Shown in pieces: positions 1 to 64,000 of a stretch of DNA of 64,000 nt. Source of the stretch: Acetobacter estunensis (lineage in GTDB: Bacteria; Pseudomonadota; Alphaproteobacteria; Acetobacterales; Acetobacteraceae). How positions within the stretch are numbered: position 1 is the first letter of the stretch; each line of letters begins with the position of its first letter. Below the pieces are notes generated by a model. The model was not told where the DNA came from, did not search any database, and saw only the letters and a list, made by a program, of their open reading frames with translations. The stretch is from assembly GCF_011516945.1 (NCBI RefSeq), contig NZ_WOTH01000002.1:124001-188000 (forward strand). The letters are read 5' to 3'. The translations under genes and the position numbers were made by a program.

Positions 1-768
1 GCCGGACACAATCTGTCCGATGTGCTGGCGCTGGGTGCTGCGTGGCTCGCGCATAATCTGAGCCAGCGCGCGCCGTCGCAGCGTTTCACTTATGGCCTTC
101 GCCGCTCCTCGATCCTTGCCGCCCTCACCAACGCCGTGATCCTTCTGCTCGTCACGGGCGGCATCGCGTGGGAAGCGATTCTGCGTCTGTTCCATCCCGA
201 ACCCGTTGCGGGGCGAACTGTCATGATCGTCGCTGCCATCGGTATTCTGGTGAACGGTGCGACGGCGCTCATGCTGATGAAGGGCCAGAAAGAGGACCTG
301 AACATTCGGGGAGCCTTTCTTCACATGGCGACAGACGCCCTCGCGTCGTTCGCCGTTGTGGTGACGGGTGCCATGGTACTGCTGACAAATCTCACATGGC
401 TCGATCCGGCCATCAGTCTCGCCATTTCCGTTCTTATCGTGGGGGCAACCTGGGCACTTTTGCGGGATTCGCTGGACATGGCGCTCGATGCCGTCCCACG
501 CGATGTAAATCCCGGAGAGGTCGAGCAGTATCTGCGGACATTGCCGGGTGTGACGGAGTTGCATGACCTGCACATCTGGGCCATGAGCACCACCGAAAAC
601 GCGCTGACCGCGCATCTCGTCCGGGCCTCCAGCACTGACAACGACCGTCTGCTTGAGACGGTCGGAGAGACGCTCCGCTCCCGATTCGGAATCGTGCACC
701 CCACGATCCAGATTGAAACCGCCCGCTGCGATGCGGGCTGCACCCTGCAAGGAAGTGGTGTTGTCTGA
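1..768 (+). CDS. CDF-family divalent metal cation transporter (5' end outside window)
   Basis: Inner-membrane cation diffusion facilitator exporting Zn2+-like divalent metals by proton exchange. The frame is open from base 1, so the N-terminus and first membrane helix are missing. Visible are the second-helix metal site GHNLSD (bases 4-21), a second H-x3-D site in HMATDALAS, several hydrophobic helices, and a C-terminal cytoplasmic domain with the family-typical HDLHIW stretch near residue 185. The paired HxxxD sites resemble the CzcD/ZitB branch. Its last codons overlap a second CDF gene, suggesting co-transcription. The metal specificity cannot be read from the sequence. The GTG at 22 is internal, not a start. 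Confidence 0.9.
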   Translation, partial: AGHNLSDVLALGAAWLAHNLSQRAPSQRFTYGLRRSSILAALTNAVILLLVTGGIAWEAILRLFHPEPVAGRTVMIVAAIGILVNGATALMLMKGQKEDLNIRGAFLHMATDALASFAVVVTGAMVLLTNLTWLDPAISLAISVLIVGATWALLRDSLDMALDAVPRDVNPGEVEQYLRTLPGVTELHDLHIWAMSTTENALTAHLVRASSTDNDRLLETVGETLRSRFGIVHPTIQIETARCDAGCTLQGSGVV

Positions 769-1714
769 GACCCTTACCTCCTCTGCCACGACCACCACAG
801 AAAACGCCCATCAGAAGCATCTCGTTGCCTGGGTCAGCCTCGGGGTCAGCATCCTCGCACTCGGCTTGAAATATGCGGCCTGGCATGTCTCAGGTAGCGT
901 GGCCCTGAAGTCCGATGCGTTAGAGACGATCATCAATGTGGTGGCCGCCGCTGGCGGGTTGTGGGCCATTCGGCTGGCCGAACGTCCGGCAGACCACAAC
1001 CATAATTACGGTCACTACAAAGCCGAATATCTGTCCGCGATCATCGAAAGTGCGATGGTTTTCGTCACGGCGCTGTTGATCGGCAAGGCGGCATGGGACG
1101 GCTTTCAGCACCCGCAGAGCGAGATGAACTCGCCATGGCTGGGCATCGCGCTTAATGCAGCGGCCACCGTGGTGAATCTTGCGTGGGGGGTAACATTACT
1201 CCGCATAGGACAGCGCATGCGCTCCCCGGCCCTGGTCGCTGGCGGCCAGCATGTCCTCTCGGATGTCTGGACCGGCATCGGGCTGGTCGCAGGACTGTCG
1301 CTCATTCCATTGACAGGTTGGCACTGGCTCGATCCGGCTATTGCGGCGCTGATTGCCGTGAACGTGCTGCGCGTGGGTTGGGAAATGCTGCGTCAGTCCG
1401 TTGCCGGTTTGATGGACGAGGCACCGGATTCCGCAACACTCGAAAAACTGCATGACGTGATTGCAAGCCACGCCACGGGTGCGATCGAAGCGCATGACAT
1501 CCGCATCCGTGAGGTGGGAGCCATCACATTCATTGAGTTTCACCTCGTAGTGCCCGGCACCATGACGGTCTCCGTAGTGCATGACATCTGTGACCGGATC
1601 GAAGCGGGACTGCGTGAAAATCTTGGCCGTTGCGTCATCCACATCCATGTGGAGCCGGAGAATAAGGCCAAGAACGAGGGAATCGTGCTGGCGCACCCCG
1701 CGCAAATCCATTGA
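758..1714 (+). CDS. CDF-family cation transporter, FieF-like
   Basis: Second cation diffusion facilitator, about 318 aa, predicted to export Fe2+/Zn2+-type metals across the inner membrane. The core has six hydrophobic helices with acidic residues in SDALET (helix 2), a HNYGHYKAE loop comparable to the HPYGHGRAE segment of the family, an H-x3-D site in QHVLSDV (helix 5), and a C-terminal domain containing IEAHDIRIREVG. The open frame reaches back to 653, but AAGGAAG at 748-754 points to GTG 758 (or TTG 761), overlapping the upstream CDF stop by about 11 bases. Translational coupling of two CDF paralogues is inferred. A histidine-rich N-terminal sensor is absent. Confidence 0.85.
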   Translation: MLSETLTSSATTTTENAHQKHLVAWVSLGVSILALGLKYAAWHVSGSVALKSDALETIINVVAAAGGLWAIRLAERPADHNHNYGHYKAEYLSAIIESAMVFVTALLIGKAAWDGFQHPQSEMNSPWLGIALNAAATVVNLAWGVTLLRIGQRMRSPALVAGGQHVLSDVWTGIGLVAGLSLIPLTGWHWLDPAIAALIAVNVLRVGWEMLRQSVAGLMDEAPDSATLEKLHDVIASHATGAIEAHDIRIREVGAITFIEFHLVVPGTMTVSVVHDICDRIEAGLRENLGRCVIHIHVEPENKAKNEGIVLAHPAQIH

Positions 1715-1854
1715 TGGAACCGAACAATTTCACAAAACATTCCATTTTGTATTGGAATCACGGTGTTGCGGGCGTAGCGTAAGCTGGGTCATGCGCATTT
1801 CGCATGAACTGCAAGACGTTCAGGTTGCAGATCATTCCAACCCGCCAAGGCATC

Positions 1855-3222
1855 ATGTCCTCCACAACGACCGGCCGTATCCGTCATTTTCGTGAAACCG
1901 CCCGCATGACGACGGTCGAATGGCGACGAAAGCTCATCGTGTGGACCGGCTCCATCATGGTTGGGCTTGTGGCGGTGGCTTTTGCCGAACTGGCTGATGA
2001 CGCCGCGCATCTGCGTTCGCATATTCTCAAAATCAGTCCTTGGTTGATGCTGTTCATCACGCCGGCTGGCCTTGCCCTGTCCATCTGGCTGACACGCACC
2101 TTTTTCCGGGGCGCGCAGGGTTCGGGTATCCCACAGGCCATCGCCTGCATGCATCTGTCCAATCAGGTTGTCGTGGACCGCATCCTCTCCCTCCGGATTG
2201 CCGCAGCCAAGATCGCCCTCACCTGTCTGGGCCTTCTCGCTGGCGCGTCCATCGGACGTGAAGGGCCAAGCGTACAGATCGGCGCCGCCATCATGAACGC
2301 GGCGGGACGTTTCCTGAATCTGAGCGAGACGATTTCGCGGCGGGCGCTCGTGCTGGCAGGTGGGTCCGCTGGCGTAGCGGCGGCTTTCAACACACCGCTG
2401 GCCGGCATTGTATTCGGCATCGAGGAGTTAGCCCATTCGTTCGAGCAACGCACAAGTGGCGTGATGCTGACAGGCGTTGTGCTCGCCGGTGTGACCGCCA
2501 TCGCCCTGACGGGAAACTACACTTATTTCGGCCATACCGATTCCGTGGTGCCTCTGGGCGTCAGTTGGCTGGCGGTGATTGCCTGCGGTCTTCTCGGAGG
2601 TGTTGCCGGTGGTTCCTTTTCCGCAATCCTCATTCGTGCGTCGAAGGGACTGCCCGGGAACGCCGGTCAGTTTGTCGCGCGGCGCCCCGTCGCTTTCGCT
2701 GCGCTGTGTGGGTTGGCTCTGGCCATTATCGGCCTTGCTTCAGGTGGGATGACGTATGGCACCGGCTATGCTCAGGCCCGGTCCATCATTCAGGGTGAAG
2801 AACACTATCCCGCCTCCTATTTCGTGCTGAAATTCCTCGCCACCATCATTTCCTACTGTTCCGGCATTCCGGGAGGGCTGTTTGCGCCTTCGCTATCGGT
2901 CGGCGCGGGTATGGGAGGCTGGATCGCGCAGTTCCTTCCTCACACCACACCCGGAGCTGTGGTGCTTCTTGGCACCGTGGCCTATTTCGCGGCGGTCGTG
3001 CAGGCGCCTCTTACAGCCACCGTCATTGTTATGGAAATGTGCGATAACCAGCAGGTGACGCTCGCCCTTCTGGCCAGCGCATTCCTTGCCTTCGGTGTCT
3101 CACGCACCATCTGCAAACAGCCGCTTTACGGTGCGTTAGCCGAGCGTTTCCTGCGAACGGTGTCATCGTCCAACCCACCGCCAGAACAGCCCACTGAGAT
3201 TTCGCCGAACCCGAAAGCCTGA
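1855..3222 (+). CDS. ClC-family chloride channel / H+:Cl- antiporter
   Basis: Integral membrane anion transporter, about 455 aa. All ClC signatures are present in order: GSGIPQ (anion-binding serine loop), GREGPSVQ with the gating glutamate, AAFNTPLAG followed by the acidic IEEL segment that carries the internal proton glutamate in CLC antiporters, GGLFAPS, and a late KQPLYGAL with the central tyrosine. Retention of both glutamates favours a Cl-/H+ exchanger over a pure channel (inference). No C-terminal CBS domains are present. The frame opens at 1804, but ATG 1855 fits the family N-terminus and has a weak AAGG upstream. Likely role in acid or halide tolerance, plausible for an acid-producing organism. 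Confidence 0.92.
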   Translation: MSSTTTGRIRHFRETARMTTVEWRRKLIVWTGSIMVGLVAVAFAELADDAAHLRSHILKISPWLMLFITPAGLALSIWLTRTFFRGAQGSGIPQAIACMHLSNQVVVDRILSLRIAAAKIALTCLGLLAGASIGREGPSVQIGAAIMNAAGRFLNLSETISRRALVLAGGSAGVAAAFNTPLAGIVFGIEELAHSFEQRTSGVMLTGVVLAGVTAIALTGNYTYFGHTDSVVPLGVSWLAVIACGLLGGVAGGSFSAILIRASKGLPGNAGQFVARRPVAFAALCGLALAIIGLASGGMTYGTGYAQARSIIQGEEHYPASYFVLKFLATIISYCSGIPGGLFAPSLSVGAGMGGWIAQFLPHTTPGAVVLLGTVAYFAAVVQAPLTATVIVMEMCDNQQVTLALLASAFLAFGVSRTICKQPLYGALAERFLRTVSSSNPPPEQPTEISPNPKA

Positions 3223-3242
3223 CAACGTAGGAGCATCTTTCT

Positions 3243-3662
3243 ATGCGACAGGAAACCCACAGGCTGAGCTTCCGCTCGCATGGGAAAGGATTGCTGCCCG
3301 TAACCCGCCCTGTGCTTGAGTGGGTGCGTCAGACTGGCATTTCCACGGGCCTTCTGACGCTCTGGTGCCCTCACACGTCCTGTTCCCTCACCGTGCAGGA
3401 AAATGCCGATCCCAGCGTGCGCGAAGACATCGCCCATTATTTCGAGCGTCTAGTTCCGGAGGGGAAAGACCTCTACCGTCACATGGACGAAGGGCCGGAC
3501 GACATGCCGGCCCATCTGCGCACGATGCTCACTCAATCGGGTCTTAGCATTCCGGTTGTGGAAGGAGCGCCTTCACTGGGTGTCTGGCAGGGTATTTACC
3601 TGTTCGAACATCGGCGCGTGCCTCATCACCGCGAGATTGTCCTTCATCTTCTAGGAGAATGA
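3243..3662 (+). CDS. YjbQ/UPF0047 family protein (secondary thiamine-phosphate synthase-like)
   Basis: Small single-domain cytosolic protein of 139 aa, the usual length for YjbQ/UPF0047. Diagnostic segments are CPHTSCSLTVQENADPSV (residues 41-58), the GPDDMPAHLR loop, and LGVWQGIYLFEHR near the C-terminus; histidines and acidic residues in these form the conserved pocket of the family. The E. coli member has weak thiamine-phosphate synthase activity, which may not be its true role. Start at ATG 3243 follows TAGGAGC. It lies 20 bases after the ClC gene, so it is probably in the same transcript, and is convergent with the next gene 13 bases away. Confidence 0.9.
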   Translation: MRQETHRLSFRSHGKGLLPVTRPVLEWVRQTGISTGLLTLWCPHTSCSLTVQENADPSVREDIAHYFERLVPEGKDLYRHMDEGPDDMPAHLRTMLTQSGLSIPVVEGAPSLGVWQGIYLFEHRRVPHHREIVLHLLGE

Positions 3663-3675
3663 AGAGGACTGTATC

Positions 3676-4182
3676 CTACGATGTTTTGGAAGCCTGCTGT
3701 GCGCTTGCGGGATCGTTGACGGAAATGACAGCCTCATCGGAAATCGACACCACATCCGTCGGCCGCTCGCTGTTGGCGCGTTCCTGTTGGGCAATGCCTG
3801 CCGTCGTGTTGCGCAGACGCGCCATTTCTTCACGGACATCGTTGAGGATTTCTAGCAGGGCCGCATGGTCTTCCGTCGCCCTCTGATCGCTGCCCCGCGC
3901 AAGAATGGCGCTGCCCACCATCAGTGCCGGTAGTGCGACAAGCTGGATACAGTTGCTGATATAGAGCAGCGGCCCCTGCCAATCCGGCTTCAGAATGGGA
4001 ATGAGCGAAAACAGAAAGAAGGCGTAAACACACCAGATGCTGCCAAAGATGATCGTCATGCGTACGGCAAGACGATCATTGAACCGGTCCACCAATCCCG
4101 GCGTGGACGGAGTGTCGTCATTTCGATGGCGATCGCGGTAAAACCAGCTAAGCGGATGCCAGATATTATGATGGTTTTTCAC
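3676..4182 (-). CDS. small two-helix membrane protein (low-affinity iron permease / DUF1003-like)
   Basis: 168-aa inner-membrane protein. A charged N-terminal 45 residues is followed by two hydrophobic segments (about 46-66 and 76-97) joined by a short loop containing DWQGP, then a polar, probably coiled segment (ATEDHAALLEILNDVREEMARL) and a low-complexity Ser/Thr/Ala tail. The two-helix-plus-amphipathic-coil plan resembles the low affinity iron permease and DUF1003 families, but no catalytic motif pins it down. It stands alone between convergent yjbQ and the downstream GT4 gene (107-base gap). Confidence 0.6.
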   Translation of the reverse strand: MKNHHNIWHPLSWFYRDRHRNDDTPSTPGLVDRFNDRLAVRMTIIFGSIWCVYAFFLFSLIPILKPDWQGPLLYISNCIQLVALPALMVGSAILARGSDQRATEDHAALLEILNDVREEMARLRNTTAGIAQQERANSERPTDVVSISDEAVISVNDPASAQQASKTS

Positions 4183-4240
4183 GAAACAAGAACCTGACTG
4201 TCAAAATTGCAATTCTGTTGTGAGAGTGAGCACAGCAGAA

Positions 4241-4262
4241 GGCAGGGTCAACCATCCCTGCC
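4241..4262 (-). terminator. hairpin downstream of GT4 gene
   Basis: Perfect 7-bp inverted repeat GGCAGGG / CCCTGCC with an 8-base loop, lying 28 bases beyond the stop of the minus-strand glycosyltransferase. There is only a weak T-rich tail on the minus strand, so termination is plausible rather than certain. Confidence 0.45.
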
Positions 4263-4289
4263 CTCATGTCAGGTCATCGTCTCGGCCTG

Positions 4290-5321
4290 TCAGGCATCGG
4301 CCTTGCCGGTCAGACGGCGATACACCGCCAGATAATCCTCCGCCATGCGCCGGGCGGTGAAGCGCCGCTCGAACTCGCGCCGGATCAGCCCCCGATCCAG
4401 CGCCTCCACTGCCGGATACGCTGCGATCGCTTCCGCTTCGCTCGTGACAATCGCGCCCGTCAGACCGTCTTCCAAAACCTCTGGCACCGAGCCATGCCGA
4501 AAGGCTATGACCGGCGTTCCGCATGCCATGGCCTCGATCATCACAAGCCCAAAAGGCTCCGGCCAGTCGATGGGCATCAGAAGCGCTCGCGCTCCCGAGA
4601 GAAAGGCCGGTTTTTCCGCATCCCCGATCTCTCCGATCATTTCCACGCCTTCTCCCAGCATGGGAACGATGTCACGTTCGAAATACTCCGCGTCAGCCTT
4701 GTCCACCTTGGCAGCGATTTTCAGCGGCAGCCCCACGGCCCGGGCAATGCGGATCGCCTTATCGATGCCCTTTTCCGCGCAGATACGCCCAAGAAAGGCC
4801 AGATAATGACCGGGCCCCGGTTGAGGTGTCAGCAGGTTCTCAGGGAGGCCATGCAGGACGGTCGCCGCGTAGTTGGCCTGAGGCAACGGGCGACGCTGGC
4901 TGTCCGAAATAGAGACGATGGGCACTTGTGGAAAAGCATTGAAAACGGGCTGAAGCTCCGGCAGATCAAGCCGCCCGTGCATGGTGGTGACAAAAGGTAC
5001 GGGCTGGCGGCTGAAATAGGTGAACGGCCAGTAATCCATATGAAAATGCAGAACATCGAACTCATGCGCGCGGCGCGCCACATGCTCCATGAGCAGCATA
5101 TGTGGGGCGATCGGGTCGCGAATTGTCGGGTCGAGCCGCAGGGCACGCGGCCAGACCGCATCCAGTTCCGCCGAGGTCACACTGTCGCCACTTGCGAACA
5201 GTGTCACGTCGTGGCCCATTGCCGTGAGTTCGTCCGTGAGGAAGGCCACCACCCGTTCCGTTCCACCATAAAGTTGCGGTGGAACCGCCTCGTGAAGAGG
5301 TGCAATCTGGGCAATACGCAT
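4290..5321 (-). CDS. family 4 (GT-B) glycosyltransferase
   Basis: Retaining GT4 glycosyltransferase of about 343 aa, cytosolic or membrane-associated. The N-terminal Rossmann half begins MRIAQIAPL and contains the acceptor-side YGGTERVV glycine loop; the C-terminal half has GRICAEKGID and the nucleotide-sugar EX7E motif in EPFGLVMIEAMACGTPV. The open frame extends to 5462, but ATG 5321 matches the family N-terminus and has GGAG about 11 bases upstream. Donor and acceptor are not inferable. It is a single gene, divergent from the ABC exporter at 5503. Confidence 0.88.
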   Translation of the reverse strand: MRIAQIAPLHEAVPPQLYGGTERVVAFLTDELTAMGHDVTLFASGDSVTSAELDAVWPRALRLDPTIRDPIAPHMLLMEHVARRAHEFDVLHFHMDYWPFTYFSRQPVPFVTTMHGRLDLPELQPVFNAFPQVPIVSISDSQRRPLPQANYAATVLHGLPENLLTPQPGPGHYLAFLGRICAEKGIDKAIRIARAVGLPLKIAAKVDKADAEYFERDIVPMLGEGVEMIGEIGDAEKPAFLSGARALLMPIDWPEPFGLVMIEAMACGTPVIAFRHGSVPEVLEDGLTGAIVTSEAEAIAAYPAVEALDRGLIRREFERRFTARRMAEDYLAVYRRLTGKADA

Positions 5322-5502
5322 GGACCGGTTTCTCCGCGTTCTTTTTTGTATTTTCAATGCACGACAGAACGGGTGCCATCCCCCGAAAGCTGGAGAAAGT
5401 CCATCGCCGTCCCGACACTTCGGATTACGTGACGAGCACAGGCTGTGCGAATTTCTTCCCACTTCACCAAACGCCTATACTCCCTGAAAAGTTGACAGGC
5501 TC

Positions 5503-7320
5503 ATGACGCATGGACAGTCCCGCTTGAAACGTGACGAGGATATGACCATTCCCGACAGCGAACTCCCGCGCTATGCGGGCCATCCTGTCCGTTTCCTCTT
5601 TCGCTATATCCGCCATCGCCTTGCCCCACACGTCGTGGTGTTTGGATTCGTAGCGCTGGCCGTCGGGTGCGCGGTGTTCGCCTCCTCCGCCATCCGGCAT
5701 CTGGTGGACATCATGAACAGCCATCCGCACGGCCCTTTTCGCCCGGTCTGGATGGCCGTTGCGTGGCTTGCCGGGGTGATCACACTCGACAATCTCTCAT
5801 GGCGCGTCGCGGGGTGGTACGCCGCCAGAACCTTCGTGGCCGTAACGGGTGACGTGCGGCGCGATCTGTTCCGGTTTCTGACCGGTCATTCCGCCGGCTA
5901 TTTCTCAGACCGGATGCCTGCCGCCCTTGCGTCGCGCATTTCCACCGCAGGTACCGCCACATTCACCCTTGAGAGCCTGCTGGCGTGGAATATTCTGCCG
6001 CCATGCCTGAATGTGCTGCTTTCCATCGGGCTGATGGTGAGCGTCAGCCCTCTTATGGGCAGCGTCATCAGTTGTCTGGCGTTCGCTCTTGCCGCCGTAA
6101 TGTTTCGCATGGCGCGCGCGGGACGAAATCTTCATGCGGCCTATGCTTCTTCCGCGGCCGGTGTGGATGGAGAGATTCAGGACGTCATCGGTAATCTGCC
6201 GCTGGTCCGTACTTTCGGGATGCTGGGTTATGAACGCAGCCGTCTGGGACGTATTCTGGACAGCGAAATGGGTGTGCGAGGCGTCTCCTTGCGCAACATG
6301 GAAAAGCTACGCCTCGTTCATGCCTTTCTCACTGCCGTCCTGACGGCGGGCCTGCTCGTATGGGTGGTGACACTCTGGCAGCACGGCAGCGCCACCGTGG
6401 GTGACGTGGTGATGGTCGTAACGCTCGGCTTCCTGATCCTGCACGGCACGAGAGATCTCGCAGTGGCACTCGTGGAGACGGTGCAGCACACCGCTCGTCT
6501 GGGTGAAACGCTTTCCACCATCCTGCTGCCCCACGAAATGGATGACCGCGCCAACGCCCACGGTTTTCCGCAAGCGCCGCAGGGTGAAATATGCTTTCGC
6601 GACGTGACGTTTCACTATCCGACAGGCCCGAACGTGCTGGAGCATTTCAATCTGCACGTCACACCCGGTACGCGCGTGGGGCTTGTCGGGCGCTCCGGCT
6701 CGGGCAAGAGTACGGTTCTCGCCCTGCTCCAGCGTCAGCGTTATGTGCAGGGTGGCGCGGTGCTCATTGATGGACAGAACATCAATGACCTGTCCGAAGA
6801 ATCCCTGCGCGGCTGCATGTCCGTAGTGCCTCAGGATGTCTCGCTGCTGCATCGCTCAGTGGCCGACAACATCCGCTACGGCAAACCGCAGGCCACCGAG
6901 GAGGACGTACGCGCCGCTGCCGATGCAGCGGGCTGCACGGACTTCATTCTTGCCCTGCCTGAAGGCTTTGCGACACAGGTGGGCGATCGTGGCGTGAAGC
7001 TCTCGGGTGGCCAGAGACAGCGTCTGGCCATTGCCCGTGCCTTTCTGCGCAATGCGCCGATCCTGATCCTCGATGAGGCCACCAGCGCACTGGACAGCGA
7101 GAGCGAGCATCATATCCAGCTTGCGCTGCATCGACTGATGAAAGGACGCACCGTGATCGCGGTGGCGCATCGTCTCTCGACGCTCAAGGATTTCGACCGG
7201 ATTGTCGTGATGCAGCAGGGTCGTATCGTGGAGGACGGCTCCCCTTTCGCGCTGGAGCGGCGTGAAGGCCCCTACCGGGAGTTCCTCTCACTTCAGGCGT
7301 TTGACATTCCGCCGCTGTGA
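5503..7320 (+). CDS. ABC exporter, fused permease-ATPase (MsbA-like half transporter)
   Basis: 605-aa half-transporter that should homodimerise in the inner membrane. Residues about 25-320 carry six hydrophobic helices; the C-terminal nucleotide-binding domain has Walker A GRSGSGKST, Q-loop VPQDVSLL, signature LSGGQRQR, Walker B ILILDEATSALD and H-loop VAHRLS. The arrangement fits lipid or multidrug exporters of the MsbA/DPL group; the substrate is unknown. ATG 5503 is used, with ATG 5542 as an alternative behind GAGG. A GC-rich bidirectional hairpin follows the stop. Confidence 0.9.
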   Translation: MTHGQSRLKRDEDMTIPDSELPRYAGHPVRFLFRYIRHRLAPHVVVFGFVALAVGCAVFASSAIRHLVDIMNSHPHGPFRPVWMAVAWLAGVITLDNLSWRVAGWYAARTFVAVTGDVRRDLFRFLTGHSAGYFSDRMPAALASRISTAGTATFTLESLLAWNILPPCLNVLLSIGLMVSVSPLMGSVISCLAFALAAVMFRMARAGRNLHAAYASSAAGVDGEIQDVIGNLPLVRTFGMLGYERSRLGRILDSEMGVRGVSLRNMEKLRLVHAFLTAVLTAGLLVWVVTLWQHGSATVGDVVMVVTLGFLILHGTRDLAVALVETVQHTARLGETLSTILLPHEMDDRANAHGFPQAPQGEICFRDVTFHYPTGPNVLEHFNLHVTPGTRVGLVGRSGSGKSTVLALLQRQRYVQGGAVLIDGQNINDLSEESLRGCMSVVPQDVSLLHRSVADNIRYGKPQATEEDVRAAADAAGCTDFILALPEGFATQVGDRGVKLSGGQRQRLAIARAFLRNAPILILDEATSALDSESEHHIQLALHRLMKGRTVIAVAHRLSTLKDFDRIVVMQQGRIVEDGSPFALERREGPYREFLSLQAFDIPPL

Positions 7321-7335
7321 TCTCCGGTCATGGAA

Positions 7336-7363
7336 AACCCGCCCATCTTGCAACGGGCGGGTT
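7336..7363. terminator. bidirectional terminator between ABC exporter and satP
   Basis: Perfect 9-bp stem AACCCGCCC / GGGCGGGTT with a 10-base loop between two convergent genes. Read on the minus strand the stem runs into TTTTCC, so it should work best for the acetate transporter gene. Confidence 0.75.
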
Positions 7364-7394
7364 CCAGACTGGATGCACAGAAAGAAACGATGTT

Positions 7395-7991
7395 TCAGAA
7401 AGCGATATGAGCACGATTGCCCGAAATGGTCGGGCGAGGTGTACCGATCGGCAGGATCGGATGACCGAGTTGGGCTTCCAGCACTTCCGCCATCGCGAGG
7501 TAGAGCGCTGAGGCTCCGCACAGGAGTCCTTCAAAGCCGGCAAAGCGGGTGATCGCGATGTTGCCCGTGAACTCCCCAGCCGCAAGAAGCCCGAACAGCA
7601 CCACCAGTGAGGCGAATACGAATTGCAGCACACGGTTGGAGCGAAGGGTTCCGATGAACATGAACGCCGTGAAGATGCCCCACAGCGAAAGCCATACGCC
7701 CATTCCCATGGGATCGGCAGCAGCGATCAGCCCCAGTTTCGGCAGGAAAATGAGCAGCACCAGCGAAATCCAGAAGGCGCCATAGGATGTAAAGGCCGTC
7801 ATCCCGAAGGTGTTGCCCTTAGGATATTCCAAAAGGCCCGCGCACATCTGCGCCAAGCCACCGAACATAATCCCGGTGGCCAGCACTGAAGAATTCAGCG
7901 GCAGAAAACCCGCGTTACAGACATTGAGCAGGATGGTGGTCATTCCGAAACCGGCAAGTCCAACCGGTCCGGGATTGGCGAACTGACCCAT
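7395..7991 (-). CDS. satP: acetate/succinate transporter, GPR1/FUN34/YaaH (SatP) family
   Basis: 198-aa inner-membrane protein with six hydrophobic helices. It carries the family signature NPGPVGLAGFGMTT at residues 6-19 (the NPxPLGL motif that lines the acetate pathway) and the GMTAFTSYGAFW segment typical of helix 3. SatP-type proteins move acetate and succinate with protons. In an acetic acid bacterium it may serve uptake for the glyoxylate shunt encoded at 41-45 kb, or acetate release for tolerance. ATG 7991 follows GGGGAG. It is monocistronic, with about 150 bases of upstream non-coding DNA for regulation. Confidence 0.9.
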   Translation of the reverse strand: MGQFANPGPVGLAGFGMTTILLNVCNAGFLPLNSSVLATGIMFGGLAQMCAGLLEYPKGNTFGMTAFTSYGAFWISLVLLIFLPKLGLIAAADPMGMGVWLSLWGIFTAFMFIGTLRSNRVLQFVFASLVVLFGLLAAGEFTGNIAITRFAGFEGLLCGASALYLAMAEVLEAQLGHPILPIGTPRPTISGNRAHIAF

Positions 7992-8142
7992 GATGGATTC
8001 TCCCCTTCAGATGGGGTTGAAACAGCGGGGAAAGCCAGTCGAGCCAGCACCCCTTGCTGCAATCCTTCCGCTTTGATCGCCTATTAATCAACAATAATGA
8101 TAACTGAGATACGATATTAGAATATCACGTTTCCGTGTCGGT

Positions 8143-8895
8143 TCAGGGCGGAATGGGGCCGGTATCGATCAGCGGCACGGCGGCCCCTCCTCGTCCATAA
8201 TTTGCCAGTGCCTGCACACCGAAAACCGTCCACGCGCCGTTCTGTTGCCCCAGAAGAGGTGCGCCGCTGCTGCCACGTGTCGCATCACAATCATGATCGA
8301 TCAGGACATGACCGCTGGTCGTTCGATTTATCCCGAGAATCTGACAGTTCAGGTCAGAGCGCACGACCTCGCTGAAGTCCTGTTCATAACCACCAAGAAC
8401 CACGGCTGAACCCGGCGTCGGCAGGTTTTGGGCAACGGGCAGAGTCTCCGCGCGGGTGCCTACAGGCGCTTCAAGAAACAGCGTGGCCCGATCGAATGCG
8501 GCGGTCGCTGCTTCACGGCGGGGATCGTATTCCGGTGGAACGAGAAATCGGACAGTCCGGGCGTGAGCGGCGTAGTGTCCCCGATCATAGGCACGAAGGA
8601 AGTGGACATCATGTGGCTGGATGAAGTAACCGGTCCGGGCGATGAACAGACAATGCGCGGCCGTTTCCACGACATTCGGGGCAATCAGGAAGCCGGTGCA
8701 ACGTCCGCCAAGTTCTGTCTGCACCCGCCCGATCGCACTCCACGGCAATTGGAACATGTCCACGGATTGACGCGCATCGTTCTGCCCAATCCCCGGTCGA
8801 AGCGGTACGACCTGAGCGGTGGCGGATGTCTCTGTCACCAACATGACGGTGAGAGCCAGCCCAATAAAAGAAAGTCTTTTTGCCCACTGCGTCAT
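8143..8895 (-). CDS. secreted trypsin-like serine protease
   Basis: 250-aa S1-type chymotrypsin-fold peptidase. A cleavable signal peptide covers residues 1-28 (hydrophobic core FIGLALTVMLV, then TSATAQ). The catalytic triad reads His81 (TAAHC), Asp135 (FDRATLFLE) and Ser210 (RGSSGAPLL). Cys66/Cys82 and Cys184/Cys203 are placed for two disulfides, consistent with periplasmic or extracellular action. Its start codon shares one base with the cytidine deaminase stop (TAATG), so it is translated as the last gene of galE-cdd-protease. The link between a protease and these metabolic genes is unexplained; substrate unknown. Confidence 0.87.
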   Translation of the reverse strand: MTQWAKRLSFIGLALTVMLVTETSATAQVVPLRPGIGQNDARQSVDMFQLPWSAIGRVQTELGGRCTGFLIAPNVVETAAHCLFIARTGYFIQPHDVHFLRAYDRGHYAAHARTVRFLVPPEYDPRREAATAAFDRATLFLEAPVGTRAETLPVAQNLPTPGSAVVLGGYEQDFSEVVRSDLNCQILGINRTTSGHVLIDHDCDATRGSSGAPLLGQQNGAWTVFGVQALANYGRGGAAVPLIDTGPIPP

Positions 8896-9326
8896 TATTT
8901 CACGACAGGATCAGTCTGTAACAACGTCGTCGGGCCGAAGCTGTCTGGCAGCAGTTCCGCCAATGTGCGTACCAGCAAAACCCGACCTGCTGGATCGACC
9001 ATACGCACACTCAGATCCGGCTCTCCAAATTCACGCAATTTCTGACGGCAACCGCCACAAGGCGTGCAGGGAGCGGCCTCATTTCCCCCACACACCACGA
9101 TCTCGTGAATCCGTCGGCCACCAGCCGCCACCATCGCCGCGATGGCGCCACCCTCGGCGCAGATGCCTTCCGGATACGCGGCATTCTCAACATTGCAGCC
9201 TGAAAACACGCGCCCGTCGTCACAGCGCAAAGCCGCCCCCACAGCAAAGCGCGAATACGGCGCGTAGGCCCGTTCCCGCACGGCCACCGCCGCAGCTATG
9301 AGTGGATCGGCGGACTCTGCCGTCAT
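8895..9326 (-). CDS. cdd: cytidine deaminase
   Basis: 143-aa cytosolic zinc enzyme hydrolysing cytidine or deoxycytidine to the uridine form (pyrimidine salvage). Family landmarks are YAPYSRFAVGAAL, NVENAAYPEGICAEGGAI with a zinc cysteine and the catalytic glutamate, and PCTPCGGCRQ with the other two zinc cysteines, so it is the tetrameric Cys3 type. The residue that is arginine in many CAERTA-type enzymes is glycine here. It starts 3 bases after the galE stop and overlaps the protease start by one base: middle gene of a three-gene operon. Confidence 0.93.
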   Translation of the reverse strand: MTAESADPLIAAAVAVRERAYAPYSRFAVGAALRCDDGRVFSGCNVENAAYPEGICAEGGAIAAMVAAGGRRIHEIVVCGGNEAAPCTPCGGCRQKLREFGEPDLSVRMVDPAGRVLLVRTLAELLPDSFGPTTLLQTDPVVK

Positions 9327-9329
9327 GGC

Positions 9330-10319
9330 TCAGGCGCCGTAACCCTTGGGATGCACCTTGCGCCAAGCAAGAGCCGTCTCCACCGTCCGATCCAGATCGG
9401 TGAACTCGGGCTTCCAACCGGTCGCCGCCATCAGGCGTGCGGGGCTTGCAACCAGACTGGCGGGATCACCCGCACGGCGTGGGCCTGCCTTCCACGGCAC
9501 CGGAAGACCACTCACACGCTCGACGGCACGGATGACTTCCAGATTGGAATTGCCACGTCCAGTGCCCACGTTGAAGGTCACGCTACGATCAGTCAGCAGT
9601 GGCAGAACCGCAAGATGCGCCTGCGCCAGATCGGTGACATGAATGTAGTCGCGCACGCAGCTTCCATCCGGGGTGGGATAATCGTCCCCAAACAGGGTCA
9701 GAGCCGGGCGACGGCCTAGCGCTGCGTCGATCACAAGCGGGATGAGGTGAGTCTCGGGGCGATGATCCTCACCCGCACGGCCTTGCGGGTCCGCGCCGGC
9801 GGCATTGAAATAACGCAGGCATGCACTGCGCAGACCGTGAATTCGATCCGCCCAGTACAGCGCACGCTCCACAACGCGTTTGCTCTCTCCATAAGCCGAG
9901 CCGGGATCGACGGGCGTGTCCTCGTCAATCGGTCCGTCTCCTGCCGTCCCGAACAACGCAGCGGTGGAAGAGAAGACGAAGCGCTTCACGCCGTTACGCA
10001 CGCAGGCGTCGATCAGTCCGAAACCCAGCCCACCGTTGGCGGACATGTACATCATCGGATGTTCCATGCTTTCGCCTACCAGTGAGAGTGCCGCAAAATG
10101 GAATACGCAGTCCCATGGACCATCGCCCAGCACACGATCCAGAAGCGGCAGATCCGCCAGATCGCCTTCAATGAAACGCGCGCCAGCCGGCACAGCCGCG
10201 CGATGGCCTGTGCGCAGGCTGTCGAACACCGTCACTTCATGTCCAGCGTCCAGAAGCGCCAGTACCATGTGGCTGCCGACATAACCGGCGCCGCCGGTCA
10301 CAAGAAAACGACTTGTCAT
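9330..10319 (-). CDS. galE: UDP-glucose 4-epimerase
   Basis: 329-aa extended short-chain dehydrogenase interconverting UDP-glucose and UDP-galactose (Leloir pathway, donor supply for surface polysaccharides). The Rossmann NAD motif GGAGYVGSH is at residues 9-17, the catalytic Ser/Thr lies in SSTAALFG (118-125), and the YGESK motif gives Tyr143 and Lys147. The substrate-side RYFNAAGAD is also present. It is the first gene of a minus-strand operon with cdd and a protease, and is divergent from a GluP-type hexose symporter, which fits galactose/glucose use. Confidence 0.94.
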   Translation of the reverse strand: MTSRFLVTGGAGYVGSHMVLALLDAGHEVTVFDSLRTGHRAAVPAGARFIEGDLADLPLLDRVLGDGPWDCVFHFAALSLVGESMEHPMMYMSANGGLGFGLIDACVRNGVKRFVFSSTAALFGTAGDGPIDEDTPVDPGSAYGESKRVVERALYWADRIHGLRSACLRYFNAAGADPQGRAGEDHRPETHLIPLVIDAALGRRPALTLFGDDYPTPDGSCVRDYIHVTDLAQAHLAVLPLLTDRSVTFNVGTGRGNSNLEVIRAVERVSGLPVPWKAGPRRAGDPASLVASPARLMAATGWKPEFTDLDRTVETALAWRKVHPKGYGA

Positions 10320-10507
10320 GATCTCACCTTAATCCTTGATCTCTGACCGGCGCTCGGCGGGCCTTCTATCGCGCTTTAATGACGTTTTACGTATCACATT
10401 GTTTCGTCGTCATTAACCTTCAAATGCCTGCAAGACCCAACCGTTTCCCTTTCGGATCGATCTGCTCTAACCACCGATAGCTTCTGCTCCTTCCGGAATG
10501 TCCCCTC

Positions 10508-11791
10508 GTGTCGTCTTCGTCAGTCCCATCACGCCATGATCGCTGCCCGGCCGGGTCCTATGGCTGGCCTCCGTTGATCGCAACAGCCGCGCTCTTTTTC
10601 CTCATCGGCTTCGTGACATGGCTGAACGGTCCGCTCATCGCTTTCGTGAGAGTGGCTTTTTCCCTCTCCGACACGGGCGCCTTTCTGGTTCCGTTCGTCT
10701 TCTATCTTTCCTATCTGTTTTTTGCCCTACCCGCCGCGTGGATCACCGACAGGATGGGACTCAGGCGTGGACTGGCACTCGCCCTTGCCATCATGAGCAT
10801 TGGCACCGCTCTGTTTGGACAGTTCGTGGCAGCACGCTCCTATAGCGGGGCGCTTGCCGGACTGCTGGTGCTTGGTTGCGGCCTTACCCAGCTTCAGGTC
10901 ACGGTCAATCCGTATGTGAGCCTTCTCGGCCCGCACGATCGGGCTGCACAGCGCATCGCCATCATGGGGCTGTGCAACAAATGCGCCGGTATTCTTGCCC
11001 CCATCGTGCTGGCGGTCCTCGTCATGCACAACATCGGCGGCGTGGTGGAGGCTGCGCAAAACGCTCCCTCCTCAGCCGCGCGGGAAATCATTCTTTCCGG
11101 GTTCGCGCAGGCCATCTACCATCCCTACCTCATCATGGCGGGTGTGCTTTTTCTCGCATCTCTGGCCGTCGCCTTTTCGCGGTTACCGGATCCGGTGCGT
11201 CCTGTCGGAACCGCTCTTCCGTCCGGTCGCCTTTCCATGTCTCCGCGCCTGACATTCGGCATACTCACAACTTTTCTTTATGTCGGCGTGGAGGTGCTGG
11301 CTGGCGACGCCATCGGCACATATGGACAGGGTTTCGGGCTGCCACTCGAACAAACACGGTTTTTCACCGCCTTCACGTTGACCGGGATGATGGTGGGTTA
11401 CGTGCTCGGCCTTGTCTGCGTGCCCCGGTTCCTCTCCCAGCAACACGCGATGATGCTCTCCTCTCTGGCTGGCGTATTTTTTGCCCTGACAGCCCTCTTC
11501 ACTCATGGATATCTTTCCGTGCTGTGCGTGGCCTTTCTCGGTCTTGCGAACGCCATGATCATGCCAGCGCTTTTCCCTATGGCCATTCGGGATAGTGGTT
11601 CGCATGTGGCGCGGGCTTCTGCGCTTCTGGTAATGGCTTTCTCAGGCGGTGCTTTTGTTCCGCAAATATTCGCGTTGCTGAAGCCCTTGATCGGTTTCCA
11701 GGATGCGTTCACGGCGCTCGCTCTAACTGCTTATGTTGTTATATTGTTTTATAATCTGCGATTTGGAGGCGAAAAATATGATAACACATGA
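10508..11791 (+). CDS. glucose/galactose MFS symporter (FucP/GluP family)
   Basis: 427-aa, 12-helix major facilitator of the fucose-galactose-glucose:H+ symporter family. Hallmarks are FFLIGFVTWLNGPLI in helix 1, the helix 2-3 loop DRMGLRRGL, and QLQVTVNPYVSLLG in helix 4, typical of GluP. The start is GTG 10508; the ATG at 10498 is out of frame. Its 188-base promoter region is shared with divergent galE, suggesting coordinated control of hexose import and UDP-galactose metabolism. A strongly AT-rich 145-base spacer follows. Confidence 0.88.
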   Translation: MSSSSVPSRHDRCPAGSYGWPPLIATAALFFLIGFVTWLNGPLIAFVRVAFSLSDTGAFLVPFVFYLSYLFFALPAAWITDRMGLRRGLALALAIMSIGTALFGQFVAARSYSGALAGLLVLGCGLTQLQVTVNPYVSLLGPHDRAAQRIAIMGLCNKCAGILAPIVLAVLVMHNIGGVVEAAQNAPSSAAREIILSGFAQAIYHPYLIMAGVLFLASLAVAFSRLPDPVRPVGTALPSGRLSMSPRLTFGILTTFLYVGVEVLAGDAIGTYGQGFGLPLEQTRFFTAFTLTGMMVGYVLGLVCVPRFLSQQHAMMLSSLAGVFFALTALFTHGYLSVLCVAFLGLANAMIMPALFPMAIRDSGSHVARASALLVMAFSGGAFVPQIFALLKPLIGFQDAFTALALTAYVVILFYNLRFGGEKYDNT

Positions 11792-11937
11792 TGTAATTTA
11801 TAAAATACGTTGTTTTTAAATCATATTTTTATCACATCACTGGCTGCGAGTTTTTCACGGTCGATTTTTATCTCAGATATGATTTTGCGTTTATTATTTA
11901 ACATATTGATATTAAAACATTCTCAAAGAAAGAGACG

Positions 11938-12843
11938 ATGTTCCTTCGGCAACTGACCTACCTCGTGGCGCTGGATCAATACCGGCATTTCTCCCGGGCC
12001 GCCGAGCATTGTGGCGTGTCTCAGCCCGCTCTTTCCGCAGCCATACGCCAGCTGGAAAACGAGCTCGGACTCACTATCATCCAGCGTAACCGACGCTTTC
12101 AGGGATTCACGCCCGCAGGGGAACGTGTGCTGGCCTGGGCACATGAGACCTTGGCCGATCTTGGACATCTCAGACAGGAAGCCTCCTTCGCCCAAGATAT
12201 CGCGGGAGGCTCCATCAGCCTGTGCGCCATACCGCCCACCGTGCTCGTCCTGCCTCTGTTGCTGGAAAGTTTTCGGGCGGTGCTGCCCGCCTTGCATGTG
12301 AACGCAACTATCTGTCCCAATGCGGACGCCCTGCATCATCTTCAGGAACACCGCAGCCAACTGGCCCTGATGTATCTCGATCAGGTGCCAGCCGGTGGTC
12401 TTTTCGACACTCATCCTCTCTACGATGAACAGCAGGTTCTCGCTGCGGCTCCGGGCGTTGCCCTCCCCGGCGCACGGCATATTGGCTGGGAGGAGTTGAG
12501 CGATCTGCCGCTGGGTCTGTTGAACAACGACATGCGCTGCCGCCAGTTCGTAAATGCAGCCTTTCAGTCTGCTGGCGTCACACCTACCATCACTCTTGAA
12601 ACCAATTCCGTGACACTTCTGCATGCGGAACTGCTCAACGGACGGATTGCCACGATACTGCCAGTTGCCGCCCTTCCACTTCAGGCGACACCCGATGGTC
12701 CTCTTCAGATAAGAAAACTTGCACCAACCAACGGAAGTACGATCGGCCTCGTCAGACTGGCCCGCCCGATGCAGACCGCACTGACAACCCGCATGTGGGA
12801 AATTGGCTGCCGGCTTTCACTGGATGATGTTTTCACCCTCTGA
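11938..12843 (+). CDS. LysR-family transcriptional regulator
   Basis: 301-aa DNA-binding regulator. The N-terminal winged helix-turn-helix spans residues 2-61 (FSRAAEHCGVSQPALSAAIRQLE); the effector-binding periplasmic-protein-like domain follows from about residue 90. ATG 11938 sits behind AAAGAGA. It precedes a FUSC-type exporter in the same direction by 84 bases, with an 8-bp inverted repeat between. By analogy with AaeR/AaeAB it may sense an aromatic acid and control the exporter; this is inference from position. Confidence 0.9.
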   Translation: MFLRQLTYLVALDQYRHFSRAAEHCGVSQPALSAAIRQLENELGLTIIQRNRRFQGFTPAGERVLAWAHETLADLGHLRQEASFAQDIAGGSISLCAIPPTVLVLPLLLESFRAVLPALHVNATICPNADALHHLQEHRSQLALMYLDQVPAGGLFDTHPLYDEQQVLAAAPGVALPGARHIGWEELSDLPLGLLNNDMRCRQFVNAAFQSAGVTPTITLETNSVTLLHAELLNGRIATILPVAALPLQATPDGPLQIRKLAPTNGSTIGLVRLARPMQTALTTRMWEIGCRLSLDDVFTL

Positions 12844-12847
12844 CGCC

Positions 12848-12870
12848 CTTCATAAACAGTGCTTATGAAG
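12848..12870. repeat. inverted repeat between lysR and FUSC genes
   Basis: Perfect 8-bp inverted repeat CTTCATAA / TTATGAAG with a 7-base spacer, 57 bases before the exporter start. LysR proteins bind T-N11-A type dyads, so this could be an operator; a weak terminator for the regulator gene is the alternative. No T run follows. Confidence 0.35.
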
Positions 12871-12927
12871 ACATCACGACAAACGCTTGGACCCGGACGG
12901 TCTGCCTGAGGCACCGGGGCCATTGTC

Positions 12928-14763
12928 ATGTCCGCTCTCTCCAGCCGCACCTTTTTTCATTTCAACACATGGGAGTGGCTGCTCGCCCCGACCTTCCCCT
13001 CCTTCGTGTTTGCGGTACGGACGTCTTTCGCCGCCGCCATCTCGCTTCTCATCGCCATGTGGATGGAACTGGACAGTCCGGCGTGGGCGCCACTCACCGT
13101 ATGGGTTGTCGCTCTTACGTCCCGGGGAGAAAGTCTTGCCAAGGCCCGGTGGCGCGTTGTGGGAACTGTCATCGGCTGTATGGCCGCCATGGCGCTGATT
13201 GCCGCTTTTCCCCAACAGTCCGGCCTTTTCTTTCCTGTCCTCGCACTCTGGGTGGGCATATGCTGCGCTACCGCCACCCTGCTGGACGGATATCCAACCT
13301 ACGGTCTTCTGGTGGCAAGTTTCACCTCCACCATTGTGGCCACAGGTGCTGCCAGCAACCCCGACACAGTGTTCGATGTGGCGGTATCTCGCGGCACCTA
13401 CATCATCCTCGGCGTGCTTTGCGAAACGCTTCTGGCCATCCTCTCCATGCCCAATTTGCAGGCAAAAGCGCACCTCCGCCTGCTCAACCGGCTTTACGCT
13501 CTTCGTTCCTCCGTAAGCGAGATCATTCTCCATGCCCATGAACGGAAGGATGACCCGACCGTCCGCTTCCAGCTTCTGGGGGAACTTGCGCAAGCCAACA
13601 ACCGCTTGACCTATGACGCCATGGAAATGGGGCCACATCTTCGCGTGGCGGATCATGCGCGGGCCGCCCTCGCCTGTCTCGTGGCGCTGCTTGCCCGAAG
13701 CCGGGTGGAGGTTCTGGCCGGAGAGCCCGCCGAAAACCACTGGCTTGCCCATGATTGGAATAGGTTGGAAGGACATATTCATGCCTGCGAAGTGCCGCGC
13801 CACGGTGATCGCTTCCGCTTCCGTGTGTTCTCCCGGCGTAGCTTCAGCGACGCACGCGACAACGGATTGCGCGCCTGTGGCGGTATTCTCGGAGCATGGC
13901 TCATCTGGGAAACCACAGCGTGGCCAGCAGGACTAAGTTTTGTTTCGTTCGTCTCGCTGGTCTATGGCCTTCTCGCTACCCGGGAAAATCCTCTGCTGGC
14001 ATCATCCAGTTTTCTTGCAGGAGGCATCTTCAGCGTGGCGGCGGCCACTCTGTGCGCCTTTCTTCTTGTTCCCGCTGTCACATCCCCGGAACTGCTTGTC
14101 GTTGTGCTGATGCCCTTCATGGTCGTCGGCGGTCTCGCGGCCACACGTGCGGAAACGTCCGGCTACGCCTTTTCCTTCAACATGTTTCTGCCTGTGCTGA
14201 TCGGCCCCTCCAATCAGGGACGTTACGACGAAATCGGTTTTCTCAATGGTGCAATGGCTTTTCTGTGCGCCATCCTGTTTGCTCGCTGGACCTACCGCAG
14301 CATCATGCCGTTCCGGCTCGACCGCCATATGCGCAGCACGGAGCGCTGGATCGGAAGCCAGTTGCGCGCCCTTGCACGTGACAGCAATCGGCTCGACCCA
14401 CATGAATGGCTGGTACAGAACGCCAACAGTCTGGTGCGTCTGACACGCGTGGTCTCGCGCATCCCCGCTCCAGCACTCCTGCCCTACATGGAGCGCTCTC
14501 TGACCATTTTAGAGCGTGGGTTGATCCTTATCACTCTGCGTGACGTCCAGCGTGCACAAGAGACATCTCCCGCCCTCAAAAATGCGCTTACTCTCTTTCT
14601 GCGTCACTGGCAGAAGCATGGGTTTCGTGAAGCCGATGTTCGCGCGCTTCTGAACGCCTCTTCTCCAGCGAGCCACGCGAGAGATATCGTCACCTCACAC
14701 TGTAACGCCCTGCTGGCCAGCGGCCATGCATCTCAGAACGACTTGAGCAGTCGGTCCAGATAA
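12928..14763 (+). CDS. FUSC-family exporter (aromatic acid exporter AaeB-like)
   Basis: 611-aa inner-membrane protein with the FUSC/AaeB plan: an N-terminal bundle of about five hydrophobic helices (residues 20-175) containing SPAWAPLTVWVVALTSRGES, a long cytosolic helical section (about 180-300), a second membrane bundle (about 310-450), and a C-terminal soluble helical region. AaeB homologues export hydroxylated aromatic acids with a periplasmic adaptor; no adaptor gene is adjacent here. It follows the LysR gene and overlaps the convergent DUF4175 gene by 31 bases. Confidence 0.85.
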   Translation: MSALSSRTFFHFNTWEWLLAPTFPSFVFAVRTSFAAAISLLIAMWMELDSPAWAPLTVWVVALTSRGESLAKARWRVVGTVIGCMAAMALIAAFPQQSGLFFPVLALWVGICCATATLLDGYPTYGLLVASFTSTIVATGAASNPDTVFDVAVSRGTYIILGVLCETLLAILSMPNLQAKAHLRLLNRLYALRSSVSEIILHAHERKDDPTVRFQLLGELAQANNRLTYDAMEMGPHLRVADHARAALACLVALLARSRVEVLAGEPAENHWLAHDWNRLEGHIHACEVPRHGDRFRFRVFSRRSFSDARDNGLRACGGILGAWLIWETTAWPAGLSFVSFVSLVYGLLATRENPLLASSSFLAGGIFSVAAATLCAFLLVPAVTSPELLVVVLMPFMVVGGLAATRAETSGYAFSFNMFLPVLIGPSNQGRYDEIGFLNGAMAFLCAILFARWTYRSIMPFRLDRHMRSTERWIGSQLRALARDSNRLDPHEWLVQNANSLVRLTRVVSRIPAPALLPYMERSLTILERGLILITLRDVQRAQETSPALKNALTLFLRHWQKHGFREADVRALLNASSPASHARDIVTSHCNALLASGHASQNDLSSRSR

Positions 14764-17474
14764 TCGAGTTCTTCCTTTGGGCGTGTGCGGTCGGAGTCAC
14801 GACGGCGCAGTTCTTCCTCGATTTCATGCGCCCGTTCACGCGACAGCGTATCGGGCAGCTTTCCTCCCTGATCGACGGCTGAGTCCTTGCCCTCACCTGT
14901 TGCCCGTCCCAGTGGATCACGATCGGTCTCCCGATCGCGGTCCGAACCTCCATCATGTCCAGAGGCGTTGTCCTCGTCTCCGCCGCCCTGTTGTCCCTCG
15001 CCTTCCTGACCCTGCCCTCCGAAAGAAGGTAGAAACGTCGTAGAGCCGGATCCGCCTCCACCATTGCTCTGCAACGCCTGCTTCATCTGCCCACGTCCCT
15101 GCTGAAGAGCCTTGAGAGCCGCAGATTGTGCTTGAGACGCTGCCTGATCGTCTCCTTGCGCCAGAGCATGCCGTGCATCCTTCATGGCTTTCTCAGCCGT
15201 GGAAAAGGCCGGGACATCCTTGCCGGAAAGCTGTTTGAACTCGCTGCCAAGTTCCTGCGTCGCACGTGTCAGAGCATGTTGCGCCGCTGCGTCATTATGC
15301 GTCTGTTCCGCAGACGCCGCTTTTTCCTGCTCCGATGATGGGCTGGTCGGAGGGGTCGGCGCCTGTTGTGCGGGCGCAGGCGAACTCCCGGAATCGGGAG
15401 GTACGAGCCCCAGTTTCTGCAAAAGTTCGGTCGTGGACATGCTTCCCATGTCCTCTTCACCACCACCCTGTGGAGGCTGCCCCTCTCCTGCCTGACGTCG
15501 GGCCTTGTCCAGACGCGACTGAGCATGATCGAGCAAGCCGGACTGCTGGCGCACCAGATCGTCCAGTCCGGCCGCCTGCTCCCGAAGTTTCTGTTGCGCC
15601 ACCATCTGCTGGGCGAGCTTGGCCATGTCCTGCGGCGTAGCGTTACGCATCTTCTCGACGGAATCCTCCAATTGCTGGAGTTTCTCCATCGCATCGCCCC
15701 CATGCCCCTCAGCGGCGTCGTTCTGCAAACGCTCCATCAACTTGCGGAAAGCCTGATCCCCCGATTTCGTGAGACCCGGCAGATCGGGAATTGCTGTGCC
15801 ATTGCGAATGGCCTGTTCGGCCAATGTCTGCATTTTGCGCGAAATAGCACTCCGCAGATCATCCATCCGCTTCTTCAGTTCCGCCTGATCCTGCTGTCCA
15901 TGCGCATTATCCTGACGCATATGCTGCAACTGCTGCGATACGGCTTCTTGGGCCGCCCGGACATCAATCGACGCGAGCGCGGCTTCACGCCCCCCGTGCA
16001 ACTGATCCTCAATGTCGAGCGCCAGATCCCACAGGCGACCGACCGCTTCATCACGGGCCGCTGGGTCGTCCACATCCGCGTTATTCAGCAGAGCTACGAT
16101 GGCCGCCAGATTGAGAAAGGTTCCGGTGTTCTCGGCAATGGGACCGGGAGTGTCACCCAGTGCGGCCAGATCCTGCGCTGCTTCGGATCGGCCTTCTCCA
16201 CCCAGCGCGAGACGTCGCCGTAGATCCAGCACAGCCCGTGCGACGGGAGAGCGAAATTTTCGTGACCCCAACCGGAATGTCGCAGCGTTACTGCGCGCCT
16301 CCTTGCCGCTGACGCTCTTTGCCACCAGCACGCCGACCACCTCTTCCCCGGCCCATGGATCGTCCGAGAGATCGGGCGTGATTGCGCCCTTCGCTTCCAG
16401 AGGATGACCGGACAGAGGCACGGGAACCTTGAAAACACGCGAGCTACCCAGCAATCCGGGATGGGCGAGCCGCATTTCGACCGTCAGCGTGTCGAGACCG
16501 TAGGCATGGGCCGCCCGATAGGGCAGCCGCGTCCGACGTCCTCCTTTTTCACCACCCGGATGCTCGCCCCATGCGACCTGCGGCATCCGGTCAGGCGCTA
16601 CATTCAGTTGCCATGACGCGATGGTCCGTCCCCGGCTGGTAAGCGCCAACGAACCGGATCCACTTAGCACGGCCTGCACACGCCACGACTGGTCTCCCAG
16701 TGGTTGCGTAACCAGATTACGAAAATCGCCGCGCACCCGCGGCGCTGCCGGCAGTCCGCTGATCGTTGCCACAAGCACGGAACCTTCCGGCACGACACCA
16801 GACGACGCCCCATCTTTTCCAAGAAACACGGGAGCCGAGGACGCGTAGGAAGGCGGCGTGATCCACGCTTCAACACGTGGCAAAGGCACATCCGGGTCGT
16901 CGATACCCGGAACAAGAGCCGCCACCAGCCGTCCCGGAGCATGAGAACCCGCGATTACACCGGCACCCGCACAGGCAAGCAGCACGATCGCGGCACAGCT
17001 TGCTCCTTTGAGGGATGCGAGCCGCACCCCGCCCGTTCGCAACGGCCCCAGAGCGGCCAATATTCTTTGCTGATGAACGCCCCACAGACCTTCCGCACCG
17101 ATATGGGCTGGAAGATCGGCCAGTGCTTCGAGAGGGCGATTTTTCAGGCCGGAGGCCATCTCGATACGCCGATCGGTAACAGCACGCGATGGTGGCACAA
17201 AGCCACGCAACCCCCGCCGCACTAGCCACACGACCACTCCGGCGGTTCCGATTTCTACACACGCATGCAACCAGTCCGGCAAGGACTGAGGAACACGCAG
17301 AAGACCCGAAAGACCATAAAGACCGACAACGGACACAGCAGGGGACAGCCTGACAATCAGACGCTCGCCTGCCACCAGACGCCGAGCACGCTGCCGCACG
17401 GCTGCCAGCCCTGCCTCCCGTGGAAGCGCGAGTGTTGTCGCGTTTGTCAGATGCTGCGGTCCGGCTTCACTCAT
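14733..17474 (-). CDS. DUF4175 / TIGR02302-family membrane protein
   Basis: 913-aa alphaproteobacterial protein of unknown function. Two or three N-terminal hydrophobic segments (about 40-90 and 150-175) anchor it; a beta-rich probable periplasmic region follows, then from about residue 470 a long helical, Gln/Lys/Glu-rich section (for example QAAGLDDLVRQQSGLL) and a low-complexity Gly/Gln/Asp tail around 800-850 ending in RPKEELDYLDRLLKSF, the conserved C-terminal signature of the family. Its ATG overlaps the lysA stop by 4 bases (ATGA), the conserved arrangement. The 3' end overlaps the convergent FUSC gene. Confidence 0.85.
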   Translation of the reverse strand: MSEAGPQHLTNATTLALPREAGLAAVRQRARRLVAGERLIVRLSPAVSVVGLYGLSGLLRVPQSLPDWLHACVEIGTAGVVVWLVRRGLRGFVPPSRAVTDRRIEMASGLKNRPLEALADLPAHIGAEGLWGVHQQRILAALGPLRTGGVRLASLKGASCAAIVLLACAGAGVIAGSHAPGRLVAALVPGIDDPDVPLPRVEAWITPPSYASSAPVFLGKDGASSGVVPEGSVLVATISGLPAAPRVRGDFRNLVTQPLGDQSWRVQAVLSGSGSLALTSRGRTIASWQLNVAPDRMPQVAWGEHPGGEKGGRRTRLPYRAAHAYGLDTLTVEMRLAHPGLLGSSRVFKVPVPLSGHPLEAKGAITPDLSDDPWAGEEVVGVLVAKSVSGKEARSNAATFRLGSRKFRSPVARAVLDLRRRLALGGEGRSEAAQDLAALGDTPGPIAENTGTFLNLAAIVALLNNADVDDPAARDEAVGRLWDLALDIEDQLHGGREAALASIDVRAAQEAVSQQLQHMRQDNAHGQQDQAELKKRMDDLRSAISRKMQTLAEQAIRNGTAIPDLPGLTKSGDQAFRKLMERLQNDAAEGHGGDAMEKLQQLEDSVEKMRNATPQDMAKLAQQMVAQQKLREQAAGLDDLVRQQSGLLDHAQSRLDKARRQAGEGQPPQGGGEEDMGSMSTTELLQKLGLVPPDSGSSPAPAQQAPTPPTSPSSEQEKAASAEQTHNDAAAQHALTRATQELGSEFKQLSGKDVPAFSTAEKAMKDARHALAQGDDQAASQAQSAALKALQQGRGQMKQALQSNGGGGSGSTTFLPSFGGQGQEGEGQQGGGDEDNASGHDGGSDRDRETDRDPLGRATGEGKDSAVDQGGKLPDTLSRERAHEIEEELRRRDSDRTRPKEELDYLDRLLKSF

Positions 17475-18814
17475 GCCGCCTCTTCAGAACCATCTGGAAA
17501 GCGTTCGTTCCCCCACAGTTCCTCAACCGTCTGCCTCGGGCGGATCACGCTCCATGTGTGACCGTCCACCAGAACCTCTGCTGCCAGAGGACGGGCGTTA
17601 TACGTGGAACTCATCACTGCGCCATAAGCTCCCGTATCGAGAATGGCCACATGCGCGCCCCGCTGAAGATGAGGCAGCAACCGTGCCTGCGCAAAGGTAT
17701 CCCCGCTCTCGCACACCGGCCCGACAACGGAAACTACTTCCGGTTTTCCCATGGCGTCACGGGCTGAGAGAGGCACAATTCCATGCCATGCGTCGTACAG
17801 CGAAGGTCTCAACAGATCGTTCATTGCGGCATTGAGCACGAGGAAAGACGCCCCTCCTGTAACGGCCTTGCGCAGCACGACACTCGCCAACAGCACGCCT
17901 GCAGGAGCGGCTATCCAGCGTCCCGGCTCAATGGCCAGTCGCACGTCCAGATCACCCAATTCCGCACGGATCGCTCCCGCCCACGCATCTGGCGATCCCT
18001 CGCCCTCGTCACGGTAACAAATGCCCAGTCCGCCGCCACAATCCACGACCGAAACAGCCAGCCCTTCCGCACGTGTGGCGCGCACCAGTTCGGCGATCCG
18101 GGCGTAGGCGGCCCGATATGGCGCAACCGTGAGGATCTGGCTCCCGATATGAACGGCATAGCCAACAGCCTTCACTCCCGGCAATTCCCGCGCACGGCGA
18201 TAGAGCGGCAGCGCCTCGTCATAAGGGATGCCGAACTTGTTGCCCGCAACGCCCGTGGTGATCTTGGCGTGTGTCTTGGCGTCCACATCCGGGTTCACGC
18301 GTAAGACGATATTGATCTCGCGGTCCATGCCACTGGCCAGCGCAGAAATGATTTCCAGTTCCTCAACGCTTTCGACATTGATCTGGGCGATACGCTCTTC
18401 CAGCGCCAGTCGCAGTTCCACGTCTGTCTTGCCCACACCGGAAAAGACGATTTTCGACGCCGGAATCCCTACCTTGCGCGCGCGCAGAAGTTCACCGCCA
18501 CTGACCACGTCCGCACCAAGCTCACATTCCGAAAGAATGCGAAGCACGGCAAGGTGATCGTTCGCTTTGACGGCGAAATGCGCTGAAACGGAAAGACCTG
18601 CGGCCTCCATCGCGCCAAGAAGCCGTGCGGCACGTTTACGCAATGTGCCAGAGCTCATTACCCAGCACGGCGTGCCGACATGGTGGGCAATCGTCTCCAG
18701 CGGGACCTGTTCAAACAGAAGTCCATCATGCGCATCCAATGAGAGATCTGGATGCGTTGCCAGCAATTCCCGAACACTCGGGTCGGGTGTGGAAAAATCA
18801 ATCGGGTCGGCCAT
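17471..18814 (-). CDS. lysA: diaminopimelate decarboxylase
   Basis: 447-aa PLP enzyme converting meso-diaminopimelate to L-lysine plus CO2, the last step of lysine synthesis. The PLP lysine is Lys83 in HFAVKAN; the glycine-rich phosphate loop is VDCGGGLGI; EPGRWI and CESGDTF (active-site cysteine contributed across the dimer) are present. Family length is about 420 aa, so there is a roughly 30-residue N-terminal extension. It is translationally coupled to the DUF4175 gene. In many alphaproteobacteria argH and a small lipoprotein gene lie immediately upstream; here they are about 12.6 kb away. Confidence 0.94.
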   Translation of the reverse strand: MADPIDFSTPDPSVRELLATHPDLSLDAHDGLLFEQVPLETIAHHVGTPCWVMSSGTLRKRAARLLGAMEAAGLSVSAHFAVKANDHLAVLRILSECELGADVVSGGELLRARKVGIPASKIVFSGVGKTDVELRLALEERIAQINVESVEELEIISALASGMDREINIVLRVNPDVDAKTHAKITTGVAGNKFGIPYDEALPLYRRARELPGVKAVGYAVHIGSQILTVAPYRAAYARIAELVRATRAEGLAVSVVDCGGGLGICYRDEGEGSPDAWAGAIRAELGDLDVRLAIEPGRWIAAPAGVLLASVVLRKAVTGGASFLVLNAAMNDLLRPSLYDAWHGIVPLSARDAMGKPEVVSVVGPVCESGDTFAQARLLPHLQRGAHVAILDTGAYGAVMSSTYNARPLAAEVLVDGHTWSVIRPRQTVEELWGNERFPDGSEEAA

Positions 18815-18987
18815 TGGAGTAGGTTACCGCCTTGCCTCTTCCTTGCCAATCAGGAGCAAGAGAAAGCTCATCATCAAAAATCTTAAATTTGAAGCAAGGA
18901 CGAGATTCTTAAAAATTCGTTGATATTCAGCCAAAAACAGCCGACATCTTTCACAGATATCGAGACAAAAACGGACTTTGCATCAAG

Positions 18988-19818
18988 ATGGCTTCACTCA
19001 AGATATTTACTCTCCTGCATCAACCTCCTCGTATAAAGCGATCATCTTTCCTCTTCTCAGATCTCGTAACGGGAAGCTACAGTTGTTCCGGTGGCTCATG
19101 GCAGGGCGATCTGGACGGAATTAATATCAGTCGAAAGAACACGCATTCTGAAATGCGAGGACAATACTTTGTCTGGAAAAATCTCTGTGACCGTTATGAA
19201 TATATCGGTTTCGAACACCAGCGAAGAAAGTTCTTCCTCGATTTCATGGGGCGCAATCTAACGCCGGACATAAATAGCGAGTTGTTTAATGTTCGTCGGC
19301 GGGAGGCCGTCCAAAAGTCAGAGCAAACTTATCCAGTTTCTTCGGAAACATTCTCTTTCTATGTCGCTCAACGTAGCACGATGGCTTCCGAAGAAACGGA
19401 CCACATCCTCGACTTTGTCGGCTCACATGACATTATCTGCCAACGCCCCCATCGAGGGGTGCTTGTACGGGATCTTTTCGCCGGTTTTTTGGGGCAGGAA
19501 GGCTGGGATGACCTGATCGCAGCTATTCGTCATGTTGATATAAACAACCGCTTTGATCTTGACGCCATTTCAGACACGGAAATGGGTTGTTATTGCAATA
19601 TGTATATTATGAAAACATCCATTTTTCACGAATACATGACATTGTGGTGGGACGTGATGAACCATCTCATCGAGAAACGTGGCGAACCGGATCGTCAAAT
19701 GGGGCATTTTGCCGAAAGATTGCTCACACTCTTTCTAACGCAAAAAATGCTGTCCAATCCAATGCTGAAAGTCGGGTTCCTACCCCTTCTCTTCTGTTCC
19801 AATCCAGAGGGATATTAA
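18988..19818 (+). CDS. DUF4422-family glycosyltransferase-like protein
   Basis: 276-aa protein of the DUF4422 family found in capsule and exopolysaccharide clusters. Diagnostic features are SEMRGQYFVWKN followed by YIGFEHQRRKFF (residues about 54-84), and the later SDTEMGCYCNMYIMK and FAERLLTLFL segments. The family is thought to have a GT-A-like fold and sugar-transfer role; no acceptor is known. The gene is more AT-rich than lysA or rpsA, suggesting acquisition. It is divergent from lysA and convergent with the minus-strand glycosyltransferases, separated from them by a strong hairpin. Confidence 0.8.
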   Translation: MASLKIFTLLHQPPRIKRSSFLFSDLVTGSYSCSGGSWQGDLDGINISRKNTHSEMRGQYFVWKNLCDRYEYIGFEHQRRKFFLDFMGRNLTPDINSELFNVRRREAVQKSEQTYPVSSETFSFYVAQRSTMASEETDHILDFVGSHDIICQRPHRGVLVRDLFAGFLGQEGWDDLIAAIRHVDINNRFDLDAISDTEMGCYCNMYIMKTSIFHEYMTLWWDVMNHLIEKRGEPDRQMGHFAERLLTLFLTQKMLSNPMLKVGFLPLLFCSNPEGY

Positions 19819-19825
19819 ACCCTCC

Positions 19826-19861
19826 CTTCCTTCCATCTAGACGTGCAGAGATGGAAGGAAG
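19826..19861. terminator. bidirectional hairpin between convergent glycosyltransferase genes
   Basis: Perfect 13-bp stem (CTTCCTTCCATCT / AGATGGAAGGAAG) with a 10-base loop, 8 bases after the DUF4422 stop and 11 before the convergent CgeB-like stop. No long T run on either side, but stem strength and position support termination in both directions. Confidence 0.65.
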
Positions 19862-19871
19862 AGGAATCCTT

Positions 19872-20894
19872 TCAGCTCTGGAGGATTCCATTTTCCTTCA
19901 GGATTCCCAGTGCCTGCCGAATACGATGACCATATGTGTGATCCGCCATAGTGCGTGCCTGCGCCTTTTTGGCGGTTTCCAGCCGGAGGGCATCGTTGTC
20001 GAGATAAGTTGCAATCAGCTTGTCGAACTCGCGACGGTTCGAGAAGGAAGGAATCTCGTCCTTCGTGTAGTAACGACGGATCTCGTAGGTATCCTCGTGA
20101 AATACCTGAAGAGCCCCCGCAGCGGCAGCCTCGAAGGTACGCGGTCCGGGTGTGGACGGCGCGATCATAAAGCGCTTGTTCTCGAAGTTCAGGCTACGTC
20201 CCAGGTTGAGAACCAGTTTGGAGCGCTGATAAAATTGGACAAGCTGTTCTTTTTCAAGACGCGCATCCGAGAAGCCGATACCAAGCTCACCCCAACCCGG
20301 TCCGATGATCTTGATATTCAGATTGCGCAGGCTTGGGAGAAGGCCACGCACGATGTCCTTACGATTGGTAAAGGCCACGCCGCAGAACAGCACGTCGATG
20401 GTGCGCTCCACGGCCTCATTGATGGGACGGTAATGCAGCTTGGGGCAGGCAGCTAGCGGAAGATGCCAGACATCCTTGCGGGTGTAGAAATTCGATCCCC
20501 ACCGTTCGCATGAAAAGATCGCGTCGAAATCATTGGCAATGCGATAATTCGCATCCTGCTCATAGGGATCTTCCGTCGCCCAGAAGACGGTAGCCGCGCC
20601 AATTTTCTTGGCTTCGCGGTTGACCTCACCAAAATAGGTGCTCTCGGGAAGATAGGAGCCTATACCGAACACAATGGTGGGTTTGAGATAACGGATGGCC
20701 GCAGCCGCGCCGCTGATATTGGCGGCCACCACATTTTCTTCGCCAAAGCACTCTGCCCAACCCGCCATGATGGATTCACGGATCTGCGCATTGGCCTGGG
20801 ATTCGAACCGGCCACCACTGCAGATCAGAACCCTTCCGGAATACTCACCCGTCTTTGTCATCTCTTCTCTCCAGCCCGAAGCTTCTCGGTTCAT
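19872..20894 (-). CDS. CgeB-like family glycosyltransferase
   Basis: 340-aa GT-B-type protein of the CgeB/Glyco_trans_1_2 group. The C-terminal half shows the group signature TPGPRTFEAAAAGALQVFHED followed by EIPSFSNRREFDKLI and a helical end (KKAQARTMADHTYGHRI). The N-terminal half has VLICSGG and VFWATEDPYEQD, matching the N-terminal domain of the larger neighbour at 23948 and suggesting paralogy. ATG 20894 overlaps the upstream gene stop by 4 bases (ATGA), so the two are translationally coupled. Sugar and acceptor unknown. Confidence 0.8.
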   Translation of the reverse strand: MNREASGWREEMTKTGEYSGRVLICSGGRFESQANAQIRESIMAGWAECFGEENVVAANISGAAAAIRYLKPTIVFGIGSYLPESTYFGEVNREAKKIGAATVFWATEDPYEQDANYRIANDFDAIFSCERWGSNFYTRKDVWHLPLAACPKLHYRPINEAVERTIDVLFCGVAFTNRKDIVRGLLPSLRNLNIKIIGPGWGELGIGFSDARLEKEQLVQFYQRSKLVLNLGRSLNFENKRFMIAPSTPGPRTFEAAAAGALQVFHEDTYEIRRYYTKDEIPSFSNRREFDKLIATYLDNDALRLETAKKAQARTMADHTYGHRIRQALGILKENGILQS

Positions 20895-23800
20895 CCAACT
20901 CGCAACAGGGCGTCAGCCCGGCGCACATTTTTCAGAATTCCGGCAACAGCAGCATCGAACCGCGCCGGATCGCATTCCTGTTCCACCCGTCCGATCGCAG
21001 CGTCCCGCACGTTCCCCCACAAAGCCTGATTGCGGTACAATTCCACGATTGATGCTGCAAAACGCTGCGGATCGGGCTTGCCGCCGGAGAGAATATCCCT
21101 CTCCGCTGTCCAGCCCAGTTGCTCGATCAACAGATCACTCGCCACAACCGGCAGCCCCAGAGCGGCACTTTCGTGGATCTTGTAGGGGATACCTCCAGCG
21201 AAGCGGGTCGGTGCGACAAAAACTCGGTGGCTGTCATGGAAACCACGCAGATCCTCCGCTTCTCCAACGATTTCCAGTCCTTCGCATGCGTGTAACGGAC
21301 GCAGATCCACACCGCGAGAGCATGACCCCACAACCGTCAGGCGCGTATCCGGACCAAGTTCCGCACGCACAAGGGGCATCACTTCACGCGCGAACCACAG
21401 CAACCCATCCAGATTGGGTGATTCCTCGTCAACAATCGCACCCACGAAGAGCAGGCCATGCCGCTCACCGAAAGAGCGCGGTGTGGGAGAAGGACGCAGC
21501 GAATGTCCCAGAACGGTGACATTTCCATGTCCCGCCTGACGGATCATCTCGGCTTCGTGCTCATTTACGGCCACAACCTGCTGGCAGAAATACGCGCACT
21601 CGAACTCGCTCCGAAGTTCGTCCTCCAGCGCCGGACGCGTGGCATCAGCCCCCTTCTCCAACACCTCATCACGCAGACGCAGACGCGGGCTGACAACCGC
21701 TTCCGTGTCGAGCACGAAGCGCGTTCCGGGAAGATAGCGGTGGTTCTTGTGCAGAACAGGCAGCAACCGCGCCAAATTATGCGTGCGCCCGATCCAGACC
21801 AGATCGAAAGCCCCTGCACGCTCTTCCAGAAAACCGTCGAGATCCCGTGCGGAACGGTCGAACAGAACTTCTACCGTATCGGGAAAATCGCCATAGATGC
21901 TGCCCAGTGAGTGGTAATACGCATCCACAGGAAAGATCGTTACAGTGCATCCTTGGCGCGCCATGCTGCGCACGATGTCGTTTGACCGCACATATCCCGA
22001 TCCAAGGCGCCGCAACGGCACGCGATCCTCGATGAATAGAACCCGCGGCTGCGTGGGTGGACGCGAACGCGCCATCACAACGTTACTCAGATGCGCCGGA
22101 TACTGGTTGCGCAGGAAGTCCGCCTGTTTCGAGAGAAAGATGCGTCGGTTGCGTTGCATCAGCGCGTGAGAGGCCGATGAACTGGACGATCCGAATTCCA
22201 GATGTTCGATCACGACAGACGGATCGTAAACCACGCGGTATCCGCTGCGGATCAGCCGTACGCAGAAATCGGACTCCTCGAAATACGCGGGCGCATAAGC
22301 CGTGTCGAAACCGCCCATGTTGCGGGCAAGCTTCGTCGGCACGAGCAGGAATGGCCCCGAACAATAGTCCACGTCCCGCACGAAGTTCGCTTCGGGACAA
22401 TTGGGATCGGCATCGCGCAGATACCCGTAAGCCCCACCGTCACGCCAGATGATCGATCCAGCTTCCTGAAGTTTTCCATTCGTACGGATGATCTTGCCGC
22501 CGACCGCGCCAATACGTCCATCGGAGCCAAGACGGCGCAGGCCGTTTTCAATCGCACCGGGCGCAAGCCTGACGTCATTGTTCAGATACAGGACCGCCTC
22601 GGCCTTCGCCATCTCCAGCGCCATGTTGCACGAGAGGAGGAAACTCGCATTATGCTCCAGATGGCGGATGGTCGCGCCCTGCACGTAATGTTCCAGATCG
22701 CGCGTCTCATCGCGCGAACCCGAATCAATAATGATGAGATCGATCGCTCCACGGAAGCATCCGCGCAGGGCCGATAGCGCCATCATGGTCAAGGGAAATT
22801 GGTTGTGCAGCACCATGAGAATGCTGACTGCCGGACGCCCTTCATACGAGAAGTCGAGAGGCTTCCGCCCCGCATCCACCAGCAGTCCAGCCGCTTCCCG
22901 ACAGAACATCATCTTGGTGTGAATCTCATCGGGAACAATGTTCTTTCGATGTTCCTCATGCGCCACCCAATGCGCAAAAGGATCACGGAAGATGCCACTG
23001 TCCACGTCTTCCCGCACAAACGCCTGTGAAGCATAGGTCGCAAGAGGCACATCCTGTGCAGGCTGACGGCCTTCCATCGCACCGGCAGCCAGAAAATGGT
23101 CGTAGCCGGAGCGGAAGTGGCCTGCGACGATACACTCCTCCACATCGGGATACGTCGCCCGATAGAAATCTTCCGAAAAACCTGCCTGCGGCGAGAGTCC
23201 GTCCCGCTCTCCGGTCGTCAGATAATGGTGGAGGGCATTACGGTATTTCCCGGCTTCCACCTCTGCTCGCGCCTGAGGGTAGTGTTCGAGATACCAGTGG
23301 GGATCGAAATACCAAGAACACCGCTTCTGGTCGGCAGCTTCTTTCGGACTTCTCAGGAACGCACCGAATGGTCCGGCATTGTCATTTTCCGATGTGGGAT
23401 GATTGGCCCTGGTTCTGACTTCAGGCCGTCGCACCGATGGATCGAAAAAAAGAGAACCCGTGCGAAAATCCGCTTCACTACCGGACAGGTAATGCGCATA
23501 GCCGTTCGCATGGCCGGTGGCTTTGAGCGCCTGCTCCGTCAGTTCGGGATTAGCCGCACGATAAAATGCTTCGGAGAATAACCAGTGAGGAGACCGGTCC
23601 GGATGACCGTAGTGCAAATAATGCTGAAAACCTGAAAGCAGATCACCAGCTTTGATCGCAGCTACGACATCGGGATTGGTTGCCCGATACCAAGCCTCAT
23701 CGAACCATATATTGGGAGAGAATCCTTTGGTCTGTCCCAGTCTGCGGTAGTGATCGAGAGCGTCTTCGCACGCACCGCTTGCAATGGCGTCTTTCGCCTC

Positions 23801-23908
23801 TGGGTACGATGCTACGTACCATGCCGCCTCGAAACGTGCCCATTGCGGCACACTGGAGGTGGTGGCGTCCCATTCCAGAGCACAGGGCAGCACGTCCTCA
23901 TCCAACAT
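20891..23908 (-). CDS. bifunctional GT2-GT4 glycosyltransferase with five N-terminal repeats
   Basis: About 1005 aa. Residues 20-280 hold five copies of a roughly 43-residue unit (F-x3-[WF]-Y-x3-[YN]-P ... G-x4-[AG]-x2-H-[YF]). Residues about 354-600 form a GT2 GT-A domain starting VSILMVLHNQ with the metal/nucleotide segment YLNNDVRLAPG and the later YFEESDFCVRL. Residues 620-1005 form a GT-B domain (VLFIEDRVPLRRLGSGYVRS ... FAGGIPYKIHESAALGLPVV). Tandem transferases suggest sequential addition of two sugars. ATG 23908 is chosen behind AAGG over GTG 23911. Coupled to the downstream CgeB-like gene; 39 bases after the upstream fusion gene. Confidence 0.85.
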   Translation of the reverse strand: MLDEDVLPCALEWDATTSSVPQWARFEAAWYVASYPEAKDAIASGACEDALDHYRRLGQTKGFSPNIWFDEAWYRATNPDVVAAIKAGDLLSGFQHYLHYGHPDRSPHWLFSEAFYRAANPELTEQALKATGHANGYAHYLSGSEADFRTGSLFFDPSVRRPEVRTRANHPTSENDNAGPFGAFLRSPKEAADQKRCSWYFDPHWYLEHYPQARAEVEAGKYRNALHHYLTTGERDGLSPQAGFSEDFYRATYPDVEECIVAGHFRSGYDHFLAAGAMEGRQPAQDVPLATYASQAFVREDVDSGIFRDPFAHWVAHEEHRKNIVPDEIHTKMMFCREAAGLLVDAGRKPLDFSYEGRPAVSILMVLHNQFPLTMMALSALRGCFRGAIDLIIIDSGSRDETRDLEHYVQGATIRHLEHNASFLLSCNMALEMAKAEAVLYLNNDVRLAPGAIENGLRRLGSDGRIGAVGGKIIRTNGKLQEAGSIIWRDGGAYGYLRDADPNCPEANFVRDVDYCSGPFLLVPTKLARNMGGFDTAYAPAYFEESDFCVRLIRSGYRVVYDPSVVIEHLEFGSSSSSASHALMQRNRRIFLSKQADFLRNQYPAHLSNVVMARSRPPTQPRVLFIEDRVPLRRLGSGYVRSNDIVRSMARQGCTVTIFPVDAYYHSLGSIYGDFPDTVEVLFDRSARDLDGFLEERAGAFDLVWIGRTHNLARLLPVLHKNHRYLPGTRFVLDTEAVVSPRLRLRDEVLEKGADATRPALEDELRSEFECAYFCQQVVAVNEHEAEMIRQAGHGNVTVLGHSLRPSPTPRSFGERHGLLFVGAIVDEESPNLDGLLWFAREVMPLVRAELGPDTRLTVVGSCSRGVDLRPLHACEGLEIVGEAEDLRGFHDSHRVFVAPTRFAGGIPYKIHESAALGLPVVASDLLIEQLGWTAERDILSGGKPDPQRFAASIVELYRNQALWGNVRDAAIGRVEQECDPARFDAAVAGILKNVRRADALLRVG

Positions 23909-23947
23909 CACGCGCAGCCTTGCTCAGACGGGAAAACGCTCATGTCC

Positions 23948-26900
23948 TTAGATTTCGACAAGAGCCCGGCCAACATTATCGCAGAACCCCACGACGACCT
24001 CTTCCAGCCCGACCTGCTCAACAGATCGCACCTCATTGTCCTCGCAGAGCACCCGGATATTGGTTGGACGCATGCCGCCATCTTCTCCCACTACGTTCAG
24101 CAGGCACACGCGATACCAGCCGTTGAGCTTCTCGTTATAGCCCCGCTTCAGCGAGAGGTTACCCACGAAGCCAACGCAGAGAGGCGCATCCGGGAAGATC
24201 GTCTGCACGTCCTGACGGATCAGGCGGGAAGTGGCAAAGAACAGAACGTCTCCATTCTCTTCATTCACGAAGGCGACATAGACCTGACCAGCCCGTGAAA
24301 GACCGCGCAGGAACGCCCAGCCACGAATGATAATGTCACTGGCCTCGTCATCACGCTCATGACGGCCGCCATCCTCGATCAGACCGCTGAAGTGATCGAT
24401 GTAGAACTCCAGATCGCCCTTGAAAGCCTGAGTGATGGGCTGTGCAAGCGCGCTGAGCTTTACGCCGCGCAGCAGACCGTCGCTTTCCGATATCCGCTCG
24501 AAGTCGCGCAGAATCTGGCCATTGGAAGGAGGAATCCGTGCGATTCCAATGATCTGACCGCCCTCAACCTCGATCTGGATCGAAGTGAGCTGGAAAGACC
24601 CCTTGCCGTGCACGACATTGACGAGTCCGATCCTGAACACGCCCTCACACCATTTCCCGCGCAGCGCGACCTGCGCGAAGAAACCGGAACGACGCGGGGC
24701 ACCGGGGAACAACCCTCCCACATCGGAACGCACTTCCCGATGCGTCGGGATGAAGATGGGCGCACTCTCTTCATCACCGATCAGTGCGGCATAGAGATGG
24801 CCGGAACCGGAAACGCCGGGCACCACATACCAGCCACGGATGTGGAAGTCGGAAGCCGTGACGAAATCTTCGTCATCCACTTCCGCGAACACATGGCGGC
24901 AGACATCATCGATGTAGTACTCGGCGCCCTGAATGGACGACCAGTCAGATACGACTTCCGGCAGTTCGATCGAAAGATCGCGGGTCGTTGGCGGATCGAA
25001 GATATGACGCGGTGGCGCTTGGTGCTTCCATGATGGATGCGGCAGGAGATGCACCTGCCCCACGTCGAACTGGACGTTGCTGCTTCCCATATCCCGTCGC
25101 GGTGCGACGTCACGGTAAACATTCAACAATGCTTCCCCATAATCGCGTGCGTTCGTCCACAATTGCGGGCCGATATTCTCCATCAGGCTCTTGCGCGTGG
25201 TCTCGCTGCACCGGATCAACTCCAGTCGCTGGAGCACGTCGGCCGGTGCGCCGATGGGCACCTTGAAGCCGTTCACGCCGTCAATCACACGATCTCCCAA
25301 TGCGCCGACATCGGTCACGATGGGGATCAGGCCGTTCTGCCATGCTTCGGACAGCGAGATGCAATAGGTCTCGGGCCAGATGGACAGGTTGAGCGCGACA
25401 TCCGCCACCTTCAGCGCGTCGATGTCACCGGCGGAATAGCGGCCATAGACATGCACGTTGGAACGATGGAGGTTGTTGAGAATGCCTTCATATTCAGGAT
25501 GGACATATCCAAAGATATGGAACTCGAAGAGATCCGGGTTCGCCATCTCGATCACGCCCAGCACGGCATCCGCGCCCTTGGTGCGCAGGAAATTGCCGAT
25601 GATCGCGACAGAAAGCCTGCGCCCCTCAAGCGGTTCATAAGGCTTGGGCAGAACGGGAGCCGTCGTCTCGGGCGAAGGAATGCCGAGGGTCAGACTCTCC
25701 TTGTGATCGAGATGCGGATAGACCTCGTGCATGAGATCGTGGGAGTGCTTCGTGCCAAAAAGGATCGTGTCGATCGAGTTGAGCATGGTCGCCACGAACG
25801 CGCGACGGGTCTGCTCGCCACCGAACTCGACATTATCGGAACGCTTGAGTGAGTTGTCTGCCGCCAGCACCCATTTCACGTCTTCCTCGCAATAGCGAAG
25901 CTCGTGATTGAGCAGATTGTAGCGCGACGAGATCAGGAAGAAATCATGCGCCGAGAACACCACGCCCACGCCATTGGCCTTGGCGATGATGGGCAGTGAC
26001 AGGCAGTGATGCCCAAGATGCTGGAAGTGCACGATATCGAAATTGTACTGACTGAGAGCAGCGGAGAACGCCATTTCCTCAGCACCGTCACACAACGTGT
26101 CGAGCCATCCCGTATCCGGCACATCGAAGCTCTCGATCTCCCGGCCGCTCGCATCCGTCAGACGGCACATGCCGTCACGGTGGAGCCAGTAGAAGAACTC
26201 CACATCACGCAGAAGCATGGAGGCGATGGTCTGCTGATAGACCTCCACGCCACCCCATGTCTGCTCATGAATGGTGGAATGCGTGCACATCAGCACACGA
26301 AGACGACCGCGACGCGCGGGAACGGAAGCAGCAGTTTTCGGATGACGAAGGAAATCGGCCCCCGTCACTTCCATCATGCGACGCAGACGGTGATCGTAGA
26401 GATGGTTTTCCAGAACAGCCTTCTGGGCAGCAACCGCCTGCTTGCGACGCAGGCTCTTGTTGGACAGCAGGGCGTCAATATGCGCCACAACGCCTTCCAC
26501 CGAGCGTGAGAGCGCCACGCCTCCGACTTCGTTGATGTAGCGTTCGTCCAACTGCTCACCCGCTTCGACAACCTGTGCGGTACCAGCAAGGCCAAGCTCA
26601 TAAAAACGTGGACCCGGCGCTGTTGCCTGCCCCACGTCGCCATGACTGGCATAATCGCGGAACATGGTCAGCGTCACGGCGCTGGCATTGGCAAAGTCGA
26701 TGAACGCTTCATGACTAATGGGGCGCTGGATGGCCAGATCGGCCAGATCGGCCGGCAGCGGGGGCAGGTATTCGTTGCCCGGGCAGACCAGCTTGATCCG
26801 CGCCTCGGGAAACGCCGTAATGACGCGCCGCAATGTTTCCACGCGGTTGGGCCACATCGTGCCAGCAAAGAAGATGTCATAATCGAGATCTGCGGCAGAT

Positions 26901-27298
26901 TTAACCTTGCGCTCATGCAGCGAGAGACTCGCGGCCAGCGGCAAATAGTGTCCTTTGCTGCCGTAGAATTCGGTACAGGACGGATCGTTGGTGAAGACGT
27001 AATCGAACACGCCCATGTTATCGACGTTGAACGGCACCATGAACGGATCTTCGAACGCCCAGAAGATCATTGTCTTGAAGGCCGGACGCACCCGGCGCAT
27101 CAACTCCATGTTGATCCGCTGTCCGTCGATGCAGATCAGCACGTCATGCTCACCCGCTGCGGCCAGCCCGGCCAGTGTCATGTTGTCCGCAACAACGACG
27201 TTTTCGTCGCCAAGAACGGTTCTGGCGGCCCGCTCAAACGCCAGCGTCAGGTAGTAGTTCGGGTTGTGCGTGTAGTTCGTGTTGTAGATGACTGCCAT
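23948..27298 (-). CDS. CgeB-GT4 fusion glycosyltransferase with duplicated C-terminal domain
   Basis: About 1116 aa. Residues 1-320 are a CgeB-like unit (MAVIYNTNYTHNPNY, FWAFEDPF, TAPGPRFYELGLAG). Residues about 333-728 are a GT4 unit (THSTIHEQTWGGVEVYQQ ... SIWPETYCISLSEAWQNG with an EX7E-like end). After a linker, two related units of about 120 residues follow (about 790-912 and 965-1087), each with FYID or YYID, ASD-x2-IRGW, R-x-DV-x3-FP-x-AP and a late L-x-NVV. No known family was recognised for these; they may be carbohydrate- or protein-binding beta domains. The frame opens at 27355, but ATG 27298 fits the domain start. Confidence 0.8.
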   Translation of the reverse strand: MAVIYNTNYTHNPNYYLTLAFERAARTVLGDENVVVADNMTLAGLAAAGEHDVLICIDGQRINMELMRRVRPAFKTMIFWAFEDPFMVPFNVDNMGVFDYVFTNDPSCTEFYGSKGHYLPLAASLSLHERKVKSAADLDYDIFFAGTMWPNRVETLRRVITAFPEARIKLVCPGNEYLPPLPADLADLAIQRPISHEAFIDFANASAVTLTMFRDYASHGDVGQATAPGPRFYELGLAGTAQVVEAGEQLDERYINEVGGVALSRSVEGVVAHIDALLSNKSLRRKQAVAAQKAVLENHLYDHRLRRMMEVTGADFLRHPKTAASVPARRGRLRVLMCTHSTIHEQTWGGVEVYQQTIASMLLRDVEFFYWLHRDGMCRLTDASGREIESFDVPDTGWLDTLCDGAEEMAFSAALSQYNFDIVHFQHLGHHCLSLPIIAKANGVGVVFSAHDFFLISSRYNLLNHELRYCEEDVKWVLAADNSLKRSDNVEFGGEQTRRAFVATMLNSIDTILFGTKHSHDLMHEVYPHLDHKESLTLGIPSPETTAPVLPKPYEPLEGRRLSVAIIGNFLRTKGADAVLGVIEMANPDLFEFHIFGYVHPEYEGILNNLHRSNVHVYGRYSAGDIDALKVADVALNLSIWPETYCISLSEAWQNGLIPIVTDVGALGDRVIDGVNGFKVPIGAPADVLQRLELIRCSETTRKSLMENIGPQLWTNARDYGEALLNVYRDVAPRRDMGSSNVQFDVGQVHLLPHPSWKHQAPPRHIFDPPTTRDLSIELPEVVSDWSSIQGAEYYIDDVCRHVFAEVDDEDFVTASDFHIRGWYVVPGVSGSGHLYAALIGDEESAPIFIPTHREVRSDVGGLFPGAPRRSGFFAQVALRGKWCEGVFRIGLVNVVHGKGSFQLTSIQIEVEGGQIIGIARIPPSNGQILRDFERISESDGLLRGVKLSALAQPITQAFKGDLEFYIDHFSGLIEDGGRHERDDEASDIIIRGWAFLRGLSRAGQVYVAFVNEENGDVLFFATSRLIRQDVQTIFPDAPLCVGFVGNLSLKRGYNEKLNGWYRVCLLNVVGEDGGMRPTNIRVLCEDNEVRSVEQVGLEEVVVGFCDNVGRALVEI

Positions 27299-27432
27299 TG
27301 ATCTACGCGGACGTTGCCGCCCCGCCTTCCCTATTACTGCCCAACCGCACATCACGTCTATGTGCGCGGACCCTACCGCAAAGTAAGGTCTGACAAAAGA
27401 CCTTCATTCCAGTCGTTTGAGACGGATATCAC

Positions 27433-27464
27433 AAAAAAAATGGCATCTCCTAAGAGATGCCATT
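27433..27464 (-). terminator. rho-independent terminator of rpsA
   Basis: On the minus strand an 11-bp perfect stem (AATGGCATCTC / GAGATGCCATT) with a 4-base loop runs directly into eight T residues, 30 bases beyond the rpsA stop. Confidence 0.93.
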
Positions 27465-27493
27465 CCTTGGTCACAACGTCTGGAACGCTCCGA

Positions 27494-29203
27494 TCAGCTG
27501 TCGGTGTTCCGACGACGGATCGCAGCACCCAGAATATCGCCCAGCGACGCGCCGCTGTCGGACGAGCCATACTCGTTGATCGCCTGCTTGTCCTCGTCCT
27601 GCTCGCGGCCCCGGATCGTGAGCGCCAGCTTGCGGGAAGCACGGTCAACCGAGACAACCTTCGCATCGACCTTCTCGCCGACAGCGAAACGCTCCGGACG
27701 CTGGTCGGCCTTGTCGCGAGCAAGCTCGGCACGACGGATAAAGCCGGACAGAACGTCGTCAACCTTGACTTCGATGCCATTGGCCTGAACCGCCGTCACC
27801 ACGCAGGTCACGATCGCGCCCTTCTGGACATGCGACAGAACGCCCGCAGCCGGATCTTCATGCAGCTGCTTGATACCCAGAGAGATGCGCTCCTTCTCGA
27901 CGTCCACATCGAGAACCTTGGCCTTCACGACCTGGCCCTTCTCGTAGTTCTTCATGGCCTCTTCGCCCGCATCGTCCCACGACAGGTCGGACATGTGGAC
28001 CATGCCGTCGATGTCTGCGGACAGGCCGATGAACAGACCGAACTCCGTGATGTTGCGTATCTCGCCCTCGACCTCGGAGCCAACCTTGTGCTCTTCGGCG
28101 AACTGCTCCCACGGGTTGCGCTGAACCTGCTTGAGACCAAGCGAGATGCGGCGCTTCGCGCTGTCCACATCCAGAACCATGACGTCCACTTCCTGCGAAG
28201 TCGCCACGATCTTGCCCGGATGGACGTTCTTCTTCGTCCAGGACATCTCGGAAACGTGCACCAGACCCTCGACGCCCGGCTCCAGCTCCACGAACGCGCC
28301 GTAATCGGTGATGTTCGTGACGCGACCGGTGAAGCGTGCGCCCGGCGGATACTTGAGCGCCACGTTCTCCCAAGGATCGGCCTCAAGCTGCTTCATGCCC
28401 AGCGAAATGCGCTGCGTCTCGGGGTTGAAGCGGATGACCTGCACGCGAACCGGCTGGCCGATTTGCAGAGCCTCGGACGGGTGATTGATGCGCTTCCAGG
28501 CGATGTCGGTGACATGCAGCAGGCCATCGACGCCACCCAGATCCACGAACGCGCCGTAGTCGGTGATGTTCTTGACCACGCCGTCGAGGATCATGCCTTC
28601 CTTGAGGCCCTGAATCAGCTCGCTGCGCTGCTCGGCGCGCGTCTCTTCAAGAACCGCACGGCGGGAAACAACGATGTTGCCGCGTGAACGGTCCATCTTC
28701 AGGATCTGGAACGGCTGGGGGATACCCATCAGCGGCGTCACGTCACGCACGGGACGGATGTCCACCTGACTGCCCGGAAGGAACGCCATGGCGCCACCCA
28801 GATCAACCGTGAATCCACCCTTCACGCGGCCATAAATCGTGCCGTTGACGCGCTGGTTGGCTTCGAAAGCCTTCTCCAGATTCGTCCACGCCTCTTCACG
28901 ACGGGCCTTCTCGCGCGACAGCACGATGGAGCCATCACGATCTTCGTAACGCTCAATGTAGAGTTCGACGAGATCGCCCGGCTTGACCTCGGAGGCCGCA
29001 CCGGCCGGTCCGAATTCGCGCAGGGCGACACGCCCTTCGCTCTTGAGGCCAACATCAACAATGGCGAAATCATCGGTCAGACGGACAACGCGTCCCGTGA
29101 CCACCGAACCTTCAAAACCGCTATCCTGACCGAGGGTCTCGTCCAGCAGGGCGGCGAAATCCTCGCCATTGAAATGGTCGGCTGTCTGTGTGGCTGAAGC
29201 CAT
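27494..29203 (-). CDS. rpsA: 30S ribosomal protein S1
   Basis: 569-aa ribosomal protein that helps recruit mRNA to the 30S subunit. Six S1 (OB-fold) domains are visible; the canonical ones read VKNITDYGAFVDLGGVDGLLH, VTNITDYGAFVELEPGVEGLVH-like and IRNITEFGLFIGL, each followed by SLGxKQL. Length and domain count match bacterial S1. The gene ends at a strong intrinsic terminator. The usual neighbours cmk and ihfB are absent within the window. S1 genes are commonly autoregulated at the leader; the 277-base upstream region shared with a divergent gene is long enough for this, but no element was identified. Confidence 0.96.
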   Translation of the reverse strand: MASATQTADHFNGEDFAALLDETLGQDSGFEGSVVTGRVVRLTDDFAIVDVGLKSEGRVALREFGPAGAASEVKPGDLVELYIERYEDRDGSIVLSREKARREEAWTNLEKAFEANQRVNGTIYGRVKGGFTVDLGGAMAFLPGSQVDIRPVRDVTPLMGIPQPFQILKMDRSRGNIVVSRRAVLEETRAEQRSELIQGLKEGMILDGVVKNITDYGAFVDLGGVDGLLHVTDIAWKRINHPSEALQIGQPVRVQVIRFNPETQRISLGMKQLEADPWENVALKYPPGARFTGRVTNITDYGAFVELEPGVEGLVHVSEMSWTKKNVHPGKIVATSQEVDVMVLDVDSAKRRISLGLKQVQRNPWEQFAEEHKVGSEVEGEIRNITEFGLFIGLSADIDGMVHMSDLSWDDAGEEAMKNYEKGQVVKAKVLDVDVEKERISLGIKQLHEDPAAGVLSHVQKGAIVTCVVTAVQANGIEVKVDDVLSGFIRRAELARDKADQRPERFAVGEKVDAKVVSVDRASRKLALTIRGREQDEDKQAINEYGSSDSGASLGDILGAAIRRRNTDS

Positions 29204-29480
29204 GTGGAAACTTTTTCCCAGCCGGAGCCAAAAGCCCCGACATGCCTGCGCTCCGCCAATATGCGAAACGACTTGCCCGCGATCGCATCCCTCAAGGACA
29301 GCGGCGGGCCGGGTTCACAAATCAGGCGTCCGCGATCACCGCGAACGATGGCGCCCATGAAAGACACTCACCCCCTGCACTTGTCAAGCGTCATGATCCG
29401 GTTCAGACGGCAGGAAACCGGGAAAAACATGAACACGTTTTCCTTATCGTCGCCAATATGTCACCCGAGGATCGACTTTC

Positions 29481-30782
29481 ATGCCGCGTTGGCGCTGGCT
29501 GCTGCTCCACATGACCCGCCGCCTGTGGTTCCGCGCCTCTCTCATTGCTTTGGCCGGCGTCATCACAGCCATCGTGGCAATTTTCGCGCAATATCATTTG
29601 CCATGGGACATCCCAGGCTCCATCGGCGCAGACGCTGTCGGCGACATCCTCAATATCATCGCCACGAGCATGCTGTCCGTCGCCACCTTCTCGCTGAGCG
29701 TGATGATCACGGCCTATGACTCGGCCACCAGCGACGTCACACCCCGCGCCACGCGATTGCTGATGGAAGACAGCACCACGCAGAACGTCCTTTCCACCTT
29801 TGTGGGTGCGTTCCTGTTCAGCATCGTTGGCATCGTGGCGCTCAAAACCGGGCTTTATGGCGATCGAGGACGGGTCATCCTTTTTGTCGTCACGATTGCC
29901 GTCATCATTCTGATTGTCGTGAGTCTCCTGCGATGGATCGATCATCTCACGCGTTTTGGTCGTGTCGGAGCCACGACAGCACGCGTTGAAGAGAAAGCGC
30001 GACATGCCCTCGAAGAGCGTCTCGCCAATCCATGGCTCGGCGGCGTGCCATTGCTGAATCCAGACGATGACGTTCCGTTCGGATTTGTTTCGGTGCCCGC
30101 CAATGTGGTGGGGCATGTTCAGCATGTCGATATGGATGTCCTCAGCCTCACCACGGCAAATGGCGCGCATCCTGTCCATGTCGTGGCACCACCCGGCACG
30201 ATGGTCTATCCGGACAGCCCGTTGGCATGGATCGCACCTGCAAACGACGTGGACGAAAACATGCGTCTGATCGCGCGAGCGAGAACGGCTTTTTCCATCG
30301 GTAATGAGCGCGACTTCGATCAGGATCCACGCTTCTGTCTCGCTGTTCTGGCGGAAATCGGTGAGCGCGCCCTTGCCTCCGCCACCAATGATCCGGGAAC
30401 GGCATTGGATGTGATCGGAAGGCAGACCCGGTTGCTGGCGTTGTGGTCCACCATGCAGATGGAGCGTGTGGGATACGTTCCCAAATACCCGCATGTTCAT
30501 GTGCCCGCGTTGCGGGATATCGATCTGTTCGATGATGCTTTCACACTGATCGCCCGCGACGGTGCGCATCTGATTGAAATCCAGCTTCGGCTCCAGAAAA
30601 GCCTGGAGGCTCTCGCACGGATGGGTAGCGAAAGCTTTCGTGCCGCCGCGCGCCATCAGGCTGACAACGCACTGATACGCGCAAAAACCGCGCTGGTGGA
30701 TCCTCTCGACCGCAAAAGGTTACTTGAACTGGTGCGTCCTGCCGATACGTTCGCCACCGTGCCACCGCACACGGAATGCTGA
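29481..30782 (+). CDS. DUF2254-family membrane protein
   Basis: 433-aa predicted inner-membrane protein of the DUF2254 family, function unknown. Four hydrophobic segments lie in the first 155 residues (about 15-37, 58-80, 105-128, 133-153) with the family core LSVATFSLSVMITAYDSATSDVTPRATRLL. The remainder is a soluble cytosolic domain with conserved blocks such as DPRFCLAVLAEIGERALASATNDPGTA. ATG 29481 lies in a 277-base region shared with divergent rpsA. The DUF1275 gene follows after 19 bases, probably in one transcript. Confidence 0.85.
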   Translation: MPRWRWLLLHMTRRLWFRASLIALAGVITAIVAIFAQYHLPWDIPGSIGADAVGDILNIIATSMLSVATFSLSVMITAYDSATSDVTPRATRLLMEDSTTQNVLSTFVGAFLFSIVGIVALKTGLYGDRGRVILFVVTIAVIILIVVSLLRWIDHLTRFGRVGATTARVEEKARHALEERLANPWLGGVPLLNPDDDVPFGFVSVPANVVGHVQHVDMDVLSLTTANGAHPVHVVAPPGTMVYPDSPLAWIAPANDVDENMRLIARARTAFSIGNERDFDQDPRFCLAVLAEIGERALASATNDPGTALDVIGRQTRLLALWSTMQMERVGYVPKYPHVHVPALRDIDLFDDAFTLIARDGAHLIEIQLRLQKSLEALARMGSESFRAAARHQADNALIRAKTALVDPLDRKRLLELVRPADTFATVPPHTEC

Positions 30783-30801
30783 GTTTTCGGAGACAATTTG
30801 C

Positions 30802-31461
30802 ATGACGCCCGAGGGTCGCTCTGCACTTCGCGTTCTCGCGCTGGCCACGACGGCCGGCTATGTGGACGCCATAGGCTTTGTTGAACTGCACGGCATGTTC
30901 ACCGCCGCACAGACCGGCAACACCACGCAGGTCGGTGTGGCCATCGGCAACGGAGACACAGCTACCATCGCGGCGCTGGGCACCGTCATCCTCCTCTTTT
31001 TCGTGGGAGGTGTGCTCGCCAGCGTTTTTCGACGCTCACTCGGCGCTCCCCGTCATGCGTGGCTGGTGGAGGCCGTGTTTCTTGCCATCATTCAGGGAAT
31101 GCAGTGGTGGCAGATCGGCTTCGAAGGCAGCCTGTTCGAGACCGTTCTTCTGTCCGTAACGATGGCACTTCAGGCCCAGACCCACTCCCGCTTTTCCGGC
31201 GTGTCGATGCAGACGATCGTGGTGACGTCAAACCTGCTCAAATTCGCCGACAACATTGGGGGCTATCTGTGGAAACGCCGCAACGGGAGCGCCACCTTCC
31301 CTCTCACCGCAGCGCTTCCCGGACTTGGCTGGGCCGGTTATTTCGTGGGGGCCTGCCTGTCCATGCCCGCCCGCCACGCAACCTCTGCCTTTTTCCTGTT
31401 GCCCATTCCGCTTCTGATCGCTGTGGCCTGTATCGGCACACGCGATCTCGACGCGGAATAA
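30802..31461 (+). CDS. YoaK/DUF1275-family membrane protein
   Basis: 219-aa predicted six-helix membrane protein of the YoaK (DUF1275) family. Diagnostic are TAGYVDAIGFVELHGMFTAAQTGN near the N-terminus and MALQAQTHSRFSGVSMQTIVVTSNLL in the middle. Family function is unknown; a small-molecule transport role has been suggested only from topology. The frame is open back to 30724 inside the DUF2254 gene, but ATG 30802 behind CGGAGA gives the conserved N-terminus. It is convergent with the small lipoprotein gene 12 bases away. Confidence 0.82.
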   Translation: MTPEGRSALRVLALATTAGYVDAIGFVELHGMFTAAQTGNTTQVGVAIGNGDTATIAALGTVILLFFVGGVLASVFRRSLGAPRHAWLVEAVFLAIIQGMQWWQIGFEGSLFETVLLSVTMALQAQTHSRFSGVSMQTIVVTSNLLKFADNIGGYLWKRRNGSATFPLTAALPGLGWAGYFVGACLSMPARHATSAFFLLPIPLLIAVACIGTRDLDAE

Positions 31462-31473
31462 GCAGCGTGACCC

Positions 31474-31614
31474 TCAGTCAGGTGCGGGATAAGTCTGCGG
31501 ATAGGTGATTTTGTCGTCTGGGCCGGGCGCCTTGGGAGCCCCCTTCTTGCCACAGGCGGCAAGCGGCAGGACCAGCGCGCAGACCAGCGCGAGGGCGGCA
31601 ATCCGCTTCATCAT
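31474..31614 (-). CDS. lptM: LptM-like small lipoprotein
   Basis: 46-aa lipoprotein: signal peptide [20 protein letters not shown] with lipobox LAAC, lipidated Cys21, then [12 protein letters not shown] and a Tyr-Pro-rich end (YPQTYPAPD). This is the LptM/lipoprotein-attachment pattern of short outer-membrane lipoproteins that assist disulfide maturation of the LPS translocon LptD in E. coli. ATG 31614 overlaps the argH stop (ATGA), so it is translationally coupled to argH; ATG 31611 is an alternative start. This argH-lipoprotein order is usual in alphaproteobacteria, where lysA normally follows. Functional equivalence to E. coli LptM is inferred from motif and size only. Confidence 0.85.
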
Positions 31615-33053
31615 GCTGCACCCTCATTCTTCTTCAGACGCGCAAGCCAGGCCTCCGCCTCACGCTTCACATTCGTGCCCGCCGTGCCGCCCTTGCTGGT
31701 GCGTGAAGCGATGGACGCTTCCACCGTGAGTACGGAGTAAATGTCAGGCGTGATCCCCGGCTCAACCGACTGCATGTCCTCAAGGCTCAGATCAGGCAGG
31801 TCCACGCCTTTTGCCTCTGCCATGGCTACCAGACGCCCGGTAACATGATGCGCCGTACGGAACGGCACCTTGAGAACACGCACAAGCCAGTCTGCCAGAT
31901 CGGTCGCTGTCGAGAAGCCTGAGCCTGCATAACGGCGCATCTGCTCCGTGTTCGCCTGAAGGTCGCGCACCATCCCGTCACAAGCGGCAAGAGTCAGCGC
32001 CATGGCCTCCGTGGCCTCGAACACCGGCACCTTGTCCTCCTGCATGTCCTTGGCATAGGCCAGCGGCAACCCCTTCATGACCGTCAGCAGTCCGACCATA
32101 CAGCCCAGCACGCGGCCGACTTTCGCACGCGCCAGTTCGGCAGCGTCCGGATTGCGCTTCTGCGGCATGATGGAAGAGCCTGTCGTGAAGGCATCCGACA
32201 GCCGAATGAAGCTGAACGGTGCCGAGCACCAGATCACAATCTCCTCGGCAAAGCGCGAGAGATGCATGGCCATGATCGAGAGTACGGAGAGATATTCCAG
32301 CGCGAAGTCACGGTCAGACACTGCATCGAGCGAATTGGAGGTCGGGCGATCAAAACCGAGAGTTTGCGCCGTCATGTCACGGTCGATGGGAAAGGATGTT
32401 CCGGCAAGTGCTGCTGAACCGAGCGGACATTCATTCAGACGCTTGCGGGCATCCATCAGACGACCAAGATCGCGCGAGAGCATTTCGACATACGCCAGCA
32501 GATGGTGCCCGAATGTTACGGGCTGCGCTGTCTGGAGATGTGTAAAGCCCGGTATGGCCGTATCAGCATATTCCAGCGCCCGCTCGGCCAACGAACGCAT
32601 CAGCGTCCTCACCTGCTTCGCAATGTCGTCGATGGCGTCGCGCGTCCACAGGCGGAAATCGGTCGCCACCTGATCGTTGCGCGAGCGGGCGGTGTGCAGA
32701 CGTTTGCCCGCCTCTCCGATCCGCTCACTCAGCCGCGCCTCGATGTTCATGTGGATGTCTTCGAGAGCCTCATCGAAAACGAACGTGCCCGCTTCGATCT
32801 CTGCGCCGATTTCGCTCAGCCCTTTGCGGATGGCCGCTTCATCTTCCTCGCTGATGATGCCGACCTTTTTCAGCATCGCGGCATGAGCGAGCGAACCGGC
32901 GATATCCTGACGCCACATCACCTTGTCGAAACCGATGGAGGCGTTGATCTCACGCATGATGGCTGATGGACCGTCCGCGAAACGACCGCCCCATTGCACG
33001 TTCGCGCCGCTCTCGATCGGCTTGCCCGCTCCGCCCTGCTCGTCCACACTCAT
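31611..33053 (-). CDS. argH: argininosuccinate lyase
   Basis: About 480-aa cytosolic homotetramer cleaving argininosuccinate to arginine and fumarate, the last arginine step. It carries the fumarase/aspartase-superfamily signature [15 protein letters not shown] (catalytic serine loop), [17 protein letters not shown] and [14 protein letters not shown]. The frame opens at 33074, but ATG 33053 has GAGG seven bases upstream. The 3' end overlaps the lipoprotein start by 4 bases. The 5' end abuts the divergent TlpA gene almost start to start, so the two promoters must overlap the opposing coding region or a TlpA start must lie further in. Confidence 0.95.
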
Positions 33054-33056
33054 CGT

Positions 33057-33647
33057 ATGCCTCGACATCATCATGGCCGCCGCGAGCCTGTCACGAAGCT
33101 GCGGCGACGTTGCGTTCTCGTGATGGGCGGCACCCTAATCGCTGGCCTTGCCCCGCGCAAACGCCTTCATGCGGCCGATGTGATGAGCGACCCGCTGCCT
33201 CCATCCAGCTTGCAACGTGGCACGCCGCAGCCGTTGCCCACGCTGAGTGTCACGGATGCGGATGGAATGGAGCATGAACTGGCTGACTGGCGCGGTCGGC
33301 CAACCATCGTGCATCTGTGGGCGACATGGTGCGTTCCTTGCGTAAAAGAGCTTCCCAAACTGGCCCATGCCCGGATTGCGCTGGAAGCCGCAGGACTGGC
33401 CGTTGTGCCCGTCGCCATCGATCATCGTGGCCCGGAGGTGGTGCAACCTTTTCTGGAAAAACTGGGGCTTGCCGCATTTTCCACCTTCTATGATGAGCGG
33501 CGCGCCATTATGGGAACTCTGGAAGAAGAAGGGTTGCCCACGACACTTTTTCTCAATCCGCAAGGATTGCTGGTGACAATTCACTCTGGCCCCATCCTGT
33601 GGAGTGCCCCGGATACCGCCGTTTCTCTGCTGCATCTACTGACCTAA
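33057..33647 (+). CDS. TlpA-family thiol:disulfide oxidoreductase
   Basis: Thioredoxin-fold protein of about 196 aa with an N-terminal export or anchor segment ([19 protein letters not shown]) and the redox motif WCVPC in [17 protein letters not shown]. The cis-proline loop reads GLPTTLF. It should act in the periplasm, reducing or isomerising disulfides, for example in cytochrome c assembly. Alphaproteobacterial genomes commonly place tlpA divergent from argH. The start is uncertain: ATG 33057 has no clear ribosome site; GTG 33120 or ATG 33123 would shorten the signal. Confidence 0.85.
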
Positions 33648-33757
33648 ATTAGCCCAATTCGATCAATTTGGTTCATACTGCGTCGCGACGACCACGGAGA
33701 GGGGTCAATAAAATAAATATAATAATACACACGCCACCCTATCTACAGGCATGAAGC

Positions 33758-34738
33758 ATGATTAAAGTGTTTCTCTCAATAATTATATTTTCCGTAGTTC
33801 ACTTAATAAAAATGTTTGAAAAAAAGACCCCAAAGGCTCCCATGACAATAAATCCCGACGATATTCGATACGTCAAAACCGCATGTTTCCCCCCTCTGCG
33901 CCAATGCCAGGGAATCGCAATATCGCCTTCCGGAAAGTATATTGCTACCATCGGTCTCTTTGGGCATAATATCTTAATCTATAAGCCTGATGGCACGCTG
34001 GTTCGTGATATTCCGCGCAACGAAACTTATCTCGTCCGAGATCTTTTTTTTCGAAATGATCATGAACTGATCGCACCGGCGGGAGCCAATGCCGGCCCAG
34101 ATGCCATGCTTGAAATCTGGAATGTTGGAAATGATTCAACCTCTGTTGTCATCAATGGGCAACATCCGGGAGAAGGATCCAGATATAATAGTGTGAATAG
34201 ATACGCATCTTCTGGTGATATTGTTGTTGTCAAACCAAAAGGCGGATTAGATGAAGTGGCGTTCATCAACTTATCAACGAACACCTCACGTTGTATTGAT
34301 GTGTCTAAGTTATTGGGGCAACCGCTAGGGTTTACAAATATTGCCATCTCTAAGGACGGAAAATTTATAGCGCTACACGATATTTTTTCACATATATACA
34401 TAATAGATGCTGAAAAAGAAAAAGTTGTTCACACTATATCTGCCTACTCTCAGGGTAATAAAGTTGGTTCTTTGGCCTTCAGCCCCGACGGAACAAAGCT
34501 TGTTTCTGGAATAGGGCCCGCGTTTAGCATAGGTGCGAGTGAAGCAAAAGAACGAAGTCAGGGGATAAAGATATGGGACACAAGAGATGGACGGCTGCTG
34601 CGCTCAATCGAAACTGGAGTAATGGATATCATGCAACTTTCATGGTCGCGTGACGGAAAGATTATAGCTGGTATCACGATGGAAAAGTCACTTTTTTTAT
34701 CTCTGGAAACGAACACTCCACAGAGAAATTTCGCATAA
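33758..34738 (+). CDS. beta-propeller (WD40-like) repeat protein, probably frameshifted
   Basis: 326 aa as read. It has an N-terminal hydrophobic anchor (residues 1-18), then repeated blade signatures: GIAISPSGKYIATIG, LAFSPDGTKLVSGIG, IKIWDTRDGRLLRSIE, LSWSRDGKIIAGI. Reading stops at 34738, but adding one base in the T7 run at 34692-34698 lets the frame continue to a TAA at 34837-34839, adding 49 residues that complete another blade (360 aa in total). Base composition is much more AT-rich than flanking genes, suggesting horizontal transfer. Function unknown. The break may be a real mutation, phase variation or a sequencing error. Confidence 0.7.
   Translation: MIKVFLSIIIFSVVHLIKMFEKKTPKAPMTINPDDIRYVKTACFPPLRQCQGIAISPSGKYIATIGLFGHNILIYKPDGTLVRDIPRNETYLVRDLFFRNDHELIAPAGANAGPDAMLEIWNVGNDSTSVVINGQHPGEGSRYNSVNRYASSGDIVVVKPKGGLDEVAFINLSTNTSRCIDVSKLLGQPLGFTNIAISKDGKFIALHDIFSHIYIIDAEKEKVVHTISAYSQGNKVGSLAFSPDGTKLVSGIGPAFSIGASEAKERSQGIKIWDTRDGRLLRSIETGVMDIMQLSWSRDGKIIAGITMEKSLFLSLETNTPQRNFA
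34692..34698 (+). other. T7 homopolymer at the apparent frameshift
   Basis: Seven T residues inside the propeller gene. With seven, the protein ends 14 codons later in a blade; with eight, the frame stays open to 34839. Homopolymers of this length are prone both to slippage and to sequencing error. Confidence 0.7.
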
Positions 34739-34839
34739 CAGATGAATTGCCACACGTAGTTTCAGTTATGTTTGCTAGCAACAGCGATGTTTTGTCGCTT
34801 CTGTCTGTAAGAGAGGTGATGCTGTACAATAAAATATAA

Positions 34840-35180
34840 TCGATATGATAATTTATATAATATTTATTTAAATAATAATGTCCTATAAAGTATGTATTTT
34901 TCTCATCAGAAGCCGTCCTGAACGTGGAAAATACATCTTTAGACAGGTCGCGTCGACCACGTTTTTCTAATTATTTAGTGCCTTGACTGCCAGATCATCG
35001 AATGTCCACACAAAATATTCCATGTTGTTTTGATATTTCCGACGATTATAAAACGTCTTGCATACCCCATACCTCTGGGAGCACAGCACGCGAACATAGT
35101 TCTTTCTGATCGACGAAAATGATCCCATTCAGTACGAGAGAGGTCATCATCACATAGCCTACCCTTAAAGATGAGGAAAA
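34840..35180. other. AT-rich region without a recognised gene
   Basis: A 341-base stretch between the propeller gene and the molbindin gene. The first 130 bases are very AT-rich. On the minus strand a 53-codon frame (34967-35128, from an ATG) encodes a basic, aromatic-rich peptide containing KTFYNRRKYQNNMEYF; no family was recognised and no ribosome site is evident, so it is not called as a gene. It could be the end of a decayed mobile-element gene. A GAGG ribosome site for the molbindin gene closes the region. Confidence 0.5.
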
Positions 35181-35396
35181 ATGTTCATGAAACTCAGCGC
35201 CCGCAACCAGATTCCCGGAACCGTCACCGCTGTCGAAAAAGGCGCGACCACATCGCATGTCTCCATCGACATCGGCGGGGCTATCGTCATGGCCTCCATC
35301 ACCAATGAGGCCGTGGCCGATCTCGGTCTGGCCCCGGGCAAACGCGCCTACGCTGTCATCAAAGCGTCGGACGTGATGGTGGGTGTGGAAGGCTGA
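35181..35396 (+). CDS. molybdenum-pterin/molybdate-binding protein (molbindin, single TOBE/Mop domain)
   Basis: 71-aa single Mop/TOBE domain: KLSARNQIPGTVTAVEKGATTSHV then TNEAVADLGLAPGKRAYAVIKASDVMVGV, the classic oxyanion-binding fold that oligomerises to bind molybdate or tungstate. Role: intracellular molybdate storage or homeostasis, supporting molybdenum-cofactor dehydrogenases. Starts at ATG 35181 after GAGGA; ATG 35187 is an alternative matching the family N-terminus. It is followed by a GC-rich hairpin and then ileS. No molybdate transporter gene is nearby. Confidence 0.9.
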   Translation: MFMKLSARNQIPGTVTAVEKGATTSHVSIDIGGAIVMASITNEAVADLGLAPGKRAYAVIKASDVMVGVEG

Positions 35397-35401
35397 TGCC
35401 A

Positions 35402-35426
35402 GCGGGGCCGCCTTGACCGGCCCCGC
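35402..35426 (+). terminator. hairpin after molbindin gene
   Basis: 9-bp GC-only stem GCGGGGCCG / CGGCCCCGC with a 7-base loop, starting 6 bases after the stop codon. It lacks a T run, so termination may be partial. Confidence 0.5.
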
Positions 35427-35509
35427 ACCTCCTCTCCATAACGCTACATTCTTTTCTGACGGAGCTTGTCTCACAAGCACCGCCTTTATTCTGACTGACC
35501 GCAGGCACG

Positions 35510-38416
35510 ATGACCGGATCCGACAAGACGAACACCAACGGCGCAGCAGCGGACGGTTATCGCGACACCGTCTTTCTGCCGACCACCTCCTTTCCCATGC
35601 GAGGCAATTTGCCCAAGCGTGAGCCGGAACTGCTCGCGCACTGGAAGGAGATGGATCTCGATGGCAAAATTCTGGTCGCGAGCGAAGGTAAACCGCTGTT
35701 CGTCCTGCATGACGGACCGCCTTACGCCAACGGGCACCTGCATATCGGTCACGCCCTGAACAAGATCCTCAAGGACGTCATCAACCGCAGCCACCGCATG
35801 AGCGGCTATGCGGTGCATTACGTGCCGGGCTGGGATTGCCACGGCCTGCCCATCGAATGGAAGGTCGAAGAGGAATATCGCAAGGCCAAGCGCGACAAGG
35901 ATTCCATCCCTGTCCTGCAGTTCCGCGCTGAGTGCCGCGCATGGGCCGCGAAATGGCTCGACATCCAGATGAGCGAGTTCCAGCGTCTGGGTGTGCAGGG
36001 CGAGTGGTCGCGCCGCTATTCCACGATGGATTACTCATCCGAGTCCGCCATTGCCGAGGAAATCGGACGCTTCCTGCTCAACGGCGCGCTCTATCGCGGC
36101 CTGAGACCGGTCATGTGGAGCCCCGTCGAGAAAACGGCGCTGGCGGAAGCCGAGATCGAATATCACGATCACACCTCCACCACGATCCACGTCGCGTTTC
36201 CCATCATCAAGGACCCGACGCCCGATCATGCACTGGCGGGAGCATCGGCCGTCATCTGGACCACCACGCCGTGGACCATTCCGGCCAACCGTGCGATCGC
36301 GTTCAATCCAGACATCACCTATGTCGTGCTGGAAGTGGACGACGCAGCCCCGGAAGCCTTCATCGCACCCGGTGCACGGCTGATTGTCGCGGCCGATCTG
36401 GTCGATCAGGTCTGTGCGTCCTGCGGCATCGCGGCGCATCATATCCTGCACTCCCTGCCCGGCTCCGCCCTGACCGGCGCGGTTGCCGCCCATCCGCTGC
36501 GCGGTCAGGGCTATGATTTCGATGTACCGCTCCTCCCCGCCGAATTCGTGACGGCGGACGCGGGAACGGGTCTCGTTCACTTGGCGCCCTCGCATGGTGA
36601 GGACGATTTCTCGGTCTGTCGCGCCAACGGGATCGAAGTACCGGAACTGGTGGCCGATGATGGACGGTATGTGGAGCACACGCCCCTGTTCGCAGGCGTG
36701 CATGTGTTCAAAGCCGCCGATCCAGTGTGCGACGCGCTTCGCGCCGTTATGGAAAAGAGCCGTGAGACAGGCTCTCCCGCTGCGGGCCTCGTTTCGCGCG
36801 GTGAACTGGTTCACTCCTATCCGCACTCATGGCGTTCGCGGAAGCCGGTGATCTACCGTGCGACACCGCAGTGGTTCATCCGCATGGATGGCGAGACGAA
36901 CATTCGCACGAACGCTTTGCGTGCGCTCAATGACGTGACCTTCGTGCCTGCTCAGGCCCGCAATCGCCTGACCTCCATGGTGGCGGATCGCCCCGACTGG
37001 TGCATCTCGCGCCAGCGGGCATGGGGTGTGCCGATTGCTGTGTTCGTCAACCGTCGCACGGGTGAAGTGCTGCGCGACGCGGTAGTGATGGAGCGCATCG
37101 TGGCGGCTTTCCGCACCGAAGGCGCGGACGCCTGGTATGACAGCGAGCCTTCACGCTTCCTTGGCAACGAATACGATGCCGCCGAATATGAGCAGGTGTT
37201 CGATGTTGTGGATGTGTGGTTCGAGAGTGGCTCGACCCATGCGTTCGTCCTTGGTCAGCCCGGTCTGCGGTTCCCGGCGGACCTCTATCTGGAAGGCTCG
37301 GACCAGCATCGCGGCTGGTTCCAGTCCTCCCTGCTGGAGAGCGTCGGCACACGTGGCGTGGCGCCCTATCGCACTCTCGTCACGAACGGCTTCGTTCTGG
37401 ACGAGCAGGGCCGCAAGATGTCCAAATCACTGGGCAACGTCATTGCCCCGCAGGATGTGAACGACACGCTTGGCTCCGATATCCTGCGCCTGTGGGTCAT
37501 GAACTCGGACACCAACGACGACCTGCGGATCGGCAAGGACATCCTCAAGCAGCAGGGCGAGCTCTATCGTCGCCTGCGCAACACGTTGCGCTGGCTGCTC
37601 GGTGCGCTTGAAGGTTTCAGCGAAGAGGAGGCTCTCCCCTATGAGCAGCTTCCCGAACTGGAACAGTGGGTGCTGCATCGCCTGACGGATTTCAATTCCA
37701 TGATCCGCAAGGCTGTGGACACGCATGAATGGGTCGGCGTCTACCCTGCCCTGCACGGCTTCTGCACGACCGATCTATCTGCGTTCTACTTCGATGTCCG
37801 CAAGGATACGATCTACTGTGACGCCCCTGACAGTGTGCGCCGTCGCGCCGCCCGTACCGTGCTGGACGTGCTGCATCGCTGCCTCACCACATGGCTTGCG
37901 CCGGTGCTGGTCTTTACAGCCGATGATGCCTGGACCGCGCGCTTCGGACAGGACACATCCGTGCATCTGGAAGCCTTCCCCGAGTTGCCGGAACAGTGGC
38001 GCAATCCGGAACTGGACGCGCGCTGGGCCACTCTGCGCGCGGTGCGGCGTATCGTCACGACCGAGATCGAGACTGCGCGGCGCTCGGGCCTGATCGGCTC
38101 CTCCCTGCAGGCTTCCGTGGAACTGCCGGTCTATGAGGATCAGGTGGACGCACTGGCCGGAATCGACTGGGCGGAACTGGCCATTGTCTCGCAGGCCGAA
38201 ATCTCGGTCATCGCGGACAAGGCGCCGCGTGACGAGCACGGCAACATCGTCATGCCCTGTGGCGTGCCGGTGGTGATCGTGGCCGATGGTGCGAAATGCG
38301 AGCGGTGCTGGAAGGTTCTGCCCGAAGTCGGACAGGACAGCGCGCATCCGACCCTGTGTGTGCGCTGTGCCGATGTGGTCTCGCATGCGCACAGCTGTTC
38401 GTCCGTGGGCGGCTGA
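35510..38416 (+). CDS. ileS: isoleucyl-tRNA synthetase
   Basis: 968-aa class I aminoacyl-tRNA synthetase charging tRNA-Ile, with editing of valine. ATP-binding HIGH motif in PYANGHLHIGHA (about residues 73-84), KMSKS loop in GRKMSKSLGN (about 633-642), an inserted editing domain (TTPWTIPANRAI, DAGTGLVHLAPSHGEDD) and a C-terminal zinc site formed by CERCW and CVRC (about 930-955). All key motifs are intact and the length is normal for the eubacterial type. lspA follows after 6 bases, the widely conserved ileS-lspA pair. Confidence 0.97.
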   Translation: MTGSDKTNTNGAAADGYRDTVFLPTTSFPMRGNLPKREPELLAHWKEMDLDGKILVASEGKPLFVLHDGPPYANGHLHIGHALNKILKDVINRSHRMSGYAVHYVPGWDCHGLPIEWKVEEEYRKAKRDKDSIPVLQFRAECRAWAAKWLDIQMSEFQRLGVQGEWSRRYSTMDYSSESAIAEEIGRFLLNGALYRGLRPVMWSPVEKTALAEAEIEYHDHTSTTIHVAFPIIKDPTPDHALAGASAVIWTTTPWTIPANRAIAFNPDITYVVLEVDDAAPEAFIAPGARLIVAADLVDQVCASCGIAAHHILHSLPGSALTGAVAAHPLRGQGYDFDVPLLPAEFVTADAGTGLVHLAPSHGEDDFSVCRANGIEVPELVADDGRYVEHTPLFAGVHVFKAADPVCDALRAVMEKSRETGSPAAGLVSRGELVHSYPHSWRSRKPVIYRATPQWFIRMDGETNIRTNALRALNDVTFVPAQARNRLTSMVADRPDWCISRQRAWGVPIAVFVNRRTGEVLRDAVVMERIVAAFRTEGADAWYDSEPSRFLGNEYDAAEYEQVFDVVDVWFESGSTHAFVLGQPGLRFPADLYLEGSDQHRGWFQSSLLESVGTRGVAPYRTLVTNGFVLDEQGRKMSKSLGNVIAPQDVNDTLGSDILRLWVMNSDTNDDLRIGKDILKQQGELYRRLRNTLRWLLGALEGFSEEEALPYEQLPELEQWVLHRLTDFNSMIRKAVDTHEWVGVYPALHGFCTTDLSAFYFDVRKDTIYCDAPDSVRRRAARTVLDVLHRCLTTWLAPVLVFTADDAWTARFGQDTSVHLEAFPELPEQWRNPELDARWATLRAVRRIVTTEIETARRSGLIGSSLQASVELPVYEDQVDALAGIDWAELAIVSQAEISVIADKAPRDEHGNIVMPCGVPVVIVADGAKCERCWKVLPEVGQDSAHPTLCVRCADVVSHAHSCSSVGG

Positions 38417-38422
38417 CGCCGT

Positions 38423-38938
38423 ATGCGCCTTCATTACCGTTCGCTCGCACTTGGGCTGTTTGCAGCCTGCGTGGTGTTCCTGCTCGACCAGCTTTCCAAG
38501 TTCTGGATTCTGTTTGATTTCCGTCTGCCCGAAAAAGGCTCGGTGGCGATCTGTCCGGGCCTGAACTTCACCATGGTATGGAATCACGCCATCACGTTCG
38601 GAATGTTCGGTGGAGCGGGCGCTGCGGGGCGGATCATCTTCTCCGTCATCTCCCTTGCCATCGTCTCGGCGCTGCTCGTATGGATGGCACGCACGCCGCG
38701 TCCGTTCATTGCGCTCACCGTAGGCGCCATTACGGGAGGTGCTGTGGGCAACGTGCTTGACCGCCTGCGGTATGGCGCGGTGGTGGATTTTATCCATGCG
38801 CATGCTTTCGGCTGGTCGTGGTATGTGTTCAACGTGGCCGATGCGGCCATCGTGTGCAGTGTGACGGCGCTGGTACTGGACAGCCTGCGCCGTGAGAGAC
38901 ACGATGCGTTACATGGCCATACGAAAGCCGGATCATGA
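38423..38938 (+). CDS. lspA: lipoprotein signal peptidase (signal peptidase II)
   Basis: 171-aa inner-membrane aspartic protease that removes signal peptides from diacylglyceryl-modified prolipoproteins. Four hydrophobic helices; LLDQLSKFWI in helix 1; catalytic aspartates in GNVLDRLRYGAVVDFI (about residue 113) and FNVADAAI (about residue 136). It lies between ileS and a lipoprotein gene; substrates in this window include the LptM-like and DUF3035 lipoproteins. Confidence 0.95.
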   Translation: MRLHYRSLALGLFAACVVFLLDQLSKFWILFDFRLPEKGSVAICPGLNFTMVWNHAITFGMFGGAGAAGRIIFSVISLAIVSALLVWMARTPRPFIALTVGAITGGAVGNVLDRLRYGAVVDFIHAHAFGWSWYVFNVADAAIVCSVTALVLDSLRRERHDALHGHTKAGS

Positions 38939-39032
38939 GGGCGCACCCGCCGTTCTCATGGAAATCGTCATGCGGGAGAACCGCCCCCGTGTGTTTCGCA
39001 GGGAGCACCGGAGACAGGTGAGGCAGGGAAGA

Positions 39033-39569
39033 ATGCGAGTGATTGTCGGATTTCGACATGTGGCACTGGGTCTGGGGCTTGGCGCCCTGCTGAGTGGATG
39101 CTCCGGTGAGGACGTGAACCGGGCGTTCGGGCTGACGCGCAGCGTGCCGGACGAATACACCGTAACCACGCGGGCGCCTCTCTCAATGCCTCCCACTTCG
39201 GAACTCGTGAAGCCGGGTAGCGGGGCTGCCGTTCCCCATGACGAGAACGAAAGCCTTCAGGCGCTGGAAACCCTTTCCCCCGACGTCGCTCTGCATGGTG
39301 TGGGTGGCACCAACAGCGACGGCCAGACCATGCTGATCAATGAAGCCGCGGCTTCGGCCGACCAGCCGGATGAAGGCGAACTGGGCAAGGCCGGCGAAGG
39401 CTATGTCGATGCCCTGCTGTTCTGGAAAGGTGGCGGCGCTGGTTCCGTGGTGGATGGCGATGCCGAGAATCGTCGTCTGAAAGCCAACGCAGCGCTGGGC
39501 AATGCGCCCACAAAAGGCGCCACCCCTACGATGAAGGCTAAGAAATCCAAGGTACTTGGCGTTTTCTGA
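39033..39569 (+). CDS. DUF3035-family lipoprotein
   Basis: 178-aa predicted lipoprotein. Signal peptide with lipobox LLSGC near residue 22, then the family signature PDEYTVTTRAPLSMPPTSEL, and a low-complexity Ala/Gly/Lys-rich remainder. DUF3035 proteins follow lspA in alphaproteobacteria, and their function is unknown. The frame is open from 38892 inside lspA, but ATG 39033 behind AGGGAAGA gives a proper signal peptide. It is the last gene before a strong terminator. Confidence 0.87.
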   Translation: MRVIVGFRHVALGLGLGALLSGCSGEDVNRAFGLTRSVPDEYTVTTRAPLSMPPTSELVKPGSGAAVPHDENESLQALETLSPDVALHGVGGTNSDGQTMLINEAAASADQPDEGELGKAGEGYVDALLFWKGGGAGSVVDGDAENRRLKANAALGNAPTKGATPTMKAKKSKVLGVF

Positions 39570-39593
39570 CGCCTTTACGATGGAAAGAATCAG

Positions 39594-39625
39594 AGGCCGG
39601 AGCGGGTTTCCCCTCCGGCCTTTTT
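39594..39625 (+). terminator. rho-independent terminator after ileS-lspA-DUF3035
   Basis: 9-bp stem AGGCCGGAG / CTCCGGCCT, 10-base loop, followed by five T residues, 25 bases after the lipoprotein stop. Confidence 0.88.
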
Positions 39626-39631
39626 CGTCTC

Positions 39632-41062
39632 TTACGGCCCTTCGAATGGAATGGGGCGCATGATCTTCTGGTTCACATCCGGTGTCAGCCGGTGCGCGAC
39701 AGGAGGAAATGCCCGTGAGCGACAGTCTTTCCAGTCACACAGATGGCATGAAATGCCGATAGGTGTGGGTTTTGCCTCCAGATTGAGACGATCCGCATAA
39801 ACCACCTCTCCTGCCCGCGTGATGTCACAGCCGACCACGACGTTCTGCATCGGTCGTGGCTCGCCCCACTGAGTGACGGCCCCCACCTGACTGCGGGCCA
39901 CGGACAGGAACGTCTGACCCGTAGTGAACGCCACAACTTGTGTCCGGATTGCGCCCGGTGTGGTGAAGGCCGTGCAGGCATTCCATTGTGGGCAGGGATT
40001 GCCCTGCCGGGGCACAGGAAAACCGCAGGAGGAAAAGCTTTTGGTGATGTTTCCAGCCGGGTCCGTGCGCACAAAGAAAATCGGAATACCGCGTGCGCCC
40101 GGACGCTGAAGGCTGGCCAGTCTTTGTGCTGCCTGTTGATAGGAAACGCCGAATCGCAACGACAGAACCTCGATGTCGTAGCGGCAGGCCGTCGCCATTT
40201 CGAGAAAGCTCAGATAGGGCATGAGCAGTGCTGCCGCCGCGTAATTGGTCAGGCCGATTTCAAGAAAAACACGCGCCTCCCGCGTGCTGGGCACTTCCTG
40301 CCGCAACACCTTGTCGATGGCCTCTCGAGCCTCGAACTGCATGAGTTGGAAAGCGAGTTGAAACCCACGGCTTTCACGCGGGAGAAGGTCGGACAGCACC
40401 AATTGGCGCAGGGCCGGATCGTAGCGTCGCAGCACATCGCCTGAAGGCAGCACCTGTACTACCACACCGTGCTGCTGACGCAGTCGCGAGGCAACCGCGT
40501 GATTGACTTCGGATTGAGGCAATGTCGGGCCGCTGGCAAAGCCAAGCGCGTGCGCCATGTCATCGCGTACGCTTTCCGCCACCTTTTCCAGTTCAGGAAA
40601 GTAATTCATGCGCTCGTCATGAATACGGCGCACTTCCTCATGTGGTAGGATCAGCCGTCGGCCACCGGGAAGCGCCATGCCTTCCGCATCATGCCGCGCC
40701 GCGCGATAGGCCTGATGCAGCGCGAGAATGGCGCGGGCGACATTGGGCTGGGCCGCGACCGTCGTAACCTCGTGCGCTGCCCCCTCCATGTCCGCCCCAA
40801 GCTCGGGATCGGATAATGCTTCACGCAGTTGCGCCTCGACCTTCTGCTCCTCCGTCCCCGAAAGCGTCTCGATGCTGACATCGAGCGCACGGGTGAACTT
40901 GATGAGCAGAGCCGCCGTCACGCCTCTCTGGTCGTGCTCGATCAGGTTGAGATAGCTGGCCGAGATGCCAAGCCGTGTGGCGAGAGCCTGCTGGGAGAGG
41001 CCGCGTTCCTGTCGCAGCCTGCGGATGATGCGCCCGATACGGGTTGAAGATGCGCCGCTCAT
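39632..41062 (-). CDS. ScfR/RamB-type XRE-family regulator (short-chain fatty acid response)
   Basis: About 476 aa. An N-terminal helix-turn-helix (RIIRRLRQERGLSQQALATRLGIS, residues 9-65) is followed by an ImmA/IrrE-like central region (RIHDERMNYFPELEKVAE) and a C-terminal DUF2083 domain with conserved cysteine clusters (CGFPVPRQGNPCPQW, CHLCDWKDC) that could bind metal or an iron-sulfur centre. RamB of Corynebacterium, in this family, controls glyoxylate-shunt genes. Here it is divergent from aceA. The open frame extends to 41125, but ATG 41062 starts the domain correctly. It probably senses acetate-derived metabolites (inference). Confidence 0.87.
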   Translation of the reverse strand: MSGASSTRIGRIIRRLRQERGLSQQALATRLGISASYLNLIEHDQRGVTAALLIKFTRALDVSIETLSGTEEQKVEAQLREALSDPELGADMEGAAHEVTTVAAQPNVARAILALHQAYRAARHDAEGMALPGGRRLILPHEEVRRIHDERMNYFPELEKVAESVRDDMAHALGFASGPTLPQSEVNHAVASRLRQQHGVVVQVLPSGDVLRRYDPALRQLVLSDLLPRESRGFQLAFQLMQFEAREAIDKVLRQEVPSTREARVFLEIGLTNYAAAALLMPYLSFLEMATACRYDIEVLSLRFGVSYQQAAQRLASLQRPGARGIPIFFVRTDPAGNITKSFSSCGFPVPRQGNPCPQWNACTAFTTPGAIRTQVVAFTTGQTFLSVARSQVGAVTQWGEPRPMQNVVVGCDITRAGEVVYADRLNLEAKPTPIGISCHLCDWKDCRSRAFPPVAHRLTPDVNQKIMRPIPFEGP

Positions 41063-41069
41063 GACATTT

Positions 41070-41108
41070 TTTACAAATAACAGAACATTTTTGTAAACAT
41101 ATTTACAG
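41070..41108. promoter_or_regulatory. candidate ScfR operator in the scfR/aceA intergenic region
   Basis: Perfect 8-bp inverted repeat TTTACAAA (41070-41077) and TTTGTAAA (41090-41097) with a 12-base spacer, plus a third half-site TTTACAG at 41102-41108. It lies 8 bases upstream of the regulator start and about 100 bases upstream of aceA. RamB sites are AAA/TTTGCAAA-like, so a related protein binding here to control aceA and itself is plausible. Confidence 0.55.
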
Positions 41109-41197
41109 CATTCACAACAACACACCTCTTTCCTGTAGAAGTAATTCCAGATGTGACCTTAACTGAAATTCTACTGAACCAGAAGGGAAACACGGTC

Positions 41198-42484
41198 ATG
41201 TCCGTCAACGACATCGAGAAATTCATCAGCGACAAGACCCGCTTCGGCGGCATCCAGCGCGACTATACGGCGCAGGATGTGGCCAAGCTCTCCGGTTCTT
41301 TCACCATTGAGCACACGCTTGCGCGTCGTGGTGCGGAACGCCTGTGGAAGCTTCTGCATGAAGAACCCTACATCAACTCCCTCGGTGCGCTGACCGGCAA
41401 TCAGGCCATGCAGCAGGTCAAGGCAGGTCTGAAGGCCATCTACCTCTCCGGCTGGCAGGTTGCGGCCGATGCCAATCTCGCAGGACAGATGTACCCGGAC
41501 CAGTCACTCTACCCCGCCAATTCGGTTCCGAATGTGGTGGCGCGCATCAACAATGCGCTACGTCGCTGCGACGAGATCGCAACGCAGGAAGGCAAGGGCG
41601 ACAAGACCTACTGGATGGCCCCCATCGTGGCCGATGCCGAGGCCGGATTCGGCGGCGCGCTGAACGTGTTCGAACTGATGCGCGCCATGATTGCGGCTGG
41701 CGCGGCCGGCGTTCACTTCGAGGACCAGTTGGCGTCCGAGAAAAAGTGTGGACATCTGGGCGGCAAGGTGCTGATCCCCATCTCGCAGCATCTCCGTTCA
41801 CTGAACGCCGCCCGTCTGGCTGCGGATGTCGAGCGCGTGCCCACGCTTCTGGTCTGTCGCACAGACGCCCATTCCGCGCAGTTGCTCACTTCGGATGTGG
41901 ACGAGCGCGACCGTCCGTTCCTCACCGGTGAGCGCACGGCGGAAGGCTTCTTCCGGATCAAACCCGACATGGGTGTGGAATATGCCATCGCCCGTTGCGA
42001 GGCTTACGCGCCCTATGCCGACCTTCTGTGGTGGGAGACGTCCGAGCCGAACCTGAAGGAAGCCGAGCAGTTCGCAGAAGCCATCCACAAGAAATACCCG
42101 GGCAAACTGCTGGCTTATAACTGCTCGCCCTCTTTCAACTGGAAGAAGAAGCTCTCCGAGCGCGATATCGCGGAGTTCCAGAAGACCATCGGCAAGCTGG
42201 GCTACAAATATCAGTTCGTGACGCTCGCGGGCTTCCACGCGCTGAACTTCTCGATGTTCAAGCTGGCGAAAGGCTACGCCGAGCGCGGCATGGCGGCCTA
42301 CTCCGAACTCCAGCAGGCCGAGTTCGCGGCCGAGGCCGAAGGCTACACCGCCACGCGCCATCAGCGCGAAGTCGGCACCGGCTGGTTCGACGCGGTGGCC
42401 ACCACAGCGGCGGGTGGCGAGTCCTCCACCACGGCCATGCACGGCTCGACCGAGCATGACCAGTTCCATGGGGGTCATCACTGA
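41198..42484 (+). CDS. aceA: isocitrate lyase
   Basis: 428-aa enzyme splitting isocitrate to glyoxylate and succinate, the first glyoxylate-shunt step needed for growth on acetate. The catalytic loop [13 protein letters not shown] (Cys near residue 183), the metal-binding [14 protein letters not shown], and [11 protein letters not shown] are all intact, distinguishing it from methylisocitrate lyase. The frame opens at 41153, but ATG 41198 behind AGAAGGGA matches the family start. Malate synthase follows after 118 bases; an ScfR-type regulator is divergent upstream. Confidence 0.96.
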
Positions 42485-42491
42485 CCTCGAA

Positions 42492-42524
42492 GGAGCGTCC
42501 CGATAACGGAACCCGAGACGCTCC
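42492..42524 (+). other. intercistronic hairpin between aceA and glcB
   Basis: 8-bp perfect stem GGAGCGTC / GACGCTCC with a 17-base loop, starting 7 bases after the aceA stop. It could protect the aceA 3' end, attenuate read-through into glcB, or terminate weakly (the downstream tract is only CCCTAATTT). Confidence 0.45.
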
Positions 42525-42602
42525 GCCCTAATTTATGAAGACGACCGCGTTGCCTGCTCCCTGTGCATCCCCATGCAGGCAGCGCGGCCAAGGAGACAGG
42601 CC

Positions 42603-44822
42603 ATGACTTCTCACATCCAGCTTGATGGCATCAGCGTCGATCGCGATCTTCATGCCTTCGTCAACACCGAGGTTCTGCCGGAAACCGGCGTCTCCCCGGA
42701 GACGTTCTGGACGGGAGTGGCGGGCCTCGTCGCCGAGTTCGGCCCCAAACTCCGCCACGCGCTGGCGCAGCGCGATCGGCTCCAGACGGCCATCGACAAT
42801 TTCCTGATCGGCAGCAGCGGCACCGACATGGAAATCCGCACACGCTTCATGCGTGAAATCGGTTATGTCGAAGAAACACCTGCCAAGTTCACCGTCTCGA
42901 CCCAGAACGTGGATTCTGAAATCGGACGTGTGGCCGGCCCGCAGCTCGTCGTGCCGGTGAACAATGCCCGTTATGCCCTCAATGCCGCCAATGCACGGTG
43001 GGGGAGCCTGTACGACGCGCTCTACGGCACCGATGCCCTGCCCCAGACCCCGCCGTTCCAGATGGGCGAGAGCTATAACCCTCTGCGCGGCCGCATTGTT
43101 GTCCGGCGTGCGCGGTTGTTCCTCAATGAAACCGTGCCGTTGCTGATCGGCAGCCATGCGGAGGCACTGTCCTACTACGTTCAGCATGGTGAACTGCATG
43201 TGAAGCTGGAATGCGGTCGCACAAGCGGCCTACGTCATCCCACACAGTTCGCGGGTTTCAATGGACCGCCGGGGGAACCGAACACCGTGCTGTTCGACAA
43301 TCGCGGCCTGCACATCGAACTGCGTTTCGATCGTGAGCATGTCGTGGGCAAGACCGACAAAGCCGGGATCGCGGACATTCAGATCGAATCTGCGCTCAGC
43401 ACGATCATGGACTGCGAGGACAGCGTGGCCGCCGTGGACGCGCAGGACAAGGTTCAGGTCTATCGCAACTGGCTCGGCCTGATGCGCGGCACCCTCACCG
43501 CTCAGGTCCCCCGCAACGGACGTGTGTCCACGCGGAGTCTGGCGCCGGACCGCAACTACACCACGCCCAACGGCGCACCGCTCACCTTGCACGGGCGCAG
43601 CCTGATGCTGGTGCGCACGGTCGGTCATCACATGTTCACCGACATGGTGCTGGACGCTGAAGGACAGGATGCGCCCGAAGGCGTGATCGACGCGGCCATC
43701 GTCTCGGCCATTGGCATGCATGATCTGCAGCGCAACGGCGCGTTCCGTAACAGCCGCACCGGCTCGATCTATCTCGTGCGGCCCAAGATGCACGGTTCGC
43801 AGGAAGTGGCGCTGTCGGATGCGATCTTTGCAAAGGTCGAGGACATTCTCTCCCTGCCCCGCAACACGCTCAAGATGGGCATCATGGATGAGGAACGCCG
43901 CACAAGCTGCAATCTTGCCGGTTGTATCTACTCTGCCCGGGAGCGCGTGTTCTTCATTAACACCGGTTTCCTCGACCGCACAGGCGATGAAATCCACACC
44001 TGCATGAAGGCTGGAGCCGTCGTGCGGAAAGGAGAGATGAAGACGCAGCCGTGGATCCGGGCCTATGAGCAGCGCAATGTTGCCATCGGACTGGAAACGG
44101 GTCTGATGACCGGCCCGCGCGGGCACGGACAGATCGGCAAGGGCATGTGGGCCATGCCGGACCGGATGGCGGACATGCTGGAGCAGAAAGGCGCGCAGCT
44201 CCGTGCTGGTGCCAGCACGGCATGGGTACCCTCGCCCACGGCGGCCACGCTGCACGCGTTGCACTACCACGAGGTCGATGTCACGGCGGTCCAGCACGAA
44301 ATGACGTACCACGCCCCGTTGCCGATGGAAGACCTGCTCTCCCTGCCGCTGGCGCAGGGCGCTCACTGGTCGGAAGAGGAAATCGCCGCCGAACTCGACA
44401 CTAATCTCCAGAGCATCCTTGGCTATGTGGTGCGTTGGGTGGACATGGGCGTGGGCTGTTCCAAGGTGCCTGACCTCAACAATGTCGGGCTGATGGAAGA
44501 TCGGGCCACGTTGCGCATCTCGTCCCAGCATGTGGCGAACTGGCTGATGCACGGGGTGGTGACGCAGGCACAGGTGGAAGCTGCCCTCATCCGCATGGCG
44601 CGACTGGTGGACGAGCAGAATCAGGATGAACCGGGCTATATCCCGCTCGCCACCCATCAGGACGGACCGGCCTTCATGGCGGCGCGTGAACTGGTGTTCG
44701 ACGGTGCCCGTCAGCCCAATGGTTACACGGAGGAAATCCTGCACAGACGTCGCCGGGAGGCGAAAGCCCGTCACCGGCGTCCCGAGGTCGCGCCGTCGGA
44801 TGTGGAGTTCGCCGCCGACTGA
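42603..44822 (+). CDS. glcB: malate synthase G
   Basis: 739-aa monomeric enzyme condensing glyoxylate with acetyl-CoA to malate. Length and motifs are those of form G: DCEDSVAAVDAQDK near residue 275, RTVGHHMFTDMVL, VRPKMHGSQEVALS, GIMDEERRTSCNLAGC, and the late MEDRATLRISSQHVANWL. ATG 42603 follows AAGGAGA. It completes the glyoxylate shunt with aceA just upstream; the two are probably co-expressed, with a hairpin between that may adjust their ratio. Confidence 0.96.
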   Translation: MTSHIQLDGISVDRDLHAFVNTEVLPETGVSPETFWTGVAGLVAEFGPKLRHALAQRDRLQTAIDNFLIGSSGTDMEIRTRFMREIGYVEETPAKFTVSTQNVDSEIGRVAGPQLVVPVNNARYALNAANARWGSLYDALYGTDALPQTPPFQMGESYNPLRGRIVVRRARLFLNETVPLLIGSHAEALSYYVQHGELHVKLECGRTSGLRHPTQFAGFNGPPGEPNTVLFDNRGLHIELRFDREHVVGKTDKAGIADIQIESALSTIMDCEDSVAAVDAQDKVQVYRNWLGLMRGTLTAQVPRNGRVSTRSLAPDRNYTTPNGAPLTLHGRSLMLVRTVGHHMFTDMVLDAEGQDAPEGVIDAAIVSAIGMHDLQRNGAFRNSRTGSIYLVRPKMHGSQEVALSDAIFAKVEDILSLPRNTLKMGIMDEERRTSCNLAGCIYSARERVFFINTGFLDRTGDEIHTCMKAGAVVRKGEMKTQPWIRAYEQRNVAIGLETGLMTGPRGHGQIGKGMWAMPDRMADMLEQKGAQLRAGASTAWVPSPTAATLHALHYHEVDVTAVQHEMTYHAPLPMEDLLSLPLAQGAHWSEEEIAAELDTNLQSILGYVVRWVDMGVGCSKVPDLNNVGLMEDRATLRISSQHVANWLMHGVVTQAQVEAALIRMARLVDEQNQDEPGYIPLATHQDGPAFMAARELVFDGARQPNGYTEEILHRRRREAKARHRRPEVAPSDVEFAAD

Positions 44823-44858
44823 GCGGTTTCCACTTCGACCCACGACAGACCGCCGCTC

Positions 44859-44893
44859 GGTGTTCCGGTTGTTAACAGGTCAACCGGAACACC
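44859..44893 (+). terminator. strong hairpin downstream of glcB
   Basis: 13-bp perfect stem GGTGTTCCGGTTG / CAACCGGAACACC with a 9-base loop, 36 bases after the glcB stop. No T run follows, but stability suggests a terminator or 3'-end protecting structure. Confidence 0.55.
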
Positions 44894-45060
44894 TCGGCCG
44901 GAACATCTCGGGCAGAGCTTCGTGACATCGCTTTTCTTTGCGTTGCGCCTATCGGGAGATACGCGCAACGTCTCTGTTTCTTGCCGGGATGGACGGTCCG
45001 CTCGGAGGTTTTTTCTTCCGGTAGAGTCCTCCGTCCGCTTCCATAAAAAGAAGAAGAACC

Positions 45061-45483
45061 ATGCCGGAAGCCTTTCTCACTCTCCTTCTGTTTCAATTGC
45101 TCGGCTCAGGCTTGCAGATGCTGCTGCATCTTCCCATTCCCGGCCCTGTGATCGGCATGTTTCTGCTGGCCGCCGCCCTCCTGTGGCGACGCAACCGCGC
45201 ATCGGTCAATCAGGCCGATACGGCCCGGGCGGGTTTTGATTCTCCAGCCCTTGGCGCGCTCGCACGCGCCTTGATCGCCTGTCTCGGTCTGCTTTTCGTT
45301 CCGGCGGGCGTGGGGCTGGTAACGCAGATGCCGCTGCTCATGGCCAATCTGCTCCCCATTGCCGTCGCTCTGTTCGGCTCCACGCTTCTCGGTCTTCTGG
45401 TCACGGCGTTTGTCATGCACAGAGCGACGCATGATCGACCGGCGCCGGAGAAGATCGCCGATACTGGTGGACAGGTGCTGTGA
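45061..45483 (+). CDS. CidA/LrgA-family holin-like membrane protein
   Basis: 140-aa inner-membrane protein with four hydrophobic helices and the family core LHLPIPGPVIGMFLL followed by FVPAGVGLVTQMPLL. CidA/LrgA proteins modulate murein hydrolase activity and, with LrgB partners, three-carbon or acetate-linked metabolite transport (pyruvate in Bacillus and staphylococci). The stop overlaps the LrgB start by one base (TGATG), so the two are translated together. Confidence 0.88.
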   Translation: MPEAFLTLLLFQLLGSGLQMLLHLPIPGPVIGMFLLAAALLWRRNRASVNQADTARAGFDSPALGALARALIACLGLLFVPAGVGLVTQMPLLMANLLPIAVALFGSTLLGLLVTAFVMHRATHDRPAPEKIADTGGQVL

Positions 45484-46223
45484 TGAACATTGCCCATACC
45501 CTGCACGGGATTTATGCCCGTTTCCTGCCCGAACCGAACATGGAAACCCTGTTCTGGCTGTGCGTTACGCTGGGGATGTTCGCACTGGGCATAAAGCTCC
45601 AGTTGCGTCTTGGACGCGCCCCATGGGCCAACCCGGTGCTGTTTGCCATCGTCATGGTGGCGCTGGCGCTGTTTGCGACGCAGACGCCTTATGACACCTA
45701 CTTCCATTCGGTGCAGATCATCCACTTCCTGCTCGGTCCGGCCACGGTGGCGTTGGCCATTCCTCTGGCGGACTCAATCCGGCTGGTGACACGCAGTCTT
45801 CCCGCCATGACGCTGGCGCTTCTGGCCGGTTCCATCACATCCGTGGTCAGTGGAATCGTGTTCGTTCTGCTTCTGGGCGGATCTCATGAGGTCGCGCTGT
45901 CCATGGCACCCAAGGCCGTGACAACCCCCATCGCCATTGCCATCACGGAACAGATCGGCGGCATTCCGGCCCTGACGGCGGCATTCGCCATCCTTGGCGG
46001 CATCATCGCTGCGATGATCGGGGAAAGCACATTGCGGCGGCTTGGCATCACCGACTGGCGCGCGCACGGGCTGGCGGCGGGGATTGCGGGCAGTGGGATT
46101 GCAGCGGCACAGGTAGCGCAACGCGATCCGGTGGGCGCGGCGTTTGCGGCTTTGGGTATCGGCCTGAACGGACTGGTGACGGCGCTTATCGTGCCGTTGG
46201 TGCTCTACTTTCTACCGGGCTGA
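45483..46223 (+). CDS. LrgB/CidB-family membrane protein
   Basis: 246-aa protein with about seven hydrophobic segments and the LrgB signature SMAPKAVTTPIAIAITEQIGG around residues 139-160, then GIAGSGIAAAQVAQRDP. It is the usual partner of the LrgA-like protein upstream. The role may be export of pyruvate-like acids or autolysis control. Its position directly after the glyoxylate-shunt genes suggests a link to overflow metabolism (inference). Confidence 0.9.
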   Translation: MNIAHTLHGIYARFLPEPNMETLFWLCVTLGMFALGIKLQLRLGRAPWANPVLFAIVMVALALFATQTPYDTYFHSVQIIHFLLGPATVALAIPLADSIRLVTRSLPAMTLALLAGSITSVVSGIVFVLLLGGSHEVALSMAPKAVTTPIAIAITEQIGGIPALTAAFAILGGIIAAMIGESTLRRLGITDWRAHGLAAGIAGSGIAAAQVAQRDPVGAAFAALGIGLNGLVTALIVPLVLYFLPG

Positions 46224-46491
46224 AAGACGAGCAACGCAGAACGCCTGTTCCTTTCCCGGCAAACATGAGGTTCAGGGGCACAAATCCACCGCTCTTGAAG
46301 AAATGGCGGAAAGAGGCGTAAGGAGTGCGGGCATTGTCGCTCCACGCCATTCATAAGGATGTCCGCCGCTTCCCCTTTCCGCTGTCGTGACACTCCGCCA
46401 TGCTCCGGTTGCGCATGGAGGCGGACGCATGGTTCAGCACACTGTTTTGGAATGACCGGCCGCACGTCCATTCGGGAAACCGGACCTCTTG

Positions 46492-47619
46492 ATGAAGATT
46501 GCCTTTCTTTATCTCTCGCAACCCTATGAATGTTATCACATCGCCTCTGTTGCGAGCGCATTGGCGCAACATCCTGACGTGCAGGTGGTGGAATATTATC
46601 TTTTCGATGATGTTCCCGAACATCTGCGGATCATCCGCGAAGCCTTGAATGCTCCTGCTCTTCCGGCGAAGAAACTAAAAGCTGACTGGAAAGCGGCCTT
46701 CCTGCGCCCCTTCAAAAACATAAATGATTATCGGCTTGCCATTCTGAATCAATACACTCAAGAATTCGAACAATTCGATGCTCTTCTTTCAACAGAGTTT
46801 GTAACCGGATTACTGAAAGATCACGGCCTTATTTCGCCAAAACTGATCTGGATGGCGCATGGGGCGGGCGACAGATACATAAAACGCGAATATCTGGTCA
46901 GTAAATTCGACCTGGTGGCCCTCTCCGGCCCCAAACTGGAGCGCTATTATCTCAAGCAGGGGTTGGTTAAGACCGGAAACATACGAGTTGTGGGATATCC
47001 CAAGTTCGACGTCTTCGAAGCGGTTCGACAGAAGAGTTACGCTCCCTTCCCCAATGGTCATCCGTTCATTCTCTACAATCCGCATTACAAACGCGGACTG
47101 TCTTCTTATGAAAAATACGTCCGCACGGTCGTTGCGGGCATCAAACAGCAGAGCCGCTACAACCTGATCGTCGCCCCGCATATTGAAATGTTCGACAAGA
47201 AAATCGGGCTGAGAAAGCACTTCCTGAAACGGCTGGAAGGCCCGCAGGTCCTTGCGGATACGGGATCGCCCCGGATGCTCGATATGACCTATACGGCTCA
47301 CGCCGCCATCTATCTGGGCGACATCAGCAGTCAAGTGTACGAGTTCCTGCTTTTCCCACGTCCCTGTGTTTTTCTCAATGCCGCCAAAGTCGCATGGCGC
47401 GATAATCCCGCGTTCCGGCATTGGGCGGCCGGAGAAGTTGTGGATCGACCGGAAGATGTCCTGCCCGCTATCGCACGCGCCCAAGAGCGTCATGCGGAGT
47501 ATAAACCTGCGCAGGAAACACTGTTTCGGGAAACGTTCGGCGATCTGCCACCTTTCGGTGCGTCAGAACGTGCCGCCACCGCCATTGTAAATTACATGTC
47601 CTGCGCAGCCCATGTCTGA
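46492..47619 (+). CDS. CDP-glycerol glycerophosphotransferase-like protein
   Basis: 375-aa GT-B-fold protein resembling the CDP-glycerol:poly(glycerophosphate) transferase family of surface-polymer synthesis. Evidence is MAHGAGDRYIKREYL in the middle, VVGYPKFD, and the C-terminal YLGDISSQVYEFLLFPRPCVFLNA, matching the D-x-S-S-x-x-x-E-x-x-x-x-x-R/K-P pattern of the group. No membrane anchor. ATG 46492 is preferred to TTG 46489. It overlaps the next gene by 8 bases. Donor may be CDP-linked or another nucleotide sugar; this cannot be told from sequence. Confidence 0.7.
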   Translation: MKIAFLYLSQPYECYHIASVASALAQHPDVQVVEYYLFDDVPEHLRIIREALNAPALPAKKLKADWKAAFLRPFKNINDYRLAILNQYTQEFEQFDALLSTEFVTGLLKDHGLISPKLIWMAHGAGDRYIKREYLVSKFDLVALSGPKLERYYLKQGLVKTGNIRVVGYPKFDVFEAVRQKSYAPFPNGHPFILYNPHYKRGLSSYEKYVRTVVAGIKQQSRYNLIVAPHIEMFDKKIGLRKHFLKRLEGPQVLADTGSPRMLDMTYTAHAAIYLGDISSQVYEFLLFPRPCVFLNAAKVAWRDNPAFRHWAAGEVVDRPEDVLPAIARAQERHAEYKPAQETLFRETFGDLPPFGASERAATAIVNYMSCAAHV

Positions 47620-48904
47620 ACAACGCTCGGTTTTCAGTTCCATCCTCCAGAACGCGGGGCTTTTGACGGCGGGAAAAATAATCACTGCCTGCTGCGGCTT
47701 TGTCTATATTGCCTTCACTGTCCGCACGATCGGTCTGAGTGACTATGGATTTCTCATCCTTATCCATTCACTGGCGCTCATGGGATCACGCCTTTCTCGC
47801 CTTCAATCGTGGCGGACACTTATCCATTTCGGGAGCAACGCTTTTCACGAGAAGCATTATACATTTCTAAGAAAAGTCGTTTCCTTCAGCATCCGGCTGG
47901 ATGTCATCTCCGCCTTTGCGGCGCTGCTCATCAGTCTGGTGGGCGCGCAGATCTATACTGTTTTTGCCCATTGGCCTTTCAAGATATGGGCTCTGGCAAC
48001 GCTGTACGCCTGCGTGTCTTTCCTCATGTATACGGGTTGGTGCGTTGGCGTTTTCCGACTTACACGGAAATTCTACATTGTCACCGTCAAGGATTCCCTT
48101 CTGGCGCTGCTCCAGATGATTGGCGTTTTGATCGGTTATTTCTTCAAATTGAAACTGGCTTATTTTTTAATGGTGTGGGCTGGCATCGTCATTTGCGACT
48201 TCGTCGTGTCCGTGACCACCGCCGTCGTCATTCTGAACACGTATTTCCCCTTCCATTTCCTGCACGCATTCAGGAACTGGAAATGGGCGCTGCCCGACAT
48301 GTGGAAATTTACGAAAAATACCAGTGTAAGCCAGACGCTTTACGCCATTTCCAATAACATCGCGATGCTCATCGTGGGCGGAATACTCGGACCCGTCGAT
48401 GTGGCCGTGTATCGGGTGTGCCGGCAAATCGCCAATGGAATTGTCACGCCCGCTCAGTTGACCGCGCCCGTCATCTATCCTGAGCTTGTCAAATTACGTG
48501 ATGACAGGGATTGGGACGGTCTACGGAAGGTCATTACACAGATATTTCTTTCGCTGATTTCCATATCGGCAGTGCTGCTGTTGCTGTCCATCTTCGCGGG
48601 CAATCACATCTTTGCCTATCTCGTTCATACCAAGTCGATCCATTCCACCTCCTACATCCTGATCATGCTGAGTTCGGCCATATTCGATCTTCTGATGGTG
48701 CCGGTCGAACCGCTTCTGATGGTATCCGGATATACAAAGGTGCTTGTCCGAAACCGTACGATCATAATCGCCATTTATTTCCCGCTTCTCTACCTGATGA
48801 CCGTTGAGTTCGGACTGAATGGCGCCTGCCTTTCAACGGCGTTCTCCAACCTGCTTGCACTCATCGTGTGCGCCGCGTGGCTTCCGCGCGTATTCAGGAA
48901 GTAA
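47612..48904 (+). CDS. oligosaccharide flippase (Wzx/polysaccharide biosynthesis type)
   Basis: 430-aa polytopic membrane protein with 12 or so hydrophobic helices, of the MOP-superfamily polysaccharide transporter type. It begins with FSSILQNAGLLTAGKIITACCGFVYIAFTVRTIGLSDYG-like segments that are characteristic of Wzx proteins, and carries KNTSVSQTLYAISNNIAMLIVGGILGP in the middle. It should flip a lipid-linked glycan. It overlaps the upstream transferase gene by 8 bases; no Wzy polymerase is nearby, so partner genes are elsewhere. Confidence 0.8.
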   Translation: MSEQRSVFSSILQNAGLLTAGKIITACCGFVYIAFTVRTIGLSDYGFLILIHSLALMGSRLSRLQSWRTLIHFGSNAFHEKHYTFLRKVVSFSIRLDVISAFAALLISLVGAQIYTVFAHWPFKIWALATLYACVSFLMYTGWCVGVFRLTRKFYIVTVKDSLLALLQMIGVLIGYFFKLKLAYFLMVWAGIVICDFVVSVTTAVVILNTYFPFHFLHAFRNWKWALPDMWKFTKNTSVSQTLYAISNNIAMLIVGGILGPVDVAVYRVCRQIANGIVTPAQLTAPVIYPELVKLRDDRDWDGLRKVITQIFLSLISISAVLLLLSIFAGNHIFAYLVHTKSIHSTSYILIMLSSAIFDLLMVPVEPLLMVSGYTKVLVRNRTIIIAIYFPLLYLMTVEFGLNGACLSTAFSNLLALIVCAAWLPRVFRK

Positions 48905-49090
48905 CCGCGTCGATAGGCCGTGCAGACGTTGTTATAAATGCGTCTTGCCTTGGACAGGAACCTTCCTCCGATTTGCGAGGAATACGCCTCTCGGCAGCAG
49001 TTCTTTGCAAACCATTTAAACCGATTGGCGCACGCGCATGGCAATTCCCTTTTGCATGCCAAAGACAGCACCTGAATTGACACCTGAAAC

Positions 49091-49116
49091 AAAAAAAGGG
49101 AGCCGAAGCTCCCTTT
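49091..49116 (-). terminator. rho-independent terminator of mscL
   Basis: On the minus strand a 9-bp stem AAAGGGAGC/GCTCCCTTT closes a stable TTCG tetraloop and runs into a T tract, 33 bases beyond the mscL stop. Confidence 0.92.
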
Positions 49117-49148
49117 CCTCGAAACATTCCCTCATGAAAGGGAAATGC

Positions 49149-49616
49149 TCAGGCGCCATGCTGCTCCTGATGAACCAGCGCGTCGCGGATCTCCTGGAGG
49201 AGAACTTCGCTCTTCGTCGGCGGGGGAGGAGCCGCGGGAGCTGCATCCTGACGGACATGCATCTTCGTCAGCAGGCGCACCATCCAGAAGATGACCATCG
49301 CAATGATCAGGAACTGGATAATGGTGTTGATGAACATGCCATAATTGATGGTGACGGCACCCGCCTTTTGAGCCGCATCCAGAGTCGGCTCAACCGGCCC
49401 CTTCAGCGTGACAAAAAGATTGCCAAAATCGATGCCACCTGTGGCCAGACCCAGGATCGGATTGAAGACATCCTTGACCAGGCTGTTGACAATGGAGGTG
49501 AACGCCGCGCCGATGATGACACCGACAGCCATGTCCACAACATTGCCACGCATGATGAAGGATCGAAAATCGGCAACCCAGCCCGGGGTGTGCACGGCAA
49601 GTCTCGGTTCTGCCAT
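49149..49616 (-). CDS. mscL: large-conductance mechanosensitive channel
   Basis: 155-aa inner-membrane channel that opens under hypo-osmotic stress. First helix FIMRGNVVDMAVGVIIGAAFTSIVNSLV, periplasmic loop, second helix around INTIIQFLIIAMVIFWMVRLL, and a C-terminal charged bundle (KSEVLLQEIRDAL) with a Pro/Ala-rich linker. ATG 49616 is chosen over ATG 49628 because TTGAGGAA sits just upstream of it. Single gene with its own terminator. Confidence 0.95.
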   Translation of the reverse strand: MAEPRLAVHTPGWVADFRSFIMRGNVVDMAVGVIIGAAFTSIVNSLVKDVFNPILGLATGGIDFGNLFVTLKGPVEPTLDAAQKAGAVTINYGMFINTIIQFLIIAMVIFWMVRLLTKMHVRQDAAPAAPPPPTKSEVLLQEIRDALVHQEQHGA

Positions 49617-49885
49617 GATATTCCTCAAAAACTAAAGTGTTCCGGGCTCTTATCCGGTTTTCCGTCGGCCATTACAACAACGGATTAACCTCCCCGCAAA
49701 AATTAACGGTTCGTTACGCCCCTGTTAACGCTTTTCTTCAGAAATTGTGCGCAAAAGATGGCCGGATCGTGACCCCGCTGCCTTGAGGCAACACCGCCAT
49801 TGCAAGAGAAGGTCGATGCGCCTATACGAGCGCGCAACGTGTCCCGGTCGGCATCGGGGCCTCATTTTCGCGGAAAGTTCCCCTC

Positions 49886-50122
49886 ATGAAGTCCAACATC
49901 CATCCTGAGTACCACGAGATCAACGTCATCATGACCGATGGCACCGAATACAAGACGCGGTCCTGCATGGGCGCGGCCGGTGACACGCTCCGTCTGGACA
50001 TCGATACGAAATCTCACCCGGCATGGACCGGCGTGCAGCGCATGCTCGACACCGGAGGCCAGGTGGCGAAGTTCAACAAGCGCTTTGCTGGCATTGGCAA
50101 GCGCAAGCAGGACGCTGAGTAA
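49886..50122 (+). CDS. rpmE: 50S ribosomal protein L31
   Basis: 78-aa large-subunit protein: [25 protein letters not shown], and [24 protein letters not shown] are the family core. The usual CxxC zinc motif is missing, with only one cysteine at residue 28, so this is the zinc-independent (C-minus) version. Upstream 257 bases contain no gene; a strong terminator follows, so it is monocistronic. Confidence 0.95.
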
Positions 50123-50148
50123 GACATTTCGTTGTCTCTCGCCTGACG

Positions 50149-50183
50149 AAAACCCCGGCAGTATTACACTGCTGGGGTTTTTT
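50149..50183 (+). terminator. rho-independent terminator of rpmE
   Basis: 10-bp GC-rich stem CCCCGGCAGT / ACTGCTGGGG (one G-T wobble) with flanking A and T tracts, ending in six T residues. Confidence 0.9.
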
Positions 50184-50383
50184 CGTAATCGCGACCAGCC
50201 TGTCGCTCCTTACCCGTATCAGTGCTGTGTGATTATCGCTTGACCCCGTGCTTCTCGCCCGCCATTACCCATCCCAGAGATGCGGGCCAGCAGGCACGCT
50301 GGGTTGGAGCCAAGCTCCGCCCATAAAACCGGTTCCGGTGCCTGCGTGAGCACCGCAAGCACACGCAGCAACAGGATCGATCG

Positions 50384-50965
50384 ATGACGACGCTCCCCCT
50401 CATGCCGAAAGCGACGGCCGTCTGGCTGATCGAGAAAACTGCCCTGACGTTTGAACAGGTGGCGGCTTTCTGCGGAATGCATCCTCTGGAAGTGCAGGCC
50501 ATCGCCGATGGTGAAGTGGCACAGGGAATCGTAGGTTACGACCCGATTGCCAACCACCAGCTCACACAGGAAGAAATCACCCGTTGTGAGGCCGATACGA
50601 CGGCGCGTCTGAAAATCCTTCCCACCGCCAATCAGGTGAAACGTCGGGCCAAAGGCGCGCGGTACACACCCGTCGCCCGTCGTAATGACCGACCGGACGG
50701 AATTGCTTTCCTGTTGCGCAATTTTCCGCAGCTTCAGGATCAGCAGATATCCAAGCTGCTTGGCACCACCAAGGACACCATCGCCAAGGTGCGTGATCGC
50801 CAGCACTGGAATAGCCAGAACATCAAACCGCGCGATCCCGTAACACTCGGTCTGTGCAGCCAGATGGACCTCAATGCCGCCGTCGCAGCCGCTAACGACA
50901 AGCTGACACGCGAAGGGCACGAAGTCCCTGTTCCTCTTCCTCTCGGAAACGACGAAGAGGGCTGA
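50384..50965 (+). CDS. TrcR-type cell-cycle regulator (DUF1013)
   Basis: 193-aa alphaproteobacterial DNA-binding protein of the DUF1013/TrcR family. N-terminal LPLMPKATAVWLIEKTALTFEQVAAFCGMHPLEV-like helix-turn-helix, a central RARYTPVARRNDRPDGIAFLLRNFP-type block, and a second helical pair ISKLLGTTKDTIAKVRDRQHWNS are family hallmarks. It is linked to cell-cycle transcription in other alphaproteobacteria. It sits between rpmE and small YdcH genes, with 261 bases of non-coding DNA upstream containing the rpmE terminator. Confidence 0.87.
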   Translation: MTTLPLMPKATAVWLIEKTALTFEQVAAFCGMHPLEVQAIADGEVAQGIVGYDPIANHQLTQEEITRCEADTTARLKILPTANQVKRRAKGARYTPVARRNDRPDGIAFLLRNFPQLQDQQISKLLGTTKDTIAKVRDRQHWNSQNIKPRDPVTLGLCSQMDLNAAVAAANDKLTREGHEVPVPLPLGNDEEG

Positions 50966-51008
50966 GAGAAAATGGAGAGCAGCTCGCTAGAAGCCGCTCT
51001 CCCCTTCT

Positions 51009-51179
51009 TCACGAACGGGCGCGAAGACGATCCATCTCTTCTTTCACACTGAGTTTCTTCAGTTTGAGGCGCATCAGTACACGCTGGTCCGGTGAGGGGC
51101 GCAAACCTTCTGAGTGAATTTCGCTATCGAGAGCGGAATGACGACGGCTGAGGCTTTCGAGACGTGACTGCATGCTCAT
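51009..51179 (-). CDS. YdcH-family (DUF465) small protein
   Basis: 56-aa protein read directly from the minus strand. It contains SRLESLSRRHSALDSEI, then SPDQRVLMRLKLKKLSVKEEMDRL: the two antiparallel helices typical of DUF465/YdcH. ATG 51179 has GGAG eight bases upstream; ATG 51173 is an alternative. Function unknown. It is convergent with trcR and divergent from a second YdcH gene. Confidence 0.8.
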   Translation of the reverse strand: MSMQSRLESLSRRHSALDSEIHSEGLRPSPDQRVLMRLKLKKLSVKEEMDRLRARS

Positions 51180-51419
51180 GGTCTGAATCTCCAGCTTGAT
51201 TATTGCAACGCGATGACGGTAGCGCCGGGAGAAACGGTTTCGTCATGAAAACTTGCTCATTTCCCGGTAATATAACGGCAACGCAACGGCTTGCCCGCTG
51301 GAGAGCCTCTGGCGTCTGGCCGCGGACTGCCCTAACGTGACATGAGCGTCATGACGGCACGATGTGTGTCCTGCCATGGAGCCAACAGAACCGATACTGG
51401 ACAGACAGCCGGAGGTGTG

Positions 51420-51620
51420 ATGCTGCGTGACAACGACAGTATGCTTCGCAGACTTCACGAACTGCGAAGCGAACACCGGGATCTCGATACGGTCATTAAC
51501 CGTCTTTCCCTTGAACCGATGGACCAACTCCAGATCCAGCGCCTCAAAAAGCGCAAGCTAGTGCTGAAAGACGAAATCGCATGGATCGAGAACCGTCTCA
51601 TTCCAGACAACATAGCCTGA
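51420..51620 (+). CDS. YdcH-family (DUF465) small protein
   Basis: 66-aa two-helix protein: MLRRLHELRSEHRDLDTVI, then PMDQLQIQRLKKRKLVLKDEI, matching DUF465/YdcH. The frame opens at 51342, but ATG 51420 is preceded by GGAGG at 51411-51415, giving the family length. It precedes purE by 42 bases, the common alphaproteobacterial order ydcH-purE-purK. Function unknown. Confidence 0.85.
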   Translation: MLRDNDSMLRRLHELRSEHRDLDTVINRLSLEPMDQLQIQRLKKRKLVLKDEIAWIENRLIPDNIA

Positions 51621-51662
51621 CTGAAACGGCTCCCGAACAGGGCCGGCGGAACCAACGGACCA

Positions 51663-52214
51663 ATGGATAACATCGAAGACCAGCCGATCACGGCGAACGA
51701 AGATGTCGCGACCGCCGTGACGGGCGAGGATAGCCGCCCGCGTGTGGGTGTGATCATGGGCAGCCAGTCCGACTGGGAGACCATGCGCCACGCCACCGCT
51801 ACGCTGGATGCGCTCGACATCCCCTTTGAAGCCAAGGTCGTCTCGGCCCATCGCACGCCAGACCGACTGGCCGAGTATGCGCGCACGGCTGTCGATCGTG
51901 GCCTGTCCGTCATCATTGCCGGTGCAGGCGGTGCGGCTCATCTGCCCGGCATGTGCGCGGCGTGGACGCGCTTGCCCGTTCTTGGCGTGCCGGTCGAATC
52001 CAAGGCGCTCAAGGGCATGGACAGCCTGCTTTCCATTGTCCAGATGCCCGGCGGTGTGCCGGTCGGCACACTGGCCATCGGAAAGGCAGGCGCGATCAAC
52101 GCGGCCCTGCTGGCGGCCTCCATTCTCGCCATTGGCGACAAGGATCTTGCCGCGCGTCTGGACACATGGCGCGCCCTTCAGACAGCCTCGGTGCGCGATG
52201 AACCCGAAGAATGA
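51663..52214 (+). CDS. purE: 5-(carboxyamino)imidazole ribonucleotide mutase
   Basis: 183-aa class I PurE, converting N5-CAIR to CAIR in purine synthesis. Active-site segments: [26 protein letters not shown] and [13 protein letters not shown]. An N-terminal extension of about 22 residues precedes the core. Its 3' end overlaps purK by 17 bases, indicating coupled translation; PurK supplies its substrate. Confidence 0.95.
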
Positions 52215-53346
52215 CACGACCTCCCTGCCCCCGAACGCCGTAATCGGCATTGTGGGCGGCGGACAACTCGGACGTATGTCCGCCATTGCAGCGGCCCAGC
52301 TTGGCTTTCGCACACATGTTCTGGCCGCCACGCAGGATGAACCGGCGGTACAGGTCTCGCATTCCGCCACCATCGGCTCCCACTCCGATCCCGCGACACT
52401 GCGCGCATTTGCGGAAGCGGTTGATGTCGTGACCTTCGAGTTCGAGAATGTCTCGGCGGACGGGCTGGACCTTCTGTCATCCATCCGTCCCGTGCGGCCC
52501 TCCGGGGCTATCCTGCGCATCAGTCAGGATCGCGCGCAGGAAAAGACTTTTCTCGGCTCCGTGGATGTGGACGTCGCTCCTTGGCGGCTCGTCACGGACG
52601 AGGCCAGTCTGCATGAAGTGGCCGAAGCTCTGGGCTATCCCTTCATCCTCAAGACCACGCGCCTTGGCTATGACGGCAAGGGACAGCGTCGCGTCATGAA
52701 GCCCGAGGATCTGGTGGCCGCCTTTGACGCGCTCGAACCGAAGCCTTTGGTTGCCGAAGGCATGATCGATTTCGGCATGGAAGTCAGTGTCATGGTTGCT
52801 CGCGGGGTGCATGGTACCGTGCGCTGCTTCGATGTCACCGAAAACAGGCACGTCAACGGTATCCTCGACCTCAGCCTTGCTCCTGCGCGGCTCGACCCGG
52901 AGGTGGCGCAGAATGCACAGGACATGGCGCGACGCATTGCCGAAGGGCTCGATCTTGTCGGTCTTCTCGGGGTTGAGATGTTCGTGGGGCGAGACGGTCG
53001 TCTGCTGGTGAACGAGATCGCCCCTCGTCCGCACAATTCTGGCCATTGGACGATGGATGCCTGCCCGGTGGACCAGTTCGCCATGCATGTCCGCGCCGTC
53101 ACGGGACTGCCTCTGCCAGAACCGGTACGCCATTCGGACGCCGTGATGAAAAACCTCATCGGCCCGGACGATATGGCCCTTTGGCCCGAAATCATCGCGG
53201 CTCCTCGCCTGATCCCGCATCTCTATGGCAAAGCGCAGGCACGACCGGGCCGCAAGATGGGCCATGTAAACGTGATCTTCCCACGAGGCAGCCTCCCCGG
53301 CGAGTTCGGTGTCGAAGCCGCGCTCAAGCCACTTGCGCCGGGCTAG
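52198..53346 (+). CDS. purK: 5-(carboxyamino)imidazole ribonucleotide synthase
   Basis: 382-aa ATP-grasp enzyme making N5-CAIR from AIR, bicarbonate and ATP. N-terminal [12 protein letters not shown], the ATP-grasp core [20 protein letters not shown], and the metal/active-site segment [17 protein letters not shown] are all present. The same frame is open far upstream within purE; ATG 52198 gives the family N-terminus. A terminator follows 12 bases after the stop. Confidence 0.95.
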
Positions 53347-53358
53347 ATACAGAAAATC

Positions 53359-53395
53359 ATCGGGAGCAAAGCGCGCTCTGCTCCCGATTGTTTTT
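53359..53395 (+). terminator. rho-independent terminator of purEK
   Basis: 10-bp perfect stem ATCGGGAGCA / TGCTCCCGAT with a 10-base loop and a T-rich tail (TGTTTTT), immediately downstream of purK. Confidence 0.9.
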
Positions 53396-53436
53396 CCTTG
53401 GTGTTCAGTTCTGCCGCGTCTCTCTAGACTGGACGC

Positions 53437-55173
53437 ATGACGAATATCCCTTCCGATCCGACACGCCGCCGTGCCCTCTCCTCACTCGCCGCGTCTTCGC
53501 TGGCTGCAATCGGCACTGTCGGACTGAGCAGCAAGGCGAGCGCAGACGTGTCTTCTCCCACCTCCACCAATGCTCCCGGAAAACCCACTCCCGCGCTGGC
53601 ACCTGATTCGTTACGCAAGGATGAGCCGAACGCCTCCCATCCTTCACCGGCCGATCAACCCGGAGCGACGGCCCGTCCCATCGTAAAAACCGGAAGCGAT
53701 GTGTTCTATCGCCCGACGGTGCATTTCTCCCCCACCACCGGCTTCATGAACGATCCCAACGGACTGGTCTTCGATGGCGAGCGCTATCACCTTTATTACC
53801 AATACGATCCTTTCGCGCCGTATGCGGGCCATGTTCACTGGGGACACGCCAGCAGCACCGACATGCTTCACTGGAAAGACCAGCCCATCGCCATTCCCGA
53901 AACAGAAGCGGGCGAGGCTTTTACCGGCTGCGCCGTGATGGATCGCGCCAACGCCTCGGGTCTGTTTGAGGACAGCAAGGGCGGCATGGTGGCGCTCTAT
54001 ACCCGCGCCAGCCCCGACAGGCAGGCACAGTATCTCGCCACAAGCCACGACAACGGACAGAGCTTTACGGAATACGCGCATAATCCGGTTCTGGATATCG
54101 GAAGCAATTCCTTCCGCGATCCGCAGGTGATCTTTCACAAACCCACCAACCAGTGGGTGATGGTCGTCGCCAAGTCACGCCTGCACCAGAGCGCGTTCTA
54201 TGCATCCATCGATCTGATCCACTGGGTGCATCTGAGTGATTTCGGGCCTTCGGGATTGTTCGGTGTCGATTACGAATGTCCAAACCTGATCGAGGTTCCG
54301 ATCGAGAGTGGTGGTTCGCGTTGGGTTCTGTTTGTATCGGTCAATCCGGGTGGACCAACCGGCGGCAGTATCACCCAGTATTTCGTGGGACAGTTCGACG
54401 GCACACGCTTCATTCCCGATGACACGGTGATCGGCCTGACCGATTTCGCCAAGGACGCCTACGCCCTGCAGGTTTATGGCAACATGCCCAAGGCAGAAGC
54501 CGTCAGCATCGCATGGCTGGGCAACTGGCAATATTGTCAGGAACTCCCCACCCAGAGTTGGCGGGGCTGCATGACGTTGCCGCGCACCATGACACTACGG
54601 CGGGATTTCGCGGGTTGGCTGCGCCTCGCCCAAACACCGCGCGGGCTGGAAACGCTGCGGGATACGGCCATTGCGTTTGAGGTGAAACGCATCGCCGCCG
54701 GAGCGAGTGCTCAGGTTGCACTGCCACCCGGCAAGGCGCTGGAACTACTGCTGTCCGTGACCGTGGATGAGCGCCCGCGTGACCTGCCGCTGGGCGATAA
54801 GGGACGCACGGGGCGCTTTGTCATCACCTTCGGCAACGATCAGGGCGAGACGCTGACAATCGGCTTCGATGCTTTCTCCGGCCAACTCTGGCTGGACCGC
54901 GATGAACTCAAGGGATTTGCGCAACCCTTCTTCACCGGTCAGTTCTCCACCGTGCTCAATCCGGATGATCGGCATTTCGAAATCCGTGTCGTTCTGGACG
55001 CCTGCACGCTGGAGATTTTCGCCAATGGCGGCCTGTCGGTTGGTACGGCGTTGATCTTTCCCGTCAGCCCGCTGGATTTCCTGCGACTGGAGGCAAATGG
55101 TGCGGGTGCCACAGTGGAGCAAGTGGAGCTTTTCCAACTGCGAAAGGTGATGGAGCGGGAAACGGCTGTTTGA
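53437..55173 (+). CDS. Tat-exported GH32 fructan hydrolase (levanase/invertase-like)
   Basis: 578-aa glycoside hydrolase family 32 enzyme cleaving beta-fructosides (sucrose, levan, inulin). A twin-arginine signal (PTRRRALSSLAASSLAAIG, residues 8-27) and a Ser/Pro-rich linker to about residue 80 precede the five-blade propeller. Catalytic residues are the nucleophile Asp about 106 in FMNDPNG, the transition-state Asp about 228 in FRDPQ, and the acid/base Glu about 280 in YECPNL. A C-terminal beta-sandwich ends with LDACTLEIFANGG. Export in folded form to the periplasm is expected. Upstream of a monooxygenase and a GPH sugar symporter. Confidence 0.93.
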   Translation: MTNIPSDPTRRRALSSLAASSLAAIGTVGLSSKASADVSSPTSTNAPGKPTPALAPDSLRKDEPNASHPSPADQPGATARPIVKTGSDVFYRPTVHFSPTTGFMNDPNGLVFDGERYHLYYQYDPFAPYAGHVHWGHASSTDMLHWKDQPIAIPETEAGEAFTGCAVMDRANASGLFEDSKGGMVALYTRASPDRQAQYLATSHDNGQSFTEYAHNPVLDIGSNSFRDPQVIFHKPTNQWVMVVAKSRLHQSAFYASIDLIHWVHLSDFGPSGLFGVDYECPNLIEVPIESGGSRWVLFVSVNPGGPTGGSITQYFVGQFDGTRFIPDDTVIGLTDFAKDAYALQVYGNMPKAEAVSIAWLGNWQYCQELPTQSWRGCMTLPRTMTLRRDFAGWLRLAQTPRGLETLRDTAIAFEVKRIAAGASAQVALPPGKALELLLSVTVDERPRDLPLGDKGRTGRFVITFGNDQGETLTIGFDAFSGQLWLDRDELKGFAQPFFTGQFSTVLNPDDRHFEIRVVLDACTLEIFANGGLSVGTALIFPVSPLDFLRLEANGAGATVEQVELFQLRKVMERETAV

Positions 55174-55289
55174 GGACAGCTTAAGCCTTGCTCCAGCCAT
55201 CGAAACAGGAACAGTCCGGGCTCGTCCGACGTTAATATGGAGATCGTTGTCCGTATGTCCGGACAATATCTTTCCTTCGGACACAAACC

Positions 55290-56783
55290 ATGTCGAAGTC
55301 CGTTCTTGTCGTCGGCGCAGGACCTGTCGGTCTGACCATGGCTATCGAACTGGCCCGGTATGGCGTGCCAGTCAGAATTATCGATAGGTTGGCGGCGCGC
55401 ACTACCCAGTCCCGGGCTCTGGCCATCTGGCCACGCACACTCGAATTGCTTGATGCATCTGGTTGTGCGGATGCCTTTGTGGCCACCGGGCTGCGTGCAA
55501 ATACCGTCAGTATATATGTAGGCAACACAAGGCTTGCCGGAATACCGCTTGGGACAATCCCTTCTTCCTTCAATTACCTCCTGATGATTCCGCAGTCTGA
55601 AACCGAACGGCTTCTAGAAGACCGTTTGAGAAACCTTGGACAGGTTATCGAACGCGAAACCGAACTTACAGACTTCGTTGATACGCATGACGGTGTTTCC
55701 TGCACGCTCACGCATGTAGGAGGCGGGCATGAGGTGCTGGAGGCGACATGGCTTATCGGGTGCGACGGCGCGCATTCCTTTGTTCGCAACAGACTGGGGC
55801 TTGCGTTCGAAGGGGATACGCTGCCCACGGCTTTTGTCATTGCGGATGCCCATGTGAAAGGTCTTGCCGTCCCGCCTGACGAACCGACGATTTTCTGGCA
55901 CTCGGACGGGCCCGTCATGTTCTTTCCGATATCGCGCAACCACTATCGTATCATCGCCGATCTGGGTTCGGTTCCATTGCATACGCCGGATCTGCGGGAA
56001 ATGCAGACGATTGTGGATCAGCGTGGACCGGGCAAAATTATTTTGTCCGATCCCATATGGCTTTCAAGCTTTGGAATCAACGAACGCAAGGTCCGAGATT
56101 ATCGCAAAGGTCGGGTGTTTCTGGCCGGTGACGCAGCCCATATCCATAGTCCTGCCGGTGGCCAAGGCATGAACACAGGCATGCAGGATGCTTTCAATCT
56201 CGCTTGGAAACTGGCGCTTGTGGAACGGCAAGAGGCCAAGCTGTCACTGCTGGACAGTTACAGTATCGAACGCAGCGAGGTTGCGCGGCAGATATTGTCG
56301 GAGTCCGGTCGTATGACCAGAATTGTTCTGCTGAGAGGCAATCTGAAACAGATGGTGCGCAACATCATCGTAAAACGGATTTTCAGCGTTCCGGCGATCC
56401 GTCGCGCCATTGCCAATCGGCTTTCCGGAATCAGAATCGGTTATCCTGGTAGCCCCCTCAATGCGGGTTCAACCCGAGGATTACGTGGTCCAGCGCCGGG
56501 GCAGCGATTGGTTTTCAGGCGAGGCTCTGGCGGAGACACTGTTCCCCGCTTTGTACTCGCTGCCAAAGACAGCGTCCAAACGCGGACTCTGATCGCGCGT
56601 CATTCATCCTTACTGAAACCCGAACTATGCTTACCGCCGGACGAAAACGGTATCTGGCTGGTGCGACCCGATGGTTACGTTGCGGCTGTCGCACGGAAAG
56701 GAGACTGGATAGCAATCGACTCATTCCTGAATGAAGTGGCCATCGAAACGTCGTCACACGGCACGAGCTTGAAGCGCAATTAA
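55290..56783 (+). CDS. FAD-dependent aromatic-ring-type monooxygenase (PHBH fold)
   Basis: 497-aa class A flavoprotein monooxygenase. FAD dinucleotide motif VVGAGPVGLTMAIEL (residues 6-20), the DG motif LIGCDGAHSFVRNRLG (about 156-171), and the GD motif VFLAGDAAHIHSPAGGQGMNTGMQD (split by family order, about 278-302) are intact; a thioredoxin-like C-terminal domain follows. Members hydroxylate phenols or similar with NAD(P)H and O2; the substrate is not known. The gene has its own 116-base upstream gap, so its place between a fructan hydrolase and a sugar symporter may be incidental. Confidence 0.85.
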   Translation: MSKSVLVVGAGPVGLTMAIELARYGVPVRIIDRLAARTTQSRALAIWPRTLELLDASGCADAFVATGLRANTVSIYVGNTRLAGIPLGTIPSSFNYLLMIPQSETERLLEDRLRNLGQVIERETELTDFVDTHDGVSCTLTHVGGGHEVLEATWLIGCDGAHSFVRNRLGLAFEGDTLPTAFVIADAHVKGLAVPPDEPTIFWHSDGPVMFFPISRNHYRIIADLGSVPLHTPDLREMQTIVDQRGPGKIILSDPIWLSSFGINERKVRDYRKGRVFLAGDAAHIHSPAGGQGMNTGMQDAFNLAWKLALVERQEAKLSLLDSYSIERSEVARQILSESGRMTRIVLLRGNLKQMVRNIIVKRIFSVPAIRRAIANRLSGIRIGYPGSPLNAGSTRGLRGPAPGQRLVFRRGSGGDTVPRFVLAAKDSVQTRTLIARHSSLLKPELCLPPDENGIWLVRPDGYVAAVARKGDWIAIDSFLNEVAIETSSHGTSLKRN

Positions 56784-56968
56784 TGAGATATCATGATGAA
56801 ATCGGACTGACAGGATGTACCTCTTTTGAGACGAAAAAACACCGCGGCATTATTCCTTAAAGCGGACATGGCAACTGACGCTGGAGTGATGGCGTCTGGC
56901 TCGGCCTGCCGCTTTATAAGCCTATGATAGCGTTCGACGTGGTCTAAAATCTCAAGTAAAGCAGGATA

Positions 56969-58273
56969 ATGGAGAACACGCAGGCGCTTTCAACAAAAGA
57001 AAAGATGTCTTACGGCTGTGGTGATGCTGCCTCCAATATGATGTGGGGCATGACGTCATCCTACCTGATGTACTACTATACGGATATATATGGTCTGCCG
57101 CTGGTTGCCGTATCGTGGATACTTCTGGTGGCTCGTGTTGTGGATGCCTTCTGCGATCCAGCTATCGGCTATGTTGTTGACCGTATTGGCGGGCTGATCG
57201 TGCCGCGCCTGATCCGCACCCTTGCTATTCCTTTCGGCATAACGGGTTTCCTGTGTTTTCTGGCCCTGCCGCTTTCGCCCACGGGGAAAGTCGTGTGGGC
57301 CGGAGCGACCTATATCGTGTTCGGTGCCATCTATTCCTGCATCAATACGCCCTATGGCGCACTGGCCGTCATGATGAGCCGCTCCGCTACAGGGCGCGTT
57401 GGCCTCAATGCATTCCGCATGATGGGTTGCCAGGCAGGCTCGCTGCTTGTGGCGCTGCTGACCATTCCCGCCATCACCTGGCTGGGCGGGGGCGAAAGTC
57501 CGGCGCAACACCGGTACGGCATGGCGGTCTATGTGCTGGCGCTGTCGGTTCTGGGCACTATCCTGTGGCTATGTGTGGCGCGTGGCTGCACCGTAAGGCA
57601 TCCGCCAGCACCCGTCCGGCAGGATATTCTGGTCACACTGCGACATCTTCTGGGAAACCGGCGATGGGTGCTGAGCAACCTTCTCGCGTTCTTCTATTTT
57701 GTGGGGCAGGCGGCCCTGTTCGGGTTTGCCCTGTATTATGCCCGGGTCATTCTTGGCGGTACGGAGCAACTGGGCGCCAATATCATCACCTTCATCACCG
57801 TCCTGCTGTTTGCGGGCGTGCCCGTGTGTCTCCCGCTGGCCAGACGTCTGGGAACTATCCGCAGCGGGATCATATGCCTGATCGCGCAGGGAGCAGCTTA
57901 TCTTGCGATGGCTGTGGCAGGTGCATCCATGACAGGCTTTTTCCTGTCCATAGCCCTCCTGGCACTGGCTCAGGGCGTGATGTCTCCGCTGTATTACACC
58001 TTGCTGGCGGAAGCCGTGGATGATGGTGATCCGCGAACCTCGACCGGATCGGCCGGGCTGGCATATTCGATCAACACATGGGTCACGAAGCTGGCGATGG
58101 GGCTGACCGGCTTCGTTCTGGCGCAGTTCCTGTCGCAAGGCCATTACGTCGAGGGCGGAGTTACACAGCCACCGGAACTGTCCGCGTGGATTACGACTGG
58201 GTTTGTCTGGCTGCCGTTGGGAGCGGTATGCATGCAGGTTTTCTGCCTTCTGGCATGGCGTGACAGAGAATGA
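56969..58273 (+). CDS. GPH-family sugar:cation symporter (MelB/XylP type)
   Basis: 434-aa, 12-helix carrier of the glycoside-pentoside-hexuronide family. The N-terminal EKMSYGCGDAASNMMWGMTSSYLMYYYTDIYGL-type start and the helix 2 VVDAFCDPAIGYVVDR with conserved aspartates, plus NTPYGALAVMMS, are diagnostic. It imports a sugar or glycoside with H+ or Na+. It could take up fructose or oligosaccharide released by the GH32 enzyme upstream (inference from position). Convergent with the cytochrome c gene, 20 bases apart. Confidence 0.87.
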   Translation: MENTQALSTKEKMSYGCGDAASNMMWGMTSSYLMYYYTDIYGLPLVAVSWILLVARVVDAFCDPAIGYVVDRIGGLIVPRLIRTLAIPFGITGFLCFLALPLSPTGKVVWAGATYIVFGAIYSCINTPYGALAVMMSRSATGRVGLNAFRMMGCQAGSLLVALLTIPAITWLGGGESPAQHRYGMAVYVLALSVLGTILWLCVARGCTVRHPPAPVRQDILVTLRHLLGNRRWVLSNLLAFFYFVGQAALFGFALYYARVILGGTEQLGANIITFITVLLFAGVPVCLPLARRLGTIRSGIICLIAQGAAYLAMAVAGASMTGFFLSIALLALAQGVMSPLYYTLLAEAVDDGDPRTSTGSAGLAYSINTWVTKLAMGLTGFVLAQFLSQGHYVEGGVTQPPELSAWITTGFVWLPLGAVCMQVFCLLAWRDRE

Positions 58274-58293
58274 ATGTCCACTGCCCCCTGACA

Positions 58294-59553
58294 TCACTCC
58301 TTCGGTACCATCTTCCCAGCATCCACTGCCCCATTCCCCCAAACATCCCGCACAAAACTCACCACATCGGCGATCTCCCGCTCCGACAACCGCTTTGCGA
58401 AAGACGGCATCGTGAACGCTGATGGTGCGGTCTGCATCGCAGGAAGCGTAGCCCCCGTGTGAAGCAGTTTGATGAGTGAGTCCGGCTTCTCGCTCATCAC
58501 CACAGGATTACCCGCCAACGGCGGAAACACGGGCGGATAGCCGCGTCCATCCGTACGATGACAAGCCGCGCAGTTGTCCACGTAAAGCCGCGCTCCACGT
58601 GCGCTCACATCCCCCTTGCGGAGCGCGACAGCGGTGCGAGCGTCATAGATCCATTTCAGATCGGGCTGTCGCGCGGGCGGCAGGGTGCGCAGGTAACGGG
58701 CAATGGCGTGCAGGTCATGGTCTGTCAGATATTGGGTACCGTGCAGGATCGCGTTGGTCATGCCACCAAAGGCCGAGCCAGTCTGCGCCCGCCCACTGCG
58801 CAGAAAGGACACGATGTCGTCTTCGCCCCAACGTCCCAACCCGGTGCGGTTTTCCTGCCGCAACGAAGGCGGAATCCAACCGTCCACGGCATCGCCGCCC
58901 GCGAGATAGGCGGGGCCGTCGCGTGCTGTCAGGGCTTTTTCCTGCAAAGTGATGGCGCGCGGCGTGTGGCATGCGCCGCAATGTCCCGGCCCTTCCACGA
59001 GATAGGCCCCTCGCGCCACGTCCGGATCGTCGAAAGAGCGTTCGCTCATCTGGCGCGCCTGCATGGGCTTGGGCGCGAACATCCAGCGCCAGACGGTCAT
59101 GGGCCAACGCATGGACAGCGGCCAGCGCATGGTGCTGGCAGGCGGCACCTCAGACGAAGGAGTGACGCTGTAATGAAACCACGCATAGAGCGCCTGCATC
59201 TCGTGGTCGCTCATCCGCGCGTAGGAGGGATACGGCATGGCCGGATAGAGCGAGGCACCGTCTGCCCGCACACCTTCCCTCACCGCACGGGCGAACTGCT
59301 GCTCGGTGTAGCGACCGATGCCATGCTGTGGGTCAGGAGTAATATTGGGGCTGTAGAGCCGTCCGATCGGCAAATCGAAAGGCACACCGCCCGTATAGGC
59401 CGCCTTCCCTTCCACCGAGTGACAAGCACTGCAATCGGCGGCACGGGCGAGGTAGCGGCCTTCTTCGATCAATGCAGCGGAAGGCACGGGTTCAGCATGC
59501 GCGATACCAGCAAACATCAGTGTCAGCACACATGGGAACGCCAGCCGCCTCAT
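58294..59553 (-). CDS. triheme cytochrome c subunit of membrane-bound dehydrogenase
   Basis: 419-aa periplasmic cytochrome c. Signal peptide MRRLAFPCVLTLMFAGIAHA, then three CxxCH heme sites: CSACH, CGACH and CAACH, each in its own cytochrome domain with downstream methionine ligands (for example YPAMPYPSYARMSD). It passes electrons from the flavoprotein to ubiquinone. ATG 59553 overlaps the GMC-subunit stop by 4 bases (ATGA), so it is the third gene of an S-L-C operon. A frame extension to 59613 exists but lacks a signal peptide start. Confidence 0.92.
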   Translation of the reverse strand: MRRLAFPCVLTLMFAGIAHAEPVPSAALIEEGRYLARAADCSACHSVEGKAAYTGGVPFDLPIGRLYSPNITPDPQHGIGRYTEQQFARAVREGVRADGASLYPAMPYPSYARMSDHEMQALYAWFHYSVTPSSEVPPASTMRWPLSMRWPMTVWRWMFAPKPMQARQMSERSFDDPDVARGAYLVEGPGHCGACHTPRAITLQEKALTARDGPAYLAGGDAVDGWIPPSLRQENRTGLGRWGEDDIVSFLRSGRAQTGSAFGGMTNAILHGTQYLTDHDLHAIARYLRTLPPARQPDLKWIYDARTAVALRKGDVSARGARLYVDNCAACHRTDGRGYPPVFPPLAGNPVVMSEKPDSLIKLLHTGATLPAMQTAPSAFTMPSFAKRLSEREIADVVSFVRDVWGNGAVDAGKMVPKE

Positions 59554-61328
59554 GACGGCACCAATGGGCCGGGCGCCTTGAGATAGGTGGTGCGGATTTG
59601 ATGCGCCGCCCAATACGCCAGAGCCGCCACCATGCCGGTGGGATTGTAGCCCATACCCTGTGGAAACGCGTTGGAACCGATAACGAACACGTTCGGCACG
59701 TCCCAGCTCTGGAGATAGCGGTTGAGGGCGCTGGTTGTCGGATCATCGCCCATGACCGCACCGCCGCCGAGATGGGTGGTCTTGTACACACGGGTGTCAA
59801 AGGACTGACCGGGCTGCAGCATGCCCAGTTCATATTTCGTGGCCCCGAGTTCCTTCATGATCGGCTCGATACGGCTCACCACATAGCGGTTCATACGGAT
59901 GTCGTTGTCGTGCCAGTCATAGGTCATGCGGAGCAGCGGCTGGCCGTAGGCGTCTTTCCATGTCGGATCGAGATCGAGATACGCATCGCGATAAGCCATG
60001 TTGCTGCCGTGTGCGTCGATGGCGAACGCATGGCGATAAGTATCGGCGAAAGCCCGCTTGAACCCCTTACCCCAGCGCGGTGCGTCTTTGCCCCCACCAA
60101 AGGATGAGGCGGCAATGGGTTTCACCCCGGCCTGATTGACCCACACGGGCGATCCACCAATAAAGCCATGCGGTCCGTGATCGAAGTTCATGCTGTTGAA
60201 ATCGTCAATCGCCACACCACCACCGCCGGTGCCAATGAACTGATTGGTAAAGCGGTCCTGCGGCATCCATGCATGCGAAGTGGTGATGGTTTGATAAACG
60301 AAGTTACGCCCCACCACGCCCTCATTCTTCGCAGCATCATACGGGCGACCGATGCCTGAAAGCAGCATCAGATGGACGTTGTGAAACTGAAATGCGCCAA
60401 GAATGACGAGAGCGGCCTCGACCTTCACTTCCCGCTGCGTGTCCAGATCGAGATAGGTCACGCCGCGCGCGTGTTTCTTCGCACTGTCCAGATCGACACG
60501 CAGCACATGCGCGCGACTGATGAGACGAAAGCCCGCATCCTGCCGCAGGGCAGGCTGGATGTTCACGTTGGGCGAGGCCTTGGAATACATGTAGCAGTCG
60601 TAACCGCTGCAATAGCCGCAGAAATTGCACGGTCCCATCTGTGCGCCATACGGATTGGTATAGGGACCGGACGCATTGGCCGCTGGCAGGGAATAAGGAT
60701 GATACCCTACCCGCTCGGCCGCTCCTCGAAACAGATACGCGGTATAGACATCCTTCAGGGCGGGTAAAGGAAATGCGTCCGAACGTGAGGGCGAAAAGAC
60801 ATTTCCTTTACCCACGATTTTGCCGTTGATTCTGTAAGGCTCGCCTGACGTGCCGAAGACTTTTTCCGCCTTGTCGAAAAACGGCTCCAATTCCTCATAC
60901 GTCACGCCGTAATCCTGAAGATGCATGCCTTCAGGAACGAACTTGCGGCCATAGCGGGCGATAACGTTGCTTCTGAGCGCCAGATCATCGGGGGCCACAC
61001 GGAAATGTACTCCGGACCAGTGCAGGCCCGCGCCTCCCACGCCTTCTCCGGGCAGAAACGCCCCGAGGGAGCGGTAAGGCAGCGCACGCTGATCCATGCG
61101 GTTGCGGATGGTCACTGTTGTTTGTGACAGATCCTGATAGAGCCTGTGCCGGATCGCACCGCGCAATTCATCGATTGAGTCCGGATAAGCGCCCTCCACC
61201 GCAGTCGAGCGATCCGGTCCTCGTTCGAGCATGATGACGGAAAGCCCGGCTTCCCTCAGTTCCTTGGAGAGAATGGACCCGGCCCAGCCAGATCCGACCA
61301 CCACAGCATCGGCACGCAGGATATCCAT
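59550..61328 (-). CDS. GMC-family flavoprotein large subunit (gluconate/2-ketogluconate/sorbitol dehydrogenase type)
   Basis: 592-aa catalytic subunit oxidising a sugar, sugar acid or polyol in the periplasm. FAD motif VVVGSGWAGSILSKEL starts near residue 9; GEGVGGAGLHWSG matches the second GMC flavin segment; the catalytic histidine lies in THLGGGAVMGDD and the C-terminal FAD segment is VFVIGSNAFPQGMGYNPT. A cysteine cluster CNFCGYCSGYDC near residue 233 could hold an iron-sulfur centre, as in FAD-glucose dehydrogenases. ATG 61328 starts 2 bases after the small-subunit stop. No signal peptide of its own: export rides on the Tat-bearing small subunit (inference). Confidence 0.9.
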   Translation of the reverse strand: MDILRADAVVVGSGWAGSILSKELREAGLSVIMLERGPDRSTAVEGAYPDSIDELRGAIRHRLYQDLSQTTVTIRNRMDQRALPYRSLGAFLPGEGVGGAGLHWSGVHFRVAPDDLALRSNVIARYGRKFVPEGMHLQDYGVTYEELEPFFDKAEKVFGTSGEPYRINGKIVGKGNVFSPSRSDAFPLPALKDVYTAYLFRGAAERVGYHPYSLPAANASGPYTNPYGAQMGPCNFCGYCSGYDCYMYSKASPNVNIQPALRQDAGFRLISRAHVLRVDLDSAKKHARGVTYLDLDTQREVKVEAALVILGAFQFHNVHLMLLSGIGRPYDAAKNEGVVGRNFVYQTITTSHAWMPQDRFTNQFIGTGGGGVAIDDFNSMNFDHGPHGFIGGSPVWVNQAGVKPIAASSFGGGKDAPRWGKGFKRAFADTYRHAFAIDAHGSNMAYRDAYLDLDPTWKDAYGQPLLRMTYDWHDNDIRMNRYVVSRIEPIMKELGATKYELGMLQPGQSFDTRVYKTTHLGGGAVMGDDPTTSALNRYLQSWDVPNVFVIGSNAFPQGMGYNPTGMVAALAYWAAHQIRTTYLKAPGPLVPS

Positions 61329-61330
61329 GC

Positions 61331-62032
61331 TCAGGCTCCCTTCGCCGTCTCGCCGTTGATGGCCACACTGCCCAGCGGATAGGCCGGGCCATACTGGTCC
61401 ACCCAGTCCATGAAGTCGGCCCGTGCGCCGGGAAAACCGAGCATCACCCATCCTTCCAGATGCCGGTTGCCACCGTAAAGCGGATCGCTGAACGCGCCTT
61501 CCAATGTGTTGGCGAGGAGTTGTTCGAAAAACAGAGAAGCGGGCAGTCCCTCGTCAAGGTCGATCGGGTTTTTCTCGAAGGATGTCAGGACAGCGACCTG
61601 CGTGTCGGTATCCAAATCGGCAAAAGATTTTCCATGTGCCTTGACGCAGTAGCGCTCCGCCCCCGCGATGCCTGTGCGATAGAGATCGCGGGGTGCGAGC
61701 GGCAACTGATAGCCGAGATTGGGTGGCCCTGCCTCAAAAGGCGCCATCATATACCACAGAGCGCCCCTGCCCCATGGCGTGTCCATCTGCCGGTCGATGA
61801 AACGCGGCACGGCCAGATCGCGAGCGCCCGGCCCCACTTCATCACGCGGGAAAAGACATTCACAGGCGGCTTCAATGAAGCGCCATTCCTCGGGCGTAAA
61901 AAAACGCGGGGTATAGGGACCATCCGTCTCAGCCGCGATGGCCTGACGCCAGCCTTCCAGCCCTCCCATCGTCCAGAACGCCGTCGTACCGGCAAGAGCA
62001 GTCACGAAGCGGCGTCTGGTCGTCTCTGACAA
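61331..62032 (-). CDS. gluconate 2-dehydrogenase subunit 3-family small subunit, Tat-exported
   Basis: 233-aa small subunit. Tat signal TTRRRFVTALAGTTAFWTMGG (split: twin arginines at residues 6-7), then the family core YTPRFFTPEEWRFIEAACECLFPRDE and a C-terminal EGWVMLGFPGARADFMDWVD. In this family it escorts the flavoprotein subunit through the Tat system and stabilises it. First gene of the S-L-C operon; about 94 bases upstream separate it from the ABC transporter genes. Confidence 0.9.
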   Translation of the reverse strand: MSETTRRRFVTALAGTTAFWTMGGLEGWRQAIAAETDGPYTPRFFTPEEWRFIEAACECLFPRDEVGPGARDLAVPRFIDRQMDTPWGRGALWYMMAPFEAGPPNLGYQLPLAPRDLYRTGIAGAERYCVKAHGKSFADLDTDTQVAVLTSFEKNPIDLDEGLPASLFFEQLLANTLEGAFSDPLYGGNRHLEGWVMLGFPGARADFMDWVDQYGPAYPLGSVAINGETAKGA

Positions 62033-62126
62033 TGGGCTGCGGTCCCTGTTTCCCTAGGAGAAAATGTTCCGATACGTTACCGGAAAATGCGCCACGGTGT
62101 TAAGGGCACATGGAGTAACCTTTGCC

Positions 62127-62885
62127 TTATCCTGCCGCGAGATAGGCAGGCAGAACCTCGTCCACCGGCCCGTCCATCCGGATCCTGCCCTGCTCCATCC
62201 AGATCAGGCGGGTGCACCATTTTTCCAACACAGTGGGCAGATGACTGGAGATGACAAGGATTTCCGCCCCCTCCACCAGCCCGGCAATACGTCCTGCAGC
62301 CTTTTGCATGAACGCCGCGTCGCCCGCCATGAACCATTCGTCCATCACCAGCACGTCCGGCATGATCGCCGTGGCCAGCCCGAAGGCCAGCCGCAGCCCC
62401 ATGCCGGAACTGTAGGTCTTGAGCGGTAGGTCCATGAACGTGCCGAGATCGGCAAAGGTCTCGACATCGTTCTCGATCTCGCGGATGGCGGTCTTTGAAA
62501 GACCGGCAAACAACCCCCGCAGGCGAATGTTCTCTCGCCCCGTCAGTTCGATATCCATACCGAGAGACGTATCGAGCAGCGTGCCCAGGCGTCCCCGCAC
62601 CAGCACGCGACCGTCCACCGGCTCGTAAATACCGCCCAGCGCCCGCAGCAACGTGGTCTTGCCCGCGCCATTGCGGCCCACCAGCCCGAGCCGTTCTCCC
62701 GGTTTTACGGTAAAGGAGACATCGGAGAGGGCGCGCACCACCACGCGGTTCCGGTCATCGCGCTGGAAGCGTGAAACCTTCAATCCGCCGACGAGCTTTT
62801 TTGTCCGCTTCTTCAAGCTCCGCGCATCACCGTGATAGAGCGGGAAGGAAATGGAGAGGTTCGAAACCTCGATGCCAGCCGCCAT
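62127..62885 (-). CDS. polysaccharide-export ABC transporter ATPase (KpsT/Wzt family)
   Basis: 252-aa ATPase powering export of a lipid-linked polysaccharide across the inner membrane. Walker A GRNGAGKTTLLR, an unusual signature region with YSSGMGLRLAFGLA, Walker B PDVLVMDEWFMAGD, and H-loop SSHL. The length excludes the extra C-terminal glycan-binding domain of long Wzt proteins, so it is the KpsT type. ATG 62885 begins 5 bases after the permease stop; the longer frame to 62951 lies inside it. Confidence 0.92.
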   Translation of the reverse strand: MAAGIEVSNLSISFPLYHGDARSLKKRTKKLVGGLKVSRFQRDDRNRVVVRALSDVSFTVKPGERLGLVGRNGAGKTTLLRALGGIYEPVDGRVLVRGRLGTLLDTSLGMDIELTGRENIRLRGLFAGLSKTAIREIENDVETFADLGTFMDLPLKTYSSGMGLRLAFGLATAIMPDVLVMDEWFMAGDAAFMQKAAGRIAGLVEGAEILVISSHLPTVLEKWCTRLIWMEQGRIRMDGPVDEVLPAYLAAG

Positions 62886-62890
62886 GTGCC

Positions 62891-63829
62891 CTACACCCAA
62901 TAGGCCAGACGGCTGCGCATCCGCGCGAACAGCCCGAAGGCGATGCTCCACAGCGCAACGCTATAGGCTATCGCGGTCCACCAGATCGAAGGACGCACCG
63001 CGCTGCCCATAAACGGTCCTCGAAGCACCTCGATCAAGGGATAGCACGGGTCCAGAAGCAGATACTGCCGTCCCAGCGTGATGAGATCCGGTTTCCACAA
63101 AACAGGCGTGATGAAAAAGAGGATCTGCATGACGTTGGAGGCGATCGGCGGCATATCGCGGAACCGTGCGCCCAGCACTCCCATGAGCAGCGTGATCGCG
63201 AACAGATCGAGCAGCCACAGGCCCATTCCCACCGGTAGTTGCCAGTCCAGCGTCGGATGGACGTGGAAGATGAGAAACAGGATCACGATCACGCCCACAC
63301 TGTGCAGAAAGGTCAGCACATTGCGCACCACGCTGCGCTCGACATGCACGAAAAACGGCATGCGCATGGCGTGGATAAGCCCCGAAGCGTTGGTGAAGGT
63401 GGCACACCCCTCCGTCACGGTTCCTGCGAGAAAGGACCACAGCACCAGCGAAAAGCACAGGAACGGCAGATAGACCGCAAGATCGATATGGAACAGCGTG
63501 GCGTAGAGCACACCCATCGCACTCACGAGAATGGCGGTCGAAAGCGTCAGCCAGAACGGCCCCAGCAGGGAGCCGCGATAGCGCTGACAAATATCGAGCC
63601 AGCCCAGCGTCCAGCCCAACCGCAGCAGACGCATCCCCCCGCCTATATCGCGCAAAGCATGCACGACATGGCCGAAACCGCGTTCGGGCCGAAGATCGAG
63701 AACGGGCATTGCGCCCGCCAGTTCGGCCTGAACGTGCGGCTCGTCCGTAATGGGCGCAGGTGTGGAAGAAAGAGGACGCTCTTCCACCGCAGATGCGTTC
63801 TCAGGTGATGACCCGTTCGTACTGCTCAT
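62891..63829 (-). CDS. polysaccharide-export ABC transporter permease (KpsM/Wzm, ABC-2 type)
   Basis: 312-aa inner-membrane protein. The last 245 residues have six hydrophobic segments and the ABC-2 features YRGSLLGPFWLTLS, FLAGTVTEGC, and VLWKPDLITLG-YLLLDPCYPLIEVLRGPFMG. The first about 70 residues are a polar, Pro/Glu-rich extension (SSTPAPITDEPHVQ) not needed by the fold. ATG 63829 is chosen; an open frame reaches 63955. Paired with the ATPase gene immediately downstream. Confidence 0.9.
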   Translation of the reverse strand: MSSTNGSSPENASAVEERPLSSTPAPITDEPHVQAELAGAMPVLDLRPERGFGHVVHALRDIGGGMRLLRLGWTLGWLDICQRYRGSLLGPFWLTLSTAILVSAMGVLYATLFHIDLAVYLPFLCFSLVLWSFLAGTVTEGCATFTNASGLIHAMRMPFFVHVERSVVRNVLTFLHSVGVIVILFLIFHVHPTLDWQLPVGMGLWLLDLFAITLLMGVLGARFRDMPPIASNVMQILFFITPVLWKPDLITLGRQYLLLDPCYPLIEVLRGPFMGSAVRPSIWWTAIAYSVALWSIAFGLFARMRSRLAYWV

Positions 63830-63875
63830 GAAAGGGCGATAGACAAGGGCGACAGCGGACGCAAGCGGTTGTCCA

Positions 63876-64000
63876 TCAGGATGCGTTCTGCGCCAGCCGC
63901 GCGAGATCCAGAACGCCCCGACTGCTCCGTCCCGCCATCTGGATGATTTCATCAAGTGTACACCACTTCGCCTCTAGCGCGTCGTCATTGGCACGCGGCG
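63876..64000 (-). CDS. Nudix hydrolase, C-terminal end (5' part outside window)
   Basis: Minus-strand frame open from the window edge to TGA at 63876-63878: 40 residues containing NDDALEAKWCTLDEI, the segment that commonly follows the Nudix box in ADP-ribose or NADH pyrophosphatase-like enzymes. The catalytic Nudix box itself is outside the window, so identity rests on this short tail. Confidence 0.6.
   Translation of the reverse strand, partial: PRANDDALEAKWCTLDEIIQMAGRSSRGVLDLARLAQNAS

Follow-up and report, generated by a model that had tools for sequence, protein, structure and literature searches.

A tandem pair of predicted immunoglobulin-like domains without a family name at the C-terminus of a double glycosyltransferase of Acetobacteraceae

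A gene of Acetobacter estunensis encodes two glycosyltransferase units in one protein, a CgeB-type unit followed by a GT4 unit, and then continues well beyond the second of them. What is this additional C-terminal part, and what could it do for the enzyme? In a preliminary description of the window (the whole 64,000-nucleotide stretch of DNA analysed here) it was read as a tandemly duplicated accessory domain, unrecognised as a family and possibly a module that binds a glycan or an acceptor.

The length given there for the protein, 1116 aa, holds when the ATG at 27298 is taken as the start (Table 1). The same minus-strand frame extends upstream to a GTG at 27355 (23948-27355, 1135 aa), and all domain positions are numbered in this 1135-aa frame. 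Pfam places PF13524 on the CgeB-type unit (aa 180-328, E 3e-14, 53.6 bits against a cut-off of 25) and PF00534 on the GT4 unit (aa 583-727, E 9e-12, 45.4 bits against a cut-off of 26.4), with PF13439 (aa 368-495) just under its cut-off. The GT4 unit also carries an EX7E motif, ETYCISLSE, at aa 662-670. In the Pfam scan of the whole protein nothing matches beyond aa 727, where coverage of the GT unit ends. The limits of the two copies of the duplicated domain, A and B, were set approximately from the AlphaFold2 secondary structure and come out slightly wider than the ranges given earlier (roughly 24560-24930 and 24035-24412).

Table 1. Features of the glycosyltransferase gene set and its upstream neighbour, in window positions
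Feature	Position	Strand	Details
Single CgeB-type glycosyltransferase, partner gene	19872..20894	(-)	PF13524, E 4e-27; 75/75 loci
GT2-GT4 double glycosyltransferase, partner gene	20891..23911	(-)	Pfam; present at 75/75 loci
CgeB-GT4 fusion with C-terminal domain pair	23948..27298	(-)	1116 aa from ATG 27298
CgeB-type unit	26351..27298	(-)	aa 20-335, limits set by hand
GT4 unit	25121..26302	(-)	aa 352-745, limits set by hand
Hinge, GT4 to copy A	24947..25078	(-)	aa 760-803, contains QAPPRHIFDPP
Copy A, predicted Ig-like beta-sandwich, slow-evolving	24530..24946	(-)	aa 804-942
Inter-copy linker with one helix	24431..24529	(-)	aa 943-975, AlphaFold2
Copy B, predicted Ig-like beta-sandwich, fast-evolving	24011..24430	(-)	aa 976-1115
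rpsA (ribosomal protein S1), upstream neighbour, landmark	27494..29203	(-)	six S1 domains; 64/75 loci

Copies A and B align to one another with a local BLOSUM62 score of 182 across ~135 residues, compared with a mean of 28 and a maximum of 61 in 2000 shuffles of copy B, and with scores of 23-35 when five 140-residue pieces of aa 1-700 were set against either copy. All of the motifs named before are common to both copies (ASD-x2-IRGW, G-x-[VL]Y-x-A, R-x-DV-x3-FP-x-AP, GF and L-x-NVV). The tandem duplication is therefore confirmed. Both copies are also detectable in relatives at 75 of 75 Acetobacteraceae loci; at one of these (L182) copy A is partial and divided between two frames.

No model in Pfam, NCBIfam or PHROGs matches the domain with confidence, and sequence and profile searches of the PDB returned no chain under E 0.01, so that it stays without a family name, as the preliminary description had it, with no confident match of the copies to a known family. 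Three candidate identities were rejected as being at chance level: Itf52_C (matched by 2/18 and 2/54 copies), DUF7259 (1/54 copies, E 0.0066) and Gp17 9m7x_A (E 0.014 in the PDB profile search). Even at E<=10 nothing in the window's genome matches TarS_C1 (PF18674), and this model is absent from Pfam scans of the whole protein and of sets of 18 and 54 copies; the CBM48 and CBM21 Pfam models match neither the protein nor the copy sets. A match to the domain at window position 41081 (+) was put down to chance; the sequence resembles isocitrate lyase by eye, and isocitrate lyases of the PDB turn up weakly in the domain's PDB profile search. Among phylum-level matches, L066 and L068-L070 (four near-identical sequences, presumably a respiratory-chain subunit) and L071 and L072 were likewise discarded as chance, while L065 and L067 were retained as possible distant relatives. 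The latter, from outside the class, looks by eye like a membrane glycosyltransferase that ends in GW...DV...GF, and gives a weak profile match (E 0.009). The L040 sequence at 2874 (+) and the broken L042 pieces were left out of the domain alignment. A plasmid search gave no match. In the literature collection searched, no paper brings CgeB together with glycosyltransferase and Acetobacter, or with Gluconobacter, and none of the titles listed concerns the locus.

From 46 and 54 input sequences, AlphaFold2 modelled the pair at a pLDDT of 89.9 and a pTM of 0.87, and copy A alone at 91.8 and 0.86. Each copy comes out as a confident beta-sandwich that has a short helix where the R-x-DV motif lies; the region is modelled as two beta-sandwiches and not as one continuous GT domain. 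The models give good support to the view that both copies are ordinary immunoglobulin-like beta-sandwiches, so that what is "unrecognised" is the sequence family, the fold being a familiar one. Foldseek gave weak matches only: for the tandem model one FNIII pair at E 8.5e-4, and for copy A alone none at E<=0.001, with GH20 hexosaminidase (the best, 0.008), CBM21 and immunoglobulins at E 0.008 and above. Against viral models there were three weak matches at E<=0.001, with TM-scores of at most 0.22. A second structural aligner ranks TarS 5u02 first for copy A (Z 7.9, 115 residues, rmsd 4.6), through chain residues 327-481, which take in the linker together with the first part of the C-terminal domains, and TarS 5tz8 fourth (Z 7.5, rmsd 4.6). 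For the tandem model the top match is RmlT 8bz5_C (Z 7.2, 118 residues, rmsd 3.7), aligned to the copy B half (model 186-334), and among the 50 rows listed four further RmlT entries span both copies (Z 5.7-6.1, rmsd 14-15). CBM21 and glycosidase N-domains are also among the matches. The TarS and RmlT values fall below Z 8, where the aligner warns that similarity may reflect just a common arrangement, and their ranks are only suggestive because unrelated enzymes reach equal Z: sulfane dehydrogenase 7.6, glycopeptidase 7.5 and sulfite dehydrogenases 7.2.

The window's genome has a single gene of this kind. Matches were found in 14 of 61 genomes, namely its own and 13 of 36 others of the genus, with 0 of 24 in other families. 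Within the family the domain profile, at E<=0.01, picks up 39 of 249 genomes, the window's own among them, from 20 of 102 genera. Of 385 genomes spread across the class it picks up 3, again counting the window's own, and all three belong to the same family; these profile counts are lower bounds because only the best candidates per genome were scored (<=16 and <=10). The titles of the 75 related loci all name genera of the Acetobacteraceae, and the closest locus, at 99%, is from Acetobacter estunensis. They were collected with two peptide patterns, from the hinge and from copy A, so relatives lacking copy A would be missed. Among the loci that keep both copies is a complete chromosome of 2.0 Mb (L167).

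In a domain tree of 60 rows, for which 27 of the 75 loci supplied copies and to which six others were added, a single branch (support 98/89) parts the A copies from the B copies, with long-branch rows, L051_B among them, placed unsurely. The duplication is therefore older than the divergence of these acetic acid bacterial genera. Since then the copies have evolved at different speeds: mean pairwise identity across the 75 loci is 0.60 for copy A and 0.41 for copy B. In a conservation profile of 66 full-length sequences (the window's and those from 65 loci), both GT units have a mean majority share of 0.81 and the hinge one of 0.80, and is thus conserved to the same degree as the catalytic units. 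Copy A reaches 0.71, the linker 0.64 and copy B 0.54; 38 of the 139 columns of copy A are conserved at 95% or above.

The catalytic part also occurs alone. CgeB-GT4 fusions lacking the pair are present in two genomes of one genus from another alphaproteobacterial family (36-37% identity over ~605 aa, no match to the domain profile), beside a frame similar to the CgeB unit (29-30% over ~255 aa). In yet another family, a third genome has a 33% identical fusion (555 aa; L191) whose C-terminus gives two weak profile matches (domain E values of 0.052 and 3.4e-5, calculated for a small set; genome-level E 0.0017); Pfam confirms both GT units in L191 and in L195. One copy stands at the same place in the protein of G545 (L050), and groups with the A copies in the tree, and two are present in G503 (L051). 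Zero, one or two clear copies thus accompany the catalytic part, which makes the domain an accessory, in agreement with the earlier reading. It also appears in other architectures. In G433 a 472-aa protein after rpsA (L049) consists of one N-terminal copy followed by WY repeats, with no GT, and the three-gene glycosyltransferase set lies elsewhere in that genome, not after rpsA (L052), with an extra domain copy at the N-terminus of its GT2-GT4 protein. In G062 a 158-aa protein (L058) situated away from this gene set has one copy and, by eye, a hydrophobic N-terminal stretch, and is probably membrane-anchored.

The three glycosyltransferase genes are together at 75 of 75 loci. Of the 11 loci without rpsA, six have the order CgeB, GT2-GT4, CgeB-GT4 gene (L127, L138, L139, L153, L155 and L156), three retain the gene order of the window (L114-L116) and two are interrupted by contig ends (L113 and L117). 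In genome G541 (L042, L054) the CgeB-GT4 gene is interrupted by stop codons and the GT2-GT4 gene lies in two frames, with rpsA open. The GT2-GT4 partner of the window has at its N-terminus (23042-23833, minus strand) five F-x-x-[WF]Y...H[YF]...G repeats outside any Pfam family; a Commensalibacter counterpart (L159:11152-16416) is ~750 aa longer and by eye has more of them. A DUF4422 gene adjoins the set in the window (18988-19818, plus strand) and was matched at one of the 75 loci, that of Acetobacter estunensis.

A possible wider family emerges from a second unnamed domain, here called GW-RxD-GF, of ~90 residues, which is common in Acetobacteraceae proteins including glycosyltransferases (L078-L107, and the N-terminus of L050:5576-8656). 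A 203-aa query with one such domain has matches in 68 of 100 Acetobacteraceae genomes; 7 of 33 frames carrying it in the loci fetched have two copies, and 19 members gave no confident match in Pfam, NCBIfam or the PDB. It is shorter than the domain described here, but has the motifs GW, R-x-D-[VL] and GF in the same order and in hhalign register (alignments A2 and A5). The profile score between the two is 20.2-21.2 against 17.5-18.8 for the best column shuffle, with 0 of 150 shuffles reaching it in each of three sets (450), although such shuffles of profiles do not preserve the strand pattern. The statistics are weak: the hhalign probability is 8-32%, lower with deeper profiles, and P is 0.003-0.004 with the gap-trimmed profile, 0.0005-0.004 untrimmed and, for the deeper profiles, where the score dropped, 0.002-0.004. 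The A5 run reached a probability of 81% and P 1e-5, but is partly circular, as one of its rows came from the A2 profile search itself. Going by these alignments, the two domains probably share descent.

What, then, may the pair do? We suggest, at what we would call an even chance, a role like that of the C-terminal pair of TarS, in which it would hold the acceptor glycan and/or assemble enzymes; the domain order is the same, constraint is lost from the inner to the outer domain, the hinge is conserved and some homologs lack the pair, all of which fits. In this model one predicted Ig-like beta-sandwich domain, duplicated in tandem before the genera diverged, is joined through the conserved hinge to the double transferase, whose location is presumably cytoplasmic. 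The pair would perform no chemistry, like its TarS counterpart, but would keep a polymeric or lipid-linked acceptor close to the GT4 site and/or bring together copies of the enzyme or its two partners, which would allow several sugars to be attached before the chain, perhaps a surface glycan, departs. Copy A, next to the GT, would carry the conserved part of this job, leaving copy B as an outer domain freer to change. Binding of a glycan or acceptor, the suggestion of the preliminary description, is plausible on the predicted structure, the best-scoring folds including TarS, RmlT and CBM21/CBM48-type modules; an assembly role is as likely.

Some of the same observations could be explained by a pair that makes no contact with sugar and acts solely as a protein-protein docking module, by which the CgeB-GT4 enzyme would be tethered to its two partners, GT2-GT4 and CgeB. 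Ig-like folds often bind proteins, the three genes stay together throughout the 75 loci, and in a single genome the domain occurs both with WY repeats in a protein without a GT (L049, 472 aa) and on the N-terminus of GT2-GT4. The short single-copy protein L058, distant from these genes, suggests a wider use, however, and we consider docking as the sole role rather unlikely. A purely structural role, as spacer or folding aid without specific binding, would agree with the low mean identity of copy B (just 41%) and with the homologs in two genomes that manage without either copy, but sits badly with a copy A at 60% and with so many near-invariant columns, and with the detection of both copies at every locus, the complete L167 chromosome included; it appears improbable. 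Finally, the position directly behind the GT4 unit and the strongly conserved hinge might indicate that the region belongs to the GT4 catalytic unit or is a degenerate third transferase. The models are mainly beta-sandwich, though, GT4 Pfam coverage stops earlier and the 36-37% identical fusions lack the region, which makes this reading very improbable indeed.

A bolder reading brings in the GW-RxD-GF domain. It may be that a large unnamed superfamily of Ig-like GW-RxD-GF modules exists in Alphaproteobacteria, on surface-glycan glycosyltransferases, sometimes in tandem and at either end, and, jointly with this, that the pair makes the double transferase a processive or scaffolded three-gene machine, an independently assembled Gram-negative counterpart of TarS and RmlT; we hold the two together only tentatively, with somewhat more doubt than belief. 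If the link to GW-RxD-GF holds, one result would aid the annotation of many glycosyltransferases. Multi-domain glycosyltransferases determine both the kind of surface sugars that a bacterium produces and the length of the chains, and many accessory domains of these enzymes are nameless. Acetic acid bacteria live in vinegar and kombucha and as insect-gut and bee symbionts. Here the boundaries of the domain are clear, its fold is predicted with confidence, its two copies evolve at different speeds and the three-gene setting is conserved; as there are also relatives with zero, one or two copies, truncation offers a direct test of what the pair does.

Ig-like domains have been met on other glycan-active proteins. 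A Klebsiella O-antigen terminator has, in the authors' AlphaFold model, an Ig-like, CBM-like domain whose need is given as unknown (PMC11231755). The CBM21/CBM48-type starch-binding modules (for example PTG 7qm2, neopullulanase 1j0h and pullulanase 3wdj) are Ig-like and of similar size, with Z 6.3-7.2, but the present domain has no Pfam match. RmlT, the wall teichoic acid rhamnosyltransferase of Listeria monocytogenes (PDB 8bz5, 8bz4, 8bz7, 8bz8 and 9gzk), provides the best structural match of the tandem model, on its copy B half, but no sequence match was found, and the rmsd of 14-15 over the pair means that the domain orientation differs. TarS, the wall teichoic acid beta-GlcNAc transferase of Staphylococcus aureus, has behind its GT two tandem Ig-like domains that form a trimer; without them the enzyme stays active at almost the same kcat/Km, but its affinity for the acceptor and its intrinsic processivity fall (PMC5156392), so that even in TarS the pair is dispensable for catalysis. 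As in TarS (5u02, 5tz8), the glycosyltransferase part of the present protein is followed by a tandem of two Ig-like domains, here as a predicted fold. The protein differs in that the TarS trimer is established and our protein is known from sequence and model, in having no sequence match to TarS_C1 (PF18674), and in its catalytic part, which in TarS is a GT-A enzyme of the GT2 type (GT-A according to PMC5156392) and here is of the CgeB and GT4 types. We conclude that this is an old, unnamed tandem domain of ordinary fold, in an architecture known from TarS and here placed on a different kind of enzyme.
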